A stretch of DNA of 64,000 nucleotides, taken from assembly GCF_030219325.1 (NCBI RefSeq), contig NZ_CP126625.1, forward strand, positions 2,654,857 through 2,718,856, read 5' to 3'. Each line of letters starts with the position of its first letter. The first letter of the stretch is position 1. The notes beneath the pieces are model-generated. The model was not told the origin of the DNA. It saw only the letters and a list, made by a program, of their open reading frames with translations, and searched no databases. A program made the position numbers and the translations under genes. Positions 1 through 64,000 of the stretch are shown here, piece after piece. The stretch is from Geothrix sp. (GTDB lineage Bacteria > Acidobacteriota > Holophagae > Holophagales > Holophagaceae).

Positions 1-759
1 GGCCTGGCCCTGTCCCGCCAGGATCGCTGCCTCCTTGCCCACGCGCCCCCCGCCGGCGGTGATCTTGAAGGACTCCTTCCCCCTCTTGTTCTTGCTCTCC
101 CGCTGCGGGGCCAGCTGGAACAGCACCTGGCCGCCCGCCAGAGCCTGGGCGCGGTCGCCCAGGACGCCGAGGTTGAGCGAGAGGATGCGGAAGCCGCCGG
201 ATTCCTTGCGCACGGCCCGCAGGTAGGTGTCCTTGCGGGGTTCCTTCAGGTTGGTGTCGTGGCTGTCGGCCCAGACCATGCCGATGAAGGTCTCCGGCAC
301 GCCGTCCGGCAGCTGCCGCGCATGCTCCACCCAGGCCCCGCCGTAGGTCCGCAGGGCCTGCAGGGCGGCCGCATCCGTGGATTCCTGGTTGGCGGTCTTC
401 AGGGCGTCTTCCCAGGCCGCCAGGGTCTGCTGCGTGGAGCGGCTCACCTGCGCCCCCAGCCCGAGCCAGCTCAGGGCCATGAGCATCAGGGCCAGGGCCA
501 CCACGGGCAGCACCGACATGAGCGCGAGGATCACCCACAGCCGCCGCGAGACGCGGAACAGGAGCCTGTTCCAGATCCAGCGCAGGCCGCGGAAGAGGAG
601 CCACAGTCCGCCGGCCCAGGCCAGGGCCCCGGCGCAGCCGGATCCCACCGGCGGCAGGGCCAGGGCCAACCCAACGGCGAGGAAGGCCCAGGGCCAGTCA
701 CGCCGGAAGCGGAAGGCGGCCCAGCCGCGGCGGAGCAGGTCCTGAAGCGAGCGGAGCAT
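1..759 (-). CDS. N-terminal part of a membrane-anchored signalling protein (truncated by window edge)
   Basis: A reading frame opens with ATG at 759 and runs without a stop to base 1, giving 253 codons. The first 90 residues contain hydrophobic stretches at about residues 22-50 and 62-90, separated by Arg/Trp-rich segments. A soluble region that looks extracytoplasmic follows. This layout, two or three membrane segments then a sensor-like domain, is typical of sensor kinases or membrane-bound SpoIIE-type phosphatases. The catalytic part lies outside the window, so the class cannot be decided. The start lies 7 bases after the fabG stop, so the two are probably co-transcribed. Confidence 0.6.
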   Translation of the reverse strand, partial: MLRSLQDLLRRGWAAFRFRRDWPWAFLAVGLALALPPVGSGCAGALAWAGGLWLLFRGLRWIWNRLLFRVSRRLWVILALMSVLPVVALALMLMALSWLGLGAQVSRSTQQTLAAWEDALKTANQESTDAAALQALRTYGGAWVEHARQLPDGVPETFIGMVWADSHDTNLKEPRKDTYLRAVRKESGGFRILSLNLGVLGDRAQALAGGQVLFQLAPQRESKNKRGKESFKITAGGGRVGKEAAILAGQGQA

Positions 760-766
760 GCCCGGC

Positions 767-1513
767 TCAGGCCATCAGCATTCCGCCATTCACGCTGAGG
801 ACCTGCCCGGTGATGTAGCTGGCCTCGTCGCTGGCGAGGAACGCGACGGCGGCGGCGATGTCGGCGGGTGTCCCCATGCGGCCCAGGGGGATCTGCTTGG
901 TGAACTCGGCCTTCACGTCCTCAGGCAGACCCGCCGTCATGGCGGTCTCGATGTAGCCCGGCGTCACCGCGTTGGCCGTGACGTTGCGGCTGGCGAGCTC
1001 CCGGGCCACGGACTTGGTGAGGCCGATGAGGCCGGCCTTGGCCGCCACGTAGTTCGCCTGGCCCGGGTTGCCCATCTGGCCCACCACGGAGGCGATGTTG
1101 ATGATGCGGCCCCAGCGCTGCTTCATCATGGGCTTGGTGGCCGCCTGAATGGCCGTCCACGCGCCCTTGAGGTTGGTGTCGATCACCGCGTCCCAGTCCT
1201 CCTCCTTCATCTGGATGAGGAGCTTGTCGCGGGTGATGCCTGCGTTGTTCACCAGGATGTGGATGGCGCCATGGCGTTCCACGGTGGTGGCCACGGCGGC
1301 CTTCACGGAGGCCGTGTCCGACAGGTCGGCGGCGATGACGTCCGCCTTGCCCCCGGCCGCGGTGATGGCATCCGCCACGTCCTGCAGCTTGTTCAGCGTG
1401 CGGGCCGCGCAGACCACCGTGGCCCCCTGGGCGGCGAGCTGCTTCGCGATGGCTTCGCCGATGCCCTGGCTGGCGCCGGTGACGAGGGCGACCTTGCCGT
1501 CGAGGCTGAACAT
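767..1513 (-). CDS. fabG: 3-oxoacyl-ACP reductase FabG (SDR family)
   Basis: Predicted NADPH-dependent reduction of 3-oxoacyl-ACP in type II fatty acid synthesis; cytoplasmic. The 248-residue protein has the SDR cofactor motif TGASQGIG near residue 14, NNAG near residue 88 and the Ser...Tyr-x3-Lys active site (NYVAAK), all at normal SDR spacing. It ends in the usual SYITGQVLSVNGG. The ATG at 1513 has GGAGGT 4 bases upstream; an upstream in-frame extension has no ribosome site. It stands apart from the fabD cluster at 11-13 kb and leads a short unit with the truncated gene downstream. Another SDR specificity is possible, but the similarity to FabG runs end to end. Confidence 0.93.
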   Translation of the reverse strand: MFSLDGKVALVTGASQGIGEAIAKQLAAQGATVVCAARTLNKLQDVADAITAAGGKADVIAADLSDTASVKAAVATTVERHGAIHILVNNAGITRDKLLIQMKEEDWDAVIDTNLKGAWTAIQAATKPMMKQRWGRIINIASVVGQMGNPGQANYVAAKAGLIGLTKSVARELASRNVTANAVTPGYIETAMTAGLPEDVKAEFTKQIPLGRMGTPADIAAAVAFLASDEASYITGQVLSVNGGMLMA

Positions 1514-1676
1514 GGGACCTCCAAAACGAGTGAAGGGACAGCATACCAAGGTGGGCCGGGGCCATCTGGCCCCAGATCTCGCGCAACGCATGCGATGTGC
1601 GCAGGGAAGAACGGTTCCGGGGGCTTGCCCAAGGCCTGGATGGGACTACCATGGGGCCCTTCCCCCGGGAGGGACC

Positions 1677-2105
1677 ATGCTCGTCTTCGCCTGTCTCCTG
1701 CTACTCCAGACACCCGGGGCCCAGGCCCCGGCCTGGTCCGCCACCACCCTGGAGGCGGCCGCCACCGAGGCCAACAAGAAGGTGCTCGCCGAAGCCAAAC
1801 CCATCACGGTCACGGGCGAAATCGTGGACGTGTCCTGCTACACCCAGTTGGGCAAGCGGGGCGAGGGCCACAAGGCCTGCGGCACCCTGTGCGTGGCCTC
1901 CGGATCGCCCGCGGGCATCCTCACCTCCGACGGTACGCTCTACATCCTCATGGCCGAGCCCCATCACCCGAGGCGGGATGGCAAGGCGAGCCTGGCCAAA
2001 TACCTCAGCGAGCGCATGGCCCAGACCCTCACCCTGTCGGGCATGGCCTCCAGCCATGGCGGCATCCACACGCTGTTCATCCCCGTGCCCGCCGAGGGGA
2101 AGTAG
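1677..2105 (+). CDS. Small exported protein with a Cys/His motif, unknown function
   Basis: A 142-residue protein starting at ATG 1677, with GGGAGGG just upstream. Residues 1-17 form a short hydrophobic leader ending near AQA, so export is likely. The mature part holds C54, H65, C68 and C72, spaced C-x10-H-x2-C-x3-C, inside a predicted beta-rich segment. It is not a haem-c CxxCH site; a metal site or disulphide is possible. I do not recognise a named family with certainty. Its stop codon abuts the stop of the convergent hydrolase gene. A divergent 163-bp gap separates it from fabG. Confidence 0.7.
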   Translation: MLVFACLLLLQTPGAQAPAWSATTLEAAATEANKKVLAEAKPITVTGEIVDVSCYTQLGKRGEGHKACGTLCVASGSPAGILTSDGTLYILMAEPHHPRRDGKASLAKYLSERMAQTLTLSGMASSHGGIHTLFIPVPAEGK

Positions 2106-3092
2106 TCACTTCAGCGTCTTCAGCCACGCCGCCACGGGCGTGAGATCGGCCAGCGGCGTGCCATCGCCGTAGGTGGTCGAGGCGTTGGCGCCGGACAGCT
2201 CCGACTTCGCGCGGCTCTCCCGCTTGAGGAGGTGGTTGGCCTCGGCGAGTTCGATGACGGCACCCTTGAACTCCGCGGGGACCACCTCGGGCTTCCAGGT
2301 CTGGACATCGCGATCGCCCCAGGCCACCGCGGTGGGGATGGGCAGGCGCTGCGCTGCGCCCCAGGGATCGAGGTCCAGCAGGTCGCGGACGAAGCCGCGG
2401 GTCTCAGGCCGGGCCAGGCTGCGGGCCAGGGCCGTCAGGCCCGGTGCCACGGAGGGCCCGGCTTCAGGCAGGTCGAGGTCCTTCCGGATGGCGGCCAGCA
2501 CCGCCTCCAGGTAGGCCAGGTTCGTGGCGGAGACCTCTGCCGGCGCGCCGGCCGCCTCCAGCTGGCCCTTGACCTGGGCGGAGATGAGCCTGCCCATGCT
2601 GAGGCCCGGCATGGCCAGCAGCAGCGCCGCATCGGCGCCCCCGGCCGCCAGCAGCGACAGCAGCGCGCCCTCGCCGTGGCCCACCAGGAGCAGCTTCTTC
2701 CCTTTCGCCTCGGGTAGGGCCCGAGCTGCGCGCAGGGCCGCCTTGATGTCGCCCAGCTGGGCATCCAGCGAGACGTCGAGCTTGGGGTCCTTGGCCCCGA
2801 TGAACCGCTTGTCGAAGCGCAGCGAGCCGATGCCCTGCCCTTGCAGCCAGGCCGCGACCTCCCGCCCCGCATGGCTCGGCACGGGAATGAGCGGATTGGA
2901 CCAGTCCCGGTCCGTGGGGCCAGAACCCGCCACCATCACGGCGAAGTAGGGATGGCCGCCGCCGGCCTTCACGCTGCCCTTCAAGGGGAAGGCGTTGAAA
3001 CCCGGGAAGCTGACGGAGCGGTCCGGAGAAGCCGGTACCTGGGCGAGGACAGGGGTGATCGCGAGGAGGATCGTCAGCGCGGCGCGTGGCAT
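2106..3092 (-). CDS. Exported alpha/beta-hydrolase-fold protein lacking the nucleophile serine
   Basis: A 328-residue protein with a cleavable-looking signal peptide (residues 1-18, ending VLAQ). The order of elements is that of the alpha/beta-hydrolase fold: the early GSGPTDRDW loop, the nucleophile elbow at 138-142, an acid loop WGDRD near 258-262 and a histidine at 287 (EANHLL). The elbow reads G-H-G-E-G where relatives have G-H-S-E-G, so the catalytic Ser is Gly140 (codon 2673-2675). The Asp and His of the triad look retained. Either the protein is a non-hydrolytic relative or this base is an error. The start was set at ATG 3092 because it begins the signal peptide. Confidence 0.8.
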   Translation of the reverse strand: MPRAALTILLAITPVLAQVPASPDRSVSFPGFNAFPLKGSVKAGGGHPYFAVMVAGSGPTDRDWSNPLIPVPSHAGREVAAWLQGQGIGSLRFDKRFIGAKDPKLDVSLDAQLGDIKAALRAARALPEAKGKKLLLVGHGEGALLSLLAAGGADAALLLAMPGLSMGRLISAQVKGQLEAAGAPAEVSATNLAYLEAVLAAIRKDLDLPEAGPSVAPGLTALARSLARPETRGFVRDLLDLDPWGAAQRLPIPTAVAWGDRDVQTWKPEVVPAEFKGAVIELAEANHLLKRESRAKSELSGANASTTYGDGTPLADLTPVAAWLKTLK

Positions 3093-3203
3093 CGGGGCTC
3101 CGGGAAGGGTGGTGCGGGCAGGTTCTGGCAGCGGCAGTCCCTGAAGAACAATGACGGAAAGGGACGGTAGGTTCGCAGGGACCTGGGCGCCGACCCGGCC
3201 CGG

Positions 3204-3232
3204 TTGACAGCCGCAAGGATATCCCATACATT
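3204..3232 (+). promoter_or_regulatory. Sigma-70 promoter of the marR efflux operon
   Basis: TTGACA at 3204-3209 and TACATT at 3227-3232 are separated by 17 bases. This is a full -35 match and a 4/6 -10 match at ideal spacing. It predicts transcription starting near 3239, which leaves about 40 bases of leader before the marR ATG. Confidence 0.6.
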
Positions 3233-3234
3233 AC

Positions 3235-3259
3235 TGCCTTGACAGTGATTGCTTAGGCA
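3235..3259 (+). promoter_or_regulatory. Candidate MarR operator
   Basis: Imperfect inverted repeat with arms TGCCT (3235-3239) and AGGCA (3255-3259). It lies immediately downstream of the -10 box and over the predicted transcription start. The size and position are those of an autoregulatory MarR-family site; that MarR binds here is inference. Confidence 0.4.
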
Positions 3260-3278
3260 TCAACCTCGGACCCTTCCC

Positions 3279-3782
3279 ATGACCACCCGCCCAGACCGCC
3301 ACGCCCCCCTGTACACCCCGGAGAACTACTTGCCGGAGGAGAGCGTCGGACGCCTTATCGCCGATGTCTCCGGGCGCCTCCTGGCCGCCTTCGACGAGGA
3401 GATGACCGGCATGGGCATCACTGGGGCGCAGTGGGTGATCCTGATGCGCATCGCCGGCGGGTGCGGTTCCACGGCTGCCGAGCTCTGCCGCTTCAGCCGC
3501 TATGACACGGGGTCCATGACCCGCATGCTCGATCGCCTGGAGGAGAAGGGCCTGATTCGCCGCATCCGCAGCAGCCAGGACCGCCGGGTCGCCCACCTGG
3601 AACTCACGCAGGAAGGGCGGGAACTCTACCCCCTCCTGCCCCCGGTGGCCATCAAGGTGCTGAATGCCCACCTCAAGGGCTTCACCGGCGAGGAGCTGGA
3701 ACTCTTCAAGGGCTTCCTGAAACGGATGCGGGCCAACAGCGAAGAGATCGCCCGAGCCTCCGCCACCCCCGGTCTTCCCTGA
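3279..3782 (+). CDS. MarR-family transcriptional regulator
   Basis: A 167-residue winged-helix regulator. The helix-turn-helix and wing are clear in residues about 55-110: TAAELCRFSRYDTGSMTRML, then LEEKGLIRR and the wing SSQDRRVAHLELT, the hallmark DxRxxxLxLT pattern of MarR proteins. It is the first gene of a four-gene efflux operon. The ATG at 3279 was chosen because the predicted transcript starts near 3239; an in-frame TTG at 3249 would sit too close to it. The ribosome site is weak. Probable role: ligand-released repressor of its own operon. Confidence 0.9.
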   Translation: MTTRPDRHAPLYTPENYLPEESVGRLIADVSGRLLAAFDEEMTGMGITGAQWVILMRIAGGCGSTAAELCRFSRYDTGSMTRMLDRLEEKGLIRRIRSSQDRRVAHLELTQEGRELYPLLPPVAIKVLNAHLKGFTGEELELFKGFLKRMRANSEEIARASATPGLP

Positions 3783-3791
3783 GGAGCCCCC

Positions 3792-5183
3792 ATGGAGGCA
3801 TGCATGCTCCGTCCGACCCGCCACCCCCTCCGGATCGTTCTCCCGGGCCGGATGCTCCTGGCCCTGGTGGCCCTGTCCGGTTGGAGCTCCGCCCGGGCCC
3901 AGGCGCCCGTTCCGGTCGCAACCGGGGCGCCGGCCCGCACGGTGCAGCTGACCCTGGCCCAGGCCATCCGCACGGCGCTGGACCAGAACCCGCGCGTGCA
4001 GCAGTCGCTCCTGGCCATCGCGGAAAGCGGCGATGACCGCCGCTCCGCCGCCGCGGCGCTCATGCCCTCGGTGGCAGCCCAGGCCATCGGCGTGCGCAAC
4101 AAGTACAACCTCAATGCCCAGATGGGCATGACCGTACCCGGATTCCCACCGGTGGTGGGTCCCTACAACTGGCATCAGGCGGGGCTCGAAGCCCAGGTGT
4201 CGCTCTTCGACCTCAGCCTCTGGAAGAAGTGGCGGGCCTCGCAGCACGCTGAAACCTCCACGCGCGCCCAGGGCCGCGCCGTGCGCGAGGAGATCGCCGC
4301 CATCGTGGTGGGCCAGTACCTTCGCGCGCTGCGCGCCGCCGCCTCCGTGCAGGCCGGCGAGTCCCGCGTGGAACTGGCCGAGGCCCTGGCGAAGTTGGCG
4401 GAGAACCAGCAGAAGCAGGGCGTGGGCACCAAGCTCGACACCCTGCGGTCCCAGGTGCAGCTGCAGACGGAGCGCCAGCGCCTCATCCAGGCCCAGACCC
4501 AGCGCAGCACCGCCCTCGCGGGCCTCGGCCGCGCCCTGGACCTGGAACCGGGCACCCGCATCGAGCTGACGGATTCGCTGGTCGCCCCCGCCCTGCCGGG
4601 GACGGGCTTCCAGGAGACCTTCCAGGCGGGTCTGGCGCAGCGGCCCGAGCTGGCGGCGCTGGATGCCCGGGAGCAGGCTGCCGTGAGCATGCGCGAGGCC
4701 GCCCAGGGCCTGCGCCTGCCCACCCTCGTGGCCACGGGCTTCCTCGGCTCCACGGCCCTCCAGTCCCTCCCCTCGACCACCACGTACCAGGTCTCCCTGG
4801 GCCTGCGGGTGCCGCTCTTCACTGGTGGCCTCGTGTCCGCCCAGGTATCGCGCGCCCAGTCCGAGCAGAGCCGCGTGCAGGAGGCCCGGCGCGAGGTCCG
4901 CGCCCAGGTGGGCTACGAGATCCAGGTGGCGCGTGCCGAACTGGAAGCCGCTGCGCATGAAGTGGAAGTGGCGAACCTTGCCGTCTCCCTCTCCACGGAG
5001 GCCCTCAGCCAGGCCAGGCACCGCTTCGAAGCCGGCGTGAGCAACAACATCGAAGTAATCAACGCCCAGGATGAGCTGGCCAAGGCCAACGACAACCAGA
5101 TCAGCGCCCTCTACCGCCTGAACCAGTCCCGAGCGGACCTGGCCCGGGCCACGGGGCAGCTGGAATCCTTCTTCGCACGCTGA
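3792..5183 (+). CDS. TolC-family outer-membrane efflux channel
   Basis: A 463-residue outer-membrane factor. It has an N-terminal signal segment (about residues 15-37, ending SARAQA). Two repeats of the OEP fold follow, with long heptad-rich helices rich in Ala, Gln, Glu and Arg. The paired repeats start at LTLAQAIRTALDQNP (about residue 53) and VSMREAAQGLRLPTLVATG (about residue 298). The start at 3792 has GAGGAG upstream and lies 9 bases after marR. It should provide the outer-membrane exit duct for the EmrAB-like inner-membrane pump encoded next. Confidence 0.9.
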   Translation: MEACMLRPTRHPLRIVLPGRMLLALVALSGWSSARAQAPVPVATGAPARTVQLTLAQAIRTALDQNPRVQQSLLAIAESGDDRRSAAAALMPSVAAQAIGVRNKYNLNAQMGMTVPGFPPVVGPYNWHQAGLEAQVSLFDLSLWKKWRASQHAETSTRAQGRAVREEIAAIVVGQYLRALRAAASVQAGESRVELAEALAKLAENQQKQGVGTKLDTLRSQVQLQTERQRLIQAQTQRSTALAGLGRALDLEPGTRIELTDSLVAPALPGTGFQETFQAGLAQRPELAALDAREQAAVSMREAAQGLRLPTLVATGFLGSTALQSLPSTTTYQVSLGLRVPLFTGGLVSAQVSRAQSEQSRVQEARREVRAQVGYEIQVARAELEAAAHEVEVANLAVSLSTEALSQARHRFEAGVSNNIEVINAQDELAKANDNQISALYRLNQSRADLARATGQLESFFAR

Positions 5184-5194
5184 TGGAGCCACCC

Positions 5195-6304
5195 ATGAAC
5201 CAAGATGTGACTGAACAGACCGGCTCGACTTCCGGGGCCCCGGAGTCCAGCAACAAGGCTCTGCTCGCCCTCAAGATCGGCACGCCCATCCTGCTGCTGT
5301 TCGCAGCGGGCATGTGGTTCTATTCCCGCAACCGGGTGAGCACCGACGACGCCCAGGTGGACGGCCACCTGGTGCCCGTCTCCTGCCGCGTCTATGGCAC
5401 CGTCGAGAAGGTGCTCGTGGAGGACAACCAGGAGGTGAAGGCCGGCGATCCGCTCGTGGCCATCGATCCCCGCGACATCCAGGCGAGGCTGGATCAGACC
5501 AGGGGATCCCTGGCCCAGGCCCGCGCCCAGCTCGAAGGAGCCCGGGCGGACCTGGAGCGCTCACGGGTGGCCTACCAGCAGGCCAACAGCTCCGACCTGG
5601 AAACGGCCAAGGCCAACATCGATTCGAAGAAGGCCAGCCTCGACAAGGCGAAGACCGATCTGCAGCGCATGAAGCCCCTGGCGGAGCGGGAGGAGATCTC
5701 GGCCCTGCAGTTCGATGGCTTCCGCACCCAGGCCGAGGTCGCCGACAGCGAGTGGCGCGCCGCCCAGCAGAAGCTGGGATCGCTGCAGCGCGAGGCGGAC
5801 ATCCGCCGCGTCGCCGTGGGGGCGGCGGAGGCCCGCCTGGCCTCGGCCCAGGCGCAGGTGGATCAGGCCCGGGCCAGCCAGGAGGGCCTGGACCTCCAGC
5901 TGGGTTACACGAAGATCCTGGCGCCGGTGGACGGGGTGGTCACCCGCAAGTTCGTGGAGGCGGGCCAGACCATCCAGCCCGGCCAGGGCCTGCTCACGCT
6001 GATCCCCCTGCATCGCACCTGGGTCACCGCCAACTTCAAGGAGACCCAGCTGGCGCGGATGAAGCCCGGCCAGGAGGCCGAGGTGAAGGTGGACATGAAC
6101 GGCGTGGTGCTCAAGGGCCGCGTCGATTCCATCGCCGGCTCCACGGGTTCGCGCATGAGCCTGATGCCGCCTGAGAATGCCGTGGGCAACTTCGTGAAGG
6201 TGGTCCAGCGCATCCCCGTGAAGATCCGCATCGACGAAGAGGAAGCCAAGAAGGTCGTCCTGCGCCCCGGCATGAACGTCGAGGCCACGGTCATCCTGAA
6301 CTGA
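5195..6304 (+). CDS. HlyD/EmrA-type membrane fusion protein
   Basis: A 369-residue periplasmic adaptor linking the inner-membrane pump to the TolC channel. It has a single N-terminal membrane anchor (about residues 28-45), then the lipoyl half-motif VSTDDAQVDGHLVPVSCRVYG. A long coiled coil (about residues 95-215) is followed by the second lipoyl half and beta-barrel (ILAPVDGVVTRKFVEAGQTI). VSTDDAQVDGH is typical of EmrA-like adaptors paired with DHA2 pumps. An ATG at 5183 overlaps the tolC stop, but ATG 5195 has GGAG at the right distance and is preferred. Confidence 0.9.
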   Translation: MNQDVTEQTGSTSGAPESSNKALLALKIGTPILLLFAAGMWFYSRNRVSTDDAQVDGHLVPVSCRVYGTVEKVLVEDNQEVKAGDPLVAIDPRDIQARLDQTRGSLAQARAQLEGARADLERSRVAYQQANSSDLETAKANIDSKKASLDKAKTDLQRMKPLAEREEISALQFDGFRTQAEVADSEWRAAQQKLGSLQREADIRRVAVGAAEARLASAQAQVDQARASQEGLDLQLGYTKILAPVDGVVTRKFVEAGQTIQPGQGLLTLIPLHRTWVTANFKETQLARMKPGQEAEVKVDMNGVVLKGRVDSIAGSTGSRMSLMPPENAVGNFVKVVQRIPVKIRIDEEEAKKVVLRPGMNVEATVILN

Positions 6305-6320
6305 TTCCGGCGGCCTCCCC

Positions 6321-7886
6321 GTGACCTCTTCCCACCGCCACATCAACCCCTGGGTCATCGCGCTCACCGTGATGATCGCGACCTTCATGGAGGTCCTGGA
6401 CACCAGCGTGGCCAACGTGGCGCTGCCCCACATCGCGGGGAACCTCTCCGCGACGGTGGAGGAGACCACCTGGGTGCTCACCTCGTACCTGGTGGCCAAT
6501 GCGGTGGTGCTGCCCCTGGGTGGATACTTCTCCAGCCTCATCGGCCGCAAGCGGTTCTACCTCACCTGCGTGACCATCTTCACCGTGGCGTCCTTCCTCT
6601 GCGGCATCGCGCCCTCGTTGGGCTGGCTGATCTTCTTCCGCGTCCTCCAGGGTCTCGGCGGCGGCGGCCTCCAGCCCATCTCCCAGGCCATTCTCGTGGA
6701 GACGTTCCCCGCCGAGAAGCGCGGCGCGGCCATGGCGGTCTACGGCATGGGCGTGGTGCTGGCGCCCATCATCGGGCCCGTGCTGGGCGGCTGGATCACG
6801 GACAACTTCAGCTGGCACTGGATCTTCCTCATCAACATCCCCGTGGGCTTCCTGTCCTTCTTCCTCACCAGCGCCCTGGTGCAGGATCCCCCGACCTTCC
6901 ACCGCATCTCGCTGAAGGAGGGCGCCCGCTTCGACTACCTGGGCATCGGCGTCATCACCCTGGGCCTGGCCTCGCTGGAGATCGTCCTGGACGAGGGCCA
7001 GCGCAAGGACTGGTTCAGCTCGAACCTCATCGTCTTCTTCGCCATCACGGCGGTGGTGGCCCTGCTCTACGCCGTCTATCACGAGCTGAAGAAGGAGCGC
7101 CCCATCGTGGACCTGAGGCTGCTGAAGGACCGCACCTTCGCCGTCTCCATCCTCATGCTCTTCGTGCTGGGCTTCGTCCTGTACGGCAGCCTGGCGCTGC
7201 TGCCCATCTTCCTGCAGACCATGCTGGGCTACACGGCCCTGCTCAGTGGCTGGGTGCTGAGCCCCGGCGGCCTGGCCGTGATGCTGATGATGCCGGTGGT
7301 GGCCATGCTGCTGAAGAAGACGGACACCCGCTGGCTCATCGGCGTGGGTTTCTTCTTCTGCGGGCTGGGCCTCATCCAGATGGCCGGCTTCAACCTGCAA
7401 GTGGACTTCCCTACGGCCATGTGGTCCCGGGTGGTGCAGAGCCTGGGCTTCGCCTTCCTCTTCATCCCCATCAACGTCTCGGCCTTCCAGCACATCCCCC
7501 ACGAGAAGACGGCCTACGCCGCCGGCCTCATGAACCTCGTGCGCAACATCGGCGGCAGCACGGGCATCGCCATCGCCACCACCCTGCTGGCCCGCCGGTC
7601 GCAGTTCCACCAGTCCAACCTCGTCGGGCACCTGACCCCGGGTGATCCGGCCTACCAGGGCTTCCTGGACCGGGCCACGCAGCTGGGCGTGCTGCGGGGC
7701 GGTCTGTCACCGGTGGACGCGGGCCACCTGGCCCAGGGCGCGGCCTACGGCACCGTGGTGAAGCAGTCCAGCATGATGGCCTTCGCCGATACGTTCTGGT
7801 TCATGGGCATGCTCTGCTTCGCCCTCTTCCCGCTCATCTTCCTCATGAGGCGCAGCCGGTCCACCGGGCCTGTCGTGGTGGACTGA
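6321..7886 (+). CDS. DHA2-family MFS multidrug efflux pump (EmrB-like)
   Basis: A 521-residue proton-driven exporter with about 14 hydrophobic segments. Diagnostic motifs are LDTSVANVALPHIAGNLSAT in TM1 (motif D1 of the DHA2 branch), GRKRFY in the first cytoplasmic loop (motif A) and the TM5 antiporter motif region GVVLAPIIGPVLGGWI (motif C). A GTG start at 6321 is assumed; no Shine-Dalgarno sequence is evident, so translational coupling to emrA (16-base gap) is likely. With the preceding adaptor and channel it forms a tripartite pump. The gene ends 3 bases before the convergent ferritin-like gene. Confidence 0.9.
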   Translation: MTSSHRHINPWVIALTVMIATFMEVLDTSVANVALPHIAGNLSATVEETTWVLTSYLVANAVVLPLGGYFSSLIGRKRFYLTCVTIFTVASFLCGIAPSLGWLIFFRVLQGLGGGGLQPISQAILVETFPAEKRGAAMAVYGMGVVLAPIIGPVLGGWITDNFSWHWIFLINIPVGFLSFFLTSALVQDPPTFHRISLKEGARFDYLGIGVITLGLASLEIVLDEGQRKDWFSSNLIVFFAITAVVALLYAVYHELKKERPIVDLRLLKDRTFAVSILMLFVLGFVLYGSLALLPIFLQTMLGYTALLSGWVLSPGGLAVMLMMPVVAMLLKKTDTRWLIGVGFFFCGLGLIQMAGFNLQVDFPTAMWSRVVQSLGFAFLFIPINVSAFQHIPHEKTAYAAGLMNLVRNIGGSTGIAIATTLLARRSQFHQSNLVGHLTPGDPAYQGFLDRATQLGVLRGGLSPVDAGHLAQGAAYGTVVKQSSMMAFADTFWFMGMLCFALFPLIFLMRRSRSTGPVVVD

Positions 7887-7889
7887 GTC

Positions 7890-8414
7890 CTACTGCGGCG
7901 CCGGCTCGTCCACGAAGTCCTCCTCAGACAGCCCGCTGTCCGGGGGGAGCTTCGCCAGCTCGATCTGGACCAGATGCTGGTGTTCCAGTTCCTCTTCCCG
8001 CAGCTCCTCGAAGAGGGCCCGGACCTCGACGTTCGTCAGGGCCGGCAGGGCGGCCACGAAGAAGGCGTGGGCCTTCACTTCCGAGGCGAGGGCAGCCTCC
8101 ATGGCCTTGCGCGGGGTCATGAAAGCCCGCGCCGCATCGAAGTCGGGGGCCTCGACATCGAAGATCATGGTTGGCGTCACGGCCCTGGGCGCATCGCCGA
8201 AGAGTTGGAGGCGGCGGGCAGCCAGCTCCCGCCCGTGCTTGGCCTCGTTCTCCACCATGTACCGGAAGAACCTGGCCGCATCGGGCGTGCGGTGCTGGTC
8301 CATCTGGGCCGCGAAGTCCTCGTAGCGTTCCTGCGCCTCGTCCTCGATGAGGATGGCCAGGTCGAGGGCATCCTTCAGGGAGAGGGTGGCGAAATCGATG
8401 CCGCGGATGGCCAT
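7890..8414 (-). CDS. Ferritin-like / rubrerythrin-type di-iron protein
   Basis: A 174-residue, mostly helical protein with the four-helix-bundle carboxylate pattern: E24-D-E in helix A, E57-x2-H60 in helix B, E112 in helix C and E142-x2-H145 in helix D. This is the di-iron ligand set of rubrerythrin/ferritin-like proteins. No C-terminal rubredoxin Cys pairs are present. It follows korB by 11 bases with GGGAGGT before its ATG, so it appears to be the last gene of the korAB unit. A role in peroxide or oxygen protection of the oxygen-sensitive oxidoreductase is inference from context. Confidence 0.8.
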   Translation of the reverse strand: MAIRGIDFATLSLKDALDLAILIEDEAQERYEDFAAQMDQHRTPDAARFFRYMVENEAKHGRELAARRLQLFGDAPRAVTPTMIFDVEAPDFDAARAFMTPRKAMEAALASEVKAHAFFVAALPALTNVEVRALFEELREEELEHQHLVQIELAKLPPDSGLSEEDFVDEPAPQ

Positions 8415-8425
8415 GGTGACCTCCC

Positions 8426-9307
8426 TTACTTCTTGATGAAGAGGTCCAGGATGCGCTCCTTGGGGAGGGCATCCTTGGAAAGCAGGACCTGCCGCTCCTT
8501 CACCAGGTCGCCATAGGTCGGCGGGGGCTCGGGATTGCGGTAGAACACGCCGAGATGCAGCTTCTCGCCATAGTGCTGCGCGAGATCCATGGCCGCCAGG
8601 CGGTCGGCCGGGTTGTGCCCCAGGCTCGCCAGAGTCTCGCTGATGGCCTTGAGACCCTTGATCTGCTGGGCCTCCTCGCCGTAGGTGACGCAGGGGGACT
8701 GGATGTTCACGAAGGCGAAGCCGGGGTAGCGGATGGCCTCCTCGATGGTGGCGGCCATGCCCACGAGATCCGTGGGCGAGGCCTGGGCCACGAAGCCGGC
8801 GCCGTAGGCCAGCACGTAGAGCAGTGGATTCACCGGCTCCTCCAGGCTGCCGAACCGCGAGGTGCAGGTGACCCGGCCCTTCTGCGAGGTGGGGGAGAGC
8901 TGCCCCTTGGTGAGGCCGTAGATCTGGTTGTCCATCACGATGTAGGTGATGTCCATGTTGCGGCGGATGAGGTGCGCGATGTGCCCGCCGCCGATGGAGA
9001 AGCCGTCGCCATCACCGCCGGCGGCCAGCACCAGCAGGTCCGGGTTGGCCAACTTGATGCCCTGGGCGATGGGGAGGGAGCGGCCGTGGACGCTGTTGAA
9101 GCCGTAGGCCGTGGTGTAGCCGGGGATGCGGCTGGAGCAGCCGATGCCCGACACGAAGGCGATCTCGTGGGGCGGGCGGCCGACGGCGGCCAGGGCGCGA
9201 TAGATGCCCTGCACCACGGAGAAGTCGCCGCATCCGGGGCACCAGATGGGCTTGAGGTCGCTCTTGTAGTCCTTGGGCTGGTATTCGCAGGTGCCGGTTG
9301 CGCTCAT
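8426..9307 (-). CDS. korB: 2-oxoacid:ferredoxin oxidoreductase, beta subunit (KorB)
   Basis: A 293-residue thiamine-diphosphate-binding subunit. Visible motifs are WCPGCGDFSV near residue 24, GIGCSSRIPGY, the Mg/TPP signature GGDGDGFSIGGGH and MDNQIYGLTKGQLSPTS. These are characteristic of KorB (2-oxoglutarate:ferredoxin oxidoreductase). With the KorA product it would oxidatively decarboxylate 2-oxoglutarate to succinyl-CoA, or run in reverse, using ferredoxin. ATG 9307 lies 8 bases past the korA stop. No extra ferredoxin-type Cys clusters are present, so a separate ferredoxin must accept the electrons. Confidence 0.9.
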   Translation of the reverse strand: MSATGTCEYQPKDYKSDLKPIWCPGCGDFSVVQGIYRALAAVGRPPHEIAFVSGIGCSSRIPGYTTAYGFNSVHGRSLPIAQGIKLANPDLLVLAAGGDGDGFSIGGGHIAHLIRRNMDITYIVMDNQIYGLTKGQLSPTSQKGRVTCTSRFGSLEEPVNPLLYVLAYGAGFVAQASPTDLVGMAATIEEAIRYPGFAFVNIQSPCVTYGEEAQQIKGLKAISETLASLGHNPADRLAAMDLAQHYGEKLHLGVFYRNPEPPPTYGDLVKERQVLLSKDALPKERILDLFIKK

Positions 9308-9315
9308 GGTCGACC

Positions 9316-11106
9316 TCACTCCTGGGGCTGAAGGTTGCCCTCGTGGCTGCGCTGCAGCTCCGAGACAAGGGTTTTGAGGGCCGCAACAATTTCGCTGGGC
9401 AGGAAGGGGTTCGCGCCGCTGCGGGCCAGGGGCTTCAGGCCCTTGGGCAGGTCGATGTGCATGCGCAGCAGCTTGAAGGTCTGCGCCAGGTGGGTCTGCT
9501 CGATGACGAGGCCCTTCTGCACGGAGGCGAAGAAGTCGTTGTAGACGCCCTCGGCCACGGGATAGAGCAGGTAGGGGACGAGGAGCTTGACGTCCAGCCC
9601 CTCGGCCTGGGCCATGGCCAGCGCCTCGCGGCAGACGCCGGCGATGCTGCCCCAGGCCACCATGGCGATGGGCGCGTTGGGGTTGCCCGTCACTTCGAAC
9701 AGATCCTTGCGATCCTTCAGGGGCTCGAATTTCTTGGTGCGCTTGTCGTTCATGCGTGCGTGGACGGAGCCACTGTTGGTCGGCGCACCGGACTCCACAT
9801 GCTCGATGCCGGAGGCCAGGTAGGTGCCGCCGATCATGCCCGGATGACTGATGGGGCTGATGTGGTTGTCGGTCTGCTTGAAGCGCTTGTAGTCCTGCAG
9901 ATCCGCCCCGGCGGGAACGAGGCGGTTGATGATCTTGAACTGGGTGGTGTCGATGGGATCCAGGGTTTCCTTGCGGGCCGCGATCTCCTGGTCGGACAGG
10001 ACGATCACGGGCGTCTGGTAGTGCTCGGCGATGTTGAAGGCCTCGATGGTGATGCGGAACATGTCGGCCACAGAGGTCGGAGCCAGCACCGGCCGGATCA
10101 CGTCACCGTGGGCGGAGAAGCAGGCCGCGAAGAGGTCGGACTGCTCGGTCTTGGTGGGCAGGCCCGTGGAGGGGCCGCCCCGCTGCACGTCCACGATCAC
10201 CAGGGGCAGCTCGGCGATGCTGGCGAGGCCCATCATTTCGGACTTGAGGGAGAGACCGGGGCCGCTGGTGGCGGTCATGGACTTCTTGCCGGCGAAGGAG
10301 GCGCCCACGGCCGCGCCGATGCCCGCGATCTCGTCCTCGGCCTGCAGCACGGAGCCGCCGTACTTCCAGACGTGATCCGTGAAGAACTGCATGATCTCGG
10401 TGGAGGGCGTGATGGGGTAGCCGCCGAAGAACTGGCAGCCGGCGAAGATGGCCGCCGCCGCGCACATGTCGTTGCCATCGGTGATGAGCTTCACCTGGCC
10501 CTTGGTCTCGGAGGCGACCACGTTCATGCTGGCCTTGAGGGGATGCTCCATGGCGAAGGCGCGGCCCGCATCGAAGGCGCGCTGATTGGCTTCCACCAGT
10601 TCCTCACCCTTCTTGGCCAGCTTCTTCCGGATGCCCTTCATCACGGCCACGGCGCCGATGCCGAACCAGCCGGCGATGAGGCCGAGCACCACGGTGTTCT
10701 TGGCGCGTTCGGTGCCGGCGGTTTCCTTGGCCATGGCGGCAATGGGCACGGCGATCACCTGCAGCGGAGTCACGCCCACCAGGGGGATCTGGTTCTCGGG
10801 AATGCCGGTGGCGGCCTCGTAGATCACCACGGTGGTGCCGCTCACGGGCAGCTCGGCGCCGAACTTGAGGAAATCCTCCCAGTTCAGGGCCACCGCCACG
10901 TCCAGGTTGCCGCCGGGGTTCAGGATCGGTTCGGTGCTGATGCGCACCCGGCAGGAGGACTCGCCACCGCGGATCTGGGAGCCGAAGCTCTTGGTCATGA
11001 CGCCGTGGTAACCCTCGGCGGCCGCGGCCTGGAGCAGCGAGTCCCCGGCGGAAACGATACCGTCTCCTCCCGAACCGGCCATTCCGAAGACGAGATCTTT
11101 GCGCAT
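9316..11106 (-). CDS. korA: 2-oxoacid:ferredoxin oxidoreductase, fused gamma-alpha subunit (KorA)
   Basis: A 596-residue fusion. Residues 1 to about 185 are the gamma domain (FGMAGSGGDGIVSAGDSLLQ, SFGSQIRGGESSCRVRIS). Residues from about 205 are the alpha domain (GNDMCAAAAIFAGCQFFGGY, PITPSTEIM, ATSGPGLSLKSEM). Fused gamma-alpha subunits are common in KorAB-type enzymes. The ATG at 11106 has GGAGGTGCCC directly upstream. It is the first gene of a korA-korB-ferritin-like unit. It should supply reduced ferredoxin, which connects functionally with the NADH-module-less complex I at 26-37 kb. Confidence 0.9.
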   Translation of the reverse strand: MRKDLVFGMAGSGGDGIVSAGDSLLQAAAAEGYHGVMTKSFGSQIRGGESSCRVRISTEPILNPGGNLDVAVALNWEDFLKFGAELPVSGTTVVIYEAATGIPENQIPLVGVTPLQVIAVPIAAMAKETAGTERAKNTVVLGLIAGWFGIGAVAVMKGIRKKLAKKGEELVEANQRAFDAGRAFAMEHPLKASMNVVASETKGQVKLITDGNDMCAAAAIFAGCQFFGGYPITPSTEIMQFFTDHVWKYGGSVLQAEDEIAGIGAAVGASFAGKKSMTATSGPGLSLKSEMMGLASIAELPLVIVDVQRGGPSTGLPTKTEQSDLFAACFSAHGDVIRPVLAPTSVADMFRITIEAFNIAEHYQTPVIVLSDQEIAARKETLDPIDTTQFKIINRLVPAGADLQDYKRFKQTDNHISPISHPGMIGGTYLASGIEHVESGAPTNSGSVHARMNDKRTKKFEPLKDRKDLFEVTGNPNAPIAMVAWGSIAGVCREALAMAQAEGLDVKLLVPYLLYPVAEGVYNDFFASVQKGLVIEQTHLAQTFKLLRMHIDLPKGLKPLARSGANPFLPSEIVAALKTLVSELQRSHEGNLQPQE

Positions 11107-11303
11107 GGGCACCTCCGGGAGGGAGTGGATGAGAACGGCCAAGCGGCTACGCACCGCCTACCATCCTGGACACGAAAACTGGGGTCGTGGCGTCCTTCCA
11201 CCCTAGCCGCTCGGGGGTTTGGCTTGCATCACAGTTTCCCGGGGCCCTGGCCGCGAAGGCCGGAGGAAACCCGCATGGCTACTTGATGTGGGCCAAAACG
11301 CAG

Positions 11304-11332
11304 ATGATCAGAAGATCGTGAATGCCTGTCAA
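11304..11332 (-). promoter_or_regulatory. Candidate promoter for korAB
   Basis: On the minus strand, TTGACA (11332-11327) and GATCAT (11309-11304) are 17 bases apart, in a locally AT-richer patch just after fabD. Using it would leave a leader of roughly 190 bases before korA. No other convincing promoter was seen in the 241-bp gap between fabD and korA. Confidence 0.35.
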
Positions 11333-11347
11333 AAGCAGCGCGGGGTG

Positions 11348-12286
11348 TCAGCCCAGCTGGGCCAGATCATCAGGGGTCCCGAGACTGAGCGCGGCCACGT
11401 CGAGCCCGCGCTCCTTGGCCTGCCGCTTCGCCAGTCCCGCCAGCACTTTCCCTGGGCCCAGTTCCACAAAGGTGGTGACTCCCTGATCCAGCAGCAGGTC
11501 CATCGTCGCCTGCCAGCGCACGGCGCCAGGGATCTGACGCACCAGGCCATCCAGCAGCGCATCGGGGCTGGTCACCGGGGCGGCGTCCACGTTGTTCACC
11601 AGGGGGCAGATGGGCGCCTTGAAGGCCAGGGCGCGCAGCACAGGTTCCATGCGGGTCTTGGCAGGTTCCATCAGGGGCGAATGGAAGGGGGCGCTCACCG
11701 GCAGCTTCATCATCTTGCGCCCTCCGCGGGCTTTGGCGGCCTCCATGGCGGCCTCCACGGCCTCCGCATGGCCGGCGATGACGATCTGGCCGGGCCCGTT
11801 GAAATTCGCCGGAACCACGATCCTGCCCGTGGCCGCGGCGGCTTCAGCGCAGGCGGCCTCCACGTCTGCCTGGCTCATGCCCAGCAGGGCGGCCATGGCA
11901 CCCACACCCACCGGCACGGCCTCCTGCATGGCCCGGCCGCGCTCCCGGACCGTGCGGACCGCATCCTGGAAGCCCAGGGCACCCAGGGCCACCAGGGCGC
12001 TGTACTCGCCCAGAGAGTGGCCGGCGGCGAAATCGGGTTTCGGCAGGCGGTGCGCCCATGCCCTCACCACCATGATGCTGTGCGTCAGGATGGCGGGCTG
12101 AGTGTGCTCCGTGAGCTTCAGCGTCTCTTCGGGGCCTTCCGCCATCAGCTTCGACAGGGGGAAGCCCAGGGCCGCGTCAGCGTCCTGCAGAACCGCGCGA
12201 GCCGCGGGTTCGGCCTCCGCCAGCGCCACACCCATGCCCACAGCCTGAGAACCCTGACCGGGAAACAGCCACGCCACCTTGCTCAT
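11348..12286 (-). CDS. fabD: Malonyl-CoA:ACP transacylase FabD
   Basis: A 312-residue enzyme that transfers malonyl groups from CoA to ACP for fatty acid elongation. It has the N-terminal FPGQGSQ motif (residues 8-14), the nucleophile elbow GHSLGE with Ser91, an Arg further on, and the second catalytic motif APFHSPLM. Length is normal for the family. GAGGTG precedes ATG 12286. It is the last gene of the run pseudopilin-yceD-rpmF-plsX-fabD; the yceD-rpmF-plsX-fabD order is a widespread lipid-ribosome cluster. The acpP and fabF genes that often follow are not present here. Confidence 0.95.
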   Translation of the reverse strand: MSKVAWLFPGQGSQAVGMGVALAEAEPAARAVLQDADAALGFPLSKLMAEGPEETLKLTEHTQPAILTHSIMVVRAWAHRLPKPDFAAGHSLGEYSALVALGALGFQDAVRTVRERGRAMQEAVPVGVGAMAALLGMSQADVEAACAEAAAATGRIVVPANFNGPGQIVIAGHAEAVEAAMEAAKARGGRKMMKLPVSAPFHSPLMEPAKTRMEPVLRALAFKAPICPLVNNVDAAPVTSPDALLDGLVRQIPGAVRWQATMDLLLDQGVTTFVELGPGKVLAGLAKRQAKERGLDVAALSLGTPDDLAQLG

Positions 12287-12319
12287 GGACACCTCAAAGA
12301 ATCGGGATCTGTCTGGCCA

Positions 12320-13345
12320 TCAGTCCTGCGGCAGCAGCAGCGCCACGCGCTCCTGGATGCGCTCGTGGAGGTGGTGTTCCGCGGCGCGCAGGGCGGCGCG
12401 GATGGCGTTGCGCACGGCCTTGGCATCGCTGCGGCCATGGCCGATGATGCTCACGCCCTTCACGCCCAGGAGCGGGGCGCCGCCGTATTCGGCGTAGTCG
12501 AGCTTCTTCTTGAAGCTCTTCATGGCGGGCTTCGCCAGCAGGCCCGCGAACTTGGTGAGGGCGCTCTGCATGAAACTCTCGCGCAGGCCGGAGATGATGC
12601 CCTCGGCCAGGGCCTCGCTGGACTTCAGCACCACGTTGCCCACGAAGCCATCACAGGCGATCACGTCGAAGTTCCCGTTCCAGATGTCGCGGCCCTCGGC
12701 GTTGCCCTCGAAGCGGATCTCCATGCTGCGGAGCATGGCCGAGGCCTCCTTGGTCACGTCGGTGCCCTTGCCGTCCTCCTCGCCCACGCTGAGGATGCCG
12801 ACCCTGGGGCATTCCAGGCCCAGCACCTGCTCGGCGTAGACCGAACCCATCACGGCAAACTGGGCAATGTGTTCAGCGCGGCAGTCCACGTTGGCGCCGA
12901 CGTCCAGGAGCACGGTCGGTCCGCCCTTCATGTTGGGCAGGACGCTGGCCAGCGCGGGCCGATCCACGCCCTCCAGCTTGCCGATGACGAGGACCGAGGC
13001 CACCATGGCCGCCCCGGTGTGCCCCATGGACACCACGCCATGGGCCCGCCCCTCGCGGACCAGTTGGGCGGCCACGCGGATGGAGCTGTCCTTCTTTTCC
13101 TTCAGGATGCAGGTGGCCTTGTCTTCCATGACCACGGTATGGAAGGCATGCACCAGCTCGACCCGGGTCATGAGCGCCGGCGTGAAGCCGTACCTGCCCA
13201 GCTCCGGGCGGATGACGCCCTCGTTGCCCACCAGGAGCAGCTGGAGCCCAGGCCAGGCCTCAAGGGCCTCCCGGGCGCCCTGCAAGGTGGCATGGGGGGC
13301 GTTGTCGCCCCCCATGACATCCAGCGCGATTCGATGGCCGTCCAC
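12320..13345 (-). CDS. plsX: Phosphate acyltransferase PlsX
   Basis: A 341-residue enzyme making acyl-phosphate from acyl-ACP, the donor for glycerol-3-phosphate acylation. It is recognised from the start ALDVMGGDNAPHATLQGA, the central MGHTGAAMVASVL, LLDVGANVDC and the C-terminal GGAPLLGVKGVSIIGHGRS. The start is GTG at 13345, 10 bases after the rpmF stop. It sits in the conserved rpmF-plsX-fabD order, so the same transcript probably serves ribosome and membrane synthesis. Confidence 0.95.
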   Translation of the reverse strand: MDGHRIALDVMGGDNAPHATLQGAREALEAWPGLQLLLVGNEGVIRPELGRYGFTPALMTRVELVHAFHTVVMEDKATCILKEKKDSSIRVAAQLVREGRAHGVVSMGHTGAAMVASVLVIGKLEGVDRPALASVLPNMKGGPTVLLDVGANVDCRAEHIAQFAVMGSVYAEQVLGLECPRVGILSVGEEDGKGTDVTKEASAMLRSMEIRFEGNAEGRDIWNGNFDVIACDGFVGNVVLKSSEALAEGIISGLRESFMQSALTKFAGLLAKPAMKSFKKKLDYAEYGGAPLLGVKGVSIIGHGRSDAKAVRNAIRAALRAAEHHLHERIQERVALLLPQD

Positions 13346-13355
13346 CGGCCGACTC

Positions 13356-13541
13356 TTAAGCCGTTTCTGCGACGCGGACAGCCAGCTTGCCGCGGTAGAA
13401 GCCGCAGCTGGGGCACACGCGGTGCGGCAGCTTGGGGGTCTGGCAGTTCGGGCAGGTGCTGGCGCTCATGACTTCCAGCGCGTCATGGGTGCGCCGGCGG
13501 TCGCGGCGGGCCTTGGAATGGCGGCGCTTGGGATTCGGCAT
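13356..13541 (-). CDS. rpmF: Ribosomal protein bL32
   Basis: A 61-residue basic protein starting MPNPKRRHSKARRDRRR, the invariant bL32 N-terminus. The C-terminal half has four cysteines as CPNC...CPSC, so it is the zinc-binding form. It lies between yceD and plsX, its usual location. Confidence 0.97.
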   Translation of the reverse strand: MPNPKRRHSKARRDRRRTHDALEVMSASTCPNCQTPKLPHRVCPSCGFYRGKLAVRVAETA

Positions 13542-13593
13542 GGCTTGCTCCTAGGAGTAGAACGATAGAACGCAATGTTCCAGGTTAAAGGGT

Positions 13594-14127
13594 TCAGGAT
13601 TCCGGGTCCAGCTTGATTCCCGCCAGAGCCTTGGTCAGGGCCCGGTTGAGGGCAGATGGGGCCTGGTCGGCTTCAGGCCGGCAGTGGCAGGGGCCCTTGT
13701 TCCAGTTCTTGCCGCAGCTGGGGCAGAGGCCCTTGCAGTCCTCGACGCAGAGCGGGTGCATGGGAGCCTGGAGCTCGAACTGCTCGCGCACCAGCTCCGC
13801 CTCGTCGAGGTTGTCCTCGGGGAGGAAGACCACGTCCAGATCCTGGGAGCCCAGCTGGTGCGATCCGCGGCCCACCAGATCCGCGTCCTTACTGCCCAGG
13901 AACTGGCTCTCGACCACCAGGGGCCGGTCCAGGGGCGCGAGGCAGCGGCTGCAGGTGCCCTGCCACAGGGCCTGGCCCTTCACCTCGAGGAAGACGTCGC
14001 CATCGGAGGCCAGCGCGAAGACCGCCCAGGACAGGTCGCGCAGGGACGCATCCCCTTCCAGCGCCAGCTGGGCCGTGGTGCCGTTCAGGCGCAGCCCTTC
14101 CGGGGGCAGGTGGTAGAGGTCGATCAC
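13594..14127 (-). CDS. yceD: YceD/DUF177 family protein
   Basis: A 177-residue protein of the DUF177 family that precedes rpmF in many bacteria and is thought to act in rRNA or ribosome maturation. It shows CSRCL near residue 72 and the late Cys cluster CVEDCKGLCPSCGKNWN followed by CHC, a likely zinc site. The start is GTG at 14127; its first bases overlap the stop of the upstream pseudopilin gene as GTGA, so translation is probably coupled. Confidence 0.9.
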   Translation of the reverse strand: MIDLYHLPPEGLRLNGTTAQLALEGDASLRDLSWAVFALASDGDVFLEVKGQALWQGTCSRCLAPLDRPLVVESQFLGSKDADLVGRGSHQLGSQDLDVVFLPEDNLDEAELVREQFELQAPMHPLCVEDCKGLCPSCGKNWNKGPCHCRPEADQAPSALNRALTKALAGIKLDPES

Positions 14128-14636
14128 TTCTTCGCTCCGGCATCACCTGCGGGGAGGTCCGCCTTGGGAGCGCCTCCGGCCGAGGGGCCGTTGCCCATGA
14201 CCTGGCCCTGTCCCGGCGTCCGGGTGATGGGGCCGTAGTCGTCCTGGTTGTCGGGATCACCAAGGCACTTCAGCTCGTAGGTGGCGCGGGAGGACTTGCC
14301 CTCGTAGGGCTGCTTGAAGGGGTCCTGGGAGGACATGCTCATCTTGATGAGGCTTTCCTTCACCAGGACGGAATTGCCATCCACCATGGCGTCCCAGCTG
14401 CCGAAATCCGGGTAGGTCCCATGCTTGAGCCAGTACTGGTCCAGGCCCTCGGCCACGATCTTGAGTTCGTCCTGGGCCTTGAGGTAGCGGGCCTGGGCCC
14501 CCTGCTTCCGGTACTGGGAGAATCCCAGGGTGCCCAGCACGGCGATGATCATCATCGCCACCAGCAGTTCCAGGAGGGAGAACCCGCGGGTCGCTCGGCG
14601 TGCCTGGGAGGTGGCCTGGTTCGAATGGGGGGTCAT
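14124..14636 (-). CDS. Type IV pilin-like / type II secretion pseudopilin
   Basis: A 170-residue protein with a class III signal peptide: a basic leader of 18 residues, then the prepilin cleavage motif G-FSLLE with Glu at +5 and a hydrophobic helix of about 20 residues (LLELLVAMMIIAVLGTLGFS). The rest is a soluble domain ending in a flexible Gly/Ala/Pro tail. The fold would be assembled as a pilus or pseudopilus subunit after cleavage by PilD. It leads the yceD-rpmF-plsX-fabD transcript, overlapping yceD, and lies 89 bases downstream of the PilR-like gene. Which secretion or pilus system uses it cannot be told. Confidence 0.85.
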   Translation of the reverse strand: MTPHSNQATSQARRATRGFSLLELLVAMMIIAVLGTLGFSQYRKQGAQARYLKAQDELKIVAEGLDQYWLKHGTYPDFGSWDAMVDGNSVLVKESLIKMSMSSQDPFKQPYEGKSSRATYELKCLGDPDNQDDYGPITRTPGQGQVMGNGPSAGGAPKADLPAGDAGAKK

Positions 14637-14725
14637 GGGCGGGGTCCGGGGTGAGGGGGCGGATGGGTCGCATCCGAGCGTTCCAGTGTGCCAGAAAGGG
14701 CCGGAAAAGCAAGCATTCATGGGCA

Positions 14726-16180
14726 TCATGCCTCCTTGGGGCCTTCGGTTCCGCCCCCTTCGTCCACCACCGGAGCGGGGAAGTCGGCGGGCCAGGGGAA
14801 TTCCATGGGAAGGGCCTCCAGGCCGCCAAGTTCGGCCAGCCAGTACCGGTAGGCCCGGAAGCTCATGCCGAGGCGTTTGCCGGCCTTGGTCTTCACGCCC
14901 CCGACCTCGTCCAGGGCCCGCCGGAGGAAGTGCCCCTTCAGGGCCTGGATCCAGGCTTCGAGGTCGAAGCCCTCGGGGGGGATGACCAGGGGCGCGAGGC
15001 GGCTCAGGCCCTGGGCGGGCCCGGCCAGGCCGAGTCCGTCCGGCAGCAGGTCCTTGGTGATGGGGCCGCCGGGGTTGAGCGCCACGCAGCGCTCCATGAG
15101 GTTCTCGAGCTCGCGGACATTGCCGGGGAACCGGTGGCAGAGGAGCTGCGACATGGTCTCCGGGTGCAGCTGCATGGGCGCCTTGCCCAGCTTCTGGCAG
15201 GAGCGCCGGATGAAGTGCTCCGCCAGCACCGGCAGGTCCTCGGGCCGCTCCCGCAGCGGGGGCAGCTCGATCTGGAGGATGTTCAAGCGGTAGTACAGGT
15301 CCTCCCGGAAGGCGCCGGTTTCGGCTCGCGTCCTGAGGTCCCGGTTGGTGGCGGCGATGACCCGCACGTCCACGGCCCGCTCTTCCGTGGCCCCCAGCCG
15401 GCGGAAGCGGCGCTCCTGGAGCACCCGCAGCAGCTTCACCTGGAGGGAGGAGGGCATCTCCCCGATCTCGTCGAGGAAGAGGATGCCGCCGCCCGCCTCC
15501 TCGAAGAGGCCCCGCTTCATGGCCCCGGCACCGGTGAAGGCGCCCTTCTCGAAGCCGAACAGCTCGCTCTCCAGCAGCGCCTCGGGCAGGGCCCCGCAGT
15601 TCACGGCCACGAAGGGTCCCTTCGCGCGATCGGAGTACCGGTGAATGAGCCGGGCCACCACCTCCTTGCCCGTGCCGCTCTCGCCCGTCAGGAGCACCGT
15701 GGTGTCGGCCCTGGAGACCTTGCCGATGAGGGCGTTGATCTTCCGCATGATGGGCCCCACCCCCACCAGCTCGCCCAGGTCCGAGGGCGGGGCGGCCTGG
15801 GGCTCGGCGGCGGCGAGCAGGCCCTTGAGGGAGGCGATCAGCTCTTCGTGCTTGAAGGGCTTCGTGATGAAATCCACGGCCCCCTGGTTCAGGGCCTGCA
15901 CGGTGGTTTCGGTGGTGGCGTAGGCGGTCATGATGACCACCGGCGTCTCCAGCCCCTGCTCCTTCATCCAGGTCAGCAGTTCGATGCCCGACCCGTCCTT
16001 GAGCTTCAGGTCGGAGAGCACGCCGTCGAAGGTGGTCTCCCGGAGGGCCCGCTGCCCCTCCTCGATGCCAGCGGCGGCCTCGCACTTGAAGCCGGCCCCC
16101 TCCAGCGCCAGGGTCAGCACCTCCCGGAGGCCGGGTTCGTCCTCCACCAGCAGGATCCGTTGGGTCGAGGCTAGGGACAT
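14726..16180 (-). CDS. Sigma-54-dependent response regulator (NtrC/PilR family)
   Basis: A 484-residue three-domain activator. It has a receiver at 1-120 with acceptor D57 and K107, and an AAA+ domain from about 137 with Walker A GESGTGKE (166-173). The sigma-54 contact loop GAFTGA is at 213-218, followed by Walker B GGGILFLDEIG and the arginine-finger region FREDLYYRLNI. A Fis-type helix-turn-helix is at about 420-450. The best-known relatives near pilin genes are PilR proteins. No histidine kinase adjoins it, so it is an orphan here. It may act on the sigma-54-like promoters of the pilins at 49-50 kb. Confidence 0.9.
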   Translation of the reverse strand: MSLASTQRILLVEDEPGLREVLTLALEGAGFKCEAAAGIEEGQRALRETTFDGVLSDLKLKDGSGIELLTWMKEQGLETPVVIMTAYATTETTVQALNQGAVDFITKPFKHEELIASLKGLLAAAEPQAAPPSDLGELVGVGPIMRKINALIGKVSRADTTVLLTGESGTGKEVVARLIHRYSDRAKGPFVAVNCGALPEALLESELFGFEKGAFTGAGAMKRGLFEEAGGGILFLDEIGEMPSSLQVKLLRVLQERRFRRLGATEERAVDVRVIAATNRDLRTRAETGAFREDLYYRLNILQIELPPLRERPEDLPVLAEHFIRRSCQKLGKAPMQLHPETMSQLLCHRFPGNVRELENLMERCVALNPGGPITKDLLPDGLGLAGPAQGLSRLAPLVIPPEGFDLEAWIQALKGHFLRRALDEVGGVKTKAGKRLGMSFRAYRYWLAELGGLEALPMEFPWPADFPAPVVDEGGGTEGPKEA

Positions 16181-16254
16181 GGCAACCTGTGAGTGTGACG
16201 CGTTAGGTCAGTCATCCTATCCTGAATCCGGCCCTGCACCCTTTCTGGAGTCCC

Positions 16255-17358
16255 GTGAAGCATGTCGTGTTCGCCCACCGGAAGCTGTCCTTCGGGGGCG
16301 GTGAGCGGGTGCTCCTGGAGCAGGTGGCCGCCCTGGCGCCCCTGCCCATCAAGGTTTCCGTGCTCTTCCGCAAGGAACCGGGAAGGCGCGACATCGAGCC
16401 TGAGCTGCGGGAACGGAACCCCAACGTGGTCGAGGTGATCCACCTCCCGGGCGCCCTGGGCGCCTTCCGCTGGCTGTGGCGGACCCGGCCCGACCTGCTG
16501 GTCGTCTGCAACCACAAGGGCGTGCAGCGCGCCCTGCCCTGGCTGGCCCGCCTCGGGCTTCGGATCCCCACGGTGCTCACCCTGCACGAGCACTACGAGC
16601 GCCACCTCCGCAAGTACCGGGGCATCCGGAACCTGGTGGACCGCTGGATCTGCACCTACGACTTCACCGCTGCCGTGCGGGAGCACCTCAGCGCAGCCCC
16701 CTGCAGCGTCATCCACCCGCTCTATCCACGGCCCGAGGTCGAGGCGGCGACGCCCGAGGACCGCCAAGCCGCACGGCGCCAACTGGGCCTGCCGGGCACT
16801 GGAATCGTCGTGGGCTACGTCGGGCAGATCGATGGCCGCAAGGATCCCGCCGGCGTCGTCACCTTCGCCGAGGCACTCGGGGACGTCCACCTGCTCTTCG
16901 CCGGACGAGAAGAAGCCGACACCGCAGTGTCCCTCGACAAGCGCCTGTCCACTTCCCCCCTCCGCGACCGCACCTCCCGGCTGGGCCCCCAGGCGGATCT
17001 TCGCCCTGCCTTCACAGCCCTGGACCTCTATGTCATGACCAGCCGCAACGAGGGCTTCTTCCCCATCGCCCTCATCGAGGCCCTGGAGCGCGGCGTGCCG
17101 GTGCTGGCGCCCACGGTGGGCGGCATCGGAAGCCAGCTGAAGGATGGCGACGGGGGCTTCCTCATCAAGAAAACGGATGACCGCCGCTCCGTCCCCACTC
17201 CCCTTCTGGAAGCCGCGGCCACCCGCCTCGCCCCGCTCATGGCCTACGCTCCCGGTTGGGAGGCCCAGCGGGCGAAGGCCCACGCCTTCGGCACCGCGCT
17301 GACCCGGGATTACGACGCCACGGCGAAGTTCCGCGAGGCGGTGGCCGAGTGGCTGTGA
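16255..17358 (+). CDS. Glycosyltransferase, GT4-like (GT-B fold)
   Basis: A 367-residue cytoplasmic sugar transferase. The N-terminal acceptor domain begins AHRKLSFGGGERVLLEQVA, the usual GGxE start of GT4 enzymes. The donor half carries VGYVGQIDGRKDP and the nucleotide-sugar motif SRNEGFFPIALIEALERG with the Glu-x7-Glu pair. GTG at 16255 is the start. It overlaps the next gene by four bases. With the GT9 enzyme and hldD nearby, a role in LPS core or another surface glycan is likely; the sugar donor is not predictable. Confidence 0.85.
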   Translation: MKHVVFAHRKLSFGGGERVLLEQVAALAPLPIKVSVLFRKEPGRRDIEPELRERNPNVVEVIHLPGALGAFRWLWRTRPDLLVVCNHKGVQRALPWLARLGLRIPTVLTLHEHYERHLRKYRGIRNLVDRWICTYDFTAAVREHLSAAPCSVIHPLYPRPEVEAATPEDRQAARRQLGLPGTGIVVGYVGQIDGRKDPAGVVTFAEALGDVHLLFAGREEADTAVSLDKRLSTSPLRDRTSRLGPQADLRPAFTALDLYVMTSRNEGFFPIALIEALERGVPVLAPTVGGIGSQLKDGDGGFLIKKTDDRRSVPTPLLEAAATRLAPLMAYAPGWEAQRAKAHAFGTALTRDYDATAKFREAVAEWL

Positions 17359-18314
17359 TCCCCGACCACGCCACCTGGGTGCGCTTTCCGCGTTTTGTCG
17401 GAGACGCCGCCATGCAGCTGCCGGTGCTGCGCCTCCTCCGGGAGATCGGCGCCGGTCCCATCGTCGTCTGGGGACCGAAGGCCACCGTCGGCCTGGTGGC
17501 CGACACCTGGTTCTGCGATGCGACAGTGCCGGACGAGGGCAAGCCCGGCCCCCTGGCCATGGCCGGCACCCTTCGCCGGCACCGGGCCGCCCGCAGCATC
17601 CACTTCCCGAAGTCCCTGCGCCCGGCCCTGGCGGCTTGGCTGGCCCGCGTGCCCGAGCGCATCGGCGTGGATGAGAGCCTGGCGGGCCTCTTCAACACCC
17701 ACAGTGGCCCCTTCTGGAGTGCAGATGGCCCTTTCCTGCTTCGCTACCACGCGGTGCTCGCGCGGCGCTGGCCGGACCTCCCACCCATGCCCTTTGCCGA
17801 CTTCGATCCGGGGGTCGTCATCGACAAGCCCGGGGAGCGCTACCTCTGCCTGATGCCCGGCTCCACCTGGCCTTCCAAGGCCTGGCCCCTGGAGCACTAC
17901 CGGACCCTCCTGCTCAGGGCCCGTGCGGAAGGATTCGCCGTGGCCGTTCTGGGATCCCCGGACGAGGCCGTCACCTGCACTGCGGTGGCCGGCGCCGAGG
18001 GCATCAACCTCTGCGGCCGGACGACGCTCAAGGAGGCCGCCGCCTGGATGCGCGGAGCCGCGGTCGTGCTCGGGAACGACTCGGGCCTCAGCCACCTCGC
18101 CGCAGCCACCGGAGCGCCCGCGCTGGCCCTCTATGGCGCCACGGACCCCGGCGGCTCCACCCCCTGGGGGCCGAAGAGCCGGGGTCTGCGGAAGGAGGGC
18201 ATTCCCTGCGCCCCCTGCTTCAAGCCGGCTTGCTTCACGCCAGGGCACCCCTGCCTGGCGGACATCGGGCCCGACCAGGTCTGGGCTGAACTGAGCTCCC
18301 TCATCTCCGTATAG
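17355..18314 (+). CDS. Glycosyltransferase family 9 (heptosyltransferase-like)
   Basis: About 319 residues. The N-terminus has WVRFPRFVGDAAMQLPVLRL, the GT9 pattern (R-x-P-x-x-x-GDxxM-x-x-P). The C-terminal donor domain has MPGSTWPSKAWPLEHY, then GNDSGLSHLAAATGAPALAL and YGATDP, all typical of ADP-heptose transferases. The GTG start at 17355 overlaps the preceding stop (GTGA); a GTG at 17349 is also possible. Predicted role: adding heptose to the LPS inner core, using ADP-heptose whose last biosynthetic step (HldD) is encoded 2 kb downstream. Confidence 0.88.
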   Translation: MIPDHATWVRFPRFVGDAAMQLPVLRLLREIGAGPIVVWGPKATVGLVADTWFCDATVPDEGKPGPLAMAGTLRRHRAARSIHFPKSLRPALAAWLARVPERIGVDESLAGLFNTHSGPFWSADGPFLLRYHAVLARRWPDLPPMPFADFDPGVVIDKPGERYLCLMPGSTWPSKAWPLEHYRTLLLRARAEGFAVAVLGSPDEAVTCTAVAGAEGINLCGRTTLKEAAAWMRGAAVVLGNDSGLSHLAAATGAPALALYGATDPGGSTPWGPKSRGLRKEGIPCAPCFKPACFTPGHPCLADIGPDQVWAELSSLISV

Positions 18315-18340
18315 AATTCAAGTCTCCTCCGAGGTTCCGC

Positions 18341-19303
18341 ATGTTCCGTCGTCTCCTCCTCGCCTGCGCCGCCGCCACCCTGATGGCCCAGGCCCCCGTC
18401 ATCAGCTTCGACAAGACTCACCACGACTTCGGCCGCATCACGCCGGACAAGAAGGTGGCCGCCAAGTACCGGGTCACCAACACCGGCAACGCCTACCTGA
18501 GCATCACCCAGGTCCGCCCCAGCTGCGGCTGCACCTACACGATGCTCGGCAAGTGGTCCATCGCCCCCGGGGAATCCACGGAGATCGAGGCCATGTTCGA
18601 TCCCAAGGGCCTCAAGGGCGGCGTGCGCAAGTCCATCGAGGTGGTCTGCAACGATCCGAAGACGCCGACCCTGAGCCTGACGCTGGAGGCCGAGGTCGTG
18701 CAGGAGATCATGCCGTCGGTGGAATCCGTTTATTTCCACCAGGCCCCCAAGTCGGCCTCCACCCGCAGCCAGATCCGCTATGTCAGCGGCAACGGGGAGC
18801 CCGTCCAGATCGTGGAGGTGAAGGCCCCGGGCGCGCCCTTCCTCACCTTCGCCTTCCGGCCCGAGGGCAAGGACATCGTGCTGGAGGTCACCTTCGATGG
18901 CCGCAAGGTCCCTGCGGGTCTCTACCGCGGCGTCGAACAGGCCACCGTCCGGTTCACCAATCCCCGGATGAACCAGCTGCCCCTGAACATCCAGTGGGAC
19001 CTCAAGCCCTCGATCCAGGCCAGCCCCGTCGAGCTCGTCTTCCAGGACGCGGCGGGCAAGGAACTCCGCCAGAAGCTGACCCTCAAGCAGGCTGAAGGAC
19101 GCCCCTTCCGCATCACGGGCACCCGCCCCTCCTTCCAGGGGATGCGCGTCGAGGGACTGGACCAGAAGGCCTCCACCCTGGACCTGACCGTGGTCTTCCC
19201 CGCCACTGCGAAGGCCGGCCGGTACAGCGAGGTCCTGGCCCTGAGCACCGATGATCCCGATCAGCCGGAGTTGACGATCCGCGTGGTGGCCCTGCTGAAA
19301 TAG
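18341..19303 (+). CDS. Exported DUF1573-type Ig-like protein
   Basis: A 320-residue protein with a signal peptide (residues 1-17, ending LMAQA). The DUF1573 pattern is clear from residue 22: FDKTHHDFGRI, then VTNTGNAYLSITQVRPSCGC, and APGESTEIEAMFDPKGLKG. The SCGCT motif gives a vicinal Cys pair. Further beta-sandwich repeats follow to the C-terminus. Function in this family is unknown; an envelope or periplasmic location is expected. It follows the GT9 gene by 26 bases, inside the envelope block. Confidence 0.85.
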   Translation: MFRRLLLACAAATLMAQAPVISFDKTHHDFGRITPDKKVAAKYRVTNTGNAYLSITQVRPSCGCTYTMLGKWSIAPGESTEIEAMFDPKGLKGGVRKSIEVVCNDPKTPTLSLTLEAEVVQEIMPSVESVYFHQAPKSASTRSQIRYVSGNGEPVQIVEVKAPGAPFLTFAFRPEGKDIVLEVTFDGRKVPAGLYRGVEQATVRFTNPRMNQLPLNIQWDLKPSIQASPVELVFQDAAGKELRQKLTLKQAEGRPFRITGTRPSFQGMRVEGLDQKASTLDLTVVFPATAKAGRYSEVLALSTDDPDQPELTIRVVALLK

Positions 19304-19369
19304 CAGCGGATGGCCGGTCCGGCGAAAGTTCCGCTCGGAGGGGTCCCATCCGGGCGATAGCCTGTGAGG

Positions 19370-20320
19370 ATGCCGGAATCCCGCGCTTCCCATCTGATCG
19401 CCGTGCTCTCCATGGCCGCCATCGCGGCCGTGTGGGGCGGCGGCTTCCCCGCCACCAAGTACTGCCTCCAGGCGGGGTTGTCGGTGGGAGCCATCCTCGC
19501 CCTGCGCTTCGCCATCGGCACCCTCGGCCTCGGCGCGATGCTGGTGCTCCTGAAGGTGCCCCTCCGCCGGCGCGATGTCCTGGATGGCCTCTGCCTGGGC
19601 CTGGTGCTGGTCACCCTGTTCTGGCTCCAGACGGATGGCCTGCGCTTCACCACCACCTCAAAATCCGGGTTCATCACCGGGCTTTACGTGATCTTCACGC
19701 CCATGGTGGCGCTGCTGATCGGTGACCGCCTGCGGCCTTCCCATGGCCTCGGGGCCCTGGTGGCCCTCGTGGGCCTGGCCTTCCTGGTGCGGGAGCCGGG
19801 CCTGGCCTGGGGCGGCTGGAACCGCGGGGATTCCGAGACCCTGCTGGCGGCCGTGCTCTGCGGCTTCCACATCGTGATGACCTCGCATTTCTCCCGCCGG
19901 TCCTCCGGCTGGGTCCTGGCCTTCGTGCAGGTGGCCGTGACCGGCGCCGTGTCGCTGGTGGTCACGCTCACGCTTCCGGCCCCGTACGGATTCCAGGGTG
20001 CCGGGGCGGCCCTCGCGCAGGTGGGCACCTGGGTGTCCCTGGCCTTCATGGGGATCTTCGCCACGAGCCTCGCGTTCTACGTCCAGAGCGCCATGCAGGC
20101 CCGGCTGGGGGCCACCGAGAGCGGCATCCTCCTGTCCACCGAGCCCGTCTGGACCGCCGCCATCGCGGTCAGCGGCCTGGTGCCGGGCATCCGCGAGCAC
20201 CTGAGTCCCATCCAGCTCATGGGCGGCCTGCTCATTCTCGCGGCCACCCTCGTGACGGAACTGGGACCGCGGCTGCTGCGCCGCCTGGCCCCCATCGAGG
20301 CCGAAGACACCATCGGCTAG
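19370..20320 (+). CDS. EamA/DMT-family transporter
   Basis: A 316-residue inner-membrane protein with about ten hydrophobic helices arranged as two EamA repeats. The first opens AAIAAVWGGGFPATKYCLQ (the W-G-x-x-F/N-x-x-x-K signature). The second ends SLAFYVQSAMQARLGATESG, then a segment corresponding to the usual LEPV as LSTEPVWTA. Members export metabolites or amino acids; the substrate cannot be predicted. ATG 19370 is preferred to the GTG two codons earlier. A small hairpin (20329-20344) follows the stop, without a T-run. Confidence 0.87.
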   Translation: MPESRASHLIAVLSMAAIAAVWGGGFPATKYCLQAGLSVGAILALRFAIGTLGLGAMLVLLKVPLRRRDVLDGLCLGLVLVTLFWLQTDGLRFTTTSKSGFITGLYVIFTPMVALLIGDRLRPSHGLGALVALVGLAFLVREPGLAWGGWNRGDSETLLAAVLCGFHIVMTSHFSRRSSGWVLAFVQVAVTGAVSLVVTLTLPAPYGFQGAGAALAQVGTWVSLAFMGIFATSLAFYVQSAMQARLGATESGILLSTEPVWTAAIAVSGLVPGIREHLSPIQLMGGLLILAATLVTELGPRLLRRLAPIEAEDTIG

Positions 20321-20382
20321 GGGCCGTTGCCCAACGCATTGGGCGCCGGCGAAGCCGCTATGCTGGAAGTGAGGAGTCGGAG

Positions 20383-21318
20383 ATGTTCATCGTCACGGGT
20401 GGTGCGGGATTCGTGGGCAGCAACCTGGTGCGGGAGCTGAACCGGCGCGGCCACACGGACATCCTCGTGGTGGACAACCTGGCCCGCGCCGAGAAGGCCC
20501 GGAACCTGGCGGACCTGACCCTGGCCGACTACATGGACAAGCGCGAGTTCAGGTCCCGTCTGGATGCCGGCACCCTGGACCTCCAGCCCGAGGCCGTGTT
20601 CCACAACGGAGCCTGCTCCGACACCATGGAGTCCGACGGGCGCTACATGATGGAGAACAACTACGGGGACTCGAAGGCCCTGCTCCACTGGTGCCTGGCC
20701 CGCAAGACGCCCCTGGTCTATGCCAGCAGCGCGGCCACCTACGGGGCCAGCACCGATTTCGAGCCGGTGCCCGCGAATGAAGGCCCCCTGAACGTCTACG
20801 GCTACTCGAAGCTGGCCTTCGATCAACATGTGCGCAGCCTCATGCCGGCCATCCAGAGCCCCGTGGTGGGCCTGCGCTACTTCAACGTGTTCGGCCCGCG
20901 GGAGCACCACAAGGGCCGCATGATGTCCGTGCTCCACCAGCTGCTGCGCCAGCTGAAGGAGACTGGCGCCTGCCGCCTGTTCCGGGGCACCGACGGATTC
21001 GGCGATGGCGAGCAGCAGCGCGACTTCGTCTTCGTGGGCGACATCGTGGCCATCAACCTCCACTTCGGCGGCGCGGGCATGGCGAAGGCCATCGTGAACG
21101 CCGGAACGGGCCGCGCCCGCAGCTTCAACGACATTGCCAAGACGCTCATCGCCCACCTCGGCCAGGGCCGCATCGACTACATCCCCTTCCCTGACGAGCT
21201 GCGCGGCAAGTACCAGAGCTTCACCCAGGCGGACGTGCGCAGCTTACGCGCGGCGGGCTACACGGCGCCGTTCACCGAGATGGAAGCCGGCATCGCGGCC
21301 ACGCTGGCCGAGATCTAG
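20383..21318 (+). CDS. hldD: ADP-L-glycero-D-manno-heptose 6-epimerase
   Basis: A 311-residue NADP-dependent SDR-type epimerase that converts ADP-D,D-heptose to the L,D form for the LPS inner core. It starts IVTGGAGFVGSNLVRELNRR (Rossmann motif). It has the family-specific VFHNGACSDTME, the catalytic YGYSK and YFNVFGPREHHKGRM, which together separate it from other sugar epimerases. GAGGAG precedes the ATG. Its presence implies heptose-containing LPS and supports the GT9 assignment. Confidence 0.95.
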   Translation: MFIVTGGAGFVGSNLVRELNRRGHTDILVVDNLARAEKARNLADLTLADYMDKREFRSRLDAGTLDLQPEAVFHNGACSDTMESDGRYMMENNYGDSKALLHWCLARKTPLVYASSAATYGASTDFEPVPANEGPLNVYGYSKLAFDQHVRSLMPAIQSPVVGLRYFNVFGPREHHKGRMMSVLHQLLRQLKETGACRLFRGTDGFGDGEQQRDFVFVGDIVAINLHFGGAGMAKAIVNAGTGRARSFNDIAKTLIAHLGQGRIDYIPFPDELRGKYQSFTQADVRSLRAAGYTAPFTEMEAGIAATLAEI

Positions 21319-21328
21319 CGGCAGGCGC

Positions 21329-22495
21329 TCAGGCCTTCCGGTCCAGGATCACCAGGGTCACGTCGTCCAGGAAGGGCGCGGGATGGTTGAAGGTGCGGGC
21401 CTGGGCGATGACGGCGTCGGCCGCCGCCTCCGCGCCCACCGGCAGCTCCGCACAGATGCGGCGCAAGCCGGCCTCCTCGAGCATGGTGCGGTCCTCGCGT
21501 TCCACCTCCACCAGGCCGTCGGTGTACAGCACCAGGCGGTCCTCCGGCAGGAACTCGGCATCGTGCTCCATGAAGGGCAGCTGCTCATCCAGCCCCAGCA
21601 TGAAGCCCTTGCCCCGCAGCACCTCGGAGCGCTGCAGTCCGCCCTTCGCCCCGCCCACGATCCGCAGGGGGGCGCAGTGCCCGGCCACCACGTAGCGCAG
21701 GCGGTTGGAGACGGGATCGAGGCGGCCCAGCCAGGCCGTGGCGAACTGCTCGGCCAGGGTGGAGCGGCAGAGATCCTCGTTCATGCCCTGGGCCCAGGCC
21801 AGGGGCTCGCCCCCCAGCCGCACCTGGTTCTCGAAGGAGGTCTTCACCATGGCGGAGATGAGCGCCGCGGTGACGCCATGGCCGCTCACGTCGGCGATCA
21901 TCATGGCCGTGCAGCCATCGGGCAGGGGCAGGATCGCGTAGATGTCCCCGCCGATGCCGGCTGCCGGAAGATACCGGTGCGTATACCGGGAGCCCGGCGC
22001 CTCGCCTGGCAGCTTGGGCAGCAGCCCCATCTGGAGGGCGGCCGCCAGCTCCATCTCCTCCTGCACCTTCTGCTGGAAGGTGGTGAGCTCCTTGTTCTGC
22101 CGCTTGATCTCCTTCTGCATCTCGATGAGACGGAAGGTGGAGTCAACCTTGGCCAGCACCTCCTGGGCGTGGAAGGGCTTGGGGATCATGTCGTCGGCGC
22201 CCAGGGCCAGGCCGCCGATGCGCGAGGCGGTGCCGTCCAGGGCGGACAGGATGATGAAGTAGATGTCGCGGGTGGCCGGGTCGCTCTTGACGCGCTTGCA
22301 CAGCTCGTCGCCGGGCATCTCCGGCATGCGGAGGTCCGAGATGATGAGGTCGGGCCGGGAGCGGCCCATCTCGTCGAGGGCTTCCAGACCGTTGGCGGCG
22401 GTCAGGACCTGGTAGCCCGCCCGCTTGAGGTAGAAGCTGAGGATGTCCCGGATGGGTGCTTCATCATCCACAACCAGAACGGCGCCCTTGGCCAT
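21329..22495 (-). CDS. Response regulator with SpoIIE-type PP2C phosphatase output
   Basis: A 388-residue protein. The receiver domain is at 1-120 with D10-D11, acceptor D54 and K106. A coiled-coil linker spans about 120-150. A PP2C/SpoIIE phosphatase follows, with metal motifs GGD (182-184) and DVSGHG (202-207), LYTDGLVE and the final DDVTLVIL. This architecture (RsbU/RssB-like) dephosphorylates a STAS-domain antagonist in response to phosphorylation of the receiver. It lies 14 bases downstream of a STAS gene that is its likely substrate. The ATG at 22495 begins the receiver domain. Confidence 0.9.
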   Translation of the reverse strand: MAKGAVLVVDDEAPIRDILSFYLKRAGYQVLTAANGLEALDEMGRSRPDLIISDLRMPEMPGDELCKRVKSDPATRDIYFIILSALDGTASRIGGLALGADDMIPKPFHAQEVLAKVDSTFRLIEMQKEIKRQNKELTTFQQKVQEEMELAAALQMGLLPKLPGEAPGSRYTHRYLPAAGIGGDIYAILPLPDGCTAMMIADVSGHGVTAALISAMVKTSFENQVRLGGEPLAWAQGMNEDLCRSTLAEQFATAWLGRLDPVSNRLRYVVAGHCAPLRIVGGAKGGLQRSEVLRGKGFMLGLDEQLPFMEHDAEFLPEDRLVLYTDGLVEVEREDRTMLEEAGLRRICAELPVGAEAAADAVIAQARTFNHPAPFLDDVTLVILDRKA

Positions 22496-22509
22496 GCAGG
22501 GCGCGTCGG

Positions 22510-22848
22510 TCAGGCGCCGCGCAGAGCGTCCTGCTCCGTGGCGAAGATGGAGAAGTAGTTGGTGAGGTTGGTCTGGTCGAAGGTCTTCTTCACCGGCGCG
22601 GGGAGACAGCACAGGTGCAGCTTGCCGCCGGACTTGTCCACGCTGTTGCGAGCGGCGACCAGGAGCCCCAGGCCGGAGGAATCGATGAAGCTGACGCCTT
22701 CGAGGTTGATCGCGAGGAGCTTCGGCTGCGCCGTTGCCACCGTCTCGCGGATCACGTCCCGCAGCTGGGCGGTCACCTCGAAATTGACCTTGCCCTGGAT
22801 GGACACCACGGAAGCGGTGCCTTCTTGGCGGGTCTGGATGTTCAGCAT
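22510..22848 (-). CDS. STAS-domain anti-anti-sigma factor
   Basis: A 112-residue single STAS domain of the SpoIIAA/RsbV type. The phosphorylatable loop reads FIDSSGLGLL with Ser57/Ser58, and the N-terminal VVSIQGKVNFEVTAQLRDVI is typical. In partner switching, the unphosphorylated protein binds and blocks an anti-sigma kinase. No RsbW-type kinase gene is in the window. Its ATG overlaps the end of the upstream RelA/SpoT-like gene by seven bases, and its AGGAGG ribosome site lies inside that gene, so the two are coupled. Confidence 0.92.
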   Translation of the reverse strand: MLNIQTRQEGTASVVSIQGKVNFEVTAQLRDVIRETVATAQPKLLAINLEGVSFIDSSGLGLLVAARNSVDKSGGKLHLCCLPAPVKKTFDQTNLTNYFSIFATEQDALRGA

Positions 22849-24011
22849 GGTTCCTCCTGAAGGATTCCCTGAAGTACTCTCCGCCGGGCGGCGTCCCGCT
22901 GGCGCTGTTTGTATTCCGAATGGGATGCGGGACCGGATCGTGAGCTTTGAAACCCCGATTGTTCCATCACTTGGACTTCATGTGCGAAGAAGAAAGTAAA
23001 CTCCTCCTGATCCTGGATCAACTCCGGAATGCGGACGAGGTCGGATAGCTCGGTATCTCCCATGGTCTGGAGGCGCTCCTGGAGGGTCTCCAGGGCCCGG
23101 GTGGCGGGGCTGGGGAGCCGAACCAGGGTGCGGGCAGTGAATTGGATGGCCGAGTAATCCTTGCTGGAAAAGGGGTTTTGATCCTTTCCGGGGCCCTTTA
23201 TGGCCAGGGTCCGGCTCAGCGCCTGTCGCTCCTCGGGCCCCAGGTCCTGGATCCGGAAGAAGGGTGGGGTCGCCTCGCTCCAGGCAGCCAGTGCCTCCAT
23301 GTCGATCATCAGGTTCCGGCTCCGGCTGGGCTTGATGTGCGTCGGCATGAGCACGTGGTGGTCCAAGAGGAAGCGGATGACCATCAGCACGCCCAGCTGG
23401 TCCTCGGCCACCAGGCGGATGCCGATCTGGTCATAGATGGTCTCAGCCACGTTCTCGGGCTTGTGGAGCATCTTCAGGAGCATGGAGACCCGGTCCTTGT
23501 TCTCCTTGCGCTCCATGGCCACCAGGGGCACCTCGTAGGCCCCCCGCAGGAACCAGCGGCCCTCCTCGCACACCAGGTACTGGTCGTAGCGGCTGAAGAC
23601 CTGGCGCTGGATCTCGGGCAGGAAGCGCAGGTTCACATTGTGGTCCACGTGGAAGAGCGTGTGCATCACCCGGAGGATGGCGCAGGACCAGCGTCCCCGG
23701 ATGTTGCGGGGCCGGTCGGAGGCCCAGACCAGCAGATCCAGCGGGTCCTGCAGGTCCCGCACTTCCAGGGGGACGTGGAGGCTGGTCCCCTCCAGCACCA
23801 CGGCCTCCAGGAAGTCCACGGCGTCCTCGTAGACCCGCATCACGGCGGCCCGCTGGACCGGGACATCCATGTCGTAGCCGTAGTTCAGCGCGAAGTTCCT
23901 GGCCTCCCCGGGGGAGTGGATCCGCAGCGAATCCAGGTCGATGGGCGAGCCGCCCCCCAGGATCACCTGGGTGACTTCGGGGGGCATGGGGAACAGGGCG
24001 TGGGGAGTCAT
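22842..24011 (-). CDS. Divergent RelA/SpoT-like (p)ppGpp synthetase-fold protein
   Basis: A 389-residue protein with scattered RelA/SpoT synthetase hallmarks in the right order. It has a Lys-rich segment near 170-184 (DRVSMLLKMLHK), the metal-Asp strand IYDQIGIRL with D194, and the KPSRSRN loop near 227-233. It also has SKDYSAIQF at 283-291 (matching the gYxSxH strand, with Gln where His is usual), HEVQV with E345 and Q347 (matching vExQi), and SHSEYK near 363-368 (matching aaHxxYK). No HD hydrolase or TGS domain is seen. The assignment is by motif order only. It heads a trio with STAS and SpoIIE genes. Confidence 0.6.
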   Translation of the reverse strand: MTPHALFPMPPEVTQVILGGGSPIDLDSLRIHSPGEARNFALNYGYDMDVPVQRAAVMRVYEDAVDFLEAVVLEGTSLHVPLEVRDLQDPLDLLVWASDRPRNIRGRWSCAILRVMHTLFHVDHNVNLRFLPEIQRQVFSRYDQYLVCEEGRWFLRGAYEVPLVAMERKENKDRVSMLLKMLHKPENVAETIYDQIGIRLVAEDQLGVLMVIRFLLDHHVLMPTHIKPSRSRNLMIDMEALAAWSEATPPFFRIQDLGPEERQALSRTLAIKGPGKDQNPFSSKDYSAIQFTARTLVRLPSPATRALETLQERLQTMGDTELSDLVRIPELIQDQEEFTFFFAHEVQVMEQSGFQSSRSGPASHSEYKQRQRDAARRRVLQGILQEEPC

Positions 24012-24050
24012 GGCGGCTAGAACCTACATCGGTCTTTCAAGGAATCACAA

Positions 24051-24082
24051 TAAAAACGGGGCGCCCAGTCCTGGACGCCCCG
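24051..24082 (-). terminator. Intrinsic terminator after atpE
   Basis: On the minus strand an 11-bp stem with one mismatch (24057-24067 with 24072-24082, loop of 4) is followed by TTTTTATT. It lies 18 bases beyond the atpE stop and would end the atpZ-I-B-E transcript. Confidence 0.8.
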
Positions 24083-24099
24083 CTCGGAACAAGGAACGC

Positions 24100-24399
24100 C
24101 TACTTGATGGCGAAGGCGGCCACGAGCACGTAGATCACGAGGGCCTCGATGAGGGCCAGGCCGATGATCATGGTGGTACGGATGGCACCAGCGGCCTGGG
24201 GGTTGCGGGCGACGCCTTCGCAGGCGGCGACCACGGCCTTGCCCTGGCCCAGACCGCAGCCGGCGGCGGCGATGGCGAGGGAGAGGTGGGCCACGAACTG
24301 GCCTTCGAAGAGGCTCTTCTGAGCGGCGACGGGGGCGCCCTGCGCGAAGGCGACGGCGGCCAGGGTGAAGAGGAAGGCGGTGGTGAGGAACTTCTTCAT
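24100..24399 (-). CDS. atpE: ATP synthase F0 subunit c
   Basis: A 99-residue proteolipid. It carries an N-terminal signal-like extension (MKKFLTTAFLFTLAAVAFAQ) ahead of the usual two-helix hairpin. The loop is ARNPQA, and the ion-binding carboxylate is the Glu in LALIEALVIY. Gln in GLGQG matches the sodium-ligand Gln of known Na+ rotors and the Tyr is kept, but the residue after the Glu is Ala, not Ser. Proton coupling is therefore more likely. AAGGAG precedes the ATG. Confidence 0.95.
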   Translation of the reverse strand: MKKFLTTAFLFTLAAVAFAQGAPVAAQKSLFEGQFVAHLSLAIAAAGCGLGQGKAVVAACEGVARNPQAAGAIRTTMIIGLALIEALVIYVLVAAFAIK

Positions 24400-24490
24400 G
24401 TGGTGCTCCTTGGTTTTGCCCGAAGGGTTCGGAATCCCGCAGGCGGTTGAATGCTTTTCTAGCGGAAATCGCGCAGCGATTTCCGGAGGC

Positions 24491-25222
24491 TCAATGCTCG
24501 TGGGAGACGGCGCCACTCAGGTAGATCGTGGCCAGCATCGTGAACACGAAGGTCTGGATCAGGCCGAAGAAGAGGCCCAGGAACATCATGGGCACCGGCA
24601 GCAGGATGGGCATCAGGCCGAAGAAGATGCCCGCCACCACGTGCTCGCCGGCGATGTTGCCGAAGAGACGCAGGGAGTGGCTGAGAATGCGGCTGAGCAG
24701 GCCCAGGATCTCCAGGGGGAACATGAGGGGGGCCAGCCACCAGATGGGTCCGGCGAAGTGCAACCAGTACTTGCCGACGCCCTGCTCCTTCATGCCGTGC
24801 CAGTTGTAGTAGCCGAACACCACCAGCGCCGCGCCCAGGGTGACGTTCCAGTTGCTCGTTCCGGGGCTGAGGCCGGGGAGCAGGCCGAAGAGGTTGTTGA
24901 AGAAGACGAACAGGGCCATGGTCCCGATAAAGGGCAGGTACTTCTCGCCGTGGTGGGCGATGTTGTCGTTGATCATCTCCTTCAGGCCGCCGACGACGCC
25001 CTCGAAGATCTGCTGCAGGGGGCCGGGGATGCGGGCCAGGCCCTTCCGGACCAGGGTGGTGATGACCATGGTCAGCAGCGCGGCCAGGGCCGCGTTCAGC
25101 AGGTGATCGTACCGTTCCAGCACGGACAGGGAAGCGCCGTGGGCGAAGCCGGGCCAGGGGTGCTGGGCGAGGCCCAACACGTGGGTGAGCCACTGGGCGA
25201 GCAACGATGCGTGGTGTTCCAT
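24491..25222 (-). CDS. atpB: ATP synthase F0 subunit a
   Basis: A 243-residue membrane subunit with about six helices that forms the proton half-channels against the c-ring. The essential arginine is in SHSLRLFGN. The helix before it (LMFPLEILGLLSRILSHSLR) and the helix after (MMFLGLFFGLIQTFVFTMLA) match the family. It is followed by atpE after a 91-bp gap. The F1 genes and the b and delta subunits are absent from this locus. Confidence 0.95.
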   Translation of the reverse strand: MEHHASLLAQWLTHVLGLAQHPWPGFAHGASLSVLERYDHLLNAALAALLTMVITTLVRKGLARIPGPLQQIFEGVVGGLKEMINDNIAHHGEKYLPFIGTMALFVFFNNLFGLLPGLSPGTSNWNVTLGAALVVFGYYNWHGMKEQGVGKYWLHFAGPIWWLAPLMFPLEILGLLSRILSHSLRLFGNIAGEHVVAGIFFGLMPILLPVPMMFLGLFFGLIQTFVFTMLATIYLSGAVSHEH

Positions 25223-25234
25223 GTCGGTCAGACC

Positions 25235-25633
25235 TCACTCGGGTGGCGTGGCTTCGGGCTTCTGGAACATCAGGCGCAGGGCCTCCAGAAGGATGCCGGC
25301 CACGAAGAGGAGCACTCCCAGGGCCAGCGGCAGAGCTTCCGCCGGGTAATTTCCCATCATCCCACGCAGCACCAGGGCGATCAATGCCAGTTTGCCCAGG
25401 GACAGGAAGCCGTAGAGCCAGCGCAGGCGCACGGACGGGGTGAGCATCCGGGCCGTCAGGACCCGGTGGAGGGCCCAGAAGGTCAGGCTGGTCAGGGAAC
25501 CCACGGCGAAGACCAGGGCGGCGGTCCAGGAGCGCAGGAAGCCCCAGAGGGGGATGCCCAGCAGGCCCAGGACCACCATGGCCCCCGTCACCCGCCTCAG
25601 GTGGCCTTCGCCGTCGTCCCCAGGCTCAGACAT
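25235..25633 (-). CDS. ATP synthase subunit I-like small membrane protein
   Basis: A 132-residue protein with four hydrophobic helices and short charged ends, including RVLTARMLTPSVRLRWLYGF between helices. Size, topology and position just before atpB match the AtpI/UncI group, which helps assemble the c-ring. Sequence identity of that family is low, so the call rests largely on context. ATG 25633 overlaps the atpZ stop by eight bases. An upstream GTG was rejected because GGAGG lies before the ATG's neighbour only. Confidence 0.7.
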   Translation of the reverse strand: MSEPGDDGEGHLRRVTGAMVVLGLLGIPLWGFLRSWTAALVFAVGSLTSLTFWALHRVLTARMLTPSVRLRWLYGFLSLGKLALIALVLRGMMGNYPAEALPLALGVLLFVAGILLEALRLMFQKPEATPPE

Positions 25634-25907
25634 GGAGGTCCTTGTCATCCTGGAGGCGCTTCAGCTCGGCCTCGTCCCGCCGGGACATGCGCTGGCTGAC
25701 CTTGTAGAGCTCGTAGAAGGCGGTGGCGATACCCCAGACCAGGCCCACCCACTGACCCGGCACCGGCCGCCCGAACCAGCCTCCGATCCAGCGCCCCAGG
25801 AAGAAGCCCAGGGTGATGGCGATGGGGAACACGAAGCCCAGGGACATGAGGTCGCCCCAGAGGGCCCGCTCCCCCGGATCCGCATCCACCTTCTTCTTGA
25901 AGATCAC
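25626..25907 (-). CDS. AtpZ/AtpI-like protein
   Basis: About 93 residues with two hydrophobic helices: LGFVFPIAITLGFFLGRWIG and WVGLVWGIATAFYELYKV. A charged tail follows. The pattern G-x-x-x-x-x-x-x-G-x-x-x-G-x-x-x-D/G in helix 1 and the tail fit AtpZ proteins encoded ahead of F0 genes. The GTG at 25907 is chosen because GGGGTAA precedes it; a longer GTG start at 25937 would fall inside the upstream terminator hairpin. First gene of the atpZ-I-B-E unit. Confidence 0.75.
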   Translation of the reverse strand: MIFKKKVDADPGERALWGDLMSLGFVFPIAITLGFFLGRWIGGWFGRPVPGQWVGLVWGIATAFYELYKVSQRMSRRDEAELKRLQDDKDLHV

Positions 25908-25916
25908 GCTTACCCC

Positions 25917-25947
25917 AACAGAAAAGGCGCGGGTCACCCCGCGCCTT
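25917..25947 (-). terminator. Intrinsic terminator after nuoN
   Basis: A perfect 10-bp stem (25924-25933 with 25938-25947, loop TCAC) is followed on the minus strand by TTTTCTGTT. It lies 18 bases past the nuoN stop and separates the nuo operon from the atp genes. Confidence 0.85.
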
Positions 25948-25965
25948 CAAGTGTAAGCCTTTGCC

Positions 25966-27429
25966 TCAAACCCAGAAAACTCTGCCGGCCCAGTCCAGCA
26001 GCCAGGGCCCGAAGGCCGTGCCGACCAGCACCAGGATGCAGGCCAGGGTGACGATGAAGACCTGGGCGGCCCCCATGGGAATGGCTTCACCCTCGGGTTC
26101 CTTGAAGTACATCTCCTTCACCACGCCCAGGTAGTAGTAGGCGCTCACGGCGCTGGTCAGCAGCGCGAGGACCGTGAGGGTGACGAAGCCCTGCTCGATG
26201 GCCAGCTTGAACAGGTAGAACTTCCCGAAGAAGCCCACCAGGGGTGGAATGCCCGCCAGACTGAGCAGGAAGATCATCATGGCGAAGGCCAGTACCGGAT
26301 GCTTCTGGCCCAGGCCCTTGAAGTCTTCGATGCGCTCGCCCTCGCCCTTGCCCTGGAGGTAGATCACCACCGCGAAGGCACCGGTGTTCATCACGATGTA
26401 GATGAGCATGTAGAGCCACACGGCCTGGGCGCCGGCCTTGGGGTCGCCTGACAGCACGCCCAGCAGCATGTAGCCCACGTGGGCGATGCTCGAGTAGGCC
26501 AGCAGGCGCTTCATGCTCTCCTGCTTCACGGCGGCCACGTTCCCCAGGACCATGCTGGCCCCGGCGATGTAGCAGAGCGGCAGGACCCAGTCGCTCGACA
26601 CGCCATGGAACCCCGTGCCGAACACCCGCAGGAAAGCAGCCAGGGCCGCGGCCTTGGGGGCGGTGGCCATGAAGGCGGTGATGGGCGTGGGGGCGCCCTC
26701 ATAGGCATCGGGGGCCCACATGTGGAAGGGCACCGCGGCCACCTTGAAGGCCATGCCCACCAGCACCATCAGGACGCCCGCATACACCAGCAGGCTGCTG
26801 GTGGTGGGGGTGAGGGCCAGGGCCTGGTTCAGGTCCACCAGGTTGGTGGTCACTCCGCCGGCGGCACCATAGAGCAGGCTGATGCCGTAGACGAGGATGC
26901 CGCTGGAGAAGGCCCCCAGCAGGAAGTACTTCATGCCCGCTTCCACGCTGGTGGCACGGTCCCGCAGGTAGGCCACCAGAATGTAGATGCAGATGGCCAT
27001 GAGCTCGATGCTGAAGTAGACCGAGATCAGATCCGAGGCGCCGCACAGGAAGAGCATGCCCGCCAGGGAGAACAGGATCAGGGCGTAGTACTCGACGGTC
27101 TGCTGCTTGAGGCTGTCGAGGAGCTTCACGCTCAGCGTCACGGCGCCGGCCGAGGCCAGGATGCAGAGCATCTGGAAGCCCCGGGTGAGGCCATCCATGC
27201 GGAACATCCGGGAAAAGCCCTCGCCGTCCGGCACCCTGGTCACCAGGAAGGCCGTGATGGCCAGGACCACCAGGGTGATGGGCGCCCACTTGTGCTTCTC
27301 GTTCCGGTTGAAGAAGAGGTCGCCGGGCCACAGCATGAGCGTGGCCACGGTCATCAGGAAGAGTTGGGGCGTGATGAGATGCGTGTCCCGGAGGAGCGCA
27401 TCCAGAAGCCCCTGAGCGAAGCCGGTCAT
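25966..27429 (-). CDS. nuoN: NADH-quinone oxidoreductase-type complex I subunit NuoN
   Basis: A 487-residue antiporter-like membrane subunit with about 14 helices. Recognisable segments are FFSIELMAICIYIL (written here as YFSIELMAICIYIL), the lysine-containing VGMAFKVAAVPFHMWAPDAY and the helix-broken SMKRLLAYSSIAHVGYMLLG. It forms one of the three proton-pumping modules. It is the last gene of the operon and its ATG overlaps the nuoM stop (ATGA). Confidence 0.95.
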   Translation of the reverse strand: MTGFAQGLLDALLRDTHLITPQLFLMTVATLMLWPGDLFFNRNEKHKWAPITLVVLAITAFLVTRVPDGEGFSRMFRMDGLTRGFQMLCILASAGAVTLSVKLLDSLKQQTVEYYALILFSLAGMLFLCGASDLISVYFSIELMAICIYILVAYLRDRATSVEAGMKYFLLGAFSSGILVYGISLLYGAAGGVTTNLVDLNQALALTPTTSSLLVYAGVLMVLVGMAFKVAAVPFHMWAPDAYEGAPTPITAFMATAPKAAALAAFLRVFGTGFHGVSSDWVLPLCYIAGASMVLGNVAAVKQESMKRLLAYSSIAHVGYMLLGVLSGDPKAGAQAVWLYMLIYIVMNTGAFAVVIYLQGKGEGERIEDFKGLGQKHPVLAFAMMIFLLSLAGIPPLVGFFGKFYLFKLAIEQGFVTLTVLALLTSAVSAYYYLGVVKEMYFKEPEGEAIPMGAAQVFIVTLACILVLVGTAFGPWLLDWAGRVFWV

Positions 27430-29108
27430 CAGTGGCCTCCGCCGTGGGCAGGAACGTCATGGGCGGGAGCCTCGTGGGCTTCGTGTCCAGCCGGAGCGGC
27501 CTCGTGGCCGGGCTCGGCTTCATGGTGGGCCGGAGCGGTCATGCCCCTCATCCCGACCTTGGCGGCCATGGCCTGCTTGGCGGCGAGGGCTTCGGCGGCA
27601 TGGAAGCCGGGCGTGACCTGCTCGACCAGCTTGCGGACCGGGGCGTCCATCACGTCCATGATGGGCTTGGGGTAGAGGCCGATCCAGAAGGCCGCGGCCA
27701 CCAGGGGCGCGAAGTAGAGGATCTCGCGCAGGTTCAGGTCCTCCATCTTCTCGTTGACCGCGGTGATGGGTCCGAACATGACGCGCTGGAACATCCAGAG
27801 CATGTAGGCGGCGCCGAGGATGATGCCCAGGGTGGCAACGACCGCGGCCCAGGGGAAGGCCTGGAAGGAGCCCATGAGGATGACGCCTTCACCGATGAAG
27901 CCGTTCAGTAGCGGCAGGCCGATGCTGCTCATGGTCATGATCATGAAGATGGTGGCGTAGACCGGCATGGTCTTCGAGAGGCCGCCGAAGTCCGCGATCA
28001 TGCGGGTGTGGCGGCGCTCGTAGACGATGCCCACCGCGAGGAAGAGCCCGCTGGTGCTGATGCCGTGGTTGATCATCTGGAAGAGGCCGCCCTTGATGCC
28101 GTAGGGGTTCAGGGCGAAGAGGCCCAGCATGCAGAGGCCCAGGTGGCTCACGGAGGAGTAGGCCACCAGCTTCTTCATGTCCTTCTGGATCATGGCCACC
28201 AGCGCGCCGTAGATGATGCCGATGAGGGCCAGGGCCAGGAACCAGGGCATCAGTTCCTTGGTGGCCGTGGGCAGGATGGGCAGGAGGAAGCGGACGAAAC
28301 CGTAGGTGCCCATCTTCAGGAGGATGGCGGCCAGGATCACGGAACCGGCGGTGGGCGCCTGCACGTGGGCGTCCGGCAGCCAGGTGTGGAAGGGGAACAT
28401 CGGCACCTTGATGGCGAAGCCGATGAAGAAGGCCAGGGCCATGAGGTGCTGGTAGGTCTTGCTCTGCTGGGCGATGATCGGCGCCATGGCCTGGAAGCTG
28501 GCCAGGGAGAAGTCATAACCACCGGTGGTCTTGTGCTGCAGGAAGTAGATGGCCAGGATCGCCACCAGCATCAGCACCGAGCCGGCCAGGGTGTACAGGA
28601 AGAGCTTGATGGCGGCGTAGAGCTTCTGGGGGCCGCCCCAGATGCCGATGAGGAAATACATGGGCACCAGCATCACTTCCCAGAACAGGTAGAAGAGGAA
28701 CATGTCCTGGGTGATGAACACGCCGAGCATGGCCGTCTGGAGCACCAGCATCCAGATGTAGTACTCCTTGTGTCGCTCCTCGATGGACTTGAAGGAGCAG
28801 GCGATGGCGATGGGGCCGATGAAGGTGGTCAGCAGCCAGAGCAGGAGGCTGATGCCGTCCATGCCCACGCTGAACTTCACGCCCAGGGCGGGGATCCAGG
28901 TCCAGGCCCCGGCCCACTGGACGGCTGCGCTGGCGCGGTCGTAGCCGAACCAGAAGGGCAGGCTCAGCAGCAGGCTGGCGATCATGATGACGAGCGAGCC
29001 GATCTCGAAGACGCGGCGCTGGCCCTTGGGCACGAAGAGGAGGACCAGCGCGCCCAGGACGGGCAGGAAGGTCGCCACCAGCATCAGTGTCGTATTAGCG
29101 GTGAACAT
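27429..29108 (-). CDS. nuoM: Complex I subunit NuoM with His-rich tail
   Basis: A 559-residue antiporter-like subunit. The core is typical: FLFYLFWEVMLVPMYFLIG, IKVPMFPFHTWLPDAHVQAP, KKLVAYSSVSHLGLCMLGLF. It ends in an unusual extension of about 37 residues rich in His, Ala, Glu and Pro (roughly residues 523-559) that relatives do not need for function. A soluble metal-binding tail is possible. It lies between nuoL (36-base gap) and nuoN (overlapping). Confidence 0.95.
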   Translation of the reverse strand: MFTANTTLMLVATFLPVLGALVLLFVPKGQRRVFEIGSLVIMIASLLLSLPFWFGYDRASAAVQWAGAWTWIPALGVKFSVGMDGISLLLWLLTTFIGPIAIACSFKSIEERHKEYYIWMLVLQTAMLGVFITQDMFLFYLFWEVMLVPMYFLIGIWGGPQKLYAAIKLFLYTLAGSVLMLVAILAIYFLQHKTTGGYDFSLASFQAMAPIIAQQSKTYQHLMALAFFIGFAIKVPMFPFHTWLPDAHVQAPTAGSVILAAILLKMGTYGFVRFLLPILPTATKELMPWFLALALIGIIYGALVAMIQKDMKKLVAYSSVSHLGLCMLGLFALNPYGIKGGLFQMINHGISTSGLFLAVGIVYERRHTRMIADFGGLSKTMPVYATIFMIMTMSSIGLPLLNGFIGEGVILMGSFQAFPWAAVVATLGIILGAAYMLWMFQRVMFGPITAVNEKMEDLNLREILYFAPLVAAAFWIGLYPKPIMDVMDAPVRKLVEQVTPGFHAAEALAAKQAMAAKVGMRGMTAPAHHEAEPGHEAAPAGHEAHEAPAHDVPAHGGGH

Positions 29109-29144
29109 GGGGACTCCAAACCATGAAGGCTAGGCAGGGAAGGA

Positions 29145-31451
29145 CTAGACGAGGAATTTCACGACGGCGAAGGCGAGGAAGCCGAGGAACATCACGAAGG
29201 CGTAGTGCTGCACCCGGCCGCTCTGCAGGCCGCGGAACACGCCGCTGGTCTCCTGCACGATGTACTCGGTCAGGTCGACGGCGCCATCGACCAGGTACTC
29301 ATCCACCCAGTGCATGAGCTCGGCCCAGATGAGGGTGACGCGCGCCGCGCCGTTCACCATGCCGTCCACCACCCAGGTGTCGAAGCTCCAGAGCTGGGCG
29401 GAGAAGCGCTTGAGGGGTTCGATGATGGCCCACTCGTAGAACTCGTCCACGTAGTACTTGGCGTTCACCCACTCGAAGACCTTGGGGAAGCGGGTGACGA
29501 AGGCCCTGGCCTTGGACCAGCTGGGGTCCATGCCGTAGATCCAGACCGCCAGCAGGATGGCGCCCGGGGCCCAGAACAGCGTGGCCCAGAACATCAGCGC
29601 GTACTCGATGAAGGGGGCCGCGTGGTGGCCGTGCTCGGGCGCCGCCACCTGGTAGAGGAGCGGCTCGAGCCACTTGGAGAAGTGGTCGTTGCCGAACACC
29701 TTGCCGAGGGTCTCCAGGCTGTGGGGCAGGTTCAGGAATCCGAGGATCACGGCGAAGATCGCGAAGATGAACACGGGCAGCCACATGTTCCAGGGGACTT
29801 CCGTGGGGCCGTGGCCGTGATCGCCGTGCCCATGGGCCGCGGGGGCGGCATGAGCGTGATCGTCATGCCCATGCGCGTCGTGGCCATGGTCGTCGGCACC
29901 ATGGTGGGCCTCGGAGGGCACCGTCAGGTGGTAGGGATCATGCCCTGCCCCGCGGTACTCGCCGTAGAAGGTCATGATCATGAGACGGGTCATGTAGAAG
30001 GCGGTCATGAAGGCGCCCAGCATGCCCAGGATCCAGGCCACCAGGTTCAGGGCGGGGCCGTCAAAGGCGCCGTGGTGGTACCAGCCCTCGAAGACCTTCC
30101 ACAGGATCTCGTCCTTCGAGAAGAAACCGGAGAAGGGGAAGATGCCCGCGATGGCCAGGGTGGCCAGGCCCATGGAGAGGAAGGTCCAGGGCATGTACTT
30201 CCTCAGTCCACCCATGTTCCGCATGTCCTGCTCGTGGTGGCAGGCCATGATGACCGAGCCGGAACCGAGGAAGAGGCAGGCCTTGAAGGCGGCGTGGGTG
30301 AAGACGTGGAACATGCCGGCGGTGAAGGCCCCGGCACCCAGGCCCATGAACATGAAGCCGAGCTGCGACACGGTGGAGTAGGCCAGCACCTTCTTGATGT
30401 CGTACTGGGCCAGGCCCATGCTCGCGGCCACGAAGGCGGTGAGGGCGCCCACGAAGAGCACCACGGCCAGGGCCACCGGCGCCTGGACGTAGATGAAGTT
30501 CAGGCGGGTGATCATGTAGAGGCCGCTGGTCACCATGGTGGCGGCATGGATTAGGGCCGACACGGGGGTCGGGCCCGCCATGGCATCTGGGAGCCAGACG
30601 TAGAGGGGAATCTGGGCTGACTTGCCGGCGGCGCCCACGAAGAGGCAGCAGCCGATGAGGTTGAACCACCAGACGGGCGCGTGGGTGAGGCCGAAGAGGG
30701 TGATGGACTTCAGGCTGGAGATCTCCCGGACCGAGCCCATGAGGGTGTCGTAGTCCAGGCTGCCGAAGACCATGAAGATCAGGAAGAACCCGATCATGAA
30801 GCCGAAGTCGCCGATGCGGTTGGTGACGAAGGCCTTCTTGCCGGCGATGGCGGCGTATTCCTTGTCGAAGTAGAAGCCGATGAGCAGGTAGGAGCAGAGG
30901 CCCACGCCCTCCCAGCCCAGGAACATCATCATGATGTTGGCGCCCAGCACCAGGTTGAGCATGCTGAACACGAAGAGGTTCAGGTAGGCCATGAAGCGGT
31001 AGTAGCGGCCGTCGTTGCGCTCTTCGGCCATGTAGCCGGTGCTGAAGAGGTGGATCAGGAAGCCGGCTCCCGTCACCAGCAGGGCCATGGCGCCGCTCAG
31101 GGCGTCGAACTTGTAGGCCCACTCGATCTTGTAGGTGCTGAGGCCGCCGAGCACCCGCGCGCCGCCCACGTCGAACCAGGTCCAGAGGCTCTGGTGGATG
31201 GAGCGGCCGTCCGCCGGCAGTCCCACCAGCTGGATGAAGTGGTAGAGCGTGAGCAGGAAGGCAACGCCCACGCTGCCCAGGGCGATGAAGTCCACCACCT
31301 GGGTGTTCCTCAGCTTCTTGCCGCTGAGCCCGTTGACGAGGAACCCGAACAGGGGGAGGAAGGGGATCAGCCACAGCAGGGTGCTGGGCTGGGAGGCGGC
31401 GGTCGTGGCGGCGTGCACCAGGGTCATGTCGGCAGTCATGGTCGTCGTCAT
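29145..31451 (-). CDS. nuoL: Complex I subunit NuoL with His-rich insertion
   Basis: A 768-residue distal pump subunit with the long lateral helix at its C-terminus. Core motifs are FLGWEGVGLCSYLLIGF near 177, GAAGKSAQIPLYVWLPDAM near 274 and SVSQLG-like STVSQLGFMF near 359. Usual length is about 610-670; the excess is partly a His/Asp/Gly-rich loop at residues 504-548 (29808-29942) between two helices. ATG 31451 overlaps the nuoK stop (ATGA); a second in-frame ATG at 31439 is possible. Confidence 0.95.
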   Translation of the reverse strand: MTTTMTADMTLVHAATTAASQPSTLLWLIPFLPLFGFLVNGLSGKKLRNTQVVDFIALGSVGVAFLLTLYHFIQLVGLPADGRSIHQSLWTWFDVGGARVLGGLSTYKIEWAYKFDALSGAMALLVTGAGFLIHLFSTGYMAEERNDGRYYRFMAYLNLFVFSMLNLVLGANIMMMFLGWEGVGLCSYLLIGFYFDKEYAAIAGKKAFVTNRIGDFGFMIGFFLIFMVFGSLDYDTLMGSVREISSLKSITLFGLTHAPVWWFNLIGCCLFVGAAGKSAQIPLYVWLPDAMAGPTPVSALIHAATMVTSGLYMITRLNFIYVQAPVALAVVLFVGALTAFVAASMGLAQYDIKKVLAYSTVSQLGFMFMGLGAGAFTAGMFHVFTHAAFKACLFLGSGSVIMACHHEQDMRNMGGLRKYMPWTFLSMGLATLAIAGIFPFSGFFSKDEILWKVFEGWYHHGAFDGPALNLVAWILGMLGAFMTAFYMTRLMIMTFYGEYRGAGHDPYHLTVPSEAHHGADDHGHDAHGHDDHAHAAPAAHGHGDHGHGPTEVPWNMWLPVFIFAIFAVILGFLNLPHSLETLGKVFGNDHFSKWLEPLLYQVAAPEHGHHAAPFIEYALMFWATLFWAPGAILLAVWIYGMDPSWSKARAFVTRFPKVFEWVNAKYYVDEFYEWAIIEPLKRFSAQLWSFDTWVVDGMVNGAARVTLIWAELMHWVDEYLVDGAVDLTEYIVQETSGVFRGLQSGRVQHYAFVMFLGFLAFAVVKFLV

Positions 31452-31750
31452 CCCTTCAGCAGGTTGATGTCGTCCACCTGGACGGTGTCGCGCTTGCGGT
31501 AGAGGGCCACCACCAGCGCGAGGCCCACCGCCACTTCGGCCGCGGCGAAGCCCATCACCAGCAGGGCGAAGGCCTGGCCGGAGACGGACCCGCTGTGGCG
31601 GGCGAAGGCGATGAAGTTCAGATTGGCGGCGTTGAGCATGAGCTCCACGCACATGAGGATCACCAGGGCGTTGCGGCGGATGAGGACGCCGATGATACCG
31701 ATGGAGAACAGGAGGAACGAGATGAGGAGGACCGCGTTCATGCTGACCAT
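31448..31750 (-). CDS. nuoK: Complex I subunit NuoK
   Basis: A 100-residue three-helix subunit. It has the conserved Glu pair positions in VILMCVELMLNAANLNFIAF and AAAEVAVGLALVVALYR, used in proton transfer along the membrane arm. ATG 31750 overlaps the nuoJ stop as TGATG; the family length fits this start. Confidence 0.95.
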   Translation of the reverse strand: MVSMNAVLLISFLLFSIGIIGVLIRRNALVILMCVELMLNAANLNFIAFARHSGSVSGQAFALLVMGFAAAEVAVGLALVVALYRKRDTVQVDDINLLKG

Positions 31751-32301
31751 CACACACGCTCCGTTTTCGCCAGGACCACGGCTCCCACCAGGGCCACCAG
31801 CAGGATCACGCTGAGGATCTCGAAGGGCAGCAGGTAGTCCGCGAAGAGCCCGCGGCTCACGGCCTGGGCGTTCTGCCCGGCCACGTTCAGCCCCTGGGCC
31901 AGCCCGGGGCGCAGCACCAGCGCCTCGGGCGAGGCGGCTCCGAAGAGGACCTTCCGGAAGACGCTCAGGAAGGTGGCCGCACCGAGGAGGACTGCCACCA
32001 CGGCGTACCGGGACTGGACCTGGAAGACCTCCTTCTCCTTCTTCTTGCTCATCTCCACGAGCATGACGACGAAGAGGAAGAGCACCACGATGCCCCCGGC
32101 ATACACCAGGATCTGGGCCATGCCCAGGAACTCAGCCTCCAGGGAGAGGAAGCAGCCGGCGATGCAGAGCATCGCGAAGAGGAATCCGAGCACGCTGTGC
32201 ACGGCGCTCCTGGAGGCGACCATGAATGCGGCGCCACCCAGGGCCATGGCGCCGAAGATGGCGAACATGTTCCGGCCGATCATTTGAATGAAGTGTTCCA
32301 T
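31750..32301 (-). CDS. nuoJ: Complex I subunit NuoJ
   Basis: A 183-residue membrane subunit with five helices. The conserved kinked helix is visible as AQILVYAGGIVVLFLFVVML, followed by a charged loop EMSKKKEKE and two late helices. It sits between nuoI and nuoK in the usual order. The ATG at 32301 begins a short polar leader before helix 1. Confidence 0.95.
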   Translation of the reverse strand: MEHFIQMIGRNMFAIFGAMALGGAAFMVASRSAVHSVLGFLFAMLCIAGCFLSLEAEFLGMAQILVYAGGIVVLFLFVVMLVEMSKKKEKEVFQVQSRYAVVAVLLGAATFLSVFRKVLFGAASPEALVLRPGLAQGLNVAGQNAQAVSRGLFADYLLPFEILSVILLVALVGAVVLAKTERV

Positions 32302-32344
32302 GGGGCGTCCTCGGGAATGCGCGAATGGTCTGGAAGTCCGGAAA

Positions 32345-32848
32345 TCAGTCGTCGGCCACGCTGAACTTGCCCACGGGCGTGGGCTCGTACATGTTCTGGC
32401 CCAGGCCTTCCATGCCGATGGAGAAATCCTCCCGGTTGTAGGCGGCCAGCTCGAACTGGTGGTTGAGGATGATGGAGTCGAAGCCGCAGCTCTCCACGCA
32501 GAACTCGCAGAAGATGCAGCGCTCCATCTCGAAGTCGTAGCGCACCGGGAAGGGCATCTTGCGCCCTTCCTTCTTGCCCTTCTCGATGGTGATCACCTGG
32601 GTGGGGCAGATCTTTTCGCAGGCCAGGCAGCACACGCACTTGATCTCGCCCTGCTCGTCCTTCAGCAGCGTGAGACGGCCGCGATACCGAGGCTGGACCT
32701 TGGCGGGAACCTCGGGGTATTCGGAGGTGATGTGGAAGGGCACCTTCCGGCGGTTGGCCGTGAAGAAGACCTTGGCGAAGTGCTTGCCCGTGATGGACAG
32801 GCCCTTGGCGATGTCGAAGGGGATGAGGGTCCTCAGGATCTTGTTCAT
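32345..32848 (-). CDS. nuoI: Complex I subunit NuoI (two [4Fe-4S] clusters)
   Basis: A 167-residue ferredoxin-like subunit carrying clusters N6a and N6b. It has two binding motifs: C-x2-C-x2-C-x3-CP in CVCCLACEKICP near residue 71, with an extra Cys at the third position, and C-x2-C-x2-C-x3-C in CIFCEFCVESC near residue 111. The latter is followed by Gly where Pro is usual. In complexes without NuoEFG this subunit is a probable electron entry point for reduced ferredoxin. Confidence 0.96.
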   Translation of the reverse strand: MNKILRTLIPFDIAKGLSITGKHFAKVFFTANRRKVPFHITSEYPEVPAKVQPRYRGRLTLLKDEQGEIKCVCCLACEKICPTQVITIEKGKKEGRKMPFPVRYDFEMERCIFCEFCVESCGFDSIILNHQFELAAYNREDFSIGMEGLGQNMYEPTPVGKFSVADD

Positions 32849-32857
32849 GGTCGGCCC

Positions 32858-34024
32858 CTAGACGGCGAAGCAGCGGACGGCGGCCGCCAGCAAGAGGTTG
32901 AACAGCGCCATGGGGATCAGGTACTTCCACGCCACGCTCATGACCTGGTCGTACCGGTAGCGGGGGATGGTGCCGCGCACCCAGATGTAGGTGAAGAGCA
33001 GGAAGATGATCTTCACCACGAAGAAGATGGCGTGGGGCTCGCCGAACCACGACAGGAAGGCCGGCAGGTAGGGATTCACCAGCCCCTGCAGGCCGAAGGG
33101 CAGCAGCCAGGGGCCGCCCAGGAAGAAGCCTGCGGCCAGGGCCGCCACCACGGTCATGTTGATGTACTCGGCCAGGTAGAAGAACCCGAACTTCATGCCC
33201 GAATACTCGGTGTGGAAGCCCGCCACCAGCTCGTTCTCGGCCTCGGGCATGTCGAAGGGGAGGCGGTTGGTCTCGGCGAAGCCGCAGGTGAGGTAGAGCA
33301 GGAAGCCGATGATCTGCGGCGCCAGGCCCCAGAAGGGCAGGCCCGTCGCCATGCGCGCGGACATCTCGCCGAAGTTCAGGCTGGCGGAAAGCACCACGGG
33401 CGCGAGCAGGCTCAGGGCCAGGGGCACTTCGTAGCTGACCATCTGGGCCGCGCTGCGCAGGCCGCCCAGGAGGGGATACTTGGAGTTCGAGGCCCAGCCG
33501 GCCAGGACGATGCCGTAGACGCCCACGCTGGCGACGCCAAGAATCCAGAGCAGGCCCACATTGATGTCGGCGATGCCGCCGGATACCGGCAGGCCGCCCA
33601 CGAAGGGGAACCAGGTGGGGAAGGTGAAGAAGACGCCCGGCACGAAGGACACCGCGGCGAACACCACCACCGCCGCCACCATGCTGAGGGCGGGCGCGAT
33701 GAAGAACACGAACCTGTCGGCCTTGGCAGGAATGACGTCCTCTTTGAGGATCAGCTTCAGGACGTCCGCCACGAGACCGGGGATGCCACGCCAGTAGGAG
33801 AGGACGGGAATCCGGCCCCACTTCCACATGCCGCGGTTCATCCAACCGGTGATGCCGACGTGGCCGCTGGCCACGCGGGTGGAGCCCAGGCGCTGCTGGA
33901 GGTAGCCGAGCACCTTGCGCTCGGCGAACACCGTCAGGGGGACGACGACGAAGACGAAGATCACCACCAGCAGGCACTGGATGAGGGTGATCACGATGGA
34001 CTGGGTGAGGGTCGGAATCGGCAT
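32858..34024 (-). CDS. nuoH: Complex I subunit NuoH
   Basis: A 388-residue membrane subunit that forms much of the quinone chamber with NuoB and NuoD. Diagnostic segments are VFAERKVLGYLQQRLGSTRV, the quinone-loop GFAETNRLPFDMPEAENELV and the GFHTEYSG segment that follows it. It has about eight helices. It is placed between nuoD and nuoI as in other operons. Confidence 0.96.
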   Translation of the reverse strand: MPIPTLTQSIVITLIQCLLVVIFVFVVVPLTVFAERKVLGYLQQRLGSTRVASGHVGITGWMNRGMWKWGRIPVLSYWRGIPGLVADVLKLILKEDVIPAKADRFVFFIAPALSMVAAVVVFAAVSFVPGVFFTFPTWFPFVGGLPVSGGIADINVGLLWILGVASVGVYGIVLAGWASNSKYPLLGGLRSAAQMVSYEVPLALSLLAPVVLSASLNFGEMSARMATGLPFWGLAPQIIGFLLYLTCGFAETNRLPFDMPEAENELVAGFHTEYSGMKFGFFYLAEYINMTVVAALAAGFFLGGPWLLPFGLQGLVNPYLPAFLSWFGEPHAIFFVVKIIFLLFTYIWVRGTIPRYRYDQVMSVAWKYLIPMALFNLLLAAAVRCFAV

Positions 34025-34043
34025 GGGTGGGAATCCTCGTCGA

Positions 34044-35144
34044 CTAGCGGTCGATCTCGCCGAGCACGATGTCCAGGGTGCCGATGGCCGCGACGATGTC
34101 GGCGATCAGTCCACCCTCGGCCATCTTGGGCAAGGCTTGGAGGTTGATGAATCCGGGGGCCCGCACATGGAAGCGGTAGGGATTGCCGCTGCCCTTCTCG
34201 CCCACGAGGTAGTAGCCGATCTCGCCCTTGGGGGCTTCGGTCGCGTGGTAGACCTCATTGACCTCGGCCTTCAGGATCTTGGGCAGCTTGGCCATGACCG
34301 GGCCTTCGGGCATGCCGTCCATGCACTGCTGGATGATGCGGGCACTCTGCCGCATCTCGTCCATGCGGACCAGGTACCGGGCGTAGGTGTCGGCCTCGGT
34401 GCGGGTCGGCACGTCAAAGTTCATCTCGGCGTAGGCGGCGTAGGGGAAGGCCTTGCGGATGTCGTAAGGAACGCCCGCGGCCCGCAGGACGGGCCCTGTG
34501 ACGCCCAGGGCGATGGCATCCTCGGCGCTGAGCTTGGCCACGCCGACGGTGCGCTTCTTCCAGATGCGGTTCTCGTTCAGCAGGTTCTCGTATTCCGCGA
34601 TGCAGTCCGGGAACTTGGCCAGGAACTTCTTCACCAGCTTCTCGAAGCCCGGAGGCAGGTCCTCGCGCAGGCCGCCGATGCGGAAGGCCGTGGTGGTGAG
34701 GCGCGAGCCGCAGAAGGCCTCGTTCATGTCGAGGATGTCCTCGCGCTCGCGGAAGGCGTAGAGGAAGACCGTCATGGCCCCGATGTCCAGGGCGTGCGTC
34801 GCCAGCCAGATCAGGTGCGAGGCCAGGCGGTTGAACTCGTTCAGCATCGTGCGGATGTACTGGGCGCGCCGGGGCACCGTGATGCCGAAGAGCTTCTCGT
34901 TGGCTTCCGCCCAGCCCAGGTTGTTGGCCACGGCCGAGCAGTAGTCCATGCGGTCGGTCCACACCTGGCCCTGGAAGAAGGTCTGGTTCTCGCAGATCTT
35001 CTCCACGCCCCGGTGCAGGTAGCCGATCATGGGCCGGCAGTGGGTGATGGTCTCGCCATCGAGCCGAAGCTTCACCCGGAGCACACCGTGCGTGGACGGG
35101 TGCTGCGGCCCCAGGTTGATCTCCATTTCCTCGTTCTTGAACAT
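34044..35144 (-). CDS. nuoD: Complex I subunit NuoD (49-kDa type)
   Basis: A 366-residue hydrogenase-large-subunit-like protein lining the quinone site. It begins with NLGPQHPSTHGVLR, whose His contacts quinone. It also has PMIGYLHRGVEK, the DRMDYCSAVANN segment and the C-terminal DIVLGEIDR. NuoD is not fused to NuoC here. The length is slightly below that of common homologues (about 390-420). Confidence 0.96.
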   Translation of the reverse strand: MFKNEEMEINLGPQHPSTHGVLRVKLRLDGETITHCRPMIGYLHRGVEKICENQTFFQGQVWTDRMDYCSAVANNLGWAEANEKLFGITVPRRAQYIRTMLNEFNRLASHLIWLATHALDIGAMTVFLYAFREREDILDMNEAFCGSRLTTTAFRIGGLREDLPPGFEKLVKKFLAKFPDCIAEYENLLNENRIWKKRTVGVAKLSAEDAIALGVTGPVLRAAGVPYDIRKAFPYAAYAEMNFDVPTRTEADTYARYLVRMDEMRQSARIIQQCMDGMPEGPVMAKLPKILKAEVNEVYHATEAPKGEIGYYLVGEKGSGNPYRFHVRAPGFINLQALPKMAEGGLIADIVAAIGTLDIVLGEIDR

Positions 35145-35147
35145 GGA

Positions 35148-36026
35148 TCACTCCGCCTTGGGCTGCTTCAGGTTGATGCCCAGCTGGCCGGCCTTCTGGA
35201 GGGCGATGCGCTCGAGCATGCCGCCGCGATCCTCGCGGAAGGCGATGTCGCGCTGCCCCCAGCCCACCACGGGGTAGTCCTTGCGGAGGGGGTGGCCTTC
35301 CCAGTCCTCGGGGCAGAGGATGCGGGTCATGTCGGGGTGGTTGGCGAAGCGGATGCCGAGCATGTCGTAGATCTCGCGTTCCATCCAGTTGGCGCTGGGA
35401 TAGACGGCGCAGGCGCTCTCGGGGCTGAACCCCTCGGGTACCAGGATGCGGAGGCGGAGGCGCTTCCGGCGGCTGATGCTGGTCAGGTGGTAGACCACGC
35501 TGAAGGCGAAGCCGGTGGCCGCCGGGTAGTGCGTGGCGGTCTGGTCGGCGAGCATCTCGTAGTTCAGCGCGATGTCCTGCCGGCAGAGCTGGAGGGCTTC
35601 GAGGATCGCATCCTTGGAGACCTGGCAGGTGAGCTCGCCGGCCTGCTCGAAGATCTCCTCGACCTTGCCGCCCAGGCGCTCCTGCAGGCGGTGCAGGTCA
35701 TCATCCTTGGCCTCCTGGGGCCAGGGGGTCTTCATGTCGTTGTCATCCTTGCGCGGCACCGGGCGGACGGGGGGCTTGGGGGCCTCCTTGCCTTCCCCCT
35801 CGGCCTTGGCCTTGGCGGTCTCGAAGTCCGCCAGCATCTTCTGCCACTTGGCCTCGTCGGCGGCGGCGGCCGCCTTCACCTCGGCCTCGTAGGTCTTCAG
35901 GCTGGGCAGGGGCACGGTCTTCGGCAGGACGACCTGGCGCTGGGGGGACGCGGCGTAGTCATAGACATAGGGACCGGCCGGCGCTTCCGGAGTCTCCGGC
36001 GGCTGGGGGAGGGTCTCGTCCGACAT
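35148..36026 (-). CDS. nuoC: Complex I subunit NuoC with long N-terminal extension
   Basis: A 292-residue 30-kDa-type subunit. The conserved domain is the C-terminal half: FSVVYHLTSISRRKRLRLRI, SANWMEREIYDMLGIRFANH and the Prosite-like ILCPEDWEGHPLRKDYPV. Residues 1 to about 115 are an Ala/Lys/Glu/Pro-rich, low-complexity extension not needed in typical NuoC (150-220 residues). ATG 36026 overlaps the nuoB stop (ATGA), so the extension is genuinely in the gene. Confidence 0.94.
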   Translation of the reverse strand: MSDETLPQPPETPEAPAGPYVYDYAASPQRQVVLPKTVPLPSLKTYEAEVKAAAAADEAKWQKMLADFETAKAKAEGEGKEAPKPPVRPVPRKDDNDMKTPWPQEAKDDDLHRLQERLGGKVEEIFEQAGELTCQVSKDAILEALQLCRQDIALNYEMLADQTATHYPAATGFAFSVVYHLTSISRRKRLRLRILVPEGFSPESACAVYPSANWMEREIYDMLGIRFANHPDMTRILCPEDWEGHPLRKDYPVVGWGQRDIAFREDRGGMLERIALQKAGQLGINLKQPKAE

Positions 36027-36535
36027 CAGCCCACCTCCTCGAAGATGTCCTTGTACCGGTCGGCCAGGCTGCTGGTCATGATCTTGTCCTGCAGCTTCAT
36101 GAAGCCGTAGATGAGGGATTCGGGACGGGGCGGGCAGCCGGGGATGAAGACGTCCACGGGGATGATCTTGTCCACGCCCTGGATGGTGTGGTACGAGTCG
36201 AAGGGCCCCCCCGCCGTGGCGCAGGAGCCCATGGCGATCACCCACTTGGGCTCAGGCATCTGGTCGTAGAGCGTCTTGATCACGGGCGCCATCTTGTAGG
36301 TGACCGTGCCGGCGATGATCATCAGGTCGGCCTGGCGGGGCGTGGCCCGGAAGATGCCGGCGCCGAAGCGGTCGAAGTCGAAGCGGCTGGCGCCCGCGGC
36401 CATCATCTCGATGGCGCAGCAGGCCAGACCGAAGGTCACGGGCCACACGCTGGTGGCGCGGGACCAGTTCATGACCTTCTCCACCTTGGTGGTGATGAGG
36501 ATGTGTTCAAGGGTGGAAGGCTGGTTCATGCTCAT
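36026..36535 (-). CDS. nuoB: Complex I subunit NuoB (cluster N2)
   Basis: A 169-residue subunit holding the terminal [4Fe-4S] cluster N2. Its ligands are visible as the tandem Cys pair in [11 protein letters not shown], then GSCATAGG and [11 protein letters not shown] 36535 was chosen because it overlaps the nuoA stop (ATGA); ATG codons at 36541 and 36529 are alternatives. Confidence 0.96.
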
Positions 36536-36885
36536 TCCCATGTGAGGGCTCCCTTGGACCAGATGTAGCCATACCCGAACAGCAGCAGGAAGAGGAACAG
36601 CCCCAGCTCGATGGCGCCGAACAGGGCCAGTTCCTTCATCTGGATGGCCCAGGGCATCAAGAAGACCGTTTCCACGTCGAACACGAGGAACATCACGGCC
36701 ACCAGGTAGTAGCGCACGGAGAATTTCTCCCGCGCCTCACTGGTCGTGGTGATGCCGCACTCGTAGGACGAATATTTCGCCGCGCTGGGCCAGCTGGGGC
36801 GCAGCAGCCACGACAAATTCCAGATGATGATCGGCAGGGCCACTGCTACCAGGATCAGCAGCAGGATGGACGCGTACCCGCGCAT
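36532..36885 (-). CDS. nuoA: Complex I subunit NuoA
   Basis: A 117-residue three-helix subunit, first in the operon. It has the loop KYSSYECGI, the segment [20 protein letters not shown] with its conserved acidic residues, and a last helix ending GYGYIW. GGAGG precedes ATG 36885, which was preferred to a longer GTG/ATG start with no ribosome site. Confidence 0.96.
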
Positions 36886-36904
36886 GGAGCCTCCAGGACA
36901 GGTC

Positions 36905-36934
36905 ATTGTGGAGTGCCGGTCCCGCGCAGGTCAA
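36905..36934 (-). promoter_or_regulatory. Candidate promoter of the nuo operon
   Basis: On the minus strand TTGACC (36934-36929) and CACAAT (36910-36905) are 18 bases apart, about 20 bases before the nuoA start codon. It is the best sigma-70-like match in the divergent gap to the gspE-like gene. Confidence 0.4.
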
Positions 36935-37019
36935 CGCTGGAAGCCGATCCTCGCATCCTTTGTGACCCATGTCCGATTCTGGCCACTCGGTCGATTGCCG
37001 CTTCCGCTAGGATGCTTCC

Positions 37020-38651
37020 ATGTCCACATCAAACCCCCCGGTTCCTTCGGATGCCGTCGCCACGGGCGATCAGACCATGACCGACTTCAGGCCCGCCAAG
37101 GAGCTCTACCCGACCCTGGACCTCACGCGGGAGCCGGTGGATTTCGCCCTGTTCCAGGCCCTGCCGCTGGACTTGATGTTCAAGCACCATTTCGTGCCGG
37201 TGCAGGAGCGGGAGGGCGTTCTGTGGCTGGCCATGGCCGATCCCCTGGACATCCCCACCCAGGACATGCTCCGCCTGCAGCTCAAGCGCCCCCTCCGGTT
37301 TGCCGGCGCACCCCTGGCCCAGATCCAGGAGGTGCTCAAGAAGTCCGAGAGCGGCCAGAAGGTCATGGACGAGGCCGGCGAGGCCCTCAAGGTCCAGGTG
37401 CTCCACGAGGAGGACTGGGACGACGAGGTGCTCGACCTGGAGCGGCTGACTGACAAGGACGAGGCCCCCATCGTCCGCCTCGTGGACACCACCATCTTCA
37501 ACGCCCTCCAGCGGCGTGCCTCTGACATCCACCTGGAGACCATGTCCACGGGCTTCCAGATCAAATACCGCATCGACGGCAGCCTCTACCCCGCCGCCGA
37601 CCCCATCGACCGGCGCTTCGCCTCGCCCATCATCAGCCGCGTCAAGGTGATGTCCGAGCTGGACATCGCCGAGAAGCGCAAGCCCCAGGACGGTCGCTTC
37701 AAGCTCAAGGTGCGGGGCCGGGCCATCGACTTCCGCGTGAGCATCATGCCCACGATCCACGGCGAGGACGCGGTCATCCGCATCCTGGACAAGGAGAACC
37801 TCACCGAGGAGTTCCAGTCCCTCTCGCTGGAGATCCTCGGTTTCTCCGACCACGAACTGAAGCGCCTGCGCCGCTTCTCCCGCGAGCCCTACGGCATGTT
37901 CCTGGTGACCGGTCCCACGGGCTCCGGCAAGACCACCACCCTCTATGCCGTCCTCAGCGAGATCAAGTCGCCCGAGGACAAGATCATCACCATCGAGGAT
38001 CCCGTCGAATACCAGCTCGAGGGCGTCACCCAGATCCCCGTGAACGAGAAGAAGGGCCTCACCTTCGCCCTGGGGCTACGCTCCATCCTGCGCCACGATC
38101 CCGACAAGATCCTCGTGGGCGAAATCCGCGATCCCGAGACGGCGCAGATCGCCATCCAGTCGGCCCTCACGGGCCACCTGGTCTTCACCACCGTCCACGC
38201 CAACAACGTGCTGGACGTGCTGGGCCGCTTCCAGCACATGGGCGTCGAGGTCTACAACTTCGTGTCCTCCCTCAACTGCATCCTGGCCCAGCGCCTCATC
38301 CGCGTCCTCTGCCCCAAGTGCAAGCGCCCCGCCCCGATCCCGACCCCCCAGGAACTCGAGGAGAACGGGGTGGATGAAGCCTGGCTGCGGAGCGCCACCC
38401 TCTTCGACCGGGTGGGCTGCGTGGACTGCCACGGCACCGGCTTCCGCGGCCGGCAGGCCATCATCGAGTTCATGGGCCTCAACGACGAGATCCGCGAGCT
38501 GCTCATCCAGCGCGCCCCGGTCCGCGAGGTGAAGGCCGCCGCCCGCCGGGGCGGCATGCAGTTCCTCCGGGAGAGCGCCATCGAGAAGGTGCGCATGGGG
38601 ATCACGACCTTCGTCGAGATCAACAAGGTCACCTTCCGGGAAGGCGCCTAA
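37020..38651 (+). CDS. GspE/PilB-family secretion or pilus assembly ATPase
   Basis: A 543-residue hexameric traffic ATPase. After a degenerate N-terminal domain come the N2 segment RRASDIHLE and Walker A GPTGSGKTTTLYA near 299. The Asp box IEDPVEY, Walker B ILVGEIRDPETA and His box LTGHLVFTTVHANN follow. A zinc tetracysteine lies in CPKC...CVDC near 417-460. It closely resembles GspE of type II secretion. No gsp or pil partner genes adjoin it; it is divergent from the nuo operon and ends overlapping the convergent ABC exporter. Confidence 0.9.
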   Translation: MSTSNPPVPSDAVATGDQTMTDFRPAKELYPTLDLTREPVDFALFQALPLDLMFKHHFVPVQEREGVLWLAMADPLDIPTQDMLRLQLKRPLRFAGAPLAQIQEVLKKSESGQKVMDEAGEALKVQVLHEEDWDDEVLDLERLTDKDEAPIVRLVDTTIFNALQRRASDIHLETMSTGFQIKYRIDGSLYPAADPIDRRFASPIISRVKVMSELDIAEKRKPQDGRFKLKVRGRAIDFRVSIMPTIHGEDAVIRILDKENLTEEFQSLSLEILGFSDHELKRLRRFSREPYGMFLVTGPTGSGKTTTLYAVLSEIKSPEDKIITIEDPVEYQLEGVTQIPVNEKKGLTFALGLRSILRHDPDKILVGEIRDPETAQIAIQSALTGHLVFTTVHANNVLDVLGRFQHMGVEVYNFVSSLNCILAQRLIRVLCPKCKRPAPIPTPQELEENGVDEAWLRSATLFDRVGCVDCHGTGFRGRQAIIEFMGLNDEIRELLIQRAPVREVKAAARRGGMQFLRESAIEKVRMGITTFVEINKVTFREGA

Positions 38652-40399
38652 GCCCCGCGGACCAGCTCCCGCTCAAGGCTCTGCAGCCGCTTGAGGCGGG
38701 CGAACAGGCCGGGCTGGGCGGCCAGGGCCTCCGGATCGCCCACCTGGATCATCCGGCCCTCCTCCAGCACCAGCACCCGGGCGCAGCTCTCGGCCACGAA
38801 GACGCGGTGGGTGGCGAGGACCAGGGTCGAGGTGCCCAGGAAGCCCCGGAGGTTCTCCAGGATGCGGCTTTCGGTCTCGGCATCCACCGCGGACAGCGCA
38901 TCGTCCAGCAACAGGAGGCGCGGGCGGCGGAGGAGGGCCCGGGCCAACGCCGTGCGCTGACGCTCGCCGCCGCTGAGGATCACGCCCCGCTCTCCCACGA
39001 TGGTGTCGAGTCCGTCGGGCAGCCGGCGGATCAGTTCGTCCATGGCCACCACCCGGGCAATCTCCCAGATCTCGTCTTCCGTGGCATCGGGCCGCCCCAT
39101 GGCCAGGTTCATGCGCAGGGTGTCCGAGAACAGGAAGGCCTCCTGGGGCACCCAGCCCAGCCCCGCCCAGTGCCGGCGCAGGGTCCGGTCGGACAGGGGT
39201 TCCCCGTCCACCAGCATGCGTCCCGACTGGGGCTCCCGCAGGCCCGCCAGCACCTGGAGCAGTAGGGTCTTGCCCGAGCCGATGCCACCCACCACCGCCA
39301 GGCTGTCGCCGGGGGCCAGGGTGAGGTCCAGGGGGCCGAGGCCGCGACCGGTCTCGAAGCGGTGCGTCACCGCCTCGAGCTGCAGCGAAGCCGGAACCTC
39401 TGGAAGGGCGATGACTTCAGCCGGCGGCAGCGAAGCCTCCGGGCTGTGCAGCAGCTGGTCCAGTCGCTCCTGCCCGGCCTTGGCCCGCTGGAACAGGTTC
39501 GCCGACCAGCCCAGGCTCATCATGGGCCAGGCGAGCGCCACCAGAAAGCCGGTGAAGGCCGTGAGGTCGCCCAGGCTCAGCACCCCCTTCACCACCAGGC
39601 TGCCCCCGTAGGCCACCAGCACCAGGGCGGACATCCCGCCGATGAGGGCCGACAAGGGCGCATAGGCGCTGAAGATCACCGATTGCTTCATGCTGAGCAT
39701 GGCGTGGCGGCGGCTGAGGGCTCCGAACTGGGCCACCCGGGCCTCTTCCAGCCCGAAGGCCTGCACCACCCGCTCGCCGCTGATGGTCTCGTGGCTGAAG
39801 GTCGTCAGGGCCGAGAAGGCCAGCTGCAGCTTCTGCTGCACCATGTGGCTCCACTTCCCGATGATGTAGAAGCCCAGGGCCAGGAAACAGAACGGGAACA
39901 TGACGGCCAGGGTGAGCCGCCAGCTGGTGTGGAACATCAGTCCCAGCGTCACCGGCAGGATGGACAGCACCTGGAGGAAGCTCATGAGGCCCGGGCCCGT
40001 GGCCATGCGGACCGTGCCCACGTCGTCGCCCACCCGCGACATGAGGTCGCCCACCCGCTGCCGCTCGTAGAAGGCGAAGGGGCGGGCCAGGAGGAAGCTG
40101 TAGAGGGATTCCCGCTGCTCCCGCTCCACCTCGCGGCTGAGACCGATGAGGGTGTTCCGCATGAGGTACCGGCCGATGCCCGCCGCGGCCGTGAAGCCCA
40201 GCATCCAGGCCAGGAAGACCCGGGAGCCATGCCAATCGCCGCGCTCCAGGGCATTGACGGCCCGGCCGGACCAGTAGGGCACCACCGAAGCCGCCACGCT
40301 GCACCAGACTGTGGCCGCCAGGCCCCAGTAGAGGGTGCGCCGGTGACGCGCCATGAGGGGCCACCACCACCAGAGCTTCGAGTTCGAAAGATCCGCCAA
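38648..40399 (-). CDS. ABC exporter, fused membrane and ATPase domains (MdlA-like)
   Basis: A 583-residue half-transporter. Six membrane helices span about 1-310, then an ATPase domain. Walker A is GGIGSGKTLLL, the Q-loop is WVPQEAFLF, the signature is LSGGERQR and Walker B is LLLLDDALSAVD. The residue after the Walker B Asp is Asp, not the usual catalytic Glu, as in one member of heterodimeric exporters such as MdlA. No partner gene adjoins it. The start is TTG at 40399 with GGAGG five bases upstream. Substrate unknown, possibly lipid or drug. Confidence 0.87.
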   Translation of the reverse strand: MADLSNSKLWWWWPLMARHRRTLYWGLAATVWCSVAASVVPYWSGRAVNALERGDWHGSRVFLAWMLGFTAAAGIGRYLMRNTLIGLSREVEREQRESLYSFLLARPFAFYERQRVGDLMSRVGDDVGTVRMATGPGLMSFLQVLSILPVTLGLMFHTSWRLTLAVMFPFCFLALGFYIIGKWSHMVQQKLQLAFSALTTFSHETISGERVVQAFGLEEARVAQFGALSRRHAMLSMKQSVIFSAYAPLSALIGGMSALVLVAYGGSLVVKGVLSLGDLTAFTGFLVALAWPMMSLGWSANLFQRAKAGQERLDQLLHSPEASLPPAEVIALPEVPASLQLEAVTHRFETGRGLGPLDLTLAPGDSLAVVGGIGSGKTLLLQVLAGLREPQSGRMLVDGEPLSDRTLRRHWAGLGWVPQEAFLFSDTLRMNLAMGRPDATEDEIWEIARVVAMDELIRRLPDGLDTIVGERGVILSGGERQRTALARALLRRPRLLLLDDALSAVDAETESRILENLRGFLGTSTLVLATHRVFVAESCARVLVLEEGRMIQVGDPEALAAQPGLFARLKRLQSLERELVRGA

Positions 40400-40593
40400 G
40401 CGGGCCTCCAGACAATCAGAGTAGCAACACCAATCGCCCCTGGCAGCCCTTCCTGGCGGCGCATCCCGTCTGGGCCCATCGCGGGGCGTTCGAATCCCTG
40501 GACCGGCCCTTGGCGCCAGGATGAGCTTTTCTCGTGACCGCCACCCGGCGCATCCTAGAGGGAATCCCCGGATGCCCCATGCGCCGCCTGCGA
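40400..40593. other. Gap left of the fold-back element
   Basis: Between the ABC exporter start and the repeat element. No RNA gene or clear promoter was seen. An ATG at 40579 opens a short basic peptide, MRRLRR, just before the element; it may be the displaced n-region of the downstream signal peptide. Confidence 0.4.
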
Positions 40594-40907
40594 AGAGTGC
40601 CTAACAGAACCCCGACGAGGCCGCGAGAAAGCCAGGTGGGATGCACCGCAGGTATCAGTTCGTCTCGCGTATCGCCGCAGGCGATACCGAGAGGGAAGGG
40701 CCCGCAGGGCGATGCGGGACATCGTTCAAGGGCCCTGACGCCGCGGGGCGCCCACCTGGCTTTCTCCCTCCGGGCGAGGGCCGGCGGGCGTCGCGATGCA
40801 GCGTCACGCTCGTCGCGCGTAGTACCCGCTACGCGTCTCCTCGCATTCCTCGCCTCGCTCGCCCGGCGGCCCTCGCGCGACCCCGTGGGGGTTTTGTTAG
40901 GCACTCT
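40594..40907. repeat. 314-bp fold-back repeat element with terminal inverted repeats
   Basis: The ends are 20-bp inverted repeats matching at 19 positions (AGAGTGCCTAACAGAACCCC at 40594-40613; partner at 40888-40907). They extend imperfectly to about 34 bp. Inside is a perfect 15-bp pair (40626-40640 with 40751-40765) enclosing two hairpins: 40669-40687, with an 8-bp stem and GCA loop, and 40697-40736. A second domain is closed by a perfect 8-bp pair (40771-40778 with 40858-40865) and contains a 7-bp hairpin at 40816-40835. This gives an outer stem with two inner domains. No transposase is encoded. A MITE-like element or structured RNA is likely; no second copy was noticed in the window. Confidence 0.75.
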
Positions 40908-40908
40908 A

Positions 40909-42264
40909 ATGGCCCTCTGTCTGATCCTCCCCCTGGGCCTGGCCCCACTCCCCCTGGCGGCCCAGGTGGTGGAGGAGTCCCTGGCCCGGGACCCCGGGCC
41001 CCTCGACTTCATCCAGGGGGACAGCTACGAGCAGTGGATCCTCCAGTCCCTCGCGGGGGACGCCCTGGTCGGTCTGGGGGCCGATGGCCGGGTGGTGCCC
41101 CGCCTCGCCTCAAGTTGGAAAACCCTGAAGGACGGGGCGATCCTCTTCACCCTCCGCAAGGATGCCCGCTACCCCGACGGAGCCGGCGTCAGCGCCGAGG
41201 ACGTGGTCTGGACCATCCGGGAGCTGCTGCGCCATCCCCAGGCCAGCCCCACCAAGCGCGCAATCCTTGAGGGGGCGGAGGTGGGCGTGGACCAGGGCCG
41301 CCCCTGGATCCGCTCCCGGAAACCCGCAGGCCGCCTCCTCATGGAGCTGGCCCGCGTGCCCATCGCCCAGCAGGGGCACCCGGACCGCGGCTCCGGCCCC
41401 TTCGCCTTCCGCAAGGAACCCGGTGCCTGGACCTTCACGCGCCGGGACCATTTCCTGAAGCCCCGCATCGACGGCATCCGGTTCCGGCTGCTGCCCGATG
41501 CGGCCGCGGTGATGACCGCCCTCCAGAAGGGCTGGCTCCACATCGGCGCCCCCGCCATGCGGCGCCAGACCGAGGTCCCACCCACCCACCGCCTGCTGAC
41601 GCAGCCCATGCACGCCCAGCTGGTGGTCTGGAGCCGCGTCGGGGTGGGGCCGCTCCAGCTGCTGGAGCGCTGGCGCAAGGATGCCTTCCCACCCCAGCTC
41701 CTGGGCCAGAATGCCCACCCCAGCCGCGGCCTCTGGCCCGAGACCCTCGGCTTCGAGGTCCAGGCCATCGACTCGGGAACGCCCGCACCCCGGGGGCCCG
41801 GTACCCTGCGGCTGCACTATTCGGCGGGGGATGAATCCATCGAGAGGCTCCTGCTCGCGCTCCGGGAGCGGGCCCGCATGGACGGTTTCGACCTGCAGCT
41901 GCTTCCCATCGAGCAGGGCCTCCTGGCCGATCGCCTCCAGAAGGGGGACTTCCAGCTCGCCTGTTCCATGGTGGTCTTCGATCCCCACCCCTGGGCGGTG
42001 CTGGAGTACCTGGAGCCCCATGGGCCCATGAACTTCACGGGCTGGAAGCACCCCCGGCTGGCGGAGTTCACCGCCCGCCTCCAGCAGCCCGGCGACATCG
42101 ACTGGCGCAACCTCCAGTCCCTCTGGGCCAGGAGCCCCGCCGCCCTGCCCCTGCTGGATTTCCGGAGCGTGATCTGGGTGGACCGGAACCTCCAGGTGGA
42201 GCCCAGTCCCATGGGCCTCTACCTGCACACGCCGGGAGCCGCCGGCTGGCGCTGGAGCCAGTGA
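40909..42264 (+). CDS. Oligopeptide-type ABC substrate-binding protein (family 5)
   Basis: A 451-residue exported binding protein. Residues 1-19 are a signal segment (MALCLILPLGLAPLPLAAQ) with no positive n-region. The mature part shows the family-5 pattern: DSYEQWILQSLAGDALVGLG, VVPRLASSWKTLKDG, ILFTLRKDARYPDGAGVSAE, and a C-terminal substrate domain. The ATG starts one base after a repeat element and lacks a Shine-Dalgarno sequence. The frame stays open upstream through the element to ATG 40579 (MRRLRR), suggesting the element split the 5' end. Two permease genes follow in overlap. Confidence 0.8.
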   Translation: MALCLILPLGLAPLPLAAQVVEESLARDPGPLDFIQGDSYEQWILQSLAGDALVGLGADGRVVPRLASSWKTLKDGAILFTLRKDARYPDGAGVSAEDVVWTIRELLRHPQASPTKRAILEGAEVGVDQGRPWIRSRKPAGRLLMELARVPIAQQGHPDRGSGPFAFRKEPGAWTFTRRDHFLKPRIDGIRFRLLPDAAAVMTALQKGWLHIGAPAMRRQTEVPPTHRLLTQPMHAQLVVWSRVGVGPLQLLERWRKDAFPPQLLGQNAHPSRGLWPETLGFEVQAIDSGTPAPRGPGTLRLHYSAGDESIERLLLALRERARMDGFDLQLLPIEQGLLADRLQKGDFQLACSMVVFDPHPWAVLEYLEPHGPMNFTGWKHPRLAEFTARLQQPGDIDWRNLQSLWARSPAALPLLDFRSVIWVDRNLQVEPSPMGLYLHTPGAAGWRWSQ

Positions 42265-42905
42265 TGGCCAGGACCGCCCCGGGCCTGGCCGTTTGGGGCC
42301 TGGGGCTGCTGCTGGCCCTGGGCCTGCCTGGCTCCATCTGGAGGCAGGCCGCCCCTCCGGGTTTTCCCATGGCCGCCGTGGGCCCGGCGCTCCTGGCCGT
42401 CGGCGCGCTGGCGCTGCTGGCCCCCCTGCTGGCCTGGCGAGGCGGTCCCGGCCTGGCTTCCCGCCGCTCCCTGGCCCTGCTGGAAGCCCCACCCGATCTG
42501 CTCTGGGCCGGACTCCTCCTCGCCCTGTGGCCCGCGGCCTGGGGGCCTCCGGGCCTCTGGGGTTGGTTGCTGGCCTTCCTCGCAGCCTCCCTGCCCGGGG
42601 AGGTCCGCTGGCTGGCCCAGGCCATGCCGTCGGAGCATCCCTTCCCGGAGGCCTGGGGCCGGGCCGCCGTGAACCGTGTGCGCGGGCTGGTCCTGCTGCG
42701 TCTCTGGGGGCGTTGGACTGCCGCCCGGCTACCGGTCTGGCTGACGGCGACCCTGGTGCTGGAACGGATCCTGGGCGTGCCCGGTCTGGGCACGGACTGG
42801 ATGACCCGGATCGCGGTACGGGACCGCGCCGGCCTCAGCTGCTGGGTCCTGGCCCTGGCCCTGCTCTGGGCGCTCTCGCAGAGACTGGAAAAGGAGATGG
42901 CATGA
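42264..42905 (+). CDS. ABC importer permease, DppB-like, short
   Basis: A 213-residue protein with about five hydrophobic helices. The C-terminal LERILGVPGLGTDWMTRIAVRD matches the conserved end of DppB/OppB permeases (E-x-x-F/L-x-x-PGLG-x6-A-x-x-x-RD). Normal homologues are about 300-340 residues, so the N-terminal part is reduced. ATG 42264 overlaps the binding-protein stop (TGATG) and its own stop overlaps the next ATG, indicating coupled translation. Confidence 0.72.
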   Translation: MARTAPGLAVWGLGLLLALGLPGSIWRQAAPPGFPMAAVGPALLAVGALALLAPLLAWRGGPGLASRRSLALLEAPPDLLWAGLLLALWPAAWGPPGLWGWLLAFLAASLPGEVRWLAQAMPSEHPFPEAWGRAAVNRVRGLVLLRLWGRWTAARLPVWLTATLVLERILGVPGLGTDWMTRIAVRDRAGLSCWVLALALLWALSQRLEKEMA

Positions 42906-43618
42906 GGTGGCGCCTCGCCTTCCTCGGGGCCCTGCTGCTCCCGGACCTGGCTCTGGCCCCCTTCCAGGGTGGCCTGGCCTCGACCCTCAGGCACCCGCTC
43001 GGCACCGACGACCTGGGCCGCGACGCCCTCCTCCGCCTGCTGCTGGCCTCGGCCCGCAGCCTCGGTTTTGCAAGCGCCTGCGCCCTGTTGGCCCTGGCCG
43101 CGGGCCTGCTGCTCGCCTGGCGGGGCCGGCGCCTGCTCGGCGCCTGGTCTGCCCTGCGCAGCCTCCCCCCCCTGCTCTTCCTGCTGCCCCTCGCCGCAGC
43201 CCTGGGTGGACTGCCCGCGCTGCCCCTCGGTCTGCTGCTCGGCTTCATGATCGCCCCCCACCTGGAGCCGCCCCTGCGCGCCCGGCTGGAACAGTTCCAG
43301 AATTCCCCGGCCTGGGCCGCCGAGCGCACCCTGGGCGCACCCTGGCCATCCATCCTCCGCCGCTGGTCCCCCTGGGCCTGGCAGCAGGTCGTTACGCTCT
43401 TCCCGAGTGCCTGGCTGTCGGCCTTGTGGGGCGAGGCCACCCTGACGGCCCTGGGGCTCGGCCCCGGTCCCGGCCAGGACAGCCTGGGCCGCCTGCTGGC
43501 CGAAGAACTGCCCCGGCTCGGCTCGGATCCGTCGCCGCTGGGCTGGGCGGCCCTGACCGCCGTGCTCGGCCTGGCCTGGGCCTCGGCACCGGGCGGCAGG
43601 CCCCATGGCGCGAGTTGA
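42902..43618 (+). CDS. ABC importer permease, DppC-like, short
   Basis: A 238-residue membrane protein. HPLGTDDLGRDALLRLLLASARSL near residue 32 is the classic DppC/OppC entry motif (HPLGTDxxGRDxxSRxxxGxRxSL). A permease core follows, ending in ATLTALGLGPGPGQDSLGRLL, which corresponds to SFLGLG. It is shorter than typical DppC. No ATPase gene follows; the next gene is a peroxiredoxin, so nucleotide-binding subunits must come from elsewhere. Confidence 0.8.
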   Translation: MRWRLAFLGALLLPDLALAPFQGGLASTLRHPLGTDDLGRDALLRLLLASARSLGFASACALLALAAGLLLAWRGRRLLGAWSALRSLPPLLFLLPLAAALGGLPALPLGLLLGFMIAPHLEPPLRARLEQFQNSPAWAAERTLGAPWPSILRRWSPWAWQQVVTLFPSAWLSALWGEATLTALGLGPGPGQDSLGRLLAEELPRLGSDPSPLGWAALTAVLGLAWASAPGGRPHGAS

Positions 43619-43643
43619 CCCGCCACTGCGCTACCCTGGCCCC

Positions 43644-44114
43644 ATGAGCCCCCTTCTCGGACATCCCATCCCAGCCTTCTCCCTGCAGGACGACCAGGGC
43701 GCCATGGTCACGGCCAAGGACTTCCAGGGCCGCTGGACGGTGCTCTACGCCTACCCCAAGGACAGCACCCCCGGCTGCACCACCGAAGCCTGCGACTTCC
43801 GCGACAACCTCGCCCGGGTGCAGTCCCTCGGCGCGCAGGTCTACGGCATCAGCCGCGACAGCCTGAAGAGCCACGTGAACTTCATCACCAAGCAGAGCCT
43901 GCCGTTCCGCCTGCTCTCGGATCCCGATCTGGCATTGCTGAAGCCCCTGGGCGCCTTCGGGAAGAAGATGATGTACGGCAAGGAGATGGAAGGCATCATC
44001 CGCAGCACCTTCCTCATCGATCCCAAGGGCGTCATCCGCCACGTCTGGCCCAAAGTCAGCGTGAAGGGCCACGTCCAGGGCGTACTCGATACCCTGGCGA
44101 AGCTGAAGGGCTGA
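43644..44114 (+). CDS. bcp: Peroxiredoxin, Bcp/PrxQ type
   Basis: A 156-residue thiol peroxidase reducing hydrogen peroxide and organic peroxides via thioredoxin. The active site is YPKDSTPGCTTEACDFRD, with peroxidatic C45 and resolving C50 (the C-x4-C alpha2 arrangement of PrxQ). Family length fits ATG 43644; an in-frame ATG at 43605 inside the permease end is less likely. Confidence 0.94.
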   Translation: MSPLLGHPIPAFSLQDDQGAMVTAKDFQGRWTVLYAYPKDSTPGCTTEACDFRDNLARVQSLGAQVYGISRDSLKSHVNFITKQSLPFRLLSDPDLALLKPLGAFGKKMMYGKEMEGIIRSTFLIDPKGVIRHVWPKVSVKGHVQGVLDTLAKLKG

Positions 44115-44120
44115 GCCGCC

Positions 44121-44900
44121 TCACCCAGCCATGATGCTGAAGCCGCCGTCGACATAGAGCACCTGCCCGGTGATGCCGCGGCCCATGTCGCTCACCAGGA
44201 ACACGCCGGCATCGCCCACTTCCAGCTGATCGGTATCCCGCTGCAGGGGCGTGTGGGAGCGGTGCTGCTTGAGCTTTGAGCCGATGCCCGGGATGGCCGA
44301 GGCGGCCAGGGTCTTGATGGGGCCCGCGGAGATGGCGTTCACGCGGATGCCCTGGGGGCCCAGGTCGGCGGCGAGGTAGCGCACGCTGGCTTCGAGGGCG
44401 GCCTTGGCCACGCCCATGACGTTGTAGCCGGGCACCACCCGCTCGGAGCCCAGGTAGCTGAGGGTCACGATGGAGCCGCCTTCGGGCATGAGGGGCGTGG
44501 CGGCGTGGGAGACGGCGGCCAGGGAGTAGGCGCTGATGTCGTGGGCCACGCGGAAATCCTCGCGGCTGGTATCCACGAAGCGGCCTTCCAGGGCCTGCCG
44601 GGGGGCATACGCCACGGCATGCACCACGAAGTCGAGCTTCCCCCACTTCTTGCGGATCTCGTCGAAGGCCATGACGATCTGGCTGTCGCTGCCCACGTCC
44701 ATCATGGTCAGCAGGGGGTTCTTCAGCTCGGCGGCCAGCTCGCGGACATTGTCGCCCAGCCGCTCGTTCTGGTAGGTCAGGCAGAGCTGGGCTCCGGCCT
44801 CGGTCACCTTCTGGGCGATGCCCCAGGCGATGGAACGCTTGTTGGCCACCCCGATGATCAGGCCGCGCTTCCCTTCCAGCAGTCCACCCTTGGTCGCCAT
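44121..44900 (-). CDS. fabI: Enoyl-ACP reductase FabI
   Basis: A 259-residue NADH-dependent enoyl-ACP reductase completing each fatty acid elongation cycle. It has the FabI-specific start GKRGLIIGVANKRSIAWGIA, the substrate loop AVAYAP, the catalytic Tyr-x6-Lys in GYNVMGVAK and the end GQVLYVDGG. GGAGGAGATCGC precedes ATG 44900. It is separate from the fabD and fabG loci and convergent with bcp. Confidence 0.95.
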   Translation of the reverse strand: MATKGGLLEGKRGLIIGVANKRSIAWGIAQKVTEAGAQLCLTYQNERLGDNVRELAAELKNPLLTMMDVGSDSQIVMAFDEIRKKWGKLDFVVHAVAYAPRQALEGRFVDTSREDFRVAHDISAYSLAAVSHAATPLMPEGGSIVTLSYLGSERVVPGYNVMGVAKAALEASVRYLAADLGPQGIRVNAISAGPIKTLAASAIPGIGSKLKQHRSHTPLQRDTDQLEVGDAGVFLVSDMGRGITGQVLYVDGGFSIMAG

Positions 44901-45057
44901 GCGATCTCCTCCAGAGTCATGTCCGAACAATCACTCAGGATACACCAACCCCACGGGATTCCGCCAGATCGGAGGCCTGGGAACCCTCCCCCGAATCCTG
45001 TTCTCCCCACCACGCATCTCTGTTAATCCTGTCCTGCCATCCTTGCTCAGAGGCCCC

Positions 45058-46140
45058 GTGATCCGCATCGCCCCTGTCGTCCTCCTTTCGGTTCTCCAGG
45101 CCCAGGCGCCGGCCTTCCGCGCCGACCTGGAGGCGGGCCGCTACCTCAAGGTGCTGGCCGAGGCCGACCAGCGGCTGCGCGAGCACCCCAACGATGCCTC
45201 CGCCTGGGCGGCGAAGTCCCAGGCCCTCTCCAGCCTGCTTCGCTTTGGGGAGGCCCTCGCGGCGGCGGAACGCGCGGTGTCCCTGAAGCCCGATCTCGCG
45301 GATGCCCTCCTGGCCCGGGGCCTGGCGCGGGCGGGGGAGGCCATCAAGCAGCGCGATCTCGGTGCCCTCCGCAGCGCCCTCGGCGCCATGGACGACCTGC
45401 GCGCCGCCACGGCGGCCGATCCCACCCTGGTTCCGGCCTGGACCAGCCTGGGCCTGGCCTACGAGATGCTGCCCGGACTGCTTGGCGGGTCCACCCGCAA
45501 GGCCCTGCAGTGCGCCGAGCGGCTCCGCGCCCTCGCCCCCGCCCGGGGCGACCTGCTGCAGGCCCTCGTCCTTGTGGAGGAGGGCAAGTGGGGCGAGGCC
45601 GAGCCCTGGTTCGGCCGCGCCCTCGCCAAGGCGCCCCAGGACCCCGAAGTGGTGGGCCAGTGGCTGGATGCCCTCGACCGCAAACCCGCCAAGAAGGCCC
45701 TGGGCGAGGCCGGAAAGAACGCCCGCCTGCTGCTCGAGGCCCCACGCCTGCTGCCCGGCGTGCACACCCGCGCCCGCGGGGTGGTGGCCGTCAGCGATGC
45801 CTACCTCCATGCGGGTCAGCCCGAGGCGGCCTGGAAGGTCATCCAGGACCATCTTGGCCAGGTCGATGCGCCCAGCCTGCTGCGCCTGCAGCTCGGCAAG
45901 GTGGCCGCCGCCAGCGGCCTGCACAGGACAGAAGGCCTCGCCACCCTCGACCAGGTGCTCCGGGAACCCCTCGAGGGTGGCTCCTCTGGCTACCCCGGCG
46001 CTTGGTGGCGGAGGGGCCAGATCCTCCAGGGCCTCGGCCGCAAAGACGAGGCCCGGCGCTCAGCCCAGGAAGCCCTCAAGCTGGATCCGAGGCATCGGGG
46101 GGCGAGGGAACTGCTGGAACAGATGCAAACAAGCGGCTAA
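45058..46140 (+). CDS. Exported TPR-repeat protein
   Basis: A 360-residue helical protein. A short hydrophobic leader (VIRIAPVVLLSVLQAQA) is followed by tetratricopeptide-type repeats, for example SAWAAKSQALSSLLRFGEAL with AAERAVSLKPDLADALLARG, and the last LGRKDEARRSAQEALKLDPR. It is probably a periplasmic scaffold; no enzyme motif is seen. The start is GTG at 45058 with AGAGG upstream. It ends overlapping the convergent ABC-2 permease by four bases. Confidence 0.78.
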   Translation: MIRIAPVVLLSVLQAQAPAFRADLEAGRYLKVLAEADQRLREHPNDASAWAAKSQALSSLLRFGEALAAAERAVSLKPDLADALLARGLARAGEAIKQRDLGALRSALGAMDDLRAATAADPTLVPAWTSLGLAYEMLPGLLGGSTRKALQCAERLRALAPARGDLLQALVLVEEGKWGEAEPWFGRALAKAPQDPEVVGQWLDALDRKPAKKALGEAGKNARLLLEAPRLLPGVHTRARGVVAVSDAYLHAGQPEAAWKVIQDHLGQVDAPSLLRLQLGKVAAASGLHRTEGLATLDQVLREPLEGGSSGYPGAWWRRGQILQGLGRKDEARRSAQEALKLDPRHRGARELLEQMQTSG

Positions 46141-47054
46141 GCGCGGTCGCGTCCGGCCTCGACCAGCCCCAGGGTCAACAGGACCAGAGTGCAACCCAGG
46201 CTGAATGTACCGAGCGCCCATTTAGACGTGGGCGGCGGGATCCCGAGAAGATCATCGGGGTCCTGTATCTCGATGCGGTATTTCCCCACAATGGTGACCT
46301 TTGGGACACTCAATTTCTGTTCGTTGTAGAACGGCTTCTGGGCAGTGTGCATCTCCTGGCGCGCGCCCGGGATGTCGATGGCCTGCTGGGCACAGGTATA
46401 GGGCAGCACCCAAGGAATGAAGTCCCTGCGCCACATGGGGTAGAGTTCCTTCCCTCCCAGGGAGATGGTGAGCAACAAACCCACCATCGCAAACATGATG
46501 GGAACGGCGGCATTGTCGATCCGGTCCGACAGCCAGAGGTAGAGTGCCAGCAACGGCAGACTCCCCAGGTAGGACCAGGCCAGAACCCGGATGAGGGCTG
46601 TCCACGGGAAGGCGCTGTGAACCAGGGGATTCAGGTAGCCGATCAGCCTGGATTCCACCCAGAGCAAAGCCAGGATCGCACTGAGCACCAGCCCGAAGCA
46701 GAGTCCGAGAATCAGGGCCTTGGTGGCGAAAATCGCCCGCCGGGAGACCGGCTGGACATGCAGGTGCTTCCAGAGGCTGAAACGGTGCTCAGAACGGAAC
46801 AGCAGAGGGGGCAGCAACGCCACGAGCAGGGGATGGAAATAGCCGGACCAGGTATCGGCCAACGACTTGATGGGTATGGCGTTCAACCCCTGTTGCGCCT
46901 CTGCAGTCAGCTGCCGTGTCAGCAGCAGCGGCAACCCGGATAGGAGGACATCCACCAGGATGAACAGGACCGGAAAGACCCACAGAAGCCGCAATGCGGC
47001 TGAACGCCTCAGTTTGCGGACCTCTGAGACAAGCAGGTTCAAGAGCTGGGCCAT
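46137..47054 (-). CDS. ABC-2-type transporter permease
   Basis: A 305-residue membrane protein with about six helices and a large loop between the last two (roughly residues 205-275). The N-terminal VSEVRKLRRSAALRLLWVFP is the usual ABC-2 entry (E-x-x-K-x-x-R). LFRSEHRFSLWKHLHVQPVS matches the EHxxxxWKxLxxxPVxR motif of bacitracin/lantibiotic-resistance and related permeases. It is the third gene of a divergent unit from the pilins. GAGGGA precedes ATG 47054. Substrate unknown. Confidence 0.8.
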   Translation of the reverse strand: MAQLLNLLVSEVRKLRRSAALRLLWVFPVLFILVDVLLSGLPLLLTRQLTAEAQQGLNAIPIKSLADTWSGYFHPLLVALLPPLLFRSEHRFSLWKHLHVQPVSRRAIFATKALILGLCFGLVLSAILALLWVESRLIGYLNPLVHSAFPWTALIRVLAWSYLGSLPLLALYLWLSDRIDNAAVPIMFAMVGLLLTISLGGKELYPMWRRDFIPWVLPYTCAQQAIDIPGARQEMHTAQKPFYNEQKLSVPKVTIVGKYRIEIQDPDDLLGIPPPTSKWALGTFSLGCTLVLLTLGLVEAGRDRA

Positions 47055-47064
47055 GATGTTTCCC

Positions 47065-47826
47065 TCATCGTTGTTCTTCACGGCGGGAGAAATCGAAGGC
47101 GCCCAGGAGCACCAGAAGAATCGCCAGTCCGCACGCTGAGGCGAGCAGCCCGACGGCGCCCGCCTCCGCCCCGAAGGCCACCCGGACGCCCGCACCCGAC
47201 AAGGCCCAGGGAGACCACCTCATGGACATGCCGAGGCTCGCGAGCAGGACCGTGAGGAGGCTGCCCACCAAGGCCAGGGTCAGGTTCGATCCTACACCGC
47301 GGATCCGGGTCGACAACCAAGTGTGCAGCCCAAGCAGAGGGAGTGAGGCGAGGAAGGAGGTCACGCCCAGCCCTGTGAAGAGCAGGCGTTTGGGTGGTCC
47401 CATATCCAGGTACAGAAGGTATTTGGAAATCAGCAAGCTGGTCAAAAGGACCAGCAGGAAGAGCACAAGCTGGGCCATCAGCATCAAGGCCGCATGGCTC
47501 ATGCATTTGGCCAGGTAGTGGAACCGCCTGGGAACCGGCTGCAGCAGCAGGTGCTTCCAGGCACCGGCTGCCTCCTCCTGCTCCCAGGAGAGGAGACAGA
47601 CCAGGGCCACCGTGATGGGCATGAAGATCAGGTTCCAGGCGGAATAGACAACCTGGTACCAGACCTGGAAACCCGGACCGAGCTTGCTGGCCTGGATCTC
47701 CGAGTTCCAGAAAATGAGGAAGAGGAATCCGACCAGGCTGGCAGGACAGAGAATCGCCGCCACCGTGGCCCAGTTTCTTTTCCATTTGATCCGTTCAGCG
47801 TGAAACAGAGAAGCCAGTGAGGTCAT
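47065..47826 (-). CDS. ABC-2-type transporter permease (paralogue of the neighbouring gene)
   Basis: A 253-residue membrane protein with six helices. FHAERIKWKRNWATVAAILC and LLSWEQEEAAGAWKHLLLQP repeat the motif seen in the adjacent permease (E-x-x-x-x-x-WKHL-x-x-QPV-x-R). The two genes are therefore duplicated partners, probably forming a heterodimeric pore with the ATPase encoded upstream. ATG 47826 overlaps the ATPase stop (ATGA). Confidence 0.8.
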   Translation of the reverse strand: MTSLASLFHAERIKWKRNWATVAAILCPASLVGFLFLIFWNSEIQASKLGPGFQVWYQVVYSAWNLIFMPITVALVCLLSWEQEEAAGAWKHLLLQPVPRRFHYLAKCMSHAALMLMAQLVLFLLVLLTSLLISKYLLYLDMGPPKRLLFTGLGVTSFLASLPLLGLHTWLSTRIRGVGSNLTLALVGSLLTVLLASLGMSMRWSPWALSGAGVRVAFGAEAGAVGLLASACGLAILLVLLGAFDFSRREEQR

Positions 47827-48716
47827 GCGCCCTCCAGCAGGGCCAGGAACCGCGTCTCCAGACTCACCGTGCGGGGCTTCAATTCGTACAGGGCCACTCC
47901 AGAACTCACAAGCAGGGCCGCCAGGGCGGGCACACCCTCGTCGGAAGATTGGACGAGCACATACGGATCCTCGAAGCTCACCTCCAGTCCACCTCCCCTC
48001 AGCAGATCCATGGCCCGTCCGGCCTGGTCCACCCGGATCTGCTGCCAAGCCGCACCCTGACCTCCCAGGTCGGCCGTGGGGCCCTGGTAACGCAGAAGCC
48101 CACGGTGGATCACGACCAGATTTGAGGCAATCTGTTCGACTTCCGCCAGGATGTGGCTCGACAGGAAGACGGTGGCGCCTGTCTGCCTGGGGACCTGGCG
48201 GATGAGCTCCCGGATCTCCTGGATGCCCGCCGGGTCCAGCCCGTTGGTGGGTTCGTCCAGCACCAGCAGGCGCGGGTTGCCGAACAGCGCCAGAGCCATG
48301 GCCAACCGCTGGCGCATGCCAAGGGAATACTGCTGGACCACCCGGTGGGCGTCCCGGGTCAGCCCGACGACCTCCAGCACGCGATCCGTCTCGGGGCGTG
48401 CCCCCCCGCGCATGAGCCGGGTGATTTCGACATTCTCGTACCCCGTCAGATGTCCATATAACGAAGGAGATTCGACCATGGCGCCCAGCTGGCGAAGCGC
48501 CTCCACCTGGCCCGGTTGATGGCCAAGCACCTCGCAGGTCCCACTGGTGGGCTTGAGCAACCCCAGGAGCAGGCGGATGGTGGTGGTCTTGCCCGCGCCA
48601 TTGGGGCCCAGGAACGCCGTGATGGTCCCCTCGGGAACCCTCAGGTCTAACCCTTCGACGGCCGGAAGTTTCCCGAACTGCTTGCTGAGCCCATCGGATC
48701 GGATCGCCAGGGTCAT
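47823..48716 (-). CDS. ABC transporter ATP-binding protein (ABC-2 exporter)
   Basis: A 297-residue ATPase. Walker A is GPNGAGKTTT near 38, the Q-loop segment is MVESPSLYGHLTG, the signature is YSLGMRQRL and Walker B is LLVLDEPTNGLDP. A C-terminal regulatory domain spans about 210-297. This is the BcrA/NatA-like class. GAGGTG before ATG 48716 supports the start. It is divergent from pilA. In Myxococcus an ABC transporter (PilGHI) next to pilA is required for pilus formation, so a pilus-related role is one possibility; peptide resistance is another. Confidence 0.88.
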   Translation of the reverse strand: MTLAIRSDGLSKQFGKLPAVEGLDLRVPEGTITAFLGPNGAGKTTTIRLLLGLLKPTSGTCEVLGHQPGQVEALRQLGAMVESPSLYGHLTGYENVEITRLMRGGARPETDRVLEVVGLTRDAHRVVQQYSLGMRQRLAMALALFGNPRLLVLDEPTNGLDPAGIQEIRELIRQVPRQTGATVFLSSHILAEVEQIASNLVVIHRGLLRYQGPTADLGGQGAAWQQIRVDQAGRAMDLLRGGGLEVSFEDPYVLVQSSDEGVPALAALLVSSGVALYELKPRTVSLETRFLALLEGA

Positions 48717-48743
48717 GTCACCCACCTCGGAACAAGTTCAGGT

Positions 48744-48771
48744 ACTAAATTCAAACGGGTTCTGCTGTCAA
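48744..48771 (-). promoter_or_regulatory. Promoter of the ABC-2 transporter operon
   Basis: On the minus strand TTGACA (48771-48766) and TTTAGT (48749-48744) are 16 bases apart, about 28 bases before the ATPase start codon. The patch is AT-rich against the background. Confidence 0.5.
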
Positions 48772-49077
48772 CCATTGGGGCAGGTCTGGATCCATGACGG
48801 CAGTTGAACATGGGATCCTCGCCTTTCAGATGGCCAATCCCCTCCCCAATCGGAACACCCCCGGCCCCTCTTCTGGGGAACCCCTTCATGGAATCCAGCC
48901 ACTGGTTGGCTGGCTGACGATATCTCGGGATCGAGGGCTGGATGGACGCATTGGAGCAGGAGACTGACCCGTTGCGTCAGTTCTCCAGCGATTCCAGCTG
49001 AGCTCGACCCGGTTGCCAGTGCCGTCTTGCCTCCGTCCGGCCTTGATCCACACGGTTTTCTTCCAGGTCTGGCGAGT
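48772..49077. other. Intergenic region upstream of the first pilin
   Basis: About 300 bases with no convincing gene; short frames here lack ribosome sites and family resemblance. It contains a 6-bp hairpin with arms ACTGAC and GTCAGT near 48963-48981. It is the natural place for PilR-type enhancer sites, but no repeated binding motif was established. Confidence 0.4.
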
Positions 49078-49093
49078 TGGCACAAGGCTTGAT
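49078..49093 (+). promoter_or_regulatory. Sigma-54-like promoter of pilin gene 1
   Basis: TGGCACAAGGCTTGAT: a perfect -24 element TGGCAC and a -12 element TTGA (consensus TTGC) at correct spacing. It lies 38 bases upstream of the start codon. Sigma-54 control of pilA is well known in other bacteria, and a PilR-like activator is encoded at 14.7-16.2 kb. Confidence 0.6.
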
Positions 49094-49131
49094 ATCTTGT
49101 CTCGCGGCCATCGCCCACTAGGAGATCACCC

Positions 49132-49638
49132 ATGAAGAACCAGAAGGGCTTCACGCTCATCGAGCTGCTGCTCGTGCTTGCCATCATCGGCATCATCAGC
49201 GCCATCGCCATCCCGGCCCTGCTCAGCCAGCGTTCCCGCGCCCGCGACAAGTCCTGTATCCAGAACATGACCGGCCGCGTGGGTGATCTGGTGGGCCAGT
49301 TCGACAAGGAGAAGGAAGCCGGCAACCCCTTCGCCACCATCGTGACCAACCTCGGAACCTACATTGCCAACACTGGCGGTGCCGACAAGAATCCCTGGGA
49401 TCCCGCCACTGCCGCGTTCCATACCGCCGTGGGCACAGGCGCTGCCACCACTCAGGCTGCCGCCGTCGCTGAGATCGAGGGTAAATGCGCCACTAAGGGA
49501 CTTGTTGAGTTTGTGGTGGCCCCTCCGGGCGCCGGCACCCCTGGTTTCGTTGAGGGCGGTGTGCTCTGCGACAACGTCCAGGCCAATGCCACCACCGCCG
49601 GCGGCAAGATCGTAGGCAAGGTCACGGCCATCGAGTAG
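49132..49638 (+). CDS. Type IV pilin (major pilin candidate)
   Basis: A 168-residue type IVa prepilin. The leader is only six residues (MKNQKG), then FTLIELLLVLAIIGIISAIA with Glu5, the standard N-terminal helix. The head domain has three Cys (in DKSCIQN, GKCATKG and GVLCDN) and a Gly/Ala/Thr-rich middle. It has its own sigma-54-like promoter and a strong terminator, the features expected for an abundant single-gene transcript. AGGAG lies upstream of the ATG. Confidence 0.92.
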   Translation: MKNQKGFTLIELLLVLAIIGIISAIAIPALLSQRSRARDKSCIQNMTGRVGDLVGQFDKEKEAGNPFATIVTNLGTYIANTGGADKNPWDPATAAFHTAVGTGAATTQAAAVAEIEGKCATKGLVEFVVAPPGAGTPGFVEGGVLCDNVQANATTAGGKIVGKVTAIE

Positions 49639-49661
49639 GCCTTTCATAGGCTTTGAGACCA

Positions 49662-49695
49662 ACGGAGGAAGGTCCGCCTTCCTCCGTTTTTTTTT
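49662..49695 (+). terminator. Intrinsic terminator after pilin gene 1
   Basis: Perfect 11-bp stem (49662-49672 with 49677-49687, loop TCCG) running into nine T residues (49687-49695). Strong, and isolates the first pilin transcript. Confidence 0.93.
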
Positions 49696-49741
49696 GGATG
49701 TCCTTTTTCGACTTGGCCCCGCCAAGAACCAGGCCAGGAAG

Positions 49742-49757
49742 TGACACACATTTTGCA
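49742..49757 (+). promoter_or_regulatory. Sigma-54-like promoter of pilin gene 2
   Basis: TGACACACATTTTGCA: the -24 element is TGACAC (one change from TGGCAC) and the -12 element TTGCA is perfect, with correct spacing. It lies 48 bases before the second pilin ATG. Confidence 0.55.
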
Positions 49758-49805
49758 TCGATTCTCAGGTCAGGCTCCCACACCACTCACCCATCTGGAG
49801 GCTCC

Positions 49806-50243
49806 ATGAAGCGCCAAGCCGGTTTCACCCTCATCGAGCTGCTGCTCGTCCTCGCCATCATCGGCATCATCTCCGCCATTGCCATCCCCGCCCTGCTGGG
49901 CCAGAAGGAACGGGCGAACCAGAAGTCCACGGAAGCCACCGCCCAGGCCGTGGTCTCCGAAGTGACCTCCGCCGCCAAGCTCATGAATGGCGCCACCACT
50001 GCCGGGGTCCTGGCCTATGTGCGGGGGCTCCCCAATTTTACCTATCCCCGCTGCAAGAACGCCTACACCCCCACCGTGACGGCCATGAACGCCGCCGGTG
50101 CCGCCGCGGCCAATGGCGAAGTGGGCATGGTGGCCGGCGTTCAGGCCGACATCAACGGTGTGAATGTCAATGTCATCACCGTCAGCTACCAGCACAGTGC
50201 CTCCGGGGGTTCCATCGCCCTGGCAAACGTTCCGGTCGAATAG
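49806..50243 (+). CDS. Type IV pilin, second copy
   Basis: A 145-residue prepilin: leader MKRQAG, then FTLIELLLVLAIIGIISAIA, identical over this stretch to pilin 1. The head domain is different and shares a module with the third pilin: LPNFTYPRCKNAYTPT, then NGEVGMVA, VNVITVSY and a terminal LANVPVE. One Cys is present. GGAGG precedes the ATG. The aromatic residues known from short conductive Geobacter pilins near positions 24-57 are not evident in the helix. Confidence 0.92.
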   Translation: MKRQAGFTLIELLLVLAIIGIISAIAIPALLGQKERANQKSTEATAQAVVSEVTSAAKLMNGATTAGVLAYVRGLPNFTYPRCKNAYTPTVTAMNAAGAAAANGEVGMVAGVQADINGVNVNVITVSYQHSASGGSIALANVPVE

Positions 50244-50267
50244 TCGGGATCGCCCCATGGTTTGAGA

Positions 50268-50297
50268 CACAGGCCCCCGCCGATGCGGGGGCCTGTG
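50268..50297 (+). terminator. Strong hairpin after pilin gene 2
   Basis: Perfect 13-bp G+C-rich stem (50268-50280 with 50285-50297, loop CGAT), 24 bases after the stop. It has no T-run, so it may act as a 3' stabiliser or attenuator rather than a full intrinsic terminator. Confidence 0.6.
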
Positions 50298-50363
50298 CGT
50301 TCAGGGCTCACGCACTTCGGATCCGATTTCCATCGAGGCCTTCGCGTCTTCCCGCCCAGAACT

Positions 50364-50379
50364 GGGGCATGATCATGCT
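50364..50379 (+). promoter_or_regulatory. Weak sigma-54-like promoter of pilin gene 3
   Basis: GGGGCATGATCATGCT has GG and GC ten bases apart, the core requirement for sigma-54, with ATGCT at -12. The -24 box otherwise departs from TGGCAC. It lies 41 bases before the third pilin ATG, like the other two. Confidence 0.35.
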
Positions 50380-50419
50380 CACGAGATCAGGAATGGACAA
50401 ACCCGGCCCAGGAGGCCCC

Positions 50420-50860
50420 ATGAAGAAACGATCCGGCTTTACACTGATCGAGATGCTCGTGGTGGTCGCCATCATCGGTATCATCTCGGCGATTGTCATT
50501 CCGTTCCTGGCGGGACACCGCGAAAGTGCGCGCCAGAAGTCCACTGAAGCCGTGGCCGCGGCCGTCGCAGTCGAGTGTGCCGCCGCGGCCAAGGCCATGT
50601 CCGGCGCAGCCAACGCCGCGACCGTCATGGCCTATGTGCGAGCCCTGCCAAACTTCCAGCACCCCCGGTGCAAGAACGCCTACAACCCCACCATCACGGC
50701 CCTGACCGCCGCAGGAGCCGCTGTCAATGACGGCGAAGTGGGCATGGTGGCCACCCAGCAGAACGACACCAACGGCCTTCCGATCAACGTCATCGCGGTG
50801 AGCTACAAGCATCTCAGTACGGCGGTTCCCCTCAATCTGGCAAACGTCCCCGTCGAGTAG
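50420..50860 (+). CDS. Type IV pilin, third copy
   Basis: A 146-residue prepilin: leader MKKRSG, then FTLIEMLVVVAIIGIISAIV. Its head closely follows pilin 2: LPNFQHPRCKNAYNPTITAL, NDGEVGMVA, INVIAVSYKH and LANVPVE at the C-terminus. It has two Cys (VECAAAA and PRCKN). CAGGAGG lies before ATG 50420. The pair probably arose by tandem duplication and may be alternative or minor subunits. Confidence 0.9.
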   Translation: MKKRSGFTLIEMLVVVAIIGIISAIVIPFLAGHRESARQKSTEAVAAAVAVECAAAAKAMSGAANAATVMAYVRALPNFQHPRCKNAYNPTITALTAAGAAVNDGEVGMVATQQNDTNGLPINVIAVSYKHLSTAVPLNLANVPVE

Positions 50861-50945
50861 CCTATGGACATCGCTTCGGATCGCCTGAGCCTGGTGAGGT
50901 TTGGGCGATGCGAACTGGGTGAAGTCTTCCAGCGGATCCGCCAAA

Positions 50946-51362
50946 TCAGGGATAGATCTGCTGTCCCGTCTGGTTGGTCTGGAAGATCTTGGCGTTGCTT
51001 CTCCCCGGCCGGTTGTCGTTGATGGTCAGGTCGTAGGCCAACCCCGTGCCGTCCACGGTCAGGGTATAGGTCATCTGGGTTGAGCCCTTGGGGGCAAAGA
51101 GAGGCGCAAGGTTGGTCCCGGTGACCGTGCCATCGTTGTTCCAGACGGTGACCGCACCGGCGGCTCCGTAGAGGCCCGTGTCGGCCTTCCGGGTTTCCAG
51201 CATCATCTGCAGGGACTTGGCATTCTGCTGGGCGTCGCCCACCAGCTCGGCATTCTTCTTCTGGCCGATGAGGCCCGGGATGGCGATGGCACTCAAAATA
51301 CCGATGATGACCACCACCAGCAGCACTTCCACGAAACTGAAGCCCTTCGTTGTCTGTCGCAT
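50946..51362 (-). CDS. Type IV pilin-like protein downstream of pilC
   Basis: A 138-residue prepilin-like protein: leader of seven residues (MRQTTKG), then FSFVEVLLVVVIIGILSAIA with Glu5. The head is about 100 residues, without Cys, with a beta-rich C-terminus (TQMTYTLTVDGTGLAYDLTI). It is encoded on the opposite strand to pilins 1-3, 51 bases after pilC, so it belongs to the pilB-pilT-pilC transcript. It could be a minor pilin. Confidence 0.88.
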   Translation of the reverse strand: MRQTTKGFSFVEVLLVVVIIGILSAIAIPGLIGQKKNAELVGDAQQNAKSLQMMLETRKADTGLYGAAGAVTVWNNDGTVTGTNLAPLFAPKGSTQMTYTLTVDGTGLAYDLTINDNRPGRSNAKIFQTNQTGQQIYP

Positions 51363-51413
51363 GGCGTCCTCCCGAACCCCAAAGGGATGCAATTCACCGG
51401 CCAACTGCGTCTT

Positions 51414-52616
51414 CTAGCTCTTATCAAAGGCGGCCGCGAGGCCGAAGATCGGCATGTACATGGCCACCACAATGAAGCCCACGATGCCGCCCAACAGGGC
51501 GATCATGATGGGCTCCATAAGGCTGGTGAGGTTGGCCACGGCATTGTCCACCTCGTCCTCGTAGAAGTCGGCCACCTTGGCCAGCATCGCATCCAGGGCG
51601 CCCGTGGCTTCGCCGACACCCACCATCTGCACCACCATGGGGGGGAAGACCTTGGTTTCGGCCAGGGGTGTTGAGATGTTGCGACCCTGCTCCACGGCGT
51701 CCTTGGACTTGAGGATGGCGTTCTGGATGACCAGGTTGCCCGCGGTCTTGGCCGTGATGTCCATGCCCTCCAGGATGGGAACGCCGGAGCTGATGAGCGT
51801 ACCCAGGGTCCGGCAGAAACGGGCCACCGCCACCTTGCGGAGGATGTCCCCAAGCACGGGGAGATGCAGCAGCAGCGTGTCGAGCTGGAGATGCCCCACG
51901 GGCGTTTTGTAGAATTGACGGGTGCCGATCACGACCATGCCGATGCCGATCAGGATCAACCACCAGTAGTTGATGATGGCATCCGAGATGGCGATGCAGA
52001 CGATGGTGGGATAGGGCAGCTTGCTGCCCATGCCTGAATACATGGCTGAGAACACGGGGATGACCTTCACCATGATCACGACCACCACGATGACGGCGAT
52101 GCTGATAACGGCGATTGGGTAGGTCATGGCGCTCTTGACCTTGGCCGTCAGTTTCACGGCTTTCTCGATGTAACCCGACAACCGCTGAAGGATGATGTCC
52201 AGGATGCCGCCGCTCTCCCCCGCACCCACCATGTTCACGAAGAGGTCATTGAAGGCCTTGGGGTGCTTGGACAGGGCCGCCTGAAGGGTGGAGCCCTTCT
52301 CCACATCGTCCCGCACAGACTCGATGATGCGCTGGAAGCCCTTGTGATCCTGCTGGGCGCCCAGGATCTCGAGGCACTGCACCAGGGGCAGACCCGCATC
52401 GATCATCACGCTGAACTGCCGGGTGAAGATGGCCAGGGCCTTGGGCGGAACCTTGCCGAAGGACTTGCCACCTTCGGCGGCCATGACCCGTATGTTCATG
52501 ACTTCGATGCCGTTACGCTTCAGGGTGGTGGCGGCGGCATCACGGGAATCGGAGACCAGGACGCCTTCCTGGACTTCTCCCATTCGGTTCTTGCCTTTCC
52601 AAGCATAAGCGGGCAT
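51414..52616 (-). CDS. pilC: Type IV pilus inner-membrane platform protein PilC
   Basis: A 400-residue GspF-family protein with two homologous cytoplasmic domains. Each is followed by membrane helices (FTRQFSVMIDAGLPLVQCLE in the first, FCRTLGTLISSGVPILEGMD in the second). GESGGILDIIL and GEATGALDAML are the matching repeat motifs. It anchors the pilus motor; PilB and PilT act on it. Its gene lies between pilT and a pilin-like gene. Confidence 0.95.
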   Translation of the reverse strand: MPAYAWKGKNRMGEVQEGVLVSDSRDAAATTLKRNGIEVMNIRVMAAEGGKSFGKVPPKALAIFTRQFSVMIDAGLPLVQCLEILGAQQDHKGFQRIIESVRDDVEKGSTLQAALSKHPKAFNDLFVNMVGAGESGGILDIILQRLSGYIEKAVKLTAKVKSAMTYPIAVISIAVIVVVVIMVKVIPVFSAMYSGMGSKLPYPTIVCIAISDAIINYWWLILIGIGMVVIGTRQFYKTPVGHLQLDTLLLHLPVLGDILRKVAVARFCRTLGTLISSGVPILEGMDITAKTAGNLVIQNAILKSKDAVEQGRNISTPLAETKVFPPMVVQMVGVGEATGALDAMLAKVADFYEDEVDNAVANLTSLMEPIMIALLGGIVGFIVVAMYMPIFGLAAAFDKS

Positions 52617-52686
52617 GCGGACCTCGGAGAGCGGCTGGGAACGGTGGTGCTTTCAGCATAGGCAGGAAAGCCCCTGCGGAGAAGTC

Positions 52687-53871
52687 CTAGGTGTACTTGA
52701 TGTTGGGGTTCCGCCCTCCCAGGGCCGGACTGACAGGCTGAGCGGGAGCGGCGGCACTGCGCCCGCCGGCCGCGCCGACGCCCACGCCGCGGTTGATGAG
52801 CTCGCGCAGTTCATCGGTGTTGGAGGAGTAGTCGAAGGCCTGCTCCTGGCTGATCTCCTTGCGGATCACCAGGTCGGACAGGCTCTGGTTGAAGGTCTGC
52901 ATGCCGAACTTGGCCTGGCCCGACTGCATGACGCCGTAGATCTGGTGGATCTTGTCCTCGCGGATGAGGTTCCGGATGGCGGAATTGGGAATCATGATCT
53001 CCAGGGCCAGGGACCTGCCCTTGCCGCTGGCCTTGGGAATGAGGCTCTGGCAGATGACGCCTTCCAGCACCAGGGAGAGCTGGGCCCGGATCTGGGGCTG
53101 CTGGTGGCTGGGGAACACGTCGATGATGCGGTTGATGGTCTGCACGGTGCTGCTGGTGTGCAGGGTGCCGAAGGTCAGGTGGCCCGTCTCGGCGATGGTC
53201 AGTGCGGATTCGATGGTCTCCAGATCGCGCATCTCGCCCACCAGCACCACGTCGGGGTCCTGGCGCAGGGCCGAGCGGAGGGCCTTCTTGAAGCTGTGGG
53301 TGTCGGCGTGGATCTCCCGCTGATTGACCAGGGCCCGCTTGTGCTTGTGCACGTATTCCACCGGATCCTCGATGGTGAGGATGTGGAGTGGTTCCTCGGT
53401 GTTGATTTTGTCCACCATGGCGGCCAGGGTCGTGGACTTGCCGGAACCGGTCACTCCGGTCACCAGGACCAGCCCCCGGGGCTTGCTGGTGAGCGCCTGG
53501 ATGGAGGGTGGCAGGCCCAGCTGTTCGAAGCTGCGGATCTGCTCGGGGATGGTGCGGAACACGCCGGCGGTGGCACCCCTCTGGTTGAACACGTTGGCCC
53601 GGAAGCGAGCCACGCCCTGCAGGCCGAAGGAGAAGTCCACCTCGAAATCCTCCTCGAGACGGTGCTTCTGCTGGTCCGTCATCACGCCGTAGCAGAGCCA
53701 GCGGGTCTGGGAGGCATCCAGGGGGGGCAGCTTGAGGGGCACCATGCGGCCATCGATGCGGATCTGGGGGGCCGACTCCGTCGTGATGTGGAGATCCGTG
53801 CCGCCGTATTCCACCATCGTCTTCAACAATTGCTGCAGCGGGGCAACGTAGTTGGCGCCGACTTCACTCAT
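52687..53871 (-). CDS. pilT: Type IV pilus retraction ATPase PilT
   Basis: A 394-residue hexameric ATPase driving pilus disassembly. Walker A is GVTGSGKSTTLAAM near 141; the Asp box ILTIEDPVEY, Walker B VVLVGEMRD and the His box LTFGTLHTSS follow. The PilT-specific C-terminal AIRNLIRE is present near 300, which separates it from PilB and GspE. The tail after about 360 is Ala/Gly-rich and longer than usual. It follows pilB by 12 bases. Confidence 0.95.
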   Translation of the reverse strand: MSEVGANYVAPLQQLLKTMVEYGGTDLHITTESAPQIRIDGRMVPLKLPPLDASQTRWLCYGVMTDQQKHRLEEDFEVDFSFGLQGVARFRANVFNQRGATAGVFRTIPEQIRSFEQLGLPPSIQALTSKPRGLVLVTGVTGSGKSTTLAAMVDKINTEEPLHILTIEDPVEYVHKHKRALVNQREIHADTHSFKKALRSALRQDPDVVLVGEMRDLETIESALTIAETGHLTFGTLHTSSTVQTINRIIDVFPSHQQPQIRAQLSLVLEGVICQSLIPKASGKGRSLALEIMIPNSAIRNLIREDKIHQIYGVMQSGQAKFGMQTFNQSLSDLVIRKEISQEQAFDYSSNTDELRELINRGVGVGAAGGRSAAAPAQPVSPALGGRNPNIKYT

Positions 53872-53883
53872 GTACCACCTCGC

Positions 53884-55722
53884 CTAAAGCACGGTCTCTC
53901 GAATGATCTCTTCAATGGTGGTGACGCCGTCGAGGACCTTGCGGCAGCCGGAACGGCGGAGGGTGATCATGCCCTCCTTCTGGCCCTGTTCCCGGATCTC
54001 GATGGCCGAGGCGCCCGTGAGGATCATGTCCTTGAGGGTCTCCGACATCTCCAGCACCTCGTAGAGCCCCACCCGTCCCTTGTAGCCACGCTTGTTGCAG
54101 GTCTCGCAGCCCACGGGCTTGTAGAAGGTGATGCCCTTCTGCACTTCCTCAGGGGTGAAGCCCACCTTGTAGAGGGCCTCCTCGGGCTGGTGGTGGGTGT
54201 CCACCATCTTGCAGTTGGCGCAGAGCCGGCGCACCAGACGCTGGGCGCAGATGATGTTCACGGAGGTGGCCACCAGGAAGGGCTCCACGCCCATGTTCAT
54301 GAGGCGGTTGATGGTGCTCGGGGCATCGTTGGTGTGCAGCGTCGACAGCACCAGGTGCCCCGTGAGGCTTGCCTTGATGGCGATCTCGGCCGTTTCGAAG
54401 TCCCGGATCTCGCCCACCAGGATGATGTTGGGATCCTGCCGGAGGAAGGACCGCAGGGCGGCCGCGAAGTTCAGGCCGATCTGCTCCTTCATCTGCACCT
54501 GGTTGATGCCGGGGAAGTTGAACTCGACGGGATCCTCGGCCGTCATGATGTTGGTATCGACGGTGTTCAGCTTGGCGATGGACGAGTAGAGGGTGTTGGT
54601 CTTGCCGGAACCGGTGGGGCCGGTCACCAGCACCATGCCGTAGGGCTTGGAGATCTGGCGATCCCAACGCTCGAGGCTCTCGGGCTCGAAGCCGAGCTTG
54701 GTGAGGTCCAGCATGAGCTTGTCGCTGTCCAGCAGCCGCAGCACGATCTTCTCGCCGAACAGGGTCGGCAGGATGCTCACGCGGTAGTCGATGACCTTCT
54801 GCTTGCCCTGCATGTTGACGCGCAGCTTGATGCGACCGTCCTGGGGCAGCCGCCGCTCGGCGATGTTGAGCTTGGCCAGGATCTTCACGCGGGAGGTCAG
54901 CGGGTCCTTCAGCTTGAGGTTGGGCCGCATGACTTCCATGAGGATGCCATCGATGCGGAACCGGATCCGGTAGGTCTTCTCGTAGGGCTCGATGTGGATG
55001 TCGGAGGCGCCCCGCTTGATGGCGTCGATGAGCACCATGTTCACGAGCTTCACGACCGGCGCGTCCTCGCTGCCCCGCTTCAGGCTGCCGACGTTGACGC
55101 TGCTGTCGTCGTCCTCGGTCGCATCGAACTCGGCATCGGCATCGAGCTCCTGCTCCAGCTCCGACAGGTCGAAGTGTTCATCTTCTTCGCTGAAAGGCTG
55201 AGCCGCGTCGGTGTCGGTGGGGCCACTGGCCTGGGGGCCGCTCCCGCTCTGGGAGCTGCGGATCTTCGTGCCGTCGGCCAGGCGGACGGCGCTGTTGCCC
55301 CCGTAGTACTTCTCCACGGCGCGTGCCAGGCCCATCTCGCTGGAGACCACGGGATCCACGTTGTAGCCAGTGTGGAACCGCACGTCGTCCATGGCGAAGA
55401 TGTCCGTGGGATCGGACATGGCGAGGGTCAGGACGTTCCCGGTGCGCTGCAGGGGCAGGACCTTGTGGCGCTGGGCCAGGTCCTTGGGGATCAGGGCGAT
55501 GACGCCCGCGTCGATGGGGGGCCACTGCTCCAGGTCCGCGGCCGGGACACCGTACTGCATCCCCAGGAAACTCACAATGTCCTGGTCCGAGCAGAAGCCG
55601 GAGCGCACGACGATGCTCCCAAGCTTGCCGCCCTCCCGGCGCTGGATTTTCATGACCTCATCCAGCTGGGCGTCCGTGATGAGCTGGGCCTTGACGAGCA
55701 TTTCCCCGAGCTTGCTGACCAC
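53884..55722 (-). CDS. pilB: Type IV pilus extension ATPase PilB with MshEN domain
   Basis: A 612-residue extension motor. The N-terminus has two MshEN-type 24-residue repeats: one starting KLGEMLVKA with Q24 conserved (position 10 is Gln not Gly), the next starting KLGSIVVRSG with both G10 and Q24. These are c-di-GMP-binding motifs in known MshE proteins. An acidic linker (about 165-215) precedes the ATPase core: RGASDIHIEPYEK, Walker A GPTGSGKTNTLYS, IMTAEDPVEF, GEIRDFETAEIA. A CxxC...CxxC zinc site lies near 495-540. Confidence 0.94.
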   Translation of the reverse strand: MVSKLGEMLVKAQLITDAQLDEVMKIQRREGGKLGSIVVRSGFCSDQDIVSFLGMQYGVPAADLEQWPPIDAGVIALIPKDLAQRHKVLPLQRTGNVLTLAMSDPTDIFAMDDVRFHTGYNVDPVVSSEMGLARAVEKYYGGNSAVRLADGTKIRSSQSGSGPQASGPTDTDAAQPFSEEDEHFDLSELEQELDADAEFDATEDDDSSVNVGSLKRGSEDAPVVKLVNMVLIDAIKRGASDIHIEPYEKTYRIRFRIDGILMEVMRPNLKLKDPLTSRVKILAKLNIAERRLPQDGRIKLRVNMQGKQKVIDYRVSILPTLFGEKIVLRLLDSDKLMLDLTKLGFEPESLERWDRQISKPYGMVLVTGPTGSGKTNTLYSSIAKLNTVDTNIMTAEDPVEFNFPGINQVQMKEQIGLNFAAALRSFLRQDPNIILVGEIRDFETAEIAIKASLTGHLVLSTLHTNDAPSTINRLMNMGVEPFLVATSVNIICAQRLVRRLCANCKMVDTHHQPEEALYKVGFTPEEVQKGITFYKPVGCETCNKRGYKGRVGLYEVLEMSETLKDMILTGASAIEIREQGQKEGMITLRRSGCRKVLDGVTTIEEIIRETVL

Positions 55723-55801
55723 TGGCTGCCTCCAGATTGGGGTGAAGCGATGGTATCACCACCAGCAGGTTCCGAAATCCTAACCATTGTATGCTTTTGC
55801 C

Positions 55802-57760
55802 ATGTCATCCCCAGGCACCCAGCCCCAGCGACTGCTGCTGGCCCGGCAGCTGATCCGGGAGAAGGGTCTGTCCAAAAGCGATCTGACCCTGCTCGAGGAC
55901 ATCCTGCGGGAGGGCGCACGGGATCTGGAACCGCTGGTCGAGGCCGCCCCCCAGCGGGTCGCCAGCAGCGAGGAATCTCCGGCCCAGGCCGCCCTCAGAC
56001 GCAGCCTGGGCTACTTCCTGGCCTTCCTGCATACCTTCTCCCCCCGCCGGCTGGGAGAAGCCAGGAATGCCATGGGCCTCGTCATGCTCCACAGTCTCGG
56101 ACGGCTCGGCGACCAGGCCGAGGCCGCCCACCGCGAACTGATGGTGGAGCAGCAGCAGCCCGAATGGGTGACCCAGCTGCTGGATCTCCTCGCCTCGCTG
56201 CGGGCCATGTCCCTGGCCCCCTCCGAGGACAACGGCAACCTCCGCCAGATGTGGTCCTCCTTCCTGGCCGGGCACCGGGACGCCTTCCGCGACATCCTGG
56301 CCGCGCTCCAGAAGGTCGAGCCAGGTCCTGCCGCAGTCACCCGACTCAACACCCAGATGAAGGCCGTCAACCGGGCGATCCAGGGGCAGGGCCGTCTGGA
56401 GGAATCCCTGGGCCGGCTGGCCGAGCAGCTGGAAGCCTGCATTCCCGCGGAGATCCACGCGCGGGTGGAGCCGCTGCTCCTGCTCGAGCACGTGGTGTCC
56501 AACCTCCGCCTCAGCCTGGTGCGCCCCCTGGACCGGGGCATCCACTGGCCGGCGGTGGAGCAAGTCCGGGGCAGCCTGCGCTGGCTCTGGGATCACCTGG
56601 GCTGGTCCCTGCCCCGCATGGACGCAGAGCTGTTCCGGGAGAGCATGCCGCCCGAGCTGCGCCGCCTCCTCCAGCAGGTCCGGCGAAGCGACCGCCCGGC
56701 CTTCTCCGTGGTGGCGCGCGCCCTGGCCAGCCACATCTCCCTGCTCGGCCTCCTCGAATCCCTGGAATCCGCCACCAGCGCGGGTCTCCGCGAACGCTAC
56801 GCGGCCGTCCCCACGTTCCTGGTGCTGGAATCGGAGCTGGGCCGACTGGCCGAGCGGTCCTACGAGCCCGCCCGGGGCGAACTGCTGGATCCCTCCCGCC
56901 CGGAGACGCACCGCCTGCGTGCCTTTCTCCGGCAGGCCGTGCTCAGCCTCCAGCAGGACCAGGGCACCCTCCGGAGCCTTTTGCAGCAGGCCCTCACCGG
57001 CCAGGACGCGGACCAGCTGGCCCAGACCCTCGACAACCTGCGCGGCCTGCTCATCAACCACCAGAAGCAGCTGATGGGCGAGCTGGTGGGGATCTTCTCC
57101 CCGGACGTCCAGCACCGCCTCTTCCCCGAATCCCCCAGCATGATGGAGGAAGGCGAGCGACTCCGTCTGCGCATCCAGCGGCTGTGGGAGCAGGTGCCCC
57201 CCCTCCACGGGCAGCTGCAGCTCCACCTGGAACTGCAGGACTGGCCGCGGCTGGCCCTGGGCCTCTCCCACACCTACCGCCACCTGCTCGCCTTCCGGCG
57301 GAGTCCCGAGTTCCCCCTCATGCGGCGCCCGGACCGGGAGGAGGCCGAGCGGCTCATCCAGGAGCTCGGGGGCCTGCTGGAATCACCCCAGGACGTGCCG
57401 CAGGCCCTGCGCGATGGCATGGACCTGCTGGGCGAGCTGCTGCGATTCCTCGAGCTGTTCCTGCTGCGCATCAACGCCCGGATCCCCCTCATCCGCCAGG
57501 ACCTGGAGGTGGCCCAGGAGGCCCTCAAGCTCATCGCGGAGCTCCGGGAAAGCCCCTCCGGCTCGGAGCGGACCCGGCTCTCCCACAAGCTCATCCAGAC
57601 CTCCAAGCGGTTGGGCGTGCGGGACCCGCAGTGCCTGGCCCTGCTCAAGCGCTGGGTCCGGGCCGAGCGGGGCCTGCGGGAGGCCTCGCCTCCGGCGCTG
57701 GACCAGCTGGCGGCCCATCTGCGGCAGCTGGCCCTCCGGCTCGAGGCCGCGCTGGGCTGA
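55802..57760 (+). CDS. Large helical protein of unknown function
   Basis: A 652-residue protein I do not recognise. It has no signal peptide or membrane helices. It is rich in Leu, Arg, Gln and Glu, with a predicted all-helical make-up throughout, and few Cys. Repeated helix pairs such as LRRLLQQVRRSDRPAFSVVA and LRSLLQQALTGQDADQLAQT suggest a long alpha-solenoid or bundle. It starts 79 bases from divergent pilB and is followed 54 bases later by a diguanylate cyclase gene in the same direction, so a signalling or pilus-linked role is possible but unproven. Confidence 0.75.
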   Translation: MSSPGTQPQRLLLARQLIREKGLSKSDLTLLEDILREGARDLEPLVEAAPQRVASSEESPAQAALRRSLGYFLAFLHTFSPRRLGEARNAMGLVMLHSLGRLGDQAEAAHRELMVEQQQPEWVTQLLDLLASLRAMSLAPSEDNGNLRQMWSSFLAGHRDAFRDILAALQKVEPGPAAVTRLNTQMKAVNRAIQGQGRLEESLGRLAEQLEACIPAEIHARVEPLLLLEHVVSNLRLSLVRPLDRGIHWPAVEQVRGSLRWLWDHLGWSLPRMDAELFRESMPPELRRLLQQVRRSDRPAFSVVARALASHISLLGLLESLESATSAGLRERYAAVPTFLVLESELGRLAERSYEPARGELLDPSRPETHRLRAFLRQAVLSLQQDQGTLRSLLQQALTGQDADQLAQTLDNLRGLLINHQKQLMGELVGIFSPDVQHRLFPESPSMMEEGERLRLRIQRLWEQVPPLHGQLQLHLELQDWPRLALGLSHTYRHLLAFRRSPEFPLMRRPDREEAERLIQELGGLLESPQDVPQALRDGMDLLGELLRFLELFLLRINARIPLIRQDLEVAQEALKLIAELRESPSGSERTRLSHKLIQTSKRLGVRDPQCLALLKRWVRAERGLREASPPALDQLAAHLRQLALRLEAALG

Positions 57761-57814
57761 GCAGTCTCATCCAGGCCCAGTCCGCGGTCGAAGAGTCGGT
57801 CATCTGGGAGTCCC

Positions 57815-58975
57815 ATGCCCCTAGTCCACTGGTTGGAAGTGCATCCCTCCCCGGCGGGGGACGCCCTTCGCGCGGCCCTTGCAGGCTGGGGGGACGAGGT
57901 GCAGGAGGGCACGGGGCCGGGCTCCCTGGTGCTGGTGGCCGAACACCCGGATACCCGCCTGATTCCCACCGAGGGCACTGAGATCCTCTGGTGGGTGGAA
58001 AAGGCGGAACCCGAGGAGGTGAGCGCCGTGCTGAACCTCCGTCCAGGCTGGGTGCTGCTCCAGAACCGCCCTCTCGAGGCGGCCCGGGAGGCCCTGCACC
58101 ACCTGCGGCAGCGGGACCTGGGCAGCGAGGGGTGGCTGCGCCAGATGATGCACCTGGCCTCTCTGGACGAGCTGCTTCGCCTGGCCCTGGCCCGGGCCAT
58201 CCGCCTCTCCGGAGCTGAAGGGGGGGCCATCTGGCTCCGGCGGGACGACACCTTCTACCAGCGCGTGGGGGACAGCACCTTCACGGAGGCCCCCCTGCCC
58301 CGCCCTGAGGCGGCCGAGCTCGTCCGCCGGGGCGAGGCCTTCCTCATGGCCCCGTCTGAGCAGCTGGGCATCCTGCGTCTGGCGAGCCCGAAAGAAAGGC
58401 CGGAGAGGTTCCTGCGCGGCTTCGACGACATGGAGCCGCTGCTGCTCAGCGCCTGGCAGCTCGAGGAAAGCCGGGCCCTGTCCTTCAAGGACGACCTCAC
58501 GGTGGCCCAGAACCGGCGCTGCCTGGAGGCCGAGCTGCCCCAGGCGGTGCGCTCCGCCGCGGCCAAGGCGGAGCCCCTGGCCCTGCTCTTCATCGACGTG
58601 GACGACCTCAAGCGCGTGAACACCAGCCATGGCCATCCCGTGGGCAGCCTCTTGCTGGAATCCGTGGCCATCACGGCCCAGCGGCTCTGCCGCGCCCACG
58701 ACCGCCTGTACCGGTACGGCGGGGACGAGTTCTGCATCCTCATGCCGGGCACGACCTCCCAGGGTGCCCGAAAGCTGGGCGAGCGCCTGCTCCAGGTCCT
58801 GCAGGAGCATCCCCTGGACCTGGGCCATGGCCACCTCGTCGTTTCCCTCAGCGCTGGCGTGGCTGCCTATCCCGAGCACGCCGATGGCGCCGGCCACCTG
58901 ATCGAGCAGGCGGATCACGCCCTGCTGAGGGCCAAGCAGGAAGGCAAGGCGCGGGTGATGGTGGCGCGGCAGTAG
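57815..58975 (+). CDS. GGDEF diguanylate cyclase
   Basis: A 386-residue protein making c-di-GMP. The first 100 residues are unassigned and receiver-like in size; about 105-215 is GAF-like. The GGDEF domain from about 222 has DDLTVAQNRR (for the usual DxLTGLxNRR), the metal motif FIDVDDLKRVN and the active site YGGDEF at 301-306. An RxxD product-inhibition site (RAHD, 293-296) sits exactly five residues before GGDEF. It should be an active, feedback-controlled enzyme. It lies beside pilB, whose MshEN domain could read its product. Confidence 0.9.
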   Translation: MPLVHWLEVHPSPAGDALRAALAGWGDEVQEGTGPGSLVLVAEHPDTRLIPTEGTEILWWVEKAEPEEVSAVLNLRPGWVLLQNRPLEAAREALHHLRQRDLGSEGWLRQMMHLASLDELLRLALARAIRLSGAEGGAIWLRRDDTFYQRVGDSTFTEAPLPRPEAAELVRRGEAFLMAPSEQLGILRLASPKERPERFLRGFDDMEPLLLSAWQLEESRALSFKDDLTVAQNRRCLEAELPQAVRSAAAKAEPLALLFIDVDDLKRVNTSHGHPVGSLLLESVAITAQRLCRAHDRLYRYGGDEFCILMPGTTSQGARKLGERLLQVLQEHPLDLGHGHLVVSLSAGVAAYPEHADGAGHLIEQADHALLRAKQEGKARVMVARQ

Positions 58976-58982
58976 GAGCCCC

Positions 58983-60146
58983 CTACTTCCGCTTCTTCTT
59001 CCCGCCCTTCTCCGAGCCGAACACCTTGGCGAGGAATCCTTCCTCCTTGCCGGCTTCGGTCTCGCCATCGAGGCTGCGGCGGAGTTGTTCGACCAGCTGC
59101 CGCTGCTCGGCCGTCAGGGACTTCGGCACGGCCACCCGGAGGTGGAGGTAGAGGTCCCCCCGGCCACTGCCCTGCAGGCGCGGAACCCCCGCGTTCACCA
59201 GCTTCACCACATGGTCGGCAGGGGTGCCCGCCGCCAGCTTGACCTTGTCAGAGCCGTAGGGCGTCTCCACGTCCAGGCTGCCCCCGGTGACCAGCAGGGG
59301 CCAGTGGACCTCCAGCCGCCGGTGCAGGTCGCTGCCGTCCCGCTCGTAGCGCGCATCCGGCTCCACATCGAACACCACGTAGAGATCCCCGGTGCGGCCC
59401 CCGAAGCGCCCCGACTCGCCCTGGTTCTGGAGCCGGAGCCGCGTGCCCCGGTCCACGCCGGCCGGAACCTTGAAGCTGACCTTCGATTTCCGGTGGATGC
59501 GGCCCTCGCCGTGGCAGGCACGGCAGGGCTTGGGGATGATCCGCCCGCGCCCTTCGCACCGGGGACAGGGAGCCAGCATCTGGAAAAAGCCCTGGCGCAC
59601 CGCCACCTGCCCAGCGCCCCGGCACTGGGGGCAGGTCTCGGCCCGCGTGCCGGTCTCGCAGCCCGAACCGTGGCAGGTATCGCAGGCCTCGAGGCGGGGG
59701 ATGGAAAGCTCCACCGCCTCCTTCCCGAAGATGGCGTCCTGGAAGCTGAGCTTGAGGTTGTACTGCAGGTCGGAGCCCCGTTCCTCGCCTGTGGAGCGGC
59801 GCCGGCCGCCTCCGCCGAAGAGGTCGCCGAAGAGCCCCCCGCCGAAGAAACTGCCCAGGATGTCTTCGAAATCCGCGAACTGGCTCGGGTCGAACTGGAA
59901 CTGCTGGCCGCCCCCGCCCGCGCCGCCCAGCCCCGCGTGGCCGAACTGGTCGTAGACCTTCCGCTTCTCGGCGTCGGACAGCACGCTGTAGGCCTCGGCG
60001 GCCTCCTTGAACTTCTCCTCCGCCTCCTTGTTGCCGGGATTGCGGTCGGGATGCAGTTCCATGGCCAGCTTGCGGTAGGCCTTCTTCAGCTCATCCGCGC
60101 CAGCCTCTTTGGAAACACCCAGTACTTCGTAGTAGTCGCGCTTCAT
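58983..60146 (-). CDS. dnaJ: Co-chaperone DnaJ
   Basis: A 387-residue type I Hsp40. It has a J domain at 1-70 with HPD in [10 protein letters not shown] and a Gly/Phe-rich region at about 75-115. The zinc domain has four CxxCxGxG-type repeats ([32 protein letters not shown]); the first repeat is followed by an extra Cys. Two substrate-binding beta domains follow. It ends the hrcA-grpE-dnaK-dnaJ run, 42 bases after dnaK. A second ATG directly upstream (60149) is equally possible. Confidence 0.95.
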
Positions 60147-60188
60147 CATCCCATCCTGACTCTCCAGGATAGCCGATGAGCGGCCGGA

Positions 60189-62054
60189 CTAATTGGGCGG
60201 AGCCGCGCCGTCACTCTCGCCGTCGAGGGAGGCCATCATGGCCTCGCTGGCCGCCAGGACCGCGTCGGTCAGCAGGTTCTGGGCTTCCAGGAGCTGGGTC
60301 TCGCAGGCACGGAGGGCATCCGGGTCCTGGGAGGCCACGGCCTGCCGGGCCTTCGAGAGCACGTCCCGGACCAGGGACTGCTGCTCGTCCGTCAGGTATT
60401 TGCCGCACTCGATGAAGCTCTTGTCGCAGGAGAAGATGAGGCCCTCGGCCGAGGCGATGTACTTCATCGCGTCACGTTTCTTCACGTCCCCCTCGGCATT
60501 GGCCAGGGCTTCGCGGATCATGCGCTGGATCTCCAGCTCCGAGAGTCCGGAGCTGGGCCGGATGCTCATGCTCTGTTCGAGCCCGGTCATGAGGTCGCGC
60601 GCCGAGACCTTCACGATGCCGTTGGAGTCGATGTCGAAGGCGACCTCGATCTGCGGTACGCCCTTGGGCAGGGGCGGCAGGTTGATGAGGTCGAAGCGGC
60701 CCAGGCTCTTGTTGTGCTCGGAGAGCTCACGCTCACCTTGCAGCACGTGGATCTCCACGCGGCTCTGATTGTCCGTGACCGTGGTGAAGGTGCGGGCATC
60801 CCGGGTGGGGATGGTGGCGTTGCGCTGGATGATCTTCACGAAGCCGCCGCCCTGGGTCTCGATGCCCAGGCTGAGTGGCGTCACGTCCAGCAGCACCAGG
60901 TCCTTGATGTCGCCCTTGAGCACGGCGCCCTGGATGGAGGCGCCGACGGCCACCACCTCATCGGGGTTGATGCTGCGGTTGGGTTCCTTGCCGAAGAAGT
61001 CCCGCACCAGGCGCTGCACGAGGGGCATGCGGGTCTGGCCGCCCACGAGGATGATCTCGTCGACCTGCTTCGGGGTCTTGCCGCCCTGCTCCAGCGCATC
61101 CTTGATGGGGACGAGGGTGAGGTCGACCAGCTCGCGGACCATCTCCTCGAGCTGCTCGCGCGTGAGGGCTGCCTCCAGGTGCTGGGGGCCGCTGGGACCC
61201 TGGGCGATGAAGGGCAGGCGGATCTCGACGCGATCCAGGGTGGACAGCTCGCACTTGGCCTTCTCGCTGGCCTCCTTCAGGCGCTGGAGGGCCATGCGGT
61301 CGCTGGTGAGATCGATGCCGGTCTTCTCGCGGAAGTGGAGGACCAGCCAGTTCTGGATGAGCTGGTCGATGTCCTCGCCGCCCAGGAAAGTGTCGCCGCT
61401 GGTGGCCAGCACCTCGAAGACGCCGTCGTTCATCTCCATCAGCGTGAAATCGATGGTGCCGCCGCCGAAATCGTAGATGCCGAGGATCTGCTTCACGCCC
61501 TTCTTGTTGAACCCGTAGGCCAGGGCCGCCGCCGTGGGCTCGTTGATGATGCGCTGGACGTTCAGGCCCGCGATCTTGCCGGCATCCTTGGTGGCCTGCC
61601 GCTGGGCGTCGTCGAAATAGGCCGGAACCGTGATGACGGCATCGGTCACTTCCTCGTGCAGGAAGGCCTCGGCGGCCTGCTTCAGGGAGCGGAGCACGAT
61701 GGCGGACACTTCGGGGGGGGCGTAGTCTCGCTCACCCACGCGGAGCCAGGCGTCACCGTTGGGCGCGGCCACCACCGGAAAGGGCAGGCGGGTCACGGCC
61801 TCCTGCACCCTGGGGGACTGGAAACGCTGGCCGATGAGGCGCTTCACGGCGAAGAGGGTCCGCTGGGGGTTGGTCACGGCCTGGCGCTTGGCGATGTGGC
61901 CGACCAGGACATCCCCCTTGTCGGTGAACGCCACGACGGAGGGCGTGGTGCGGCTGCCCTCGCGGTTGGGGATGACCCTGGAGTCGCCCCCCTCCATCAC
62001 GCAGACGCAACTGTTGGTCGTGCCCAAATCGATGCCGATCAGTTTGCCTGCCAT
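60189..62054 (-). CDS. dnaK: Chaperone DnaK (Hsp70)
   Basis: A 621-residue Hsp70. The ATPase domain begins [18 protein letters not shown], with the phosphate loop [13 protein letters not shown], where most DnaK have a DLGGGTFD form, and [11 protein letters not shown]. The linker region [14 protein letters not shown] is standard. A substrate domain and a lid follow, ending [11 protein letters not shown] without the EEVxD-like acidic tail. The replaced loop residues suggest a slightly divergent paralogue. ATG 62054 begins the domain. It is flanked by grpE and dnaJ. Confidence 0.95.
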
Positions 62055-62131
62055 GAGTGGAACTCCGTGAGGTCGCGTCAATTATCGTATTCGACTTCTC
62101 GATGGCGAATCCAGCAGAAGCATGGAGCGGA

Positions 62132-62839
62132 CTAGGATTTTCCAGGTTCCTGAAGCCGGTTCACCACCACCCGGGCCGCGCGGAGGAGCTGCCCCTTCAG
62201 GTTGAAACCCTGCTCGTAGATGGCGGCCACCGCACCGTCCGGAAGGTTGGGATCGCTGAAGGTGGTCAGGGCTTCGGAGGTCAGCGCATCGAAGGGTTCG
62301 CCCACCTGGAGGGGCAGCTGCTCGACGTTCAGCCTGCGCAGGGACTCGAGGAACTGCTTGCGGATGAGCTCGACGCCGGCGCGGAAGGATTCCACGTCCT
62401 GGTAGGTGGCGCCAAGGCCGCGCTCGAAGTTGTCGAGCAGGGGGAGCATCTCCAGAAGGATCTTGCGCTCTGCCTGCTCCACCGCCAAGGCGATGTCGCG
62501 CTGGGCGCGGTTCCGGAAGTTGTTGAAATCCGCCGCCAGCCGACGCTGCTGGTCCATGAGCTCCGCCTCGCGGCGCAGCATGTCCTCCATCTGGTGCTCC
62601 GCCTCGGTCAGGGCCGATTCCAGATCCACCCGGGCTTCCGGGTCGGGAGTGGGCTGGGGCAGGTCCAGCAGGTCCAGCTCGGGGACCATCTGGGTCCGGT
62701 ACTCCGAGGCCACTTCATCGGCCACGGATTGGAGATCCCCTTCCAGGCTTTCGTCCAGGTTGAGGTCGACCAAGTCCTCGGATTCACCTGAAGGGGTGGA
62801 GGGCCTGGCGTCCGGCTGCAGAGGGATATCGTTGGGCAT
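62132..62839 (-). CDS. grpE: Nucleotide exchange factor GrpE
   Basis: A 235-residue GrpE. It has an acidic N-terminus of about 65 residues (SGESEDLVDLNLDESLEGDL), then a long coiled coil to about 135 with RRLAADFNNFRNRAQRDI. The conserved LLPLLDNFERGL-type motif appears as EMLPLLDNFERGLGA, and the beta domain ends GFNLKGQLLRAARVVVN. It exchanges ADP for ATP on DnaK. ATG 62839 lies 40 bases after the hrcA stop. Confidence 0.94.
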   Translation of the reverse strand: MPNDIPLQPDARPSTPSGESEDLVDLNLDESLEGDLQSVADEVASEYRTQMVPELDLLDLPQPTPDPEARVDLESALTEAEHQMEDMLRREAELMDQQRRLAADFNNFRNRAQRDIALAVEQAERKILLEMLPLLDNFERGLGATYQDVESFRAGVELIRKQFLESLRRLNVEQLPLQVGEPFDALTSEALTTFSDPNLPDGAVAAIYEQGFNLKGQLLRAARVVVNRLQEPGKS

Positions 62840-62879
62840 CGCAGAAGTATAAGCACTCCTGGAAGCAGCCGGAAATGCT

Positions 62880-63929
62880 TTAGGAGCGGTCCCGCCGGCT
62901 CTGGACCTGGCGGGACCACCAGCGCAACCCGCCCATGACCCGGCCGTAGTCCATGCGAAGCGGGCCCACCAGGGCAAAGGTGACGAAGCCCGCAGGCCCC
63001 AGCGCCACGGTCCTTACCGCCGTGGCCAGGGGCCAGGCCTCGAAGTAGGGGTTCTCCGTCCCCAGCAGCAGCTGGACGTCCTCCGAGGCGCGACCGGCGA
63101 AGGCGTTCAGGAGATGGGCGAGCCGCCCGCGCTCCTCGAAGGCGGCGACCAGATCCCGGAACCGGGAAACATCCTCGAACTCGGGCAATCCACCCAGCTG
63201 GCCCAGGCCGGAGACCAGGACCGGCGGGTCCACGGTTTCAGGGTCTTCCGGCCACCGCGCGGCCAGTTCCTGGAGGCGGCGGCGGAGGGACTCGCCCTCC
63301 TGGGCGCCGGCTCGCAGGGCTTCCAGCAGCTTCGAGCGCATCTCCACCAGGGTCAGCCCGGCGAACTGGGCCGTGGCGTAATTGCCGAGCTCGGTCAGGA
63401 CGGACTCGGAGTGCTGCCAGGGGTTCTCCATGAGCCGGTGCTCGACCTCCCCCAGGCTGCCCACCCAGACGGCCACCAGCCGATTCGGGCCGACCGGGAC
63501 GAACTCCAGCCGCACCAGCCGGCTCTGGGACAGAGGCATGGGCAGCGCCACGCAGACTCCCCCCATGACCTCGGCCAGCGTGCGGCTGGCGTGGCGGGCC
63601 CAGGCCTCGGGATCCAGGTCCAGCCCGTCCAGGGTGGTGGACAACCGGCCTTCGACATCGGGCCCCGGCGGCAGGGACTTGAGCCAGCGGTCGACGTAGT
63701 AGCGGTAGGCCCGCTCCGTGGGGATCCGGCCCGCCGAGGTATGGGGCTGGGCCACCATGGACTCGTCCTCCAGATCCGACAGCACGTTGCGGATCGTCGC
63801 GCTGGACAGGGGCTCGGGATACCGCTTGGCCAGCAGGCGTGAACCCACGGGCTCCCCCGCCTCGAGGTAGGTCTCGATGAGGGTGCGCAGGACGGATTCG
63901 CCGCGGGGGTTGAGGTTGGGTCGGGCCAT
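62880..63929 (-). CDS. hrcA: Heat-inducible transcription repressor HrcA
   Basis: A 349-residue repressor of class I heat-shock genes. The N-terminal winged helix is visible as VLRTLIETYLEAGEPVGSRL, then LSSATIRNVLSDLEDE and HTSAGRIPTERAYRYYVD, the HrcA signature. A GAF-like middle domain and a dimerisation region follow, ending GPLRMDYGRVMGGLRW. It is the first gene of the chaperone cluster. No CIRCE element is present upstream; a different inverted repeat sits over its promoter region. Confidence 0.95.
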   Translation of the reverse strand: MARPNLNPRGESVLRTLIETYLEAGEPVGSRLLAKRYPEPLSSATIRNVLSDLEDESMVAQPHTSAGRIPTERAYRYYVDRWLKSLPPGPDVEGRLSTTLDGLDLDPEAWARHASRTLAEVMGGVCVALPMPLSQSRLVRLEFVPVGPNRLVAVWVGSLGEVEHRLMENPWQHSESVLTELGNYATAQFAGLTLVEMRSKLLEALRAGAQEGESLRRRLQELAARWPEDPETVDPPVLVSGLGQLGGLPEFEDVSRFRDLVAAFEERGRLAHLLNAFAGRASEDVQLLLGTENPYFEAWPLATAVRTVALGPAGFVTFALVGPLRMDYGRVMGGLRWWSRQVQSRRDRS

Positions 63930-63943
63930 CGGAAGGGTCCCTG

Positions 63944-63977
63944 TCGGGATGCCATACTATACGGCACCCCATCCCGA
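63944..63977. promoter_or_regulatory. Inverted repeat over the hrcA divergent promoter region
   Basis: Arms TCGGGATG (63944-63951) and CATCCCGA (63970-63977) enclose GCC-N9-GGC and a TATAGT-like -10 on the minus strand. If five bases were removed from the right half the arms would match over 10 bp at CIRCE-like N9 spacing. It is the only candidate operator for HrcA in the window. Confidence 0.35.
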
Positions 63978-63986
63978 GGAGGCCCC

Positions 63987-64000
63987 ATGCGCCCCGTGTT
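63987..64000 (+). CDS. Start of a truncated gene at the right edge
   Basis: An ATG at 63987 preceded by GAGGAGG at ideal spacing opens a frame on the plus strand (MRPV...) that leaves the window after four codons. It is divergent from hrcA. No function can be assigned. Confidence 0.5.

Follow-up and report, generated by a model that had tools for sequence, protein, structure and literature searches.

The question raised by this locus is what kind of enzyme, if any, is encoded by a gene of 389 codons on the minus strand of the window (22842..24011, ATG start). The window is the whole stretch of 64,000 nucleotides of Geothrix sp. DNA that was analysed. A first-pass annotation, made from the sequence alone, proposed a divergent RelA/SpoT-like synthetase in an unusual gene context, and suggested that the protein might make an alarmone, be an inactive sensor, or use another nucleotide. 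The family assignment, the relation to Rel, the predicted fold, the active-site conservation and the gene neighbourhood were analysed, and the possible functions are weighed below.

Gene and family assignment

The 389-aa protein matched two NCBIfam models in the family-model scan: TIGR04562 (415 bits, cut-off 140, residues 12-381) and TIGR04552 (389 bits, cut-off 125, residues 8-381). Since these models span almost the entire sequence, the protein is a complete, near full-length member of the already catalogued family TIGR04562/TIGR04552 ('TIGR04552 family protein'), and no difference from that family was seen. The NCBIfam entry is a number with no function given. The synthetase landmarks occur in the order proposed at first: the Lys-rich stretch RKENKDRVSMLLKMLHK, IYDQIGIR (containing D194), SKDYSAIQF, HEVQV (containing E345) and SHSEYK. 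This order is beyond chance, given that both family models score far over their cut-offs and that relatives were found in several phyla. An antisense ORF (23142-24020, plus strand) was considered and rejected as the true gene, because it is the minus-strand frame that fits the family models and the relatives from other phyla.

The Pfam scan of the protein at E<=1 returned only RelA_SpoT (PF04607), with 14.9 bits and below the gathering score of 27; no HD, TGS or ACT domain was found, and the claimed absence of hydrolase, TGS and ACT domains was thus borne out. Likewise, no PHROGs or PADLOC match was found for this protein at E<=1, and a phage or defence reading was rejected. The protein is filed under TIGR04562/TIGR04552, since PF04607, the small alarmone synthetases (SAS) and the long RSH each fail a tested feature. 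The N-terminal part (residues 1-125; 23637..24011, minus strand) is predicted to be helical and gave no Pfam match, and this analysis found no known relative of it; Y44, G45 and H117 are invariant in 101/101 aligned sequences. The N-terminal third of Rel (the HD region) showed no match to the family alignment in hhalign, and a hydrolase-like N-terminal part was rejected on this result. The same part carries an H117-x3-H121 pair (H in 101/101 and 91/101 sequences), which could bind a metal or line the acceptor site.

In a literature search, TIGR04552 was named in PMC9888234 alone, and TIGR04562 was not found. Among the matches listed for Bdellovibrio and ppGpp, no study of the family occurred. 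In the survey of Atkinson 2011, the initial collection of RSHs relied on the Pfam model (E 1e-2), and 30 RSH subgroups are listed; compared by name only and in the accessible part of the paper, none of the 30 subgroups (bdRel included) is named for TIGR04562/TIGR04552 (PMC3153485).

Homology to the RelA/SpoT synthetases

A profile of 101 family members was searched against 9,791 ORFs from all loci, a set enriched in Rel by the choice of loci. Within it, 31 of the 32 Rel proteins ranked above every non-Rel ORF, the best of which had E 0.55; the exception was the Rel of locus L029 (E 1.3). The matches were weak when taken singly: the best was L028 (E 9.4e-6), and the remaining outranking proteins had E values of 0.02-0.5. 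Thirty of the 32 aligned at the E..Q..G..H..YK block alone; L028 and L029 matched both this block and the Lys/Asp block, in order. In agreement with the profile search, the weak sub-threshold matches of the TIGR04562 model in 297 genomes comprised two Rel loci only, again L028 and L029. The latter reads as a full Rel, and the former is a 727-aa frame with the Rel motif FEVQ[IV]RT. The model thus detected Rel in only 2/297 genomes, and in 0/14 control genomes, of which 11 have a PF04607 match.

Alignment of profiles gave a similar picture. When compared with 31 Rel proteins by hhalign, the family aligned over 32 gap-free columns (EVQ..G..SH..YK) with a P value of 4.8e-5 and a tool probability of 68%. 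The Asp segment followed in the correct order (P 0.036, tool probability 1.4%), and with smaller alignments the Lys/Asp segment was found with a P value of 2.4e-4 (tool probability 44%). When 48 family members were scanned singly, PF04607 was obtained at E<=0.1 in 36 (best 7.3e-8), and the only other Pfam family was MAPEG, in two. In the reverse direction, PF04607 weakly matched the family's own locus in 2/20 family-bearing genomes (E 2.1e-4 and 8.4e-4). In searches against the PDB, the single 389-aa sequence gave chance-level matches only; a first profile search returned protein A and FANCD2, and a later one placed protein A above RelSeq (E 0.044), followed by two more Rel/RelA chains with E values of at least 1.

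The several kinds of score agree, and RelA/SpoT synthetase ancestry of the family is supported at a moderate level by these sequence comparisons. The long RSH enzymes (Rel, RelA, SpoT) share the synthetase-domain homology and the gap-free EVQ..G..H..YK block; whereas the family shows no HD, TGS or ACT match, and most genomes checked have a separate Rel-type gene. A second RelA_SpoT-domain protein was also observed in the same genome (L003, G000:C1:38977-39318, 53.7 bits). It is a SAS-like frame of 371 aa beside Rel, and it was not recovered by the 101-sequence family profile.

Predicted structure

An AlphaFold2 model of the 389-aa protein was built from a 48-row alignment (pLDDT 86.0, pTM 0.79). 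An earlier model from a 9-row alignment was poor (pLDDT 56) and was excluded from the fold comparison. The best 50 of 84 Foldseek matches were all RelA/SpoT-type synthetases (RelP, RelQ, Rel, RelA, CapRel); one of these 50 was below E 0.001 (7.9e-4), and the TM scores to the small synthetases were about 0.4-0.5, with large rmsd across long gapped alignments. In the VIA comparison, the best match was Rel of M. tuberculosis (Z 9.3, 3.2 A, 128 residues), and rows 1-19 were RelA/SpoT-type, where Z scores of 8-9 are near the level that the tool labels common. The highest-ranking match of another fold, DNA polymerase lambda, had a Z score of 7.5 and an rmsd of 7.2 A. The entry 3l9d, present in both lists, carries a locus-name label only. 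In the alignment with 1vj7, the aligned stretches end at residue 363 of the model and 341 of RelSeq; counting back without gaps places E345 opposite RelSeq residue 323, which we take to be the catalytic Glu.

Comparison of the predicted structure with RelP, RelQ and Rel thus returned the synthetase fold, and not an unrelated one. The synthetase fold is assigned to the model on moderate scores. D194 and E345 are both invariant and fall in the expected alignment register and strand order, which supports their clustering in space only indirectly. The profile evidence and the fold evidence, each moderate, together uphold the initial description of a divergent RelA/SpoT-like synthetase.

Conservation of the ATP and Mg2+ side

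The residues of the putative active site were compared among 101 relatives with a median pairwise identity of 32% (minimum 25%), a set which includes extra paralogues. Over residues 12-379, 17 of 368 columns are invariant. According to the accessible part of a structural study of SaRelP, K80, S84, K88 and R91 contact the phosphates, R78 and R112 stack on the adenine, H190 holds the ribose, and D107 and E174 hold Mg2+; Y151, located in the G-loop, plays a critical part for the guanosine nucleotide (PMC5794853). Six of these residues (K80, S84, K88, D107, E174 and H190) correspond to K172, S176, K180, D194, E345 and H364 of the window protein, and are identical in 101/101 relatives. The place of R112 is occupied by R199, which is Arg in 91 relatives, Lys in 9 and Gln in 1. 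The full set of nine ATP/Mg residues known from that part of the SaRelP work is incomplete in the family, since two places differ: that of R78 (position 170) has P in 36, E in 28, S in 24, Q in 7 and others, and that of R91 (position 183) has H in 80, A in 19 and Q in 2. The neighbouring positions are basic (169: K in 94, R in 7; 184: K in 97, R in 4), and from the alignment these residues might replace the two lost Arg.

By analogy with RelP, as far as described in the available text of PMC5794853, the following elements can be proposed, all on the minus strand. The putative ATP-donor segment comprises residues 169-184 (23460..23507), with the invariant K172, S176 and K180. The candidate Mg2+ Asp and adenine-side Arg lie in D194-R199 (23415..23432). 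E345-V-Q347 (22971..22979), in which E and Q are invariant, might supply the second Mg2+ ligand; and G360..H364..Y367-K368 (22908..22934) might form the ribose-binding His motif.

Variation of the acceptor side

The YxSxH motif belongs to the G-loop, ends in His, and is also visible in the Rel alignment. Its counterpart in the window protein is Y286-S-A-I-Q290 (23142..23156, minus strand), where Gln stands at the place of the His, as the first-pass annotation had pointed out. Gln is one of several residues found there: Q in 79, K in 19, H in 2 and R in 1 of the 101 relatives. The G-loop Tyr itself is mostly kept (Y in 82, F in 17, H in 2). The stretch R230-S-R-N233 (23313..23324, minus strand) lies at the RxKD stretch of Rel, with the register set by eye and N233 invariant. 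Positions 230 and 290 covary, with R230/Q290 in 78 relatives and Q230/K290 in 19; this covariation may be a single event in one clade.

Two inserts were located from the model and the alignment. The G-loop region contains one of about 45 residues (234-278; 23178..23312, minus strand); between N233 and N279 it usually has 42-56 residues, and 10-14 in five rows of 101. The other (298-337; 23001..23120, minus strand) separates the predicted strands beta4 and beta5; in 23/101 relatives it is short (<=22 residues). The family thus resembles RelP (SAS2) and RelQ (SAS1) in the predicted synthetase fold, the K-x3-S-x3-K pattern, the Asp and Glu for Mg2+, the G-loop Tyr and the C-terminal His; whereas it differs in the replaced YxSxH His, the two lost donor Arg places, the two inserts, and the N-terminal part of about 125 residues, and is about twice as long. 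The overall pattern suggests an ATP side that is frozen and an acceptor side that has been remodelled.

Distribution and relation to Rel

The family gene was matched in 47/47 genomes of the genus Geothrix, 46 of them over the cut-off; Geothrix fermentans is among the carriers (locus L057). In the sample of its own phylum, 25/297 genomes were over the cut-off, all from one taxonomic family, in which 2/27 genomes are without the gene. Outside this phylum, the family was found over the cut-off in three further phyla, each sampled through a labelled locus: 210/240 genomes for that of L093 (labelled Bdellovibrio); 17/149 genomes, some with several copies, for that of L100 (labelled Eremiobacterota); and 3/5 genomes for that of L091 (labelled Deltaproteobacteria). 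It was absent from 14/14 control genomes.

The genome of the window protein also has a Rel-type gene. PF04607 was matched in 23/25 genus genomes searched, and the two without a match are incomplete drafts. In the Bdellovibrio-containing phylum, PF04607 was matched in all 20 family-bearing genomes checked, and in 16 of 20 checked among the 27 genomes without any family match. Since a Rel-type gene is usually also present, the family gene is an addition to Rel.

Some genetic data on Bdellovibrio are available. In the accessible part of PMC9888234 (Table 1), the family gene DOE51_RS08710 of Bdellovibrio sp. NC01 carried a one-base deletion at >75% in evolved line B, one of six lines. The same source reports three other high-frequency mutations in this line, so that hitch-hiking of the deletion is possible. 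The gene can thus be lost in such a setting, as would be expected of a regulator, and a regulatory role is more likely than an essential one. A single relA/spoT-like gene, bdt3408, was reported in one Bdellovibrio strain and as absent from another in the available part of PMC3539863; and the family gene is not named in the accessible part of a Bdellovibrio Tn-seq study (PMC6561027).

Gene context

The gene is followed on the minus strand by a STAS-domain gene of the anti-anti-sigma type (22510..22848), the Shine-Dalgarno sequence and ATG of which overlap the last codons of the synthetase-like gene. Next is a gene for a receiver and SpoIIE/PP2C phosphatase protein (21329..22495), for which the ORF is listed from a GTG at 22612, and the match of most relatives starts near the ATG at 22495. 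Homologues of this pair were found within 3.5 kb downstream in 58/58 Holophagaceae-type loci (L032-L089), but in 0/22 (L090-L111) and 0/39 (L188-L226) loci outside this group, where some of the L188-L226 loci have little flank and some cover one place twice. The unusual gene context noted at first is therefore real, but it was found in the Holophagaceae-type loci only; the pair was rejected as a universal operon partner, and it cannot define the function of the family.

Within the Holophagaceae-type loci, the last codons of the gene carry GGAGG in 54/58, and an ATGxTGA start-stop overlap is present in 53/58. These features suggest that the synthetase-like and STAS genes are translationally coupled. 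The conserved C-terminal EEPC residues coincide with the Shine-Dalgarno sequence and start codon of the STAS gene (window positions 22842-22860), and their conservation may therefore serve translation and not protein function. On the other side, atpE was found within 2.5 kb upstream in 55/58 loci (more than 2 kb off in L085). Two of the three loci lacking it have no upstream sequence, and L089 has sequence and no match. A terminator-like hairpin (24054..24085, minus strand) lies between atpE and the gene, and the upstream hairpin is long in several relatives; the count of such sites in the region is not above that of shuffled sequences. Our own scan gave terminator-like sites in 55/56 loci against 36.4 in mononucleotide shuffles, and a terminator tool gave 1 site against 1.4 in shuffles; by these counts, the gene may form a transcription unit separate from atpE.

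The neighbours differ in other clades, and no partner gene constant across clades was seen when the neighbourhoods were compared. An iron-sulphur protein family occurs near the gene in 12/22 of loci L090-L111. In the Bdellovibrio-containing phylum, two genes are often located 3' of the family gene (seen at L111:10443-12401 and L224:8366-10330). The first (L224:7191-8375) gave no Pfam match, and the second has 4Fe-4S and 2Fe-2S domains (Pfam on L093 and L224).

Proposed function

The conservation pattern suggests that the 389-aa protein is most likely an active, Mg2+-dependent pyrophosphokinase that uses ATP and descends from a RelA/SpoT synthetase domain, and not a dead sensor. ATP would be bound at the conserved donor site (K172, S176, K180, R199 and H364), Mg2+ would be held by D194 and E345, and the beta-gamma pyrophosphate of ATP would be transferred to an acceptor hydroxyl. 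The acceptor pocket appears to be rebuilt by the Gln or Lys at the His place, the G-loop-region insert and the added helical N-terminal part; hence an acceptor other than plain GDP/GTP is probable but not certain. The protein would act as a regulatory enzyme alongside the canonical Rel, and not as its replacement. In Holophagaceae it would probably be co-translated with, and perhaps controlled by, the STAS/SpoIIE partner-switch pair. This proposal as a whole (a pyrophosphokinase with a rebuilt acceptor pocket, regulatory beside Rel and linked to STAS/SpoIIE in Holophagaceae) seems reasonably likely. A stronger version is put forward tentatively, as a possibility: that the family is a separate class of RelA/SpoT-fold pyrophosphokinases with a product other than (p)ppGpp, which occurs beside Rel in most of the Bdellovibrio-containing phylum and in Holophagaceae, and is wired to STAS/SpoIIE in the latter.

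Such a proposal would give concrete, testable enzymology to a numbered family without an assigned function, which occurs in Geothrix and in 210/240 sampled genomes of a phylum known for bacterial predation. If a novel alarmone or an RNA modification is made, an extra signalling layer would exist beside Rel, where starvation control is poorly understood. The family might also be regarded as a natural experiment, in which the acceptor pocket of RelA changes while the ATP site stays frozen.

The best-surviving alternative is an ordinary (p)ppGpp synthetase with GDP/GTP as acceptor, in which the Gln or Lys and the inserts only tune the activity. It would explain why the G-loop Tyr is mostly kept, why two members have His at the YxSxH place, and why the closest predicted folds are RelP, RelQ and Rel; moreover, the PF04607 match in 20/20 family-bearing genomes of the Bdellovibrio-containing phylum suggests that a hydrolase to clear ppGpp is probably at hand. 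However, the His is gone in 99/101 relatives, position 230 shifts with position 290 (possibly one event in one clade), the G-loop insert is large, and ppGpp is already supplied by Rel. An ordinary synthetase is thus considered doubtful.

Pyrophosphorylation of RNA, for example at tRNA 3' ends, is unlikely. The added, conserved helical N-terminal part would in this case grip the RNA, as FaRel2 handles tRNA via N-terminal helices near the G-loop, according to the accessible part of PMC11782079, and CapRel is among the weak matches of the predicted fold. The toxic SAS (FaRel2, CapRel, Tas1) are indeed similar in having a helical N-terminal part and a distantly related fold; whereas no antitoxin or immunity gene was recognised beside the family gene, the neighbours being STAS and SpoIIE/receiver genes here and others elsewhere. 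The clade-wide distribution (46/47 genus genomes and 210/240 of the other phylum over the cut-off) is housekeeping-like and not toxin-like, and the lack of a constant partner gene and of a PADLOC match for the window protein also argues against this function.

The inactive sensor raised in the first-pass annotation, or a structural protein, is very unlikely: the changed YxSxH His and the two donor-side Arg places not retained would fit it, but the donor residues K172, S176 and K180, the ribose contact H364 and the metal ligands D194 and E345 are unchanged in 101/101 relatives, in spite of the low median identity and the paralogues included.

If the family is such a separate class of pyrophosphokinases, the two pocket types, R230/Q290 and Q230/K290, may each serve an acceptor of its own, or may be alternative ways of binding the same one. 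In two scanned loci of the Q230/K290 type (L190 and L203), an acyltransferase gene is located directly downstream. One Eremiobacterota-labelled genome (G331) carries three family copies (L208, L209 and L210), two of which have a shortened G-loop insert of 10-14 residues with the donor-site residues intact.
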